Both the position numbers and the translations under genes were made by a program. 23,796 bases of DNA from a virus. Shown piece by piece: positions 1-23,796 of this stretch. Within the stretch, counting starts at the first letter, position 1. Every line of letters starts with the position of its first letter. The notes below the pieces were generated by a model. The model worked only from the letters and a program-made list of their open reading frames with translations, did no database searches and was not told the DNA's origin. Location of the stretch: positions 6,234 to 30,029 of IMG/VR virus record IMGVR_UViG_3300002231_000013. The stretch is one strand, 5' to 3'.

Positions 1-768
1 CAGGTAGATGGCGGTCTCCCCGAGGAAGATCAAACCGAACCGTGTCTTCTGCACCACGCCGGAGCCGAACGCCCCTACCCCAGGGGATTCGGAGGGCACA
101 ATCTGGCGGGGAGGAGAGTTGATTACCGTGTAGAACCTGCGCGTTTTGAACACGTATAGGTTATCTCCCCAGGACTGCAGGCTGGTGACCTTGTCCCCGT
201 CATCATCAACCACATTCTGGAAGGAGAGGAAGGGGGCTTCAAACACCACCGGCGTCAGCGGTTCAGAGTAGATGATGGTCGATGGCAGCGTGAGGTCACC
301 AGCGTAGTACATTCTGCCCTTGTGCTGCTCAATCAGGGTAGGGGCGAATGGTGCGCCACTGACCGACGGCGTCACCACAGAGGCGAACGTAGCGCCGTCC
401 CAGGAGTAGACGTTTCCGGTACCGTTCACGAAGTACAGCACGTCCTGATACACCGCCCAGTCCGTTACCGGTGCGGTGAGGGCAGAGCTGATGATGGTTT
501 CCGTGGTCGCATCCAGTGTCGATACCCCGTAGGTTCCAACGTTACTCCAGGCCACCACAGTAAAACTTGCTCCGGTTGACTGATAGAAACGTATAATGTT
601 TGAGGCGAAGACATTAGTCTGATCCGCGGCACCCTGAACGGAATTGTAATACACATTCCCAGGCATATGATCAAGAGCACCGGGGCGCCTACTCATGAGA
701 ATATTCTCGAGTAGAGCGGTCTCCCCGATCTCAGGATCCAGTAGCAGATCCGCCTTGTCCGGATTCAT
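1..768 (-). CDS. Large tail protein, N-terminal part (runs off the window)
   Basis: One frame is open from just after the adaptor gene to the window edge, about 265 codons with no stop, and continues beyond position 1. The protein is rich in beta-strand-like stretches, with lines such as MYYAGDLTLPS, SLQSWGDNLYVFKTRRFY and FGLIFLGETAIYL. These resemble the beta-propeller-like part of phage tail or DNA-stabilisation proteins (P22 gp10-like position, next to a gp4-like adaptor); this is a family impression, not a search result. The first in-frame ATG is at 768 (MNPDKADLLLDP). The natural start is probably ATG 811-809, which overlaps the adaptor stop as TAATG, but that ATG is one base out of frame. 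A missing base near 803-808 would join them and add about 14 residues ending in a lysine- and serine-rich leader. Good support as coding, moderate support for the role. Confidence 0.72.
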   Translation of the reverse strand, partial: MNPDKADLLLDPEIGETALLENILMSRRPGALDHMPGNVYYNSVQGAADQTNVFASNIIRFYQSTGASFTVVAWSNVGTYGVSTLDATTETIISSALTAPVTDWAVYQDVLYFVNGTGNVYSWDGATFASVVTPSVSGAPFAPTLIEQHKGRMYYAGDLTLPSTIIYSEPLTPVVFEAPFLSFQNVVDDDGDKVTSLQSWGDNLYVFKTRRFYTVINSPPRQIVPSESPGVGAFGSGVVQKTRFGLIFLGETAIYL

Positions 769-810
769 TCCGGCAAGGAAGTTACTCTGTGATGTCTTCT
801 CCAGCGTCCA

Positions 811-1425
811 TTAATGGTCGATGTTCGTCACGTTCTTGCCTATGCGGGCATTGCGGAACTTGGTGGCTTCACGGATGCTGCCCTGGTAGGCCGCCTCGTG
901 GTACTGAGCAGACTTGAAACGCTCCTGCTTAACCAGCATTCTGGATACCGCCCCATCAATGATGGCTTCAGCGAAGTCGTCACCAAGGTCTGACTCAACC
1001 AACAGGTCCGCTGTTGAATCAGTGAATGCGCTGGGGAAGTAGACGTAGCTGAGTGTCAGGACGGTCTCGCTATCATTCACTGTGGTATTCGTCAGCCACA
1101 GTTTGGTAGCGTCCAGCCGGTACCCCATGTCCAGCTCACTGCTGGTAGCCCGGCCCTTACCACCACGCTTCTCCAGGTAGTTGGTGAAGCCGTTCTCATC
1201 CGTCAACAGCACAAAGTCGACTGACATGAAATCCGCCGGAAGCAGTACGGAATAACCATCCGATTCCCAAGACAAAGCACCCTCTGCTGTGAGCCACTTT
1301 GTCTTGCGAACGAATTCAATCTCCTTCAGGTTGATGAGGTTCATTATCTCATCATTCGTGAAGAAGGCTGGAGTGGTTTCCCGGACTGCTTCCCGGATCG
1401 CCTGGATGTACTCAGCGAGGGTCAT
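811..1425 (-). CDS. Head-tail adaptor (connector) protein
   Basis: 204 residues. The N-terminal line MTLAEYIQAIREAVRE followed by an acidic helix (FFTNDEIMNLINLKEIEFVRKTKW) and a beta-rich centre (SVLLPADFMSVDFVLL) is the pattern of phage adaptor proteins that dock under the portal. The C-terminal half is helical (DDFAEAIIDGAVSRMLVKQE, then QYHEAAYQGSIREATKF), as in P22 gp4-like and similar connectors. The ATG overlaps a TAA in the upstream frame as TAATG, which indicates translational coupling to the very small gene before it. The downstream neighbour is a large beta-rich tail protein, which fits an adaptor-then-tail order. It is unusual that this gene follows the fibre genes instead of directly following the capsid gene. 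Role inferred from layout and pattern; coding status is very secure. Confidence 0.78.
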   Translation of the reverse strand: MTLAEYIQAIREAVRETTPAFFTNDEIMNLINLKEIEFVRKTKWLTAEGALSWESDGYSVLLPADFMSVDFVLLTDENGFTNYLEKRGGKGRATSSELDMGYRLDATKLWLTNTTVNDSETVLTLSYVYFPSAFTDSTADLLVESDLGDDFAEAIIDGAVSRMLVKQERFKSAQYHEAAYQGSIREATKFRNARIGKNVTNIDH

Positions 1426-1546
1426 TAGCCGAAGTTCTGCACCAAGGTAGCGTAGTTGAGTTCAGTTTCTCCGGAGCTCTGTTCTCCTCGTGAAATTGCT
1501 TCTGAAGACGTACATCCCTCGTCTCTGCTGGGTCTATTCTATCCAT
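1412..1546 (-). CDS. Very small phage protein (44 aa as read; 40 aa if a frameshift is repaired)
   Basis: ATG at 1546 has a good Shine-Dalgarno (ACGGAG, seven bases upstream). The frame reads MDRIDPAETRDVRLQKQF and then HEENRAPEKL, a charged helical peptide, and as sequenced ends at TGA 1412-1414 inside the adaptor gene. One base added near 1461-1463 changes the end to LNYATLVQNFG with TAA at 1425-1427, overlapping the adaptor ATG as TAATG. Because that stop-start overlap is the arrangement used across this genome, the repaired version is probably the true one. No family recognised. It lies between a membrane-anchored coiled-coil protein and the adaptor, so a virion or lysis accessory role is possible but not shown. 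Confidence 0.55.
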   Translation of the reverse strand: MDRIDPAETRDVRLQKQFHEENRAPEKLNSTTLPWCRTSANDPR

Positions 1547-1573
1547 CTGCGTTCTCCGTAAAAATTGGAAGGT

Positions 1574-1954
1574 TTACTTGTCTGCGTGTTGCAATAAAAC
1601 TACTAGTATCTTATATAATCCGGCAACTAGTCCAGTGCCGAAGGCTCCTACTGCGGCGTAGGACCCTGCTTTGGTGGCCCAGGCTACCGCCTTTCCTGAT
1701 TGTTTTGACTGCTCCTCACGTGCGGCCTGGCACTGCAGGTGCTGCTCGCGCACTTCCCGGATGTCCGTCAACATCTCCTTCTGTGCGGAGAGGGTGTTCT
1801 GGTTCTGTTCGCTGAGGACACGTAGCTCACCACGGATCTCACTGAACGCAGGGGTTATGTCTTTGTTGACGAGCCCGAAAAGTATCTTGTCATTCTCTGC
1901 TCTGTGACCCATCTCATTCTCCAGGCTGGCTATACGTTCTGCCTCTGTACTCAT
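1574..1954 (-). CDS. Coiled-coil protein with one C-terminal membrane segment (holin-like or XhlA-like candidate)
   Basis: 126 residues from ATG 1954 (a TTG directly before it at 1957 would add one residue). A GGAA stretch in the end of the previous gene can serve as ribosome-binding site, and the start lies three bases past the upstream TAG. Residues 1-90 are charged and heptad-like (IASLENEMGHRAEND, then ELRVLSEQNQNTLSAQKEML), followed by one hydrophobic segment at about 99-121 (SYAAVGAFGTGLVAGLYKIL) and a short charged tail. A long coiled coil followed by one membrane helix is the layout of XhlA-type and other phage lysis accessory proteins. No endolysin is visible in the window to confirm a lysis cassette, so a membrane-associated virion protein remains possible. 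Confidence 0.6.
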   Translation of the reverse strand: MSTEAERIASLENEMGHRAENDKILFGLVNKDITPAFSEIRGELRVLSEQNQNTLSAQKEMLTDIREVREQHLQCQAAREEQSKQSGKAVAWATKAGSYAAVGAFGTGLVAGLYKILVVLLQHADK

Positions 1955-1957
1955 CAA

Positions 1958-2287
1958 CTATTCCTCATCACTCTCGAAATTAGCGAACTCCTCTTTCCCC
2001 GAAACAAGCTGGTAGCAAGCCTTGCGCAAGCATACCTGTTTCATAACCTCGTCGAATGCTTCACCCTCAACAACCGTAGGGAACGTATCAATCGGCCCCT
2101 TATCGGTGGACTCTCTAACATCCCTGTTAGCGTACATGTCAATATTGAACGCCAGTACTTTCCGCTTAACGTCAAATTCCAACCTTCCTACTATTGCGTA
2201 CACGCTATCGAATTTGATATCAACGCCGGAGTTAATGCTCATCGCCCTTGATATGTGCTGCACCCCTGCTTTCAATAGTAATGCCAT
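1958..2287 (-). CDS. Small virion-associated protein of unknown function
   Basis: 109 residues. ATG 2287 follows a strong GGAG six bases upstream (GTAGGAGACAGG before ATG). The N-terminal half is beta-rich (SVYAIVGRLEFDVKRKVLAFNIDMYA); the motif ANRDVRES followed by a Phe-rich helical acidic end (EAFDEVMKQVCLRKACYQLV, then EEFANFESDEE) is like small proteins found near tail and fibre genes of many phages, although I cannot name the family. It sits directly after the reconstructed end of the fibre gene (TAG at 2296-2298, nine bases before the ATG), which indirectly supports that reconstructed end. Function not assigned. Confidence 0.62.
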   Translation of the reverse strand: MALLLKAGVQHISRAMSINSGVDIKFDSVYAIVGRLEFDVKRKVLAFNIDMYANRDVRESTDKGPIDTFPTVVEGEAFDEVMKQVCLRKACYQLVSGKEEFANFESDEE

Positions 2288-2295
2288 CCTGTCTC

Positions 2296-2420
2296 CTACT
2301 TTGTCGCTACTTGTCTAGAACCGTGTGTGTTTACCTGGTGGTGCAGCCCGAATGTGGCTATGCACGCACTGGTATTATAGTCGTCTGCAGCATCTGTTCC
2401 ATCCCTAAAGAGGCGAAAAA
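2296..2420 (-). CDS. C-terminal end of the tail fibre, displaced by a frameshift
   Basis: As sequenced, the fibre frame stops at 2405 right after FHFSPL. Removing one T from the five-T run at 2416-2420 restores a continuation: FHFRLFRDGTDAADDYN, then TSACIATFGLHHQVNTHGSR, ending at TAG 2296-2298. This continuation fits the beta-strand pattern of the preceding domain, and its stop falls just before the Shine-Dalgarno and ATG of the next gene. It is therefore listed as part of the fibre protein and not as a gene of its own. Confidence 0.6.
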
Positions 2421-3949
2421 TGAAACTGTGCGCCGATACCGATCCCCGTCCCGGTAATATCTGGAAAACTCGCGATCTGCCCCTGCCACGCTGTCCCGCT
2501 CGCTGTACTGTTCACGTAGATCGTTCCTGAGACTATCGTTCCGGTGGTGTTCTCAATGGTGTACTCAAGCCCCCATCTCGCATCTCCCGTGTCAGCGTTC
2601 GTCGGATACCAGTGGAGATGCGGCTTGAGGTCAGTTCCCTCTTTGTAGGTGTGGATGATCTCGACGTTCCCGTGCAGAGCGTTTGTCTGGCTTGAGGAAA
2701 ATGAGTAGACAAGCATGTTAGTTGTGTCAAAAGTCACCAGAGCTGGTCTGTTGGACGCGCCCTGTGCGAGAGCAACGCCACCTATGTTGATGTCATCCCA
2801 TACGCCTTGCGTCAGCTCAAGAGTCTTCTCTGTGCCGCAGGAGATTACGAGGTCAGATGGCGCTACGAGGCTTGTGTTTATCCTCGCGGTAGATCCGTCA
2901 TAGACCATGCTCATGTCGTCACCAGCGCCGAAGTAAAGCAGATAGGTATCTGACTTCATCTTGACGTTCGTGCGGAATTCCCAGAGGCGGTTATTGAACT
3001 CACCGTAGACCAAATCGAAGCCGAGGGATTCAATATAGAGTTTGTAGCTCCCGGTTTCGCCTACGCCTGCCTCGCAGCCCAGGTACAAACCCCCGGTGCC
3101 CAATACATCGCGTCCAGCAGATCTGCCGATGGCAGTATTGCACTGACCCGTAATGCAACCAGGCAGAGCATTTACGCCGACCGCTGTATTGTTCGCTGAG
3201 GTGCTGTTGAACAGGGCGAACGTGCCGACGCCGATGTTCCCACTGCCTGATATGTTCTTTGCCAGTACCTGAGAGCCCATGCCAACGTTGTTTGACCCGT
3301 CGACGTTCAGTTTCAGCGTTCCCTCACCGAAAGCGAAGTTCAAAGTTCCGGTGGTGTTAGACTTGAGCGCGTCTTTTCCGGCTGCAACGTTTCCGCTGGC
3401 GAGGTTCGCCTGGAGTGCGCTGGTTCCTATGGCTATGTTGTTTATGCCTACAATGTTGCTGTATAGTGCGAGCGTCCCAGATGCATAGTTGTTACTCGCG
3501 AGGTTCGCTCTCAGCGCCCCGCGTCCTGATGCCATGTTGTTGGAGCCGCTGACGTTTGAGTACAGCGCCTGTCTGCCCATTGCGGTGTTCTGCACGCCGG
3601 TCACATTACTATACAGATTCTGGTAGCCAAACGCCGTATTATAATCACCAGTGTTCAGCCTTCCCGTTCCGACGCCAGCGAACGTGCACTCCGAGCCTCC
3701 GGTCGTCGCGTCTTGATATTTGAATTCATCCCACTCTACTTGATCGGTTGACGAGGTTGGATTGAGCGTGGTCCCGGTGCGCGTCCATGTCGTGATCAGT
3801 TCGAGAGGGGTCGTGCGATCCCAGTACCCAGCCGTAGCATTCCAGACTAGAACATCCTTGTCGACCACCGGACCACCATTGACATCTGACAGATTGTCCA
3901 GGCTCTCAGGGGAAAGAGGGGCGCACTTCCAGTGTGCCGTTGCTGCCAT
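2405..3949 (-). CDS. Tail fibre / receptor-binding protein with YadA-like head repeats
   Basis: 514 residues as read. Residues 104-280 hold 11 repeats of 16-17 residues with a consensus like NtAxGxxALysNvsGsN, the left-handed beta-roll type seen in YadA-like adhesin heads and in phage fibres. The C-terminal domain carries HGNVEIIHTYKEGTDLKPHL and HWYPTNADTGDARWGLEYTI, a pattern found at the ends of phage tail proteins. The first ~15 residues (MAATAHWKCAPL) are probably not native: the preceding 246-aa frame ends inside this one, and deleting one base in the T3-C4 run at 3909-3915 reads straight from LEVRPSFP into ESLDNLSDVNGG. A second frameshift at 2416-2420 cuts off the true end. Repaired, the fibre would be one chain of roughly 783 residues from 4646 to 2296. 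The likely role is host surface binding. Confidence 0.8.
   Translation of the reverse strand: MAATAHWKCAPLSPESLDNLSDVNGGPVVDKDVLVWNATAGYWDRTTPLELITTWTRTGTTLNPTSSTDQVEWDEFKYQDATTGGSECTFAGVGTGRLNTGDYNTAFGYQNLYSNVTGVQNTAMGRQALYSNVSGSNNMASGRGALRANLASNNYASGTLALYSNIVGINNIAIGTSALQANLASGNVAAGKDALKSNTTGTLNFAFGEGTLKLNVDGSNNVGMGSQVLAKNISGSGNIGVGTFALFNSTSANNTAVGVNALPGCITGQCNTAIGRSAGRDVLGTGGLYLGCEAGVGETGSYKLYIESLGFDLVYGEFNNRLWEFRTNVKMKSDTYLLYFGAGDDMSMVYDGSTARINTSLVAPSDLVISCGTEKTLELTQGVWDDINIGGVALAQGASNRPALVTFDTTNMLVYSFSSSQTNALHGNVEIIHTYKEGTDLKPHLHWYPTNADTGDARWGLEYTIENTTGTIVSGTIYVNSTASGTAWQGQIASFPDITGTGIGIGAQFHFSPL
3110..3640 (-). repeat. Eleven 16-17-residue protein repeats in the fibre
   Basis: Successive units begin NTAFG, NTAMG, NMASG, NYASG, NIAIG, NVAAG, NFAFG, NVGMG, NIGVG, NTAVG, NTAIG, each followed by a short turn, a Leu and usually a xSN/xAN step. 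The DNA of the units is diverged, so this is an old protein-level repeat and not a recent tandem duplication. The Asn-then-small-residue-Gly ladder is typical of trimeric beta-roll heads. Confidence 0.8.
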
Positions 3950-4646
3950 GTGCAGATATAACCAGCGCCACGACTATTGCCGGACTCGGTGCTTCTGGCA
4001 TTATATTGGTCAAGTATCCGGCGGTCGCGTCTGACACATAGATAATATCACCTGCTGCCCACGTCTCACCGTACTGCCCTCCGTTCGTCTGGATGCCCCG
4101 GACCTTGCCTCTGACAGTGATATTCCCAGGTTGCCCGTCGATGATGTCATGAGTCGCAATGCCCACGAAATAAAAGGCGGGCTTCCCTCCAGCGACTATC
4201 GCAGGAGTGATCCGAAAGTTGCCCGAATTGCCAATACTTCCTGCATACTCAACCGGAGTACCGTTAGTGATCGTGCCCCCCGTATCGTTCTGGCCATCGA
4301 TCAACGCCTCCTTGAAGTGCTGCCCGACAGTGCCGTTCTCCAGGACTGTGCTTAGCGTGCGGTTGCCAGCATCCCAGAATGTGCTGCCGGTAATCTCCGT
4401 CCCTGTTGAGATGTACCCAGTATTGTGGTAATGCACATCAGCATCCACATTTGGAGAGCGCAAGGTGCCGGTGGCTTCGTCGAATGTGAACTCAATATCC
4501 CCAATCAACAGCCCGTCAGAGCCGGCAAAAGGGATCTCGTCTTCTCCTAGGCGGGCACCACCATCATACACCCAATCAAGAATCTCCTGCTCCGAACGCA
4601 CCAGGTCCAGAGGTATTTCTTCAAAGGGGTTGAACCTCAGCTTCAC
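3906..4646 (-). CDS. Tail fibre, N-terminal part (virion-attachment region)
   Basis: 246 residues as read, starting with GTG 4646, which overlaps the TGA of the previous gene as GTGA. The start MKLRFNPFEEIPLDLV is followed by SEQEILDWVYDGG and a beta-rich stretch with THDIIDGQPGNITVRGKVRG and YGETWAAGDIIYVSDATAG, which is typical of the shaft or base of phage fibre proteins. The stop at 3906 falls 44 bases inside the next frame. One fewer base in the T3-C4 run at 3909-3915 would fuse both frames into one fibre with LSDVNGG-type linker (SLDNLSDVNG) directly after this part. I therefore regard it as the N-terminal third of a single fibre gene broken by an indel, although two separate genes cannot be ruled out. 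Confidence 0.72.
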   Translation of the reverse strand: MKLRFNPFEEIPLDLVRSEQEILDWVYDGGARLGEDEIPFAGSDGLLIGDIEFTFDEATGTLRSPNVDADVHYHNTGYISTGTEITGSTFWDAGNRTLSTVLENGTVGQHFKEALIDGQNDTGGTITNGTPVEYAGSIGNSGNFRITPAIVAGGKPAFYFVGIATHDIIDGQPGNITVRGKVRGIQTNGGQYGETWAAGDIIYVSDATAGYLTNIMPEAPSPAIVVALVISAHGSNGTLEVRPSFP

Positions 4647-4909
4647 GTCTTCACCACTGAAGACACATTATCGTTGGCGTCATAGGAAATAGTGAGCACT
4701 GCCTGCGTGGCAGCAGCCAACTTGTACGTAACAGTCTCTATCTCACCAATACCGTTCCCGGCAGTTACATACGTCAACGATATGCTGTCGTAGATCTCAG
4801 GCACCAGCGCGTTGAACCTCGCGACAGGTAAGGGGTTAGTTCCATCTACCGGTGATCCGCCATTGAATAACGCAACGAAGTTCTTGGCGAAATCCCCGAA
4901 TGGTCCCAT
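4643..4909 (-). CDS. Small structural protein, unknown
   Basis: 88 residues. It starts MGPFGDFAKNFVALFNGGSP, then PLPVARFNALVPEIYDSISL and a beta-rich end ending SVVKT. The stop TGA overlaps the GTG start of the fibre gene (GTGA), so the two are probably co-translated. The ribosome-binding site is weak, but the last codon-start arrangement and the location between the lectin protein and the fibre argue that it is real. It may help attach or fold the fibre; this is inferred from position only. Confidence 0.6.
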   Translation of the reverse strand: MGPFGDFAKNFVALFNGGSPVDGTNPLPVARFNALVPEIYDSISLTYVTAGNGIGEIETVTYKLAAATQAVLTISYDANDNVSSVVKT

Positions 4910-4938
4910 GATCTACTACACTATGAGGCAGCAGGTTC

Positions 4939-5025
4939 TTACGAAGCGGGCTTCGCTGGCTTGTTCCTTTTCACTGGCTCTGCTGTGCAAGGTGGGTCTT
5001 TAGGTCCTATAACTCTTACTGCCAT
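4939..5025 (-). CDS. 28-aa Lys/Pro-rich mini-ORF
   Basis: Between the lectin gene and the 88-aa gene lies about 120 bases otherwise empty of genes. ATG 5025 sits four bases after the lectin stop, with GGGGAT just upstream, and reads MAVRVIGPKDPPCTAEP, then VKRNKPAKPAS, before a TAA at 4939-4941. The start spacing and ribosome-binding site look genuine, and the composition (Pro- and Lys-rich) is peptide-like and not random. No family is recognised, and 28 codons is short enough to occur by chance. Confidence 0.4.
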   Translation of the reverse strand: MAVRVIGPKDPPCTAEPVKRNKPAKPAS

Positions 5026-5029
5026 ATCA

Positions 5030-6265
5030 TTATCCCCATTGTAGCCAAGTGCCGTGGATTCTTAGTTCTTTATCGTTTGCGTTATCAGCCTGATACCCCA
5101 TGGTGGTGCCAGAGGTTTGTCCCGAAATATCTATCTCGCCAGAAGTGTAGATCTCGATATTGGCGTCATAATCCGCCATCTTGGTGAGGGTTGCCGCCGA
5201 AGTGCTTGTGAAGTCATCCCTGGTAGCGTAATAGATCAAGTCGGTGTTAATAGTGACCACATCTATAGGGTCAACCAACGCCACAATTCTAGCGTAAGTT
5301 GGGACAGCCAAAGCTGTGGCAGGCTCAGATATGAGACTGAATGCGCTAGACCCAGAGTAAGCCGCAGTAGGAGGGGTGAAGTCTCCTGTGGTATATGTGC
5401 CTAGATTGCTGTTAAACGCAACCTCATCCATCAGTCCGTTGAAATCCCACGCCCCGTCAGGGCGGTTACCGATGTAAAAACCGGCAGTGTTAGCTCCACC
5501 ATCCTTTACGGTAAAAGTGTCAGCACTCTCATACCCGTTCACATACAGGTAACCCGTACCAGCCTTCCTTACGAACCTGACGTGATACCAAGTATCGGCT
5601 GACAGGCTAGGAACTTCTATGGGAAGAGTAAACGCCCTGTCTTCGTTAGCAGCACCAGCACCTACAGACGTGTGAAACTTGGAGTCACTACCGTTCCAGT
5701 ACATCGCGATCCCTCTGTTGAGGAGAGAGCTATCCGTAGCAAAAAGCCCCTGAACGCCAGTAGTAGCGTTGAGGTAAATCCAAGTCTCGAAAAGCCAGTC
5801 ATTCGTGAGAGGGTCCCAATCTGCGCTAGTCGCAAGGGACAGAGCATCATCCGTTCCGTCAAACAAAATGGAAGTTGTACCAAACTTTGGCCCCGTACCT
5901 TCGACCGACATATCACTATGCTGGGTTTGGTTGTTAGCTGTGACCGTCTTCGAACCAGCGGAGTCCACGAAAGTAGTGCTCCCATCTGTGGTGTTAGAGT
6001 GGATCAGCAGCGTGTAGCTTGCGGGGTTTGTGTAGTAGTCGTTTGTACCATCATAAGTAGCAGAGGATGCCACGGTATCAACACCTGTCTCATCGTGGTA
6101 CTCATCAGCAACACCTTTGACCATGTTGAATATGGTCCAGCCATCGTTGATAGCCGTCCTGAGGCTGAGGAGACCTATATTGTCAGAGTTGGTGCCTATC
6201 TGGGCTATCTGCTCGGCAGTAGCACCACCACCTCCACCGAAAGGTGGGTAGAAAGGTCCAAGCAT
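5030..6265 (-). CDS. Virion protein with LamG/concanavalin A-like lectin domain
   Basis: 411 residues. It opens with a glycine-rich leader (MLGPFYPPFGGGGGATAEQI), then a short helical linker and, at about residues 125-300, a lectin fold of the LamG_3 type: SILFDGTDDALSL, WLFETWIYLNATTGVQGLF, ADTWYHVRFVRKAGTGYLYV, NGYESADTF and GLMDEVAFNSNLGTYT. This is a carbohydrate-binding jelly roll common in phage capsid-decoration and tail proteins. The start ATG 6265 overlaps the previous TAA and has an excellent GGAGG. Likely role: surface glycan binding by the virion, either on the capsid or on the tail; position between capsid and fibre genes does not decide which. Confidence 0.75.
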   Translation of the reverse strand: MLGPFYPPFGGGGGATAEQIAQIGTNSDNIGLLSLRTAINDGWTIFNMVKGVADEYHDETGVDTVASSATYDGTNDYYTNPASYTLLIHSNTTDGSTTFVDSAGSKTVTANNQTQHSDMSVEGTGPKFGTTSILFDGTDDALSLATSADWDPLTNDWLFETWIYLNATTGVQGLFATDSSLLNRGIAMYWNGSDSKFHTSVGAGAANEDRAFTLPIEVPSLSADTWYHVRFVRKAGTGYLYVNGYESADTFTVKDGGANTAGFYIGNRPDGAWDFNGLMDEVAFNSNLGTYTTGDFTPPTAAYSGSSAFSLISEPATALAVPTYARIVALVDPIDVVTINTDLIYYATRDDFTSTSAATLTKMADYDANIEIYTSGEIDISGQTSGTTMGYQADNANDKELRIHGTWLQWG

Positions 6266-6588
6266 TATTTCCTCCGGCTACGGAATAGTGTTACGGTTAC
6301 AGTATCAGTGGTTCCAGTCTTCTTCAGACGGAACAGGCCAGGACCGAACCCTGTCTGCATCTTGGTCGTGGAATCAAGTACAGTGCCTGAGCTCTCCCAG
6401 AGCAGCGAGTTGTCCGCTTTTCGAGTAGCGAACTGAATGTCTACAGAATCCGCTGATAGCCCGGAGCACGCTATGGTTGTGTTCCGATCAACGTAAAATG
6501 ACTTGGTCTCGAAAGCCGTCGACACCTCCTGAATAGGTGCCTCCGAAGTAGAATCGTATACGCATACGTCAACCATATCTGCACTCAT
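6265..6588 (-). CDS. Small beta-rich protein next to the capsid gene
   Basis: 107 residues from ATG 6588 (MSADMVDVCVYDSTSEAPIQ), which has AGGAGA seven bases upstream. A longer frame reaching 6630 is not credible because it would begin inside the terminator hairpin. The protein is Ser/Thr-rich with alternating hydrophobics (FETKSFYVDRNTTIACSGL) and ends with basic RSRRK. It is the first gene after the capsid terminator and is coupled to the lectin gene by a TAATG overlap. A small capsid- or tail-associated role is plausible; no family is recognised. Confidence 0.6.
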   Translation of the reverse strand: MSADMVDVCVYDSTSEAPIQEVSTAFETKSFYVDRNTTIACSGLSADSVDIQFATRKADNSLLWESSGTVLDSTTKMQTGFGPGLFRLKKTGTTDTVTVTLFRSRRK

Positions 6589-6603
6589 GATGTCTCCTGT
6601 AAT

Positions 6604-6639
6604 GAAAAAAGACCCCGGGTGCCGAAACACCCGAGGTCT
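6604..6639 (-). terminator. Intrinsic terminator after the major capsid gene
   Basis: On the minus strand the RNA folds AGACC-U-CGGGUG, loop UUUCGG, CACCCG-G-GGUCU, a 12-pair stem with one U-G pair, followed by a run of six to seven U. It begins about 12 bases after the capsid stop codon (TAA at 6651-6653). It should reduce transcription of the tail genes relative to the capsid gene. Confidence 0.85.
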
Positions 6640-6650
6640 AGGGGTACTAC

Positions 6651-7844
6651 TTACCCAGCGCTGGTAGCGCCGGTGATCTTCGCCAGAGTGGGCATGGAGC
6701 CGTACTCAAGGCCTACTTCCGAACGCCACACGTCCGAGCCTCCATCGACGCCATCCTTCTTGACATCGGTTTCGAACTCAACCAGAGGAGCGTTGTCCAG
6801 AACCCTCATCTTGACCTGCATTGGGTCGTAGATGATTCCGCCAGCAGAGAGGTCACCTGCTACGGTGAACTGCTCATGTATGGCGAACTTCAAGGTTCCG
6901 AAGGGAGAGATGTAGTTGAAGACCTGCATCCCGTATTCACGAGAGCCCATCTCCGTCTGCAGCTTGCCCTTGGCGAAGGTGTTGATGATCGACACCAGCC
7001 TACGAGAAGCCAGACAGACCTTGTCCTGAGAGCCATAGGCGAAGGCTTTGGTCTCGAGGAAGTTGTCCCACTGAGATTCCGTCAGGGTTCCACCAGCAGC
7101 CAGAGTGTTGTCATACCCTGCAGCCTGCGCAAGAGAGATGAACTCAAGGAGTCCACTCATGTAACGCCGGGGCTGGTCACCTCCACCATTTTCGATTCCC
7201 CTGCGGCCCCAGATGAAAGCCTTTTCCATCTTCTTCTTGTGCTCGCGGGTTTTCTCTTCACGGCGGAACTTCATGTCCTGTGGGTTGACACGCAGCTTCG
7301 TGCGCATGTAGGTCTTGGTGTACTCGACCGACGTGCGGATAATCTGGGTGTAACTGTAGTACTCATCCAGCTTCACAGCAATCGCCTGAGGCAGATCAGA
7401 TCCTTCTTTCTGCGCATCAGAGATGTTGTAGATGATGTCCTCATCAGCGATAGCTGCAGCAGTCGACCCAGCAACACCACGAGTAATCGTGAGAGTGTTG
7501 GTACCAACGGTAACAGCGTCAATGCGGATAATTTCACCGTACGCGCCAGTCGTCTTGTCAACAACCACGCAGATCTCCTCAGGGAGAAACTTGGTTGCAT
7601 CGTCAACTACCAGTGCTGTGGTGACGTTGTCAATCGCGCCATTCACCGTATCGGTGTCAGGACGATCATCATTGCCGTACCACTCGAACTTCGAGTTGTG
7701 GCAAGAGTTTGCGGAAATTGCCTGACTGAGAGTCAGGAAGGGGGTAATACTCGGCCACAGCTTGTAAATTGTGGGAGTAAAATCACGAGGCTGGTTGGAT
7801 GCCGTCGTGTTGCCAGTGCTCTGGCGGCCTACTATCTGTGTCAT
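6651..7844 (-). CDS. Major capsid protein (HK97 fold, SU10/DUF5309-like)
   Basis: 397 residues, intact. The N-terminus MTQIVGRQSTGNTTASNQPR and the following DFTPTIYKLWPSITPFLTLS match the pattern of SU10-type major capsid proteins (DUF5309). A small inserted beta domain is visible at about residues 70-140 (VDDATKFLPEEICVVVDKTT, IRIDAVTVGTNTLTITRG). The long spine-helix region reads YTKTYMRTKLRVNPQDMKFR then EKTREHKKKMEKAFIWGRRG. It follows the scaffold and precedes a strong intrinsic terminator, as expected for the most heavily expressed virion gene. The ribosome-binding site is AAGG about nine bases ahead of ATG 7844. Confident for capsid; the subfamily assignment is from memory of the motif style. 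Confidence 0.88.
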   Translation of the reverse strand: MTQIVGRQSTGNTTASNQPRDFTPTIYKLWPSITPFLTLSQAISANSCHNSKFEWYGNDDRPDTDTVNGAIDNVTTALVVDDATKFLPEEICVVVDKTTGAYGEIIRIDAVTVGTNTLTITRGVAGSTAAAIADEDIIYNISDAQKEGSDLPQAIAVKLDEYYSYTQIIRTSVEYTKTYMRTKLRVNPQDMKFRREEKTREHKKKMEKAFIWGRRGIENGGGDQPRRYMSGLLEFISLAQAAGYDNTLAAGGTLTESQWDNFLETKAFAYGSQDKVCLASRRLVSIINTFAKGKLQTEMGSREYGMQVFNYISPFGTLKFAIHEQFTVAGDLSAGGIIYDPMQVKMRVLDNAPLVEFETDVKKDGVDGGSDVWRSEVGLEYGSMPTLAKITGATSAG

Positions 7845-7854
7845 CGTTTATGCC

Positions 7855-8912
7855 TTATTTTGGTATGGGAACGGGCTCCCCAAAGAGTTCCTTTTCCAAA
7901 GCGGCGGTCGGGTCAGGGGCTGAAGAGCCACCTCCCGGGAGTGCTGAGCCAGGGCGTACAGGAGTGTATGGCGCAGGTGCCGGGGGAGTGGCTGGCGCCT
8001 GCGGTTGGGTGTTCAGTTCAGTTGCGTAGACAATCTCTGCAGCCCTCTGAGAAGGGATCCCGCTGTTATACAGAGCATTGAACTCTGTAGCCTTCGCCAG
8101 TATTTGCTCTTTGGACACACCTTTGCCGGTCAGGAAGGTTCCGATCTTATTCATCTCGGACTGCCTGGACGCCGCTTGCGTAGCCTGCTCTCTCTGGGTC
8201 AGATTCTGCTGGATCTGCTGCGTACTGCCAGTCACTTTTGAAAGCTCCTGTCGTAGCGCAGTAACCTCTGATTTTGAGCGATCGCTCTGCAGCTCGAACA
8301 ACGTTGCCATCTTACCAAGGATTTCCAATTCCGGCTTTGCTTCAGCCATCTTCTTCATGTCCCCGATCATCTCAGACATCTTGGTCTCTTCCGGAGAAGG
8401 ACCAGCAGGTTCTGCCGGTTGCCCGACGATCTGCTTGTTCAAACTATACTGAACCTCATTGAACCTGTTGGGATCCTGAGCTTTCAGCTTCTGCAGTTCC
8501 TGCACTTGGACCAGCACGGCCGGATCAAACTGAGCCAGCTGAGCTTCTCGTTGTGCAAGTTCGTTCTCGCGTACCTTCAGAGCCTCTTGATTCTGAAAGA
8601 ATGTCTTACCTTGGCGCACATAATCAGCAGCTTCCTGAGGGTTGAGGTCAAGGGTCATCTCCTCGCCATTCACCTTCGTTGTCAAAATAATACCACCATC
8701 CTCTTTCAGCTGGTACGGAAGTTCCGGAGCGGCTGGCGGAGTTTCAGGAGCAGCTGGAGCTACGGGAGTCTGCGGCAGGGGGCTGGTGTTGCCGGTGCCG
8801 TATCCGGAGCAGCGGGAGCTTGTCCTTCATCTACCATGAAATCAGGCATGAGAAGATCTCCGCCGTCATCGGGTGTGGTTGGTGCTATAGTAGTATCTGC
8901 TGGTTGCGTCAT
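7855..8912 (-). CDS. Capsid scaffolding protein (one frameshift)
   Basis: The bulk of the protein (TTG 8685 to 7855, 276 aa as read) is a highly charged, Gln-rich coiled coil (RENELAQREAQLAQFDPAVL; TALRQELSKVTGSTQQIQQN) with a Pro-rich tail and end LEKELFGEPVPIPK, the classic composition of a phage scaffold. The true start is ATG 8912 with GGAG seven bases upstream, reading MTQPADTTIAPTTPDDGGDL. That frame hits a TAG because the C-run at 8778-8782 has five bases; a sixth C joins PATPAP to LPQTPVAPAAPETPP and on to the coiled coil. The repaired protein is about 353 aa. It is placed immediately before the capsid gene (10-base gap), where scaffolds usually lie. It guides capsid assembly and is then lost or degraded. 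Confidence 0.8.
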
Positions 8913-8955
8913 AAGGTTCTCCGTAAATTGACGTAGCTTTCGCTAGGAGTCCAGA

Positions 8956-8982
8956 TCGAGCGGGCGGAGTGCCTGGGCTCGA
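8956..8982 (-). other. Hairpin between portal and scaffold genes
   Basis: TCGAGC and GCTCGA flank a 15-base loop that itself holds GGC...GCC. It lies in the 79-base gap between the reconstructed portal stop (8992-8994) and the scaffold start. No U-tract follows, so it is not a standard terminator; it could be an RNA processing or stability element, or mean nothing. Confidence 0.3.
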
Positions 8983-8991
8983 ACTCTCGAA

Positions 8992-9120
8992 TCAAGCTCG
9001 CCGGGACTGGGCCCGTTCTTGACCGGGAGGGGGCCCACCAGGCTGACCCTCCGCTTGCTGCGGCTGCTGAGATGATTCCAACTGCTGCTGCAATTCAAGT
9101 ACGCGCTGTCTTAGCTTCCT
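8992..9120 (-). CDS. Portal protein, C-terminal tail in a shifted frame
   Basis: The portal frame as read ends at 9095 with ...KEAKTART. Removing one base near 9117-9122 gives LRQRVLELQQQLESSQQPQ, QAEGQPGGPPPGQERAQ, ending at TGA 8992-8994. A Gln-rich coiled coil with a Pro/Gly end is a usual end for portals of this type, and it fills what would otherwise be a 180-base gap before the scaffold gene. Confidence 0.55.
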   Translation of the reverse strand, partial: RKLRQRVLELQQQLESSQQPQQAEGQPGGPPPGQERAQSRRA

Positions 9121-9985
9121 TGATTCTCGGAATCTCTTTCATTATAGTTCTGCGGCCTGGCCAGTCAAGCGCCTCAATAAGGTGGGGCAGAATCGCTCCT
9201 GCGTCCTCACCAGCATATTGAAGCACCTGGGTCATCTGCTCAACCAATGCGCCCTTGTCACGCGCCTGCATTGGGTGCACAGCCACACGGTACTTATACC
9301 GTCCCTGTCGTATATCGTGTTTGAATTCTAGAACACCCTTCGCCTGGAGCGCTGCCTTGGCCTCGTCCTCTGTGAGGTCGTTGGTAGACATGGCGTTCTG
9401 CAGTTCCCGTGGGAAATCTGGGTTCTCCTCAGCAACCACTCCTTCCCTCAGTGGGGAGTTAAGCTCCCTCTGTACCTTCGGGTCGTTAAGCGCTTCACGA
9501 ACGGTGGCCTCAAGTTTGGGGTCCTGGAAGTCCATGGTTCCCTCATCATTCGACAGGTAGATTATCCTGCCTGCAGCGTAGTTCTCCTGCATGAGGTCTA
9601 CCATCATTTCCCCAAGCTCTTCCATGGCGGCATTGTTCATGCGGATCATCTCACGCAGTCTTCCCATGGATGCTTCGAAAGCGGCCTTCACAGATCCCGG
9701 GCGCTGACTTGCCTGCACCGAACCGGTCAAAGCGTCAGTAATTCCTATGGTTTCATCAACATCTTTCTTCTTGCTGTCCAGGTGCTTAAACACATCAGGG
9801 GAGATAGGGATACCAGGCTTAACCATGACGGCCTTGTTTATGTCCTCCCCCTCCACCTCAGTAATCGATCCCGGTGTGTTGGTGTAGCTGTCAGTGTCGA
9901 CTGCTCCCTCTGTTGCGAAGATCTTGGGGTTTCCAACGGTTTTTGATGTTGTCCTGGATGGCGGCTTCCATCTCGTTGATCTCAC
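9095..9985 (-). CDS. Portal protein, C-terminal half (fragment by frameshift)
   Basis: The frame covers 296 residues; the real portal sequence begins at about GNPKIFATEG (the first ~18 residues are out-of-frame noise). Typical portal features are visible: PGIPISPDVFKHLDSKKKDV, then the helical region with TDALTGSVQASQRPGSVKAA, FEASMGRLREMIRMNNAAME and ELGEMMVDLMQENY. The later part (NDLTEDEAKAALQAKGVLEF, YRVAVHPMQARDKGALVEQM) is like portals of podovirus- and siphovirus-like phages that form the dodecameric DNA channel. It joins the upstream pieces through single-base shifts at about 9938-9945 and the tail piece at about 9120. Reconstructed portal: 10971 to 8992, about 659 residues. Confidence 0.75.
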   Translation of the reverse strand: MRSTRWKPPSRTTSKTVGNPKIFATEGAVDTDSYTNTPGSITEVEGEDINKAVMVKPGIPISPDVFKHLDSKKKDVDETIGITDALTGSVQASQRPGSVKAAFEASMGRLREMIRMNNAAMEELGEMMVDLMQENYAAGRIIYLSNDEGTMDFQDPKLEATVREALNDPKVQRELNSPLREGVVAEENPDFPRELQNAMSTNDLTEDEAKAALQAKGVLEFKHDIRQGRYKYRVAVHPMQARDKGALVEQMTQVLQYAGEDAGAILPHLIEALDWPGRRTIMKEIPRIKEAKTART

Positions 9986-10371
9986 GCATCATGTCCTTGA
10001 TGGGGCCAACGATAGAGGTATCGTAGAACTCCTCAATGTTCTCGATGCACCCAGCCTTTTACGTATGGCCAGCGCTTGCCGCTACCTTCAAACTTGTAGG
10101 GGTTCTTGCTGTCTTCCAGCTTCACATCACCTGTGAACAGAACTACGCGCCCATTTGGGTATTTTGCGAACGCTGCGCTTGATGTCGTCTGCAGTGCTGG
10201 TCTGGGTGTCCTCCTCAACCATGGTGGAGTCTATGAACCAGATCTCCCAGACCTCAACGGATGCACCATTTACCCGGTCCTTGCGGTCCTGCTGGTATGC
10301 GCGCCAAAGCTCTGTACCCACTTCATGCCCGTCTGTGGCTCCTTTGAGCCGTTCGTACAGCTCGTGGGTTA
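9986..10371 (-). pseudogene. Portal protein, central segment, frame broken three times
   Basis: Three frames in succession carry the middle of the portal: HELYERLKGATDGHEVGTEL, WRAYQQDRKDRVNGASVEV and WEIWFIDSTMVEEDTQT (10368 to about 10170); FAKYPNGRVVLFTGDVKLED with PYKFEGSGKRWPYVKG (about 10170 to 10050); then CIENIEEFYDTSIVGPIKDM and MREINEMEAAIQDNIKN (about 10049 to 9945). Shifts are needed near 10366-10376 (a missing base), 10168-10175 (an extra base), 10050-10052 (an extra base in a GGG on the minus strand) and 9938-9945 (an extra base). The joined text is smooth portal-like protein, so the breaks are single-base indels and not rearrangements. Labelled broken because it cannot be translated as sequenced. 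Confidence 0.7.
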
Positions 10372-10971
10372 TTTCTCGAGCAGAGTGGAAAGTGGTACCC
10401 GGGTGCGCTCAGCTACGAAGCGAGCCTCTTCCATGGTATCAGCAAATGGGTCGACTACCAAATTCTCTGGCTTGACTATGTCCGCCTGGATCTCTCCGTT
10501 ATCTCCCTTCGACTGGTCCCACCAAACCTTCCAGAAAGCATTTCCCTTGATCATGCAGTAACGCCACATCCTGGAATTCTTGCGTTCCAGCTTCAGGTCA
10601 TCAAACAGGAAACTGAGGTGGGATCCTATCATCTCCGCAGTCTCCTGATTTCCTCCTGCTCGGGGATAACAGAATGACTCAGGAGGCTGGTCAGTTACTA
10701 CAGCATGAATTGTCTCAACCGATGTGAATGGTTTAGGCAAGGTGGGCAGTGAGCGCCATGTAGCGCGCTTCTCTTCCTCTTCCTCGTCCCACATATGGGA
10801 TAGGTAGAACTGCGTGTTTTCACTCCACTCTTCACGCCAGTCAGACATGCCATCGTCACCAAGGTTGATTAGGCGGCGAAGGCGAGTAATTAGGTCAGAA
10901 TCGGCAAACTCTTGCTCTGTGGACGTACCAGTTTCCCCGGCTTTTGGGTCATCCAGTACCGTATTCCCCAT
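10369..10971 (-). CDS. Portal protein, N-terminal part
   Basis: 200 residues from ATG 10971. It begins with an acidic leader (MGNTVLDDPKAGETGTSTEQ) and has the region DSDLITRLRRLINLGDDGMS, WREEWSENTQFYLSHMW, SRMWRYCMIKGNAFWKVWW and IVKPENLVVDPFADTMEEAR. The last two, an aromatic stretch followed by xPENLVVDPxA, are strongly characteristic of phage portals. As sequenced it stops at 10369 after STLLEK; an added base in the GAGAAATAA stretch leads to EITHELYERLKG in the next frame. It overlaps the previous 91-aa gene by 23 bases. Downstream pieces are listed separately. Confidence 0.8.
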   Translation of the reverse strand: MGNTVLDDPKAGETGTSTEQEFADSDLITRLRRLINLGDDGMSDWREEWSENTQFYLSHMWDEEEEEKRATWRSLPTLPKPFTSVETIHAVVTDQPPESFCYPRAGGNQETAEMIGSHLSFLFDDLKLERKNSRMWRYCMIKGNAFWKVWWDQSKGDNGEIQADIVKPENLVVDPFADTMEEARFVAERTRVPLSTLLEK

Positions 10972-11224
10972 GCTTTTGCTTCAGCCTCTCTCGTTTGATG
11001 TGCTTTGGGGTGATCTTAGAAGGTGTCTTTGGCTTGTCAACGTTACTTTTTGCTACCGCCTCTGCGTAGGCTTCATTGGGGATTGTTGTTCCTGCCTTCT
11101 TGTCTGCTCTTCGGATCTCATGCACAGCCTTCTTGGCGTCTGACAGGAAGCTACTCATGGTGTTCTCCATGTTGGTAACACGCTCAGTAAGCTCCAGTAC
11201 TTTAGCTATCAGTGCTTCACTCAT
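10949..11224 (-). CDS. Small coiled-coil protein between TerL and portal
   Basis: 91 residues from ATG 11224 (MSEALIAKVLELTERVTNME), which overlaps the TerL TGA as ATGA and has a very strong GGAGAAGGAG ahead. A longer reading to 11281 is unlikely. Residues 1-45 form a clear heptad pattern, followed by a Lys-rich end (KTPSKITPKHIKRERLKQK). It overlaps the portal start. Function unknown; basic coiled-coil proteins in this place could assist packaging or portal assembly. Confidence 0.65.
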   Translation of the reverse strand: MSEALIAKVLELTERVTNMENTMSSFLSDAKKAVHEIRRADKKAGTTIPNEAYAEAVAKSNVDKPKTPSKITPKHIKRERLKQKHGEYGTG

Positions 11225-12822
11225 CGTTTTCTCCTTCTCCGGCCTACTCCGGATCCTATTCCAGTATTCTGCGCTCTGCACTTGCCCCTGCGCTTTCTGG
11301 CAGCTTTTGCTGCGTTCGCTACCTCATCAATCTCTACGGTTCCTGGGCCCTTCTGCTTTGAGAACGGCATGGCTGCGCGTATGTAATCCTTAGATTTACT
11401 GCTGCATGCCCAATAGCGGATGCAGTCCATCATCTCATCGTGCTCTTTCTTTGGCTTCCCGTCCGGTCCCCAGCTGTACTTGGAAAACTCAGACAATGTC
11501 TTGGTGCAATTTGCTGTGACGTACAGGAATGGTGCCCGCGTTTCGTTGTGGAACAGCAGGCGTTTCACGTGCCCTATACCGGTGCTCACCAGCTTTACTG
11601 AGTTGCGACAGGATATGCCGTGGTCCCTGAACTCGTTGGTGGTGCTCTTTCCCTCAGCAGTCCTGGTCTTCTTGTTGCCGGAATAATCGATGATGTTCTC
11701 CACAATCTTATGCTCATAGTCAAGTGATCTGCGGATCACCCACTCAGCTACCTGGGAAACCAACCCCTGCTCCGCCATCTCATCAAATATGATTATTCGC
11801 CTGTCAGTCATGGCGCACACCCACAGTACGCAGATAGGCTTGGCATCATGCGGATCGATTATTCTCCACACCTTCTCTGCCTGGTCCAGATCCGTGGGGG
11901 ACAGCGGTGGTATTACGTGTACCTGCCGTGAGAACATTCCATAGATCAATCCCTTCCTGAGCTGCCAGGCACCGTATATACGGGCGTTCCGCTCTACCTC
12001 ATCTGCTCCGGTGATGTCCGTCTTCATTGCCTCCTTCGAGGCGTCGGTCATGTGGATGTTGTCATCCAGGGCCATCTGCCACAGGCGGTACTCTGAATCC
12101 GGCTTGTTGGCCTTCTCGTACAGTGCGTCCTGCATCCACGTTACACCGTCCAGGTTGGGGGTAGCTGTCATCCAGACGTACAGCTTTCCGGCCAACTCCT
12201 CCGACTGGTCGTAGTCGTCACCTGCAGGTACACGTGTAACCAGCTCGTTCCACTTCTTGGGAGTAGGAACACATTCCTCATCAATCCATATCCAGTTGGC
12301 ACGAACGCCCTGGTACGTGTCACGCTTGGCTTTCGATGTGATGAATGTTATAGTGGACCCGTCAACCAGCCGGATCGTGCCTATTGCATCATCCTTGACT
12401 TTAGTTATGTCTAAAGCCCCGTTGCGCTTGCGGCCAATCTTGTCCTCTGGCAGGTACTGAAGCAGCTTATCCTGCGGGCCACCAGCCATCTGCTGCTGTC
12501 CTCGGGAAACAACTACTACCAGCCCATGTACTGGGCCTACAATCTCAGATACCCACGGCTTGAACGGGTGGTTTTTTGTGGACCACCACACTGCCTCAGT
12601 TGCTCCGGACAGCGTCTTGCCTGAGGAGTTAGCACCAAGCACGAACCTGATGCGGGCATTCGAGGTGTGGAATTCTTGCTGCTTCGGGTATGGGACGTAG
12701 GCTCCGATGTCCCGCTTGCCGATCAATCTGAGTTGTCTGTCGCGCTCCTCGGCCTCTTCCAGGATGCGGGCATTCAACTCATCCCGCTTCTTGAGAAGCT
12801 CTTCCCTACTCAGAGTCGTCAT
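11221..12822 (-). CDS. terL: Terminase large subunit (TerL)
   Basis: 533 residues, intact. ATPase domain: Walker A GANSSGKT at 63-70, Walker B WIWIDEE at 177-183, coupling motif WMTATPN near 217. Nuclease domain (RNase H fold): Asp in WRIIDPHDAK (about 323), Asp in IIDYSGN (about 379), and Asp in KKEHDEMMDCIRYW (462 or 466), as needed for metal-dependent cutting. The C-terminus is basic (RKRRGK ... GRRRRKR). It pumps DNA into the prohead and cuts the concatemer. The gene overlaps the candidate small terminase by 17 bases at its start and the next gene by ATGA at its end. Strong call. Confidence 0.93.
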   Translation of the reverse strand: MTTLSREELLKKRDELNARILEEAEERDRQLRLIGKRDIGAYVPYPKQQEFHTSNARIRFVLGANSSGKTLSGATEAVWWSTKNHPFKPWVSEIVGPVHGLVVVVSRGQQQMAGGPQDKLLQYLPEDKIGRKRNGALDITKVKDDAIGTIRLVDGSTITFITSKAKRDTYQGVRANWIWIDEECVPTPKKWNELVTRVPAGDDYDQSEELAGKLYVWMTATPNLDGVTWMQDALYEKANKPDSEYRLWQMALDDNIHMTDASKEAMKTDITGADEVERNARIYGAWQLRKGLIYGMFSRQVHVIPPLSPTDLDQAEKVWRIIDPHDAKPICVLWVCAMTDRRIIIFDEMAEQGLVSQVAEWVIRRSLDYEHKIVENIIDYSGNKKTRTAEGKSTTNEFRDHGISCRNSVKLVSTGIGHVKRLLFHNETRAPFLYVTANCTKTLSEFSKYSWGPDGKPKKEHDEMMDCIRYWACSSKSKDYIRAAMPFSKQKGPGTVEIDEVANAAKAARKRRGKCRAQNTGIGSGVGRRRRKR

Positions 12823-13261
12823 ATTCCCTCAGCTCTGCCTCTACTGCGGCCAGCTCATCCTCAGGGGATACTACATCTGCATCCAGCTCCTCTGGCTCAT
12901 CAGAAGGGCTCCCTACCGGAGTGCCTGTGCTTTTGTCTGTCCCAGCCTGCAGGCGCTGCAGGGATGAGGCACCAGTAACAAGGGACTTAATGCTGTTGGT
13001 GGGAGAGAACAGCAGAGTGTACCAGACATTGAGCAGCTTCTCCATTGTCTTCACATCCTGCTTCTGCTTGGCCAAATCCAGCGCGTCCTTCAGGTACTTG
13101 CCAAAGTCATCAGCTCCCATTCCCCAAGCGGCTTCTGCCTGCTCAAAGAACTTCTTGATCACACTGTGTCTATGATCCTCCAGCTCACCAGCCTGCTTGG
13201 CCTGCTTGGTGGCCTGCCGCAGCATCTCGTTAATTGACGGTGCTGTTCGTATCTTGCTCAT
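12806..13261 (-). CDS. Candidate terminase small subunit
   Basis: 151 residues from ATG 13261 (MSKIRTAPSINEMLRQATKQ) with GGGAG five bases upstream; the longer reading to 13366 is less likely. It is largely helical and charged (DHRHSVIKKFFEQAEAAWGM, then DDFGKYLKDALDLAKQKQ), with a Ser/Pro/Asp/Glu-rich acidic end (EPEELDADVVSPEDELAAVE). The DNA-binding helix-turn-helix of known small terminases cannot be pointed out here, so the name rests on position just before TerL, size and helical nature. Confidence 0.5.
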   Translation of the reverse strand: MSKIRTAPSINEMLRQATKQAKQAGELEDHRHSVIKKFFEQAEAAWGMGADDFGKYLKDALDLAKQKQDVKTMEKLLNVWYTLLFSPTNSIKSLVTGASSLQRLQAGTDKSTGTPVGSPSDEPEELDADVVSPEDELAAVEAELREYDDSE

Positions 13262-13535
13262 AGCGCTCCCTGGTAACAAAGCTGCCGTTGGGGTCTGGCC
13301 GGAACACGTACGACTTCTTGGCTGTGCTCCATACCAGCCCACCAAAAGGCCCATCATACTCAACACTTTCGTAGTACCTGAACATCTGGAAATTCATTAC
13401 AGACAATGAATCCTTGGATGTCTTGCGGATGTCCTTGTCAGTCTCCCCATCTGCAACTATAACGAAATGGTCAGGATCATCAAGGTAATCCAGCAGTGCT
13501 GCTGGGGATACCAACGGCTTACCCCTCGTAAACAT
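13230..13535 (-). CDS. Unknown 101-aa protein coupled to DNA polymerase
   Basis: It starts MFTRGKPLVSPAALLDYLDD and includes PDHFVIVADGETDKDIRKTS and YYESVEYDGPFGGLVWSTAK. The ATG at 13535 overlaps the end of polymerase by 17 bases, and its own stop overlaps the candidate TerS by 32 bases, so it is part of the same transcript. A compact alpha/beta character is suggested, but no family is recognised. It stands at the boundary between the replication and packaging modules. Confidence 0.6.
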   Translation of the reverse strand: MFTRGKPLVSPAALLDYLDDPDHFVIVADGETDKDIRKTSKDSLSVMNFQMFRYYESVEYDGPFGGLVWSTAKKSYVFRPDPNGSFVTRERYEQDTNSTVN

Positions 13536-15159
13536 CCAGTCTCCCGTAAGAATCGAAACGTGGTTTGGCCTTCTTTATCCAGCGCTTGGTCAGTGTGGAT
13601 TCCACACCTATCTTCATGCCTGGCATTACCTCTGACATACCTTGGATCATAGCCAGCTCAAACCCATCAACCACCTTCTGCCGGTAGTCGTGGTCCTCGT
13701 AGTCAGGGATCTGGAAGATGATCTCATCATGCACGAACAGCTTCTGACTGCACCCAGCGTAATCCGGATCACCGTAGCACATATGCCCTGTTTTGCATAT
13801 GGCACGCTTGGCGCCGTCTGCCGTCAGACCTTGGAAATAGGAATTACAGGCTGAGCAAAAAGACGCTCCTGCCCGTATCCTGTCAGTTGACACCTGTCGT
13901 ACAGATATACTTCCGGAGCCTTCGTCACACTTACCGATGAACTTGAAGTACTCCTTCATCTCCGGCTGTGCGTCAAACCAGGCTGCCTTCAGGCCCTCTG
14001 AGTCCGTCACTGTTACGTGTATCCCGTAGCTGGTTCTGGCGTAGCCTACAAAAGCATCTACGCCCATTCCACCAGGGTATCCGAAGTTCGGAGCCTTGGC
14101 CATCTGCCGAGCCTCTAGCACCTCTGGGGCCTCGTCCTCATACGCCTTCTCAATCTCCTCGTACGTATTGTACGGACAATCACCCTTCGCCTGCAGGATT
14201 CTCAAAGCAGTCACAAGGTGTGGGTCCTTACCGGAGTTGATGGCGTTATACAGGTACAGCTCTTCCTCAGGAAGATCAAGTAGCACCTTTGTGCAGTACG
14301 CCAGTGACACCAGCTCAATGAAGCTGTAGTCAATCGCCAGCAACAGATGCCCTGGGTCAGCAACAAAGCACTCCCGGTACCCTGCTTCCCGTGGAGGGTT
14401 CTGCAGGTTGGGTTGCCGGCAAGATGTCCTGCCAGTTTCCACAAGCACATTGAGGCTTGCGTGCACCCGTGGTTCCCCGAACGGTTTCAGGTATGTAGAC
14501 TGGTTGTGCAGATCTGTGCTGATCTTCTGGAACACCTGCAGTGTTTCACAGAATGGTGCCAGCAGTCCTACTGCATCAGAATCACAGGATATGTTGCCCT
14601 CAGTCTTCCCATCCGCTTTCATCTTTGCGGTTGGTGGTTTCCTGGGCACTTCCATCTCAGCTTTGTCTGAGGCCTGTATGATCAACTGTTCGAAGACCTT
14701 CTTCTTGCGGGTGTATGGGAATTCATCCCCAGCCTTTTCCTTCTTGGGATCTTTCACGAACAGCCCTGCCTTCAACAATGGAGGAAGGTTCTCTGCTATG
14801 TTCTCACGAACACGTTTCACCAACACTGCGTGTGCTTCAGGATCTGTAGCGAACCCGACTACACCCATAAGGCACAGGAAGAAGTCAGCTTCTGCCTGGC
14901 GGTACATGTCCTCCATGGGAGGGCCATACGTATTGCACTGTCCGTCGTAGACCTCAAGTGTGATCTTCGGGTCATCAAGTGCGTATTGGGAAGCGTCAGC
15001 TGGCCACTGCTCAAGAGGCGCGCCATCAAGCTCATGGTACCGTAGGCGCCAAATGTCATCACCCTTCTTTGTGCCACTGACATCAACTCCCGTGTGCCGC
15101 TTGTAGCAGCCAGACAATGAAGCGTCTAGCCCTGTTGAACTGCCAGCTATCCCTTGCAA
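13519..15159 (-). CDS. polA: DNA polymerase family A, polymerase domain (with Exo III)
   Basis: 546 residues read from a TTG at 15159. ASQYALDDPKITLEVY at 57-72 carries the Exo III Asp. Polymerase motifs: TGRTSCRQPNLQNPP (242-256), motif A LLAIDYSFIELVSL (Asp about 277), motif B RQMAKAPNFGYPGGMG (351-366; R351, K355, F359), and motif C FVHDEIIF near the end. The O-helix Tyr of E. coli Pol I is replaced by Gly, with a GYPGGMG version that I recall from some phage enzymes. An extra stretch with five Cys (SFCSACNSYF ... CKTGHMCYG ... GCSQ) precedes motif C. As sequenced it is cut off from its own exonuclease domain; the exonuclease is in the same frame 51 bases upstream, past two stops. The repaired enzyme is about 650 residues, a normal size for phage PolA. 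Confidence 0.88.
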   Translation of the reverse strand: MQGIAGSSTGLDASLSGCYKRHTGVDVSGTKKGDDIWRLRYHELDGAPLEQWPADASQYALDDPKITLEVYDGQCNTYGPPMEDMYRQAEADFFLCLMGVVGFATDPEAHAVLVKRVRENIAENLPPLLKAGLFVKDPKKEKAGDEFPYTRKKKVFEQLIIQASDKAEMEVPRKPPTAKMKADGKTEGNISCDSDAVGLLAPFCETLQVFQKISTDLHNQSTYLKPFGEPRVHASLNVLVETGRTSCRQPNLQNPPREAGYRECFVADPGHLLLAIDYSFIELVSLAYCTKVLLDLPEEELYLYNAINSGKDPHLVTALRILQAKGDCPYNTYEEIEKAYEDEAPEVLEARQMAKAPNFGYPGGMGVDAFVGYARTSYGIHVTVTDSEGLKAAWFDAQPEMKEYFKFIGKCDEGSGSISVRQVSTDRIRAGASFCSACNSYFQGLTADGAKRAICKTGHMCYGDPDYAGCSQKLFVHDEIIFQIPDYEDHDYRQKVVDGFELAMIQGMSEVMPGMKIGVESTLTKRWIKKAKPRFDSYGRLDVYEG

Positions 15160-15210
15160 GCAGGTGCAGCTTCTCGTTCAGCTGGGTGCATATAATTTCG
15201 GCGTTCTGCG

Positions 15211-15474
15211 TTAGAGCTTCAGCATGATCGGTAGAAGCTCTGGATAGTTGACCACCATCACAACATTGTCGTATGATGCGTTGTGCTCAACAAATACGTA
15301 ATCCGTTTCCTCAGCCCAGTAGCGCCAGTTCTCTACGGTGTTATCCCGTGTGCACAGCGCCTGTGCTATTGTGGTGCCCGGATTCCTCCACGCGTAAGTG
15401 CTGCAGACAAGCCGGGGCGCCGGAGTGTCTGCAGCAATTAGGAAGGTTTCAGTATCAAAACCTAGTAGATTCAC
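15211..15474 (-). CDS. polA: DNA polymerase family A, 3'-5' exonuclease N-terminus (split)
   Basis: 87 residues starting GTG 15474, MNLLGFDTETFLIAADTPAP, with Exo I FDTET at about 6-10 and Exo II EHNASYDNVVMVVNYPE at about 63-79. The remaining Exo III Asp is in the next piece, so this is one proofreading domain. It ends at TAA 15211-15213. In another frame the gap reads AEALTQNAEIICTQLNEKL, HLLAR, and connects to IAGSSTGLDASLSGCYKR after removal of one base near 15151-15156; an added base near 15219-15226 connects this piece. Both stops (TAA, TGA) then vanish. Read as a broken polA and not as a separate exonuclease. Confidence 0.78.
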   Translation of the reverse strand: MNLLGFDTETFLIAADTPAPRLVCSTYAWRNPGTTIAQALCTRDNTVENWRYWAEETDYVFVEHNASYDNVVMVVNYPELLPIMLKL

Positions 15475-15477
15475 GCG

Positions 15478-16263
15478 TTACGCCTGCTGAACCGGCTGTG
15501 CGGGAGGAACGGGGGCAACAGGGGCCTGGGGCGGTGCCGGCTGCGCAGGAGCAGCTACCGGCTGGGCTACCTGAGCTGGTGCCTGTGGCTGCGCCACCTG
15601 TGCAGGAGCAGCTACGGGGGCTGCTGGTGCCGGATGAGCAGGGGCAGCTACAGGTGCAACAGCAGCCTGTGCTGGTGCGGGCACCGGCTGAGCAGGAGCA
15701 GCTACTGGGGCTGCTGCCTGAGGCTGCTGTGCAGGAGCTGCAGCCGGTGCCGGAGTATTCCTGGCTGCGTAATCAGACACAATAGCGTATGCGTCAATTG
15801 GTTCAATCGGCATTATCTCCATGTTCGTGAAGAGCTTTGTGGCGTCTCCTCTCTGAGGCTTGGTGGTACTTGTTACCGATATACCAATACCATTGAATGC
15901 TCCATCGAAGAACGCGTTGACATACGCAGGATTGGCACGGATGTACTCATCTGTGAATCCTGTGATGTTGCAGATAACACGCATCAAAGCACGGTGAGCG
16001 GATTCGTTATCTGCGTAACAGATGGAAAACGGGTCCAGTGCTATACCGGCGTTTGCTGCGTCGGCACACATCTTCTGGATCTCTCCGTTGCTGGAAGCAG
16101 TAGGTGCAAACTCGATGAAGGTAAGGGGCTTATTGTTGCGCCCCAAAACCTCTGTTACTGCCTGAAGCACTCCATGGTGTACTCCATCATACTGGGGCTC
16201 TGACAGTCTCCTGCCTGACCCACCTGCAGCGGTTTCCCGTGCAACACTATCGCGCATACTCAT
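15478..16263 (-). CDS. Pro/Ala/Gln-tailed protein, candidate ssDNA-binding protein
   Basis: 261 residues. ATG 16263 has GGAGA about nine bases upstream. Residues 1-170 form a compact domain (PLTFIEFAPTASSNG, AGIALDPFSICYADNES, RALMRVICNITGFTDEYIRA, GISVTSTTKPQRGD, MEIMPIEPIDAYAIVSDY). The last 90 residues are a low-complexity run of PAQ/APV/AQP repeats. A folded domain plus a long flexible tail, placed just before DNA polymerase, is like phage single-stranded DNA-binding proteins, but I do not see the usual acidic tip and recognise no family. The gene is preceded by one of the two repeated promoter-operator elements. The same tail style is found in the 692-aa nuclease fusion. Confidence 0.55.
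   Translation of the reverse strand: MSMRDSVARETAAGGSGRRLSEPQYDGVHHGVLQAVTEVLGRNNKPLTFIEFAPTASSNGEIQKMCADAANAGIALDPFSICYADNESAHRALMRVICNITGFTDEYIRANPAYVNAFFDGAFNGIGISVTSTTKPQRGDATKLFTNMEIMPIEPIDAYAIVSDYAARNTPAPAAAPAQQPQAAAPVAAPAQPVPAPAQAAVAPVAAPAHPAPAAPVAAPAQVAQPQAPAQVAQPVAAPAQPAPPQAPVAPVPPAQPVQQA
15482..15760 (-). repeat. Degenerate Pro/Ala/Gln-coding repeats
   Basis: The plus strand shows recurring GCAGGAGCAGCTAC-like units (for example near 15546, 15601 and 15691) interspersed with GGTGCC and CTGGTGC blocks. They encode VAAPAQ, APAQP and QPQAPA steps on the minus strand. Such slippage-prone DNA can change length between relatives. Confidence 0.6.
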
Positions 16264-16297
16264 AATATTTCTCCACTAAATAAAAGAAAAAGTTTTA

Positions 16298-18196
16298 CTA
16301 TGTGCTCATGATAGTCTTGATACCTACGCTGTCAAGACCCGCTTTTGCATTTCTTGCTATTTTTGCAAATATGCTGTTGTCGTAATCAGCAAACAGCAGC
16401 TTTTGTGCGCCTGCTCCGGACTCTTCCATGTACCGTGCCTGAGACAATACTTTCAATAATCTCTGTCTCTCAGGACCAGTGGCGCACGAAAGAACTACTC
16501 TGACTTCGTCTGCGTTCTGTCCTGCTCTGTGGCATCTTCCAATGTACTGCTCGAATACCGAGGCATTAGAAGTCCATTCGCTGAACAGCATATTTGAGAA
16601 GTGCTGTAGATTCTTTCCTGTTCCATGCGCTCTACCTGCGCATACCAGTATTCTGCCCTGGTCCCGGCTGTCCAGATAATTATGAGGATGGAACCAGTTA
16701 GGATCACAATCAGCAGGACAATGCACAACCCTATCACCAAACAAATGCCATAGGTGCTCATACATCTTCTCTCCAAACAAGTTCCATTGATACCAGATTA
16801 TAGCACCCTGCTCAGGGCCTATATCGTTTATGTACTTCTCAGCCTGCTCCAGCTTCCAATTACTCAACCACACCTCCCTACGATCTTTCTTCGGCTCCTC
16901 GCCATCGTGGTATGCTGCATCATATATGTGCTGAAGACGTGCTACCTCTGGGGCCCGCTTCCTCAATCCTTCCAGCAGCAGGAATGGTGTGTCGAAGTCC
17001 CGCTCCTTACGTCTGTCAAGGAACTTCTTTGCTGCCTTCTTGAATGCTGAGTGCCTCTCTGCTTTCTCCAGTACGTGGTCTGGTGTGTCAGGGGGGAAGA
17101 AGCATTCGTAGTAGAATCCGTTAACCAGCTGGTTCAGGTACCGGCCATACTCCAATGCATCTGTCACGTAGTCCCCGTCCGGAGTAGTCCACCTGTCAAC
17201 CAGGTTATCTATGTGCTGCTGCATGTCGGCCGGTATCGATTTGAAAAGCTCCGTCTCCACGCGCAGTGCGCAATCAACTGAGCTGCCAGATGTAGCAACC
17301 ACTCCAGGACAGGAGTGAAGGCGTAGGGAATAGATCTTCCTGAAATGCTCCTGTGCTACTGCCTGGTACGGGAATAGCTCATTCTTCTGGGCCCAGTCCA
17401 CCAGACCCTGCACCTCTTCCCCTCTGTCATTCCATAGCATTCCGAACTGCCCCTCAGTGTCCGGCCGTAACAGCTCATCCCACTGGTTCAGTACCACCCA
17501 TGAGTTGGGAAGCGGGCTGCGGGCGCCAAGGGCCATGTCCATCAGATGCTTGTAGTCCTTGATGGACTTCTGGGTAATCGTGCCGGACATGCAGCAGAAT
17601 CGTGCGTCCTGCCACTGCAGGTACCGGTGGAACCGCTTGGTCCTGGCTGACTTCTCATTGCGCAGGTAGTGGCACTCGTCTGCTATGATCAGATCCACAT
17701 CGTCCATCATCTCCAGCATATCGTCCGCGTCTGGTGTTGAGAGCAGGCTGTAGGGACACACCATCAGGCCTGTCCACTGGGTCTTCAACATCTGCTCCCG
17801 TTTTGTGGGTGTTAATCCGTTGAGACAATGTATCTCATATCCGGGGGCAAATTCGTAAACACACGTTGGCCAGTCGGCTTCCATCAGCTGAACGCACAGT
17901 TTTGGTGGGACGAAGAGCACTGCTCTGTCGGAGTCCATCACCTTGGGTAGCAGTAGGGAGATGAAGGTCTTGCCGTGACCTACACCTATGGGCCCAAACA
18001 GGCCCTCATATTCAAATGCTGTGGCCAGAGCGTCTGCCTGCTTTGGCCACAGCTGTAGGGTTTTACCCTGAATCAACTCACCAATGCGGCGGGCGTTCCG
18101 GTTTTCGAACTCTATAGGTGCCTGCTCGAGCTTCTTGGTTTCAAGGAAAGCTCCGAGGCCTAGAGCAGCTCGTGCTCTGGCTATTTCGGGATGCAC
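16298..18196 (-). CDS. SF2 (SNF2-like) helicase/ATPase
   Basis: 632 residues, intact, GTG start overlapping the methyltransferase TAG as TAGTG. Motif I GPIGVGHGKTF (68-78), Ia VLFVPPKL, motif II DLIIADECHYL with DECH at 173-176, motif III MSGTITQKS at about 203-211, and motif VI QYIGRCHRAGQ at 550-560. The Q-x-x-GR-x-HR-x-GQ form is as in SNF2-type and related DNA-translocating proteins. The large insertion between motifs III and VI holds no clear nuclease. Likely work: branch migration, fork remodelling or recombination, with the neighbouring resolvase and nuclease. The last 25 codons also contain a repeated promoter-operator element for the next gene. Confidence 0.87.
   Translation of the reverse strand: MHPEIARARAALGLGAFLETKKLEQAPIEFENRNARRIGELIQGKTLQLWPKQADALATAFEYEGLFGPIGVGHGKTFISLLLPKVMDSDRAVLFVPPKLCVQLMEADWPTCVYEFAPGYEIHCLNGLTPTKREQMLKTQWTGLMVCPYSLLSTPDADDMLEMMDDVDLIIADECHYLRNEKSARTKRFHRYLQWQDARFCCMSGTITQKSIKDYKHLMDMALGARSPLPNSWVVLNQWDELLRPDTEGQFGMLWNDRGEEVQGLVDWAQKNELFPYQAVAQEHFRKIYSLRLHSCPGVVATSGSSVDCALRVETELFKSIPADMQQHIDNLVDRWTTPDGDYVTDALEYGRYLNQLVNGFYYECFFPPDTPDHVLEKAERHSAFKKAAKKFLDRRKERDFDTPFLLLEGLRKRAPEVARLQHIYDAAYHDGEEPKKDRREVWLSNWKLEQAEKYINDIGPEQGAIIWYQWNLFGEKMYEHLWHLFGDRVVHCPADCDPNWFHPHNYLDSRDQGRILVCAGRAHGTGKNLQHFSNMLFSEWTSNASVFEQYIGRCHRAGQNADEVRVVLSCATGPERQRLLKVLSQARYMEESGAGAQKLLFADYDNSIFAKIARNAKAGLDSVGIKTIMST
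16308..16336 (-). promoter_or_regulatory. Promoter with operator-like dyad, copy 2 (upstream of the P/A/Q-tailed protein)
   Basis: Minus strand: TTGACA (16330-16335), 16-base spacer, TATCAT (16308-16313). The -35 and most of the spacer are one dyad, CTTGACAGC-GTA-GGTATCAAG (16316-16336), and flanking GTC/GAC lengthens the arms. Predicted start of RNA is about 16301, 38 bases before ATG 16263. It lies within the helicase coding end (GLDSVGIKTIM), so it has to serve two functions. It matches the copy at 22123-22151 at 19 of 21 positions. Confidence 0.62.
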
Positions 18197-19221
18197 TAAG
18201 TAATCTCCATATAGCTTTCTATGAAGACTTGCGCTTGCGGTGCAACGATTGCATTGCCGTAGCCGCGCAGTCGTCCCACTCTTGCGGTAGGCCCATCAGC
18301 CAACGGGAATGTGCCGGGTTCAACTGCCCTCCACTTCTCGTCTCGGCAGAAGATCCAGTCAGCATCTCCCCAGTGGCCGTTAGTCGGGCGGGGGAATCCG
18401 CCGTCGCATGAACCAGCATCGACATTTCTATTGACTTTCCTATTTTCATGCGCCTCTGGATAGCTGGGTCGTGCCATTTGCCGCGATCCCTGTCGTCCGC
18501 TGACATTGGTGTCGGCCATGCTGCCAGCTGTGCAAAGTCGTTTAGGTCGTTGCTGTGCGTTTTGTCGTGGGCACGCTTTGCTTGCCCGCTTTTCCAGTCG
18601 CGGGCCTGCGGAGTTGGCCACGACATCAACTGAACCGCCATGTTCAGCGTCTGATTCTTGGCGAAAGGGTCGTATTTCTCCCCACGCTCCGAATCCGTCT
18701 TCGTTGGCGTCGGCCAGTGCATTTTCCGCAGCCCAGTACATTCGCTGTCTTTGGTGCGGCGCGCCGACGCTGCAAGCCGGGAATGTGACCGCCCCGCTGG
18801 AGTAGTCACTTCCTTCCAAGTCAGATTGTACATTGTCGAGCCAAGCGAGTCCAGCTTTTCCTGCAACCTGTTCACCAAAGACGACTGGAGGTCTGCACGC
18901 ATCGATGAGGTTGTGGAAGACTGGCCAGAGATGTCGCTCGTCTTCAATTCCTTTTCCCTTTCCTGCTGTGCTGAAAGGCTGGCATGGGCAGCTTCCTGTC
19001 CAGACAGGCATATCGTCAGACCATCCTGCACACCTAAGAGCGTAAGACCAGACCCCAATTCCGGCGAAAAAGTGGCACTGCGTAAATCCCAGCAGATCTC
19101 CTGCTGCGACATCTGTGATTGATCGTTCATCAACTTCTCCATCAGCTATGAGACCTCTTTTGATCAGCTCTCTCAGCCATGCTGCTGCTTTGCCGTCAAT
19201 CTCGTTGTAATAGGCTGCCAC
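18196..19221 (-). CDS. C5 cytosine-specific DNA methyltransferase
   Basis: 341 residues, GTG 19221 overlapping the previous TAG (TAGTG). Motif I HFFAGIG (50-56), motif [11 protein letters not shown] with catalytic Cys 80, motif VI FGEQVAG (115-121, EQV in place of the usual ENV), motif [15 protein letters not shown] (153-163), and motif [18 protein letters not shown] near the C-terminus. The region between VIII and X (target recognition) is poorly conserved in outlook and includes [15 protein letters not shown] and [18 protein letters not shown]. It methylates cytosine in phage DNA, presumably to escape host restriction; no cognate restriction enzyme is seen. Remarkably, a second 303-307-residue frame is open within almost the whole gene. 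Confidence 0.9.
18219..19130 (-). CDS. Overprinted ORF with WPTP repeats and [13 protein letters not shown] motif, inside the methyltransferase gene
   Basis: 303 residues from ATG 19130 (MNDQSQM...), with GGAGAAG at 19134-19140; another ATG at 19142 gives 307. It is on the same strand as the methyltransferase, in another frame, and lies wholly within it. Features: [20 protein letters not shown]; three WPTP repeats ([36 protein letters not shown]); [32 protein letters not shown]; and a basic end RKRKSS. I remember proteins like this as phage products next to or overlapping cytosine methyltransferases. Its end [14 protein letters not shown] is the alternative reading of the highly conserved [15 protein letters not shown], so part of its conservation may just mirror the methyltransferase. 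Expression is supported by the ribosome-binding site and length, not proven. Confidence 0.55.
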
Positions 19222-19568
19222 TACCTGGCTATCTTCCTGCGCTTCTTGGAAATCTTCTTGCCGCGTGGATGCCGTTCCTTCAGCATCTTCTGGTAGTTAT
19301 TCCACACTTCCTGCTGCTCTTTCTTCAGATGCAGCCTGGCCTTGTCAATAAATCGTTCAATCTTCAACAGGCGGCCTTTGAGGACTCCTGCTGATGGGGT
19401 ATTCAGGAATCGGGCGAAGGAAGTAGGGCACATCTCCAGGTACGTGGCAAAATTCTTGCGCGTGTACCCCATCATCGGCATCATGTCCTTCAACTCCTCC
19501 TTCAGCTTGGTGAGGTAGTCCAGGCGGACCTTTGCGATTTTATCCTCTACGGAATCTATTTCTCCCAT
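19221..19568 (-). CDS. Small basic helix-turn-helix-like protein
   Basis: 115 residues from ATG 19568 (MGEIDSVEDKIAKVRLDYLT), chosen over TTG 19592 because GGAG lies eight bases upstream. The segment MGYTRKNFATYLEMCPTSFA, RFLNTPSAG has the spacing of a lambda-repressor-like helix-turn-helix. The rest is a charged helix ending in a strongly basic KKISKKRRKIAR. It overlaps the resolvase by 29 bases and the methyltransferase by one base. It could be a DNA-binding accessory or regulator; the target is unknown, but two repeated operator-like dyads lie in the window. Confidence 0.6.
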   Translation of the reverse strand: MGEIDSVEDKIAKVRLDYLTKLKEELKDMMPMMGYTRKNFATYLEMCPTSFARFLNTPSAGVLKGRLLKIERFIDKARLHLKKEQQEVWNNYQKMLKERHPRGKKISKKRRKIAR

Positions 19569-20014
19569 GCTTTGCTCCGATGTAGTAGTCAATCATCCCT
19601 ATGGCGCATAGGTAGTCCTCCTGCATTGCAGGAGCAATTCCGTACTTAGTGCGCATGCGGTCATGTGTTATCTTCTTCGGTACACCACCGTTCCATGCGC
19701 TAGGGTGGTAAAATATCGTGTGAGTGCTCTGGTCCCCAACAACCGCGGCAACGCTGTAGCACACTGCGTGCAGGTCCATCAATGCCTGCTTGCCCATGCG
19801 CTCATTCATGCCTCTTGGGTTCTGCACTTCAATCAGCAGTGTGTCTATCTGCAGGCCTTCAAGCGTGCGGCCAACCCTGCGTGCCATCTCAAGGACCGCG
19901 TCCCCTCCTGACAGGCCACCCTTCACCGTGACATTACAGTAGCCTTGCAATGCATTGTTCTGATATGTTGCCACACCAGAACAATAGCATTGACGGATCG
20001 ATAGCGGCTATCAC
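19540..20014 (-). CDS. RuvC-like Holliday junction resolvase (one frameshift near the N-terminus)
   Basis: The open frame begins at GTG 19974 (144 aa), but the family's first motif is upstream in another frame: GTG 20014, overlapping the previous TGA as GTGA, reads MIAAIDPSMLL. Removing one T near 19980-19986 joins it to SGVATYQNNALQGYCNV. Then RuvC-type features follow in order: Asp in AIDPS, Glu in TLLIEVQNPRG, STHTIFYHPSAWNGGVPKK with DRMRTKYG, and an Asp in EDYLCAIGMIDYY (the second Asp of the usual DxxDA is Cys). About 157 residues, normal for phage RuvC-like resolvases. It would cut four-way junctions before packaging, together with the RecB-like nuclease and helicase. Confidence 0.72.
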
Positions 20015-21204
20015 TTCGTTCCGCGAATTACTGTGAAACCGATGCGCTCAAGAGCATCAACCACAGTAGCGTCAACAGGGTCAGCGTAGTTTGCCATGAC
20101 CACGCTGTGCTTCGAGCACTCAGTAGCGATCGATCCCATGTGACCAAGCAACTGCTTGATGGGCTCGTTGTACTGGTGGCACCGAATGTCTGCCAAATTG
20201 TACTGCCCGGCGAGTGCCTCAGCTGAAGCTGCGTATATCTGGTGCAGCTTCTTCACCTTCAGGTTGGGGCAGAAGCAATCAACCAGCACTATGTTCTGGC
20301 TGTAGTTCGGCTTGCTGTCAGGCGCAGGCGGTGCTGGTTGGGCTGCAGGCGCCTGAGGCTGAGCTACAGGAGCTGCTGGCGCCTGAGGCTGCGCTGGCTG
20401 TGCAACAGGCTCAGGAGGCGCCACAGCGGCTGCTGGCTGCTCTGGGGGCTGTGCAGGGGCTGCAACGGCTGGCGCAGGCTGAGCGGGTGCTAGAGCACTA
20501 GGCTGAGGCTGAGCTGCTGCTGCTGGCTGCTGCGGTGGATGGTTGGCAGGGTTGCCTGGGTCCATCGTACCACCTGCCACCTCAGTGGGCTGGGTTGCTG
20601 CGGGCTGCGCTGGGGCAGGTTGGGTTGCGGCAGGTTCCCCACCCATCAGGTTGGGATCGTCAGGCTGTTCCAGCCCCTCCTCGTACATGGTGCGCCACTC
20701 GTCAATCCTTTTGACGCCTGCGGCCAGAACCAGTTTCCCGGTGGCTTCTGCAGGGTACGCTACGATCAGCGCTTTCAGAAGGGTGTAGAGCTGCATGGTT
20801 TGCTTGCCCAGGAGCTTCTGTGTCTTGCGCCCTTCAGTGGCCAGGACCTCTGACAGGGATGGGGTGGGTGCAACGCCCAGCTCTTCACATGCTGTGCAGG
20901 ATGCCTCATAGGCGCCTGAAAGATCCTGAAGGTACTGCTCAATACCTTCTTTCTTGAGCGCAACGCGTACGCTATCCCACTTGCTCTCAGTCATCCCTAC
21001 GTCAACTGTGTAGGCTGACAGGTTGAGGGGTTGTAGACTGGACGGCATAGCTGCTGCGGGCTGCGCAGGTGCCTGTGCTGGGGGTGGTACTGCAGCAACG
21101 CCGGCTGCCGTGGGGGGCGGGCCAGCCATTTCCTGCTTGAAGGGTTGCTGGGTCCTGTTGGTGGCGCCTTGTAGCGGCATCACAGGGGCATTCAGATTTT
21201 CCAT
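20011..21204 (-). CDS. Possible separate P/A/Q-rich protein from an internal start
   Basis: ATG 21204 lies in frame inside the 692-aa frame and has GAGGAG at 21211-21216, six bases ahead, the best ribosome-binding site in this stretch. It would give a 397-residue protein starting MENLNAPVMPLQGATNRTQQ. If the T-run at 21218-21221 had three bases in place of four, the nuclease frame would stop at TAG right before GAGGAG and this would simply be the next gene. As sequenced it can be made as a nested product or as part of the fusion. Function unknown; it may be a scaffold- or SSB-like partner given its long flexible linkers. Confidence 0.5.
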   Translation of the reverse strand: MENLNAPVMPLQGATNRTQQPFKQEMAGPPPTAAGVAAVPPPAQAPAQPAAAMPSSLQPLNLSAYTVDVGMTESKWDSVRVALKKEGIEQYLQDLSGAYEASCTACEELGVAPTPSLSEVLATEGRKTQKLLGKQTMQLYTLLKALIVAYPAEATGKLVLAAGVKRIDEWRTMYEEGLEQPDDPNLMGGEPAATQPAPAQPAATQPTEVAGGTMDPGNPANHPPQQPAAAAQPQPSALAPAQPAPAVAAPAQPPEQPAAAVAPPEPVAQPAQPQAPAAPVAQPQAPAAQPAPPAPDSKPNYSQNIVLVDCFCPNLKVKKLHQIYAASAEALAGQYNLADIRCHQYNEPIKQLLGHMGSIATECSKHSVVMANYADPVDATVVDALERIGFTVIRGTK

Positions 21205-22089
21205 CGACTTCTCCTCTAAAAGAAAGTTTTGTTTGAGCCTCTCGGGTGAGAGACCACCTTTGCAAATTGGTATGAATGCGCAGCCCGCAGATGTCTTCGT
21301 GCGGAACTTGCTGCAGTGTTTCAAATTCTGGTGGACGTTGCCGTTGAGGGCGGTTACCCAGTCGTCAGCATGTCCGTACTCATCAGCTATCTGCTGCATC
21401 TTGGATGATGAATCAATAACGCGGTCCCATACTGATGTAATATCTTTGTCCTCCATGACGGTTTTGAAGGATCTGACTTCGTTCGGGGACTTTTTCAAGT
21501 ACTGGATGTGGCCGATATATACCTTGTAGTCTGCCAGGGCTTCATCATCCTTGGTGTCCTTGCAGTACATGCCCATCTGGATGTCCAGGGGCAGGGTGTA
21601 TGGGGTCTCACCGTACTTGAAATCACTGGTTGTCTTGTGGTCGAAGATGAATATCTCCTTCGTGGTGTGGTTGATGAGTCGTAAATCGATGTAACCGATG
21701 TAGGTGATGCCTTCCATGACCTCACCATTGATCTCTGTCTCGATCTCTGTAGCCTCACTGGCTATCCAGACCTTCAGCTTGGGACGGGCGTTGTTGATAA
21801 GACGCATGATCGTGCGGTACTGCACGTCATCCAGGCACAGCTTGTTTACCTTGTCCAGCTCTTTGCGGTCGTCTGCGTCAACGAACTTCTTGATGAAGAG
21901 TACCTTGAGAGTCGTGAAGTCTTTTTCGATAGAACCCTTGGTGCGCAGGAAGTATTCAACTGCCATGTGAAAGCAGGAGCCGAAGATCTGTGCCTGGGTG
22001 CTGGGCTGCTTCACCTTGTGAACGTATGCCAGGTACCACTGCATAGGGCAGCTGTTGAACATCTTGATTTGAGATGCTGAGACTCTCAT
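20011..22089 (-). CDS. PD-(D/E)XK (RecB/Cas4-like) nuclease fused in frame to a P/A/Q-rich protein
   Basis: 692 residues; ATG 22089 with GGAGAAAG directly upstream. Nuclease domain, residues 1-295: start MRVSASQIKMFNSCPMQWYL, motif with GYIDLRL, catalytic IFIFDHKTTSDF (D-x-K), and the RecB-type motif LDIQMGMYC (Q-x3-Y). One early Cys (SCPMQWY) and three late Cys (KHCSKFRTKTSAGCAFIPIC) recall the iron-sulphur nucleases AddB/Cas4. Residues 296-692 begin MENLNAPVMPLQG, include two P/A/Q-rich runs and two small domains (VGMTESKWDSVRVALKKEGI; IVLVDCFCPNLKVKKLHQIY, then HSVVMANYADPVDATVVDAL). The exact place where the two parts meet has a strong ribosome-binding site, and a one-base change would produce a stop there, so two genes are possible. 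Role: DNA end processing in phage recombination. Confidence 0.78.
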   Translation of the reverse strand: MRVSASQIKMFNSCPMQWYLAYVHKVKQPSTQAQIFGSCFHMAVEYFLRTKGSIEKDFTTLKVLFIKKFVDADDRKELDKVNKLCLDDVQYRTIMRLINNARPKLKVWIASEATEIETEINGEVMEGITYIGYIDLRLINHTTKEIFIFDHKTTSDFKYGETPYTLPLDIQMGMYCKDTKDDEALADYKVYIGHIQYLKKSPNEVRSFKTVMEDKDITSVWDRVIDSSSKMQQIADEYGHADDWVTALNGNVHQNLKHCSKFRTKTSAGCAFIPICKGGLSPERLKQNFLLEEKSMENLNAPVMPLQGATNRTQQPFKQEMAGPPPTAAGVAAVPPPAQAPAQPAAAMPSSLQPLNLSAYTVDVGMTESKWDSVRVALKKEGIEQYLQDLSGAYEASCTACEELGVAPTPSLSEVLATEGRKTQKLLGKQTMQLYTLLKALIVAYPAEATGKLVLAAGVKRIDEWRTMYEEGLEQPDDPNLMGGEPAATQPAPAQPAATQPTEVAGGTMDPGNPANHPPQQPAAAAQPQPSALAPAQPAPAVAAPAQPPEQPAAAVAPPEPVAQPAQPQAPAAPVAQPQAPAAQPAPPAPDSKPNYSQNIVLVDCFCPNLKVKKLHQIYAASAEALAGQYNLADIRCHQYNEPIKQLLGHMGSIATECSKHSVVMANYADPVDATVVDALERIGFTVIRGTK
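20315..20640 (-). repeat. Pro/Ala/Gln low-complexity coding repeats
   Basis: The minus strand encodes runs such as AQPAPAVAAPAQPPEQPA and QAPAAPVAQPQAPAAQP, with the plus-strand units GCGCCTGAGGCTG and CTGGCGCCTGAGG repeated near 20345 and 20380. They resemble the tail of the 261-aa protein at 15482-15760, so the two proteins share linker style. Confidence 0.6.
21211..21216 (-). promoter_or_regulatory. Strong internal ribosome-binding site
   Basis: GAGGAG on the minus strand, six bases before ATG 21204, within the long nuclease-fusion frame (coding Glu-Glu). It decides whether a nested second product is made. Confidence 0.6.
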
Positions 22090-22122
22090 GCTTTCTCCAC
22101 TATTATTTCCAGATTGCTTTTT

Positions 22123-22151
22123 AGTTTATGCTTGATAGCTAGGCTGTCAAG
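22123..22151 (-). promoter_or_regulatory. Promoter with operator-like dyad, copy 1 (upstream of the nuclease fusion)
   Basis: Minus strand: TTGACA (22145-22150), 16-base spacer, TAAACT (22123-22128). The -35 and spacer form the dyad CTTGACAGC-CTA-GCTATCAAG (22131-22151), arms matching at eight of nine positions. Predicted RNA start is about 22116, 27 bases ahead of ATG 22089. It overlaps the last codon of the zinc-ribbon gene. The leader TAGTGGAGAAA before the ATG is also found before the 261-aa protein, whose promoter has the same dyad. A repressor or activator probably binds both. Confidence 0.65.
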
Positions 22152-22257
22152 TGCTGCATGCTTTTATTTCGAACTTGCACTGATCACATACTATAGTGCA
22201 GTCGTCCTTTGGTCTCAGTTTGTGCCCACATATTGGGCATGGTTCACTTTTGCTCAT
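22147..22257 (-). CDS. Tiny zinc-ribbon protein (36 aa)
   Basis: ATG 22257 with GTGGAGA eight bases upstream. It reads MSKSEPCPICGHKLRPKDDC then TIVCDQCKFEIKACST. Two Cys pairs, CPIC and CDQC, separated by about 14 residues make a zinc ribbon; His 12 and Cys 20 are extra possible ligands. It sits between the SF3 helicase and the nuclease fusion, so it is probably a DNA- or protein-binding helper for replication. The family is not identified. Its stop coincides with the promoter for the next gene. Confidence 0.68.
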   Translation of the reverse strand: MSKSEPCPICGHKLRPKDDCTIVCDQCKFEIKACST

Positions 22258-22287
22258 ACTTTATCTCCACTCAAAAATAGTTGTGTC

Positions 22288-23334
22288 TCACGATTCCTCC
22301 CCCTCATCACCATAGAGTCTCGCCTGCACGTCATTCAGGTCATTGCGCCTTATCTCAATAGTTCTCTTACGCTCGCCGTCTACACGTGACCTATGCTTCT
22401 TGGAAGCTGGCGCCATTTTCTTGATTGCTTCCATGATGCCCTGTGGGCTCCACTTGTTCTTGGTGTGCTGGTTCCTGTGGAGCCAGTCACGGAAGCTGCT
22501 TGTGCATATGAATATGACTTCCCTGTTGCTGCCTGCCATCTCATGCGGTGCGTCCTCGCAGTACTTGATGAGGCCCATGTAGAAGTTGATCTGCTCCTGG
22601 GTCAGTGTCAGTGTTCTGTGGTTGAGGAATGGTGTCTCGTATGGCGCTACGGCCAGGGTGTCATTGGCTGGTGTGGCTGCGTGGTTCTGGCGAATGTAAG
22701 CTACGTGTTCAGCAAACTGGTATGAGACCCATGCGCCTGTCTCAGCCATCGTCAATGGTTCGAAGAATGCTCTCTGCTCTGCGCCGAAGAATATTGGCTG
22801 TACGCGGCGGATGAGTGCTCCCAAGTCCTCCTGGTCACGTAGTGGCAGCTTCAGGAAGCGGGAGTTCTGGGTTGACACAATGCGGTGGTAGCCGTCTATC
22901 GTCAGCTCTCTTGCGTACTTCCTGTTGGCGTCGGTGGATCGTGCGGTCACCAGCTCCTTCAGGATGTTGATTGAGGACTTCTCCTTCGTGCGGAAGTCAG
23001 GTATCTGCTCATCCATGAACAGGACGGGGGACTCCCCATAGCGCCTGTTGAAGCCGTCGTTGGTCAGTGGTGCTTTGACTGGCTCGCTGGTGAACAGAGA
23101 GCCTACGAGGGTGGCGAAGAAGCTCTTGCCGGTGGTAGACTCCCCGAACATGTGCAGCCAAGGTACGGCTACGGCGCAGTTCGTGGCGTGGTACAGGTAG
23201 TCCTTGATCCAGGTTGTGTCAACTGCCATGACCTCCAGGAACTCTTCAATCTTCTGGTGGAAGACTGGCTTTGCCTGTTTGATGCTGTGGTTGGCTTCGT
23301 AGAGGCAGTACTTCTTTGGGGCAATAGTAAAATG
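22288..23334 (-). CDS. SF3-type replicative helicase, C-terminal ATPase part
   Basis: About 348 residues counted from HFTIAPKKYCLYEANHS; the first ATG in frame is at 23229 (MAVDTTWIKDYL, 313 aa). ATPase motifs: Walker A FGESTTGKSFF, Walker B SPVLFMDEQIPD, and motif C IVSTQNSRF, an SF3 set as in phage primase-helicases and D5-like proteins. The C-terminus (SSFRDWLHRNQHTKNKWSPQ, GIMEAIKKM) resembles the winged-helix-like end seen on such helicases. The upstream frame ends a base out of register near 23335-23337 and carries the rest of the protein, so I regard this as the second part of one gene. It unwinds DNA at the fork and works with PolA. Confidence 0.82.
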   Translation of the reverse strand, partial: HFTIAPKKYCLYEANHSIKQAKPVFHQKIEEFLEVMAVDTTWIKDYLYHATNCAVAVPWLHMFGESTTGKSFFATLVGSLFTSEPVKAPLTNDGFNRRYGESPVLFMDEQIPDFRTKEKSSINILKELVTARSTDANRKYARELTIDGYHRIVSTQNSRFLKLPLRDQEDLGALIRRVQPIFFGAEQRAFFEPLTMAETGAWVSYQFAEHVAYIRQNHAATPANDTLAVAPYETPFLNHRTLTLTQEQINFYMGLIKYCEDAPHEMAGSNREVIFICTSSFRDWLHRNQHTKNKWSPQGIMEAIKKMAPASKKHRSRVDGERKRTIEIRRNDLNDVQARLYGDEGEES

Positions 23335-23337
23335 CCC

Positions 23338-23796
23338 TCGCGCTCTGCACCAAGGAACATTGTGGTGCTGCGGGGGGTGGCGCGGTAGAGGGCTTTGAGG
23401 CTGTGCTCGTTCTTGAACTGGAAAGTGCCTTCACTATCGGTGAATCCCATCATCTCCTTGGGCCAGTAGGCGTTGATGCGGCCGTCTGCTATCGCGGCCA
23501 AGCAGGTCTTGAATTCGTTGAGTGTGCGGTCCAGCTCGTAGATCTCACTGCCATTCACCTTCTGTGGCTCGCCGGCAAAATCAAGAGTGATGTGGTACCG
23601 GGAAGTGCACCCGGGAGTCTCAACGAAGTTCGGTACCGAGTAGGGATCCGTCTTGTCTGGGCCGAAGATGCGTAGGTCCAGGAGTGGTTTGTCTGCAGCT
23701 TCCCAGGCTGAGATGTAGTGGTCGTGGATTTTGGAAGCGTCTGGCCCGTTGGGCCCGGAGAACGCCTTGTGCAGCTCCTCCCATGTTACTTTGGAT
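23338..23796 (-). CDS. SF3-type replicative helicase, N-terminal region (partial, runs off the window)
   Basis: Open frame of about 153 codons to the window edge: SKVTWEELHKAFSGPNGPDA, DKPLLDLRIFGPDKTDPYS, EIYELDRTLNEFKTCLAAIA, DGRINAYWPKEMMGFTD and ALYRATPRSTTMFLGAEREG. After AEREG the frame turns to noise. Adding one base to the GGG at 23335-23337 (minus strand) continues with HFTIAPKKYCLYEANHSIKQ, a smooth join to the ATPase domain. Primase motifs cannot be judged since the start is beyond the window. The GTG at 23558 is not a likely start, as coding continues past it. Confidence 0.7.

Follow-up and report, generated by a model that had tools for sequence, protein, structure and literature searches.

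A conserved frame inside a phage C5 DNA methyltransferase gene probably encodes the recognition half of the same enzyme

Why does a phage gene for a C5 DNA methyltransferase stay open in a second reading frame on the same strand over some 900 bases, and what does this frame encode? The question is raised by the window, the whole stretch of 23,796 nucleotides that was analysed, which is part of a phage record of 40,389 bases (IMGVR_UViG_3300002231_000013). The methyltransferase gene, here called alpha, has replication genes as neighbors (helicase-like at 16298-18196, exonuclease-like at 20011-22089 and DNA polymerase-like at 13519-15159). The second frame, here called beta, is shifted by +1 against alpha, and position 2 of each beta codon is position 3 of an alpha codon. 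Both frames, and all the motifs that the original prediction had quoted from them, were found where it had placed them:

18196-19221, minus strand: alpha, the C5 DNA methyltransferase gene (341 aa, GTG start), with motifs I-VIII and X
18219-19130, minus strand: beta, the overprinted +1-frame gene, 303 codons from the ATG at 19130
18219-19142, minus strand: the longer extent of the beta-frame ORF (307 aa), the frame being open to 19142 and beyond

Elsewhere in the window, two long plus-strand ORFs lie opposite minus-strand genes, one of which is the major head protein gene (6876-8081, 401 aa, and 5672-6436, 254 aa); they are probably of compositional origin.

Alpha and the protein of the alternate frame both served as queries in the collection of related loci, most of which are metagenome contigs that entered the set because they resemble one of these frames. 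For the window alone, a run of at least 308 open codons arises in 0.75% of synonymous-codon shuffles, and the chance figure of 4e-7 that had been given originally was too strong for one sequence. Across the relatives chance can be ruled out, because not one of the 174 non-redundant complete alpha loci has a stop in the +1 frame over the core (three flagged cases among them have only a longer alpha C-terminus), because the open run reaches p<=0.01 in 50 of the 55 loci of the first set, each taken singly against synonymous shuffles, and because conservation in this frame is far above what the alpha amino acids would lead one to expect.

This conservation is confined to a part of the gene. Measured against synonymous shuffles, residue conservation in the alternate frame is close to expectation upstream (z 2-6.5) and far higher in the core (z 17-66); the jump, to z 23, comes at alpha codons 76-90, with values of up to 66, and the drop comes after codon 325; as the shuffles ignore relatedness, these values are inflated and are not probabilities, and it is the contrast along the gene that serves as internal control. 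The synonymous codon homozygosity ratio stays at about 1.1 up to codon 77, is mostly 1.5-3.9 within the core and has dropped to 0.94 at the end; its profile has sharp edges at codon 77 and about codon 327, and a few windows near 1 inside the core lie in the poorly alignable recognition stretch. A check for synonymous-site constraint on the methyltransferase frame had been proposed, and a strong excess was found from about codon 77 to about codon 327; the proposed search for alternate-frame stops in relatives found none in the core. All three tests that had been named as able to refute the original prediction were run, and none of them refuted it. The features that matter for the following comparison of the two frames are:

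18247-18993, minus strand: doubly constrained core, alpha codons 77-325, by synonymous homozygosity and alternate-frame conservation
18705-18716, minus strand: WPTP repeat 1 of beta, read in the beta translation
18609-18620, minus strand: WPTP repeat 2 of beta, read likewise
18507-18518, minus strand: WPTP repeat 3 of beta, read likewise
18276-18323, minus strand: motif IX block of beta, aligned with motif IX of single-chain enzymes and of split subunits bearing IX and X
18217-18270, minus strand: motif X of alpha, from alignment A4, with a C-terminal helix of pLDDT about 97

Position-specific divergence shows how the lead passes from one frame to the other along the gene. Up to codon 75, position 3 of alpha varies about 2-4 times as much as position 1, which is the pattern of an ordinary gene. 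The comparisons that follow are from a beta-based alignment, and an alpha-based one gives the same direction. In the WPTP region, beta position 3 varies more than beta position 2 in 49 of the 51 disjoint pairs that differ (p=1e-12), and since the beta frame dominates substitution there, the conservation of this region is not borrowed from alpha. The motif IX block behaves in the same sense, with 34 of 44 disjoint pairs (34 to 10), and in the tail alpha leads again. It had been cautioned that the conservation at the end of beta may be borrowed from motif X, and this holds for the last 15 or so beta residues, where alpha is dominant, but not for the motif IX block, which is constrained in its own right.

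These results bear on the reading that the open frame is a by-product of alpha's amino acids and base composition and that its motifs are alternate readings of alpha motifs. That an equally long run turns up in the shuffles of the window alone would suit such a reading, as would the first 45 or so beta-frame codons, which are hardly conserved and, like the last 15 residues, follow alpha constraint. It fails to explain why alternate-frame identity in the core lies tens of standard deviations above synonymous shuffles, why beta dominates substitution in the WPTP region, why start signals are in excess (see below) and why non-overlapping homologues exist, and we consider it hardly credible. Synonymous shuffles, the synonymous-site profile and position-specific divergence together rule out that beta conservation is due to chance or borrowed.

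The start of beta left a signature of its own. Stops in the beta frame are at or above expectation up to alpha codon 30 or so and are almost absent from codon 43. Of the 174 loci, 125 have an ATG with a properly spaced Shine-Dalgarno sequence over alpha codon 31 or 37, where synonymous shuffles give 13.0 (sd 3.2) and the +2 control frame gives 0, and it is nearly always at one of the two places, not at both. The codon-37 ATG is the commoner start in relatives (ATG in 126 of 174, ATG with Shine-Dalgarno sequence in 92 loci); the window has the first, and the start assigned to it originally matches the pattern of the family:

19137-19140, minus strand: Shine-Dalgarno GGAG of beta, 6 nt before the ATG at 19130
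19110-19112, minus strand: second in-frame ATG of beta, over alpha codon 37, without a Shine-Dalgarno sequence in the window

We think that beta would be translated from its own Shine-Dalgarno sequence and ATG within the alpha gene. Alternatively, beta could lack a start of its own and be made as a fusion with the alpha start by programmed +1 frameshifting, which would fit the offset of +1 in every split or overprinted case of the motif-regex survey (the profile survey gave +2 for L120, in which alpha is broken) and the unusual conservation of CCT TTC at alpha codons 82-83. However, CCT is absent in several loci, alpha of L223 carries an intein-like insertion near this very point, stops are depleted from codon 43, well upstream of the core, and the conserved Shine-Dalgarno sequence and ATG inside alpha speak for an internal start, which makes frameshifting very unlikely. 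In two relatives, the beta frame runs stop-free into an MT-A70 adenine methyltransferase (L041, 3001-4479) and into a polymerase-like reading (L083, 2905-6213); as proof of translation these continuations were set aside, since the downstream genes could be started separately and a stop may just happen to be missing from the frames. With openness, synonymous constraint and the start signature recurring across relatives, the lasting dual coding that had been suggested is well supported, and judging from these sequence data it is nearly certain that the beta frame is a real gene.

What the two genes encode is more readily said of alpha, for which the following features are relevant:

18979-18987, minus strand: motif IV Pro-Cys-Gln of alpha with the catalytic Cys, codons 79-81, invariant in alignment A4
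18361-18684, minus strand: alpha residues 180-287, predicted disordered and of variable length, where the target-recognition domain of ordinary enzymes would be

Alpha matches the Pfam family PF00145 (1.8e-13, 51.1 bits against a cut-off of 22), with catalytic PCQ, EQV and motif VIII residues that are invariant in A4, and it matches the PHROG profile phrog_363 at 2e-79. Its AF2 model consists of a C5 catalytic domain and the motif X helix and resembles M.HhaI (Z 15.1 and rmsd 3.2 over 180 aligned residues). The pLDDT is below 50 at residues 187-252 and 256-287, residues 180-287 are unalignable in alignment A1, and substitution over the latter is led by the beta frame. The model predicts no folded recognition domain at about residues 187-287, where ordinary enzymes have theirs. 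No motif IX was found in the alpha frame, for which the original prediction had not listed it either; it is present in the +1 frame, and the full set of motifs is not in one chain.

Some peculiarities of alpha should be mentioned. In residues 1-70, a motif-II-like YYNEIDxxAAxWL precedes a motif-I-like HFFAGIG, and the PF00145 match covers residues 73-167 only; compared with M.HhaI, the motifs at the N-terminus seem to be in permuted order. N-terminal pieces of alpha taken alone gave weak profile matches to single-chain enzymes, being too short for significance. Motif I, which the original prediction had listed, is present, but it sits in an unusual order after the motif-II-like sequence. In L223 (EBPR siphovirus 2), the intein-like segment of alpha seems to end (VVHN) just before the catalytic Cys, with the frame extending to about 1200, and the beta core downstream of it is intact. 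A single nonsense codon interrupts alpha in L172, where it falls on the Gln of PCQ, and in L133; it could be a sequencing error or a natural loss, and beta is intact in both. In L219 and L123, alpha is longer by well over 100 codons, which lie past the end of beta, downstream of the recognition stretch and upstream of motif X.

Beta is less easily classified. It matches phrog_1008 (5e-44), and its sequence had no match in Pfam, including PF00145, or in the PDB. The AF2 model has a mean pLDDT of 62 and a pTM of 0.30, and only one part of it is confident:

18762-18911, minus strand: N-terminal helix and LTWK hairpin of beta, model residues 31-80, AF2 pLDDT 66-89 by block

A fold search with this low-confidence model gave only middling matches (best Z 4.6), none of which was a recognition domain. 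So poor a model might be what is to be expected of an obligate partner, which is not proof.

Decisive for the identity of beta are relatives in which the same module is arranged differently, and single-chain, split and nearly sequential, and overprinted layouts occur among them. Motifs I-VIII, IX and X are found in a single chain in Gordonia phage SchottB and 48 related loci, and it is mostly in this SchottB family that the single-chain layout occurs. Two single-chain C5 methyltransferases (L456 and L464) have WPTP repeats and motif IX in frame between motifs VIII and X. In mycobacteriophage Shaka, gp77 has motifs I-VIII and then ends, and gp76, which is read in another frame, unites PTP repeats, LNAAFSEWMMGWEEGW and motif X in a single chain. 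Phages of Paenibacillus, Lacticaseibacillus, Acinetobacter, Microcystis and Stenotrophomonas have further C5 methyltransferases whose genes are overlapped by a +1 frame, and these frames end in a related NPxW-type LMG block. By motif regex, in a version that replaced a stricter first one and with unclassified loci remaining in every group, the Shaka family is split-sequential in 8 of 9 classified loci and the family of the window overprinted in 191 of 197, the other 6 differing only in that no motif X was detected. The original prediction was right that proteins with these motifs exist in other phages. Stand-alone homologues, for which a search had been proposed, also exist, since Shaka gp76 and similar proteins have no overlapping methyltransferase frame over the WPTP and motif IX part. 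An orphan gene overprinted de novo, which was considered as well, is ruled out by these split and single-chain homologues outside the overlap.

Profile comparisons connect the layouts. Beta matches the overlapping beta of other C5 families at 99.9% (E 1e-31) and the split subunits carrying motifs IX and X at 99.5% (E 4e-22, 170 columns), and these split subunits in turn match single-chain enzymes at 99.9%. Directly, motif IX of beta matches the single-chain enzymes at 94%, and direct similarity to them is limited to its 21 columns; the WPTP link to single-chain enzymes comes from L456 and L464, inspected by eye, and from the split bridge A7. The motif IX block of beta is homologous to motif IX of the single-chain enzymes. 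Because overprinted, split and single-chain forms are linked stepwise in these profiles, the block at 18276-18323 is, by sequence, motif IX, and the WPTP stretch is at the target-recognition position of ordinary enzymes. Beta is most likely the target-recognition and motif IX half of the same enzyme, and this match to split and single-chain relatives replaces the earlier guess of a protein of unknown function, perhaps a modulator.

A related possibility is that beta is translated and conserved but stands outside the enzyme as an accessory factor, a regulator or an inhibitor of host restriction. Its N-terminal helix-hairpin is absent from the single-chain enzymes examined and it has no direct match to a known recognition domain, which would agree with such a role. 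This role does not account for WPTP repeats and motif IX standing in frame between motifs VIII and X in L456 and L464, for the same module forming one chain with motif X in split enzymes, or for alpha being without motif IX and a folded recognition domain, and we consider it unlikely. It is highly probable that alpha and beta are instead two halves of one C5 methyltransferase that consists of two polypeptides, as M.EcoHK31I does, and that beta is overprinted on alpha.

We infer complex formation, activity, a target site and the direction of evolution as follows. Alpha would contribute motif X and, with motifs I-VIII, the core that binds AdoMet and carries out catalysis, and beta the target-recognition region, that is the WPTP stretch, and motif IX; both would assemble to one enzyme that methylates cytosine at a specific site in phage DNA, which presumably counters host restriction. 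The origin was most likely a single-chain enzyme that split, after which alpha may have read on through the recognition region, retaining motif X, and beta may have extended upstream over motifs IV-VIII. Beta would then be the older frame in the recognition stretch, where alpha is filler, and alpha the older frame elsewhere. That this represents a widespread class of phage enzymes, with the specificity subunit overprinted on its own catalytic subunit over about 900 bases, the older frame changing from alpha to beta and back to alpha, and with a descent from single-chain enzymes via a sequential split, appears reasonably likely to us.

The arrangement can be compared with known systems. The smaller polypeptide of M.EcoHK31I is encoded in an overlapping alternate frame. 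In this C5 enzyme (YGGCCR), the larger polypeptide has motifs I-VIII and X and the predicted recognition domain, and the smaller one has motif IX (PMC3404938). Compared by description, not by sequence, alpha with I-VIII and X but without IX, beta with IX, and the overlapping frame all resemble this enzyme, whereas the recognition domain is placed in the larger subunit there and in beta here. In M.AquI (C5, CYCGRG), which also consists of two polypeptides, the catalytic half is separate from motif IX and from part of the recognition region (PMC3404938), as in the present pair, but the smaller subunit also has motif X, as in the split Shaka form and unlike the overprinted form. Shaka gp77 and gp76 likewise divide a catalytic half from a half with PTP repeats and motif IX, in two frames with a +1 offset; in Shaka, however, gp77 stops short of motif IX, the two genes share only a short overlap and it is the second one that contains motif X. 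M.HhaI and M.HaeIII share the catalytic fold of alpha, but each of them is one chain that also contains the recognition domain and motif IX. In some phage records, the annotation "DNA methyltransferase" is given to both frames; the same overlapping pair is seen in PHROG 363 and PHROG 1008 and in ORF31 and ORF30 of Escherichia phage K1G, both annotated in this way, and the overlap is left unexplained there. A literature search found no paper that describes this phage overlap.

Long same-strand overlapping genes have rarely been proven. In the present case, the products appear to be the halves of a single enzyme, relatives without the overlap or with a single chain provide controls, and selection can be scored at each codon in both frames. 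The WPTP family (PHROG 1008), which has no Pfam match, would obtain a likely function, and the apparently missing recognition domain of these phage C5 methyltransferases would be explained. If the annotated methyltransferase gene were cloned with recoded codons, its partner beta would be lost. If the view of a widespread class is true, few same-strand overlapping gene pairs of tailed phages would be longer or more widely conserved than alpha and beta.
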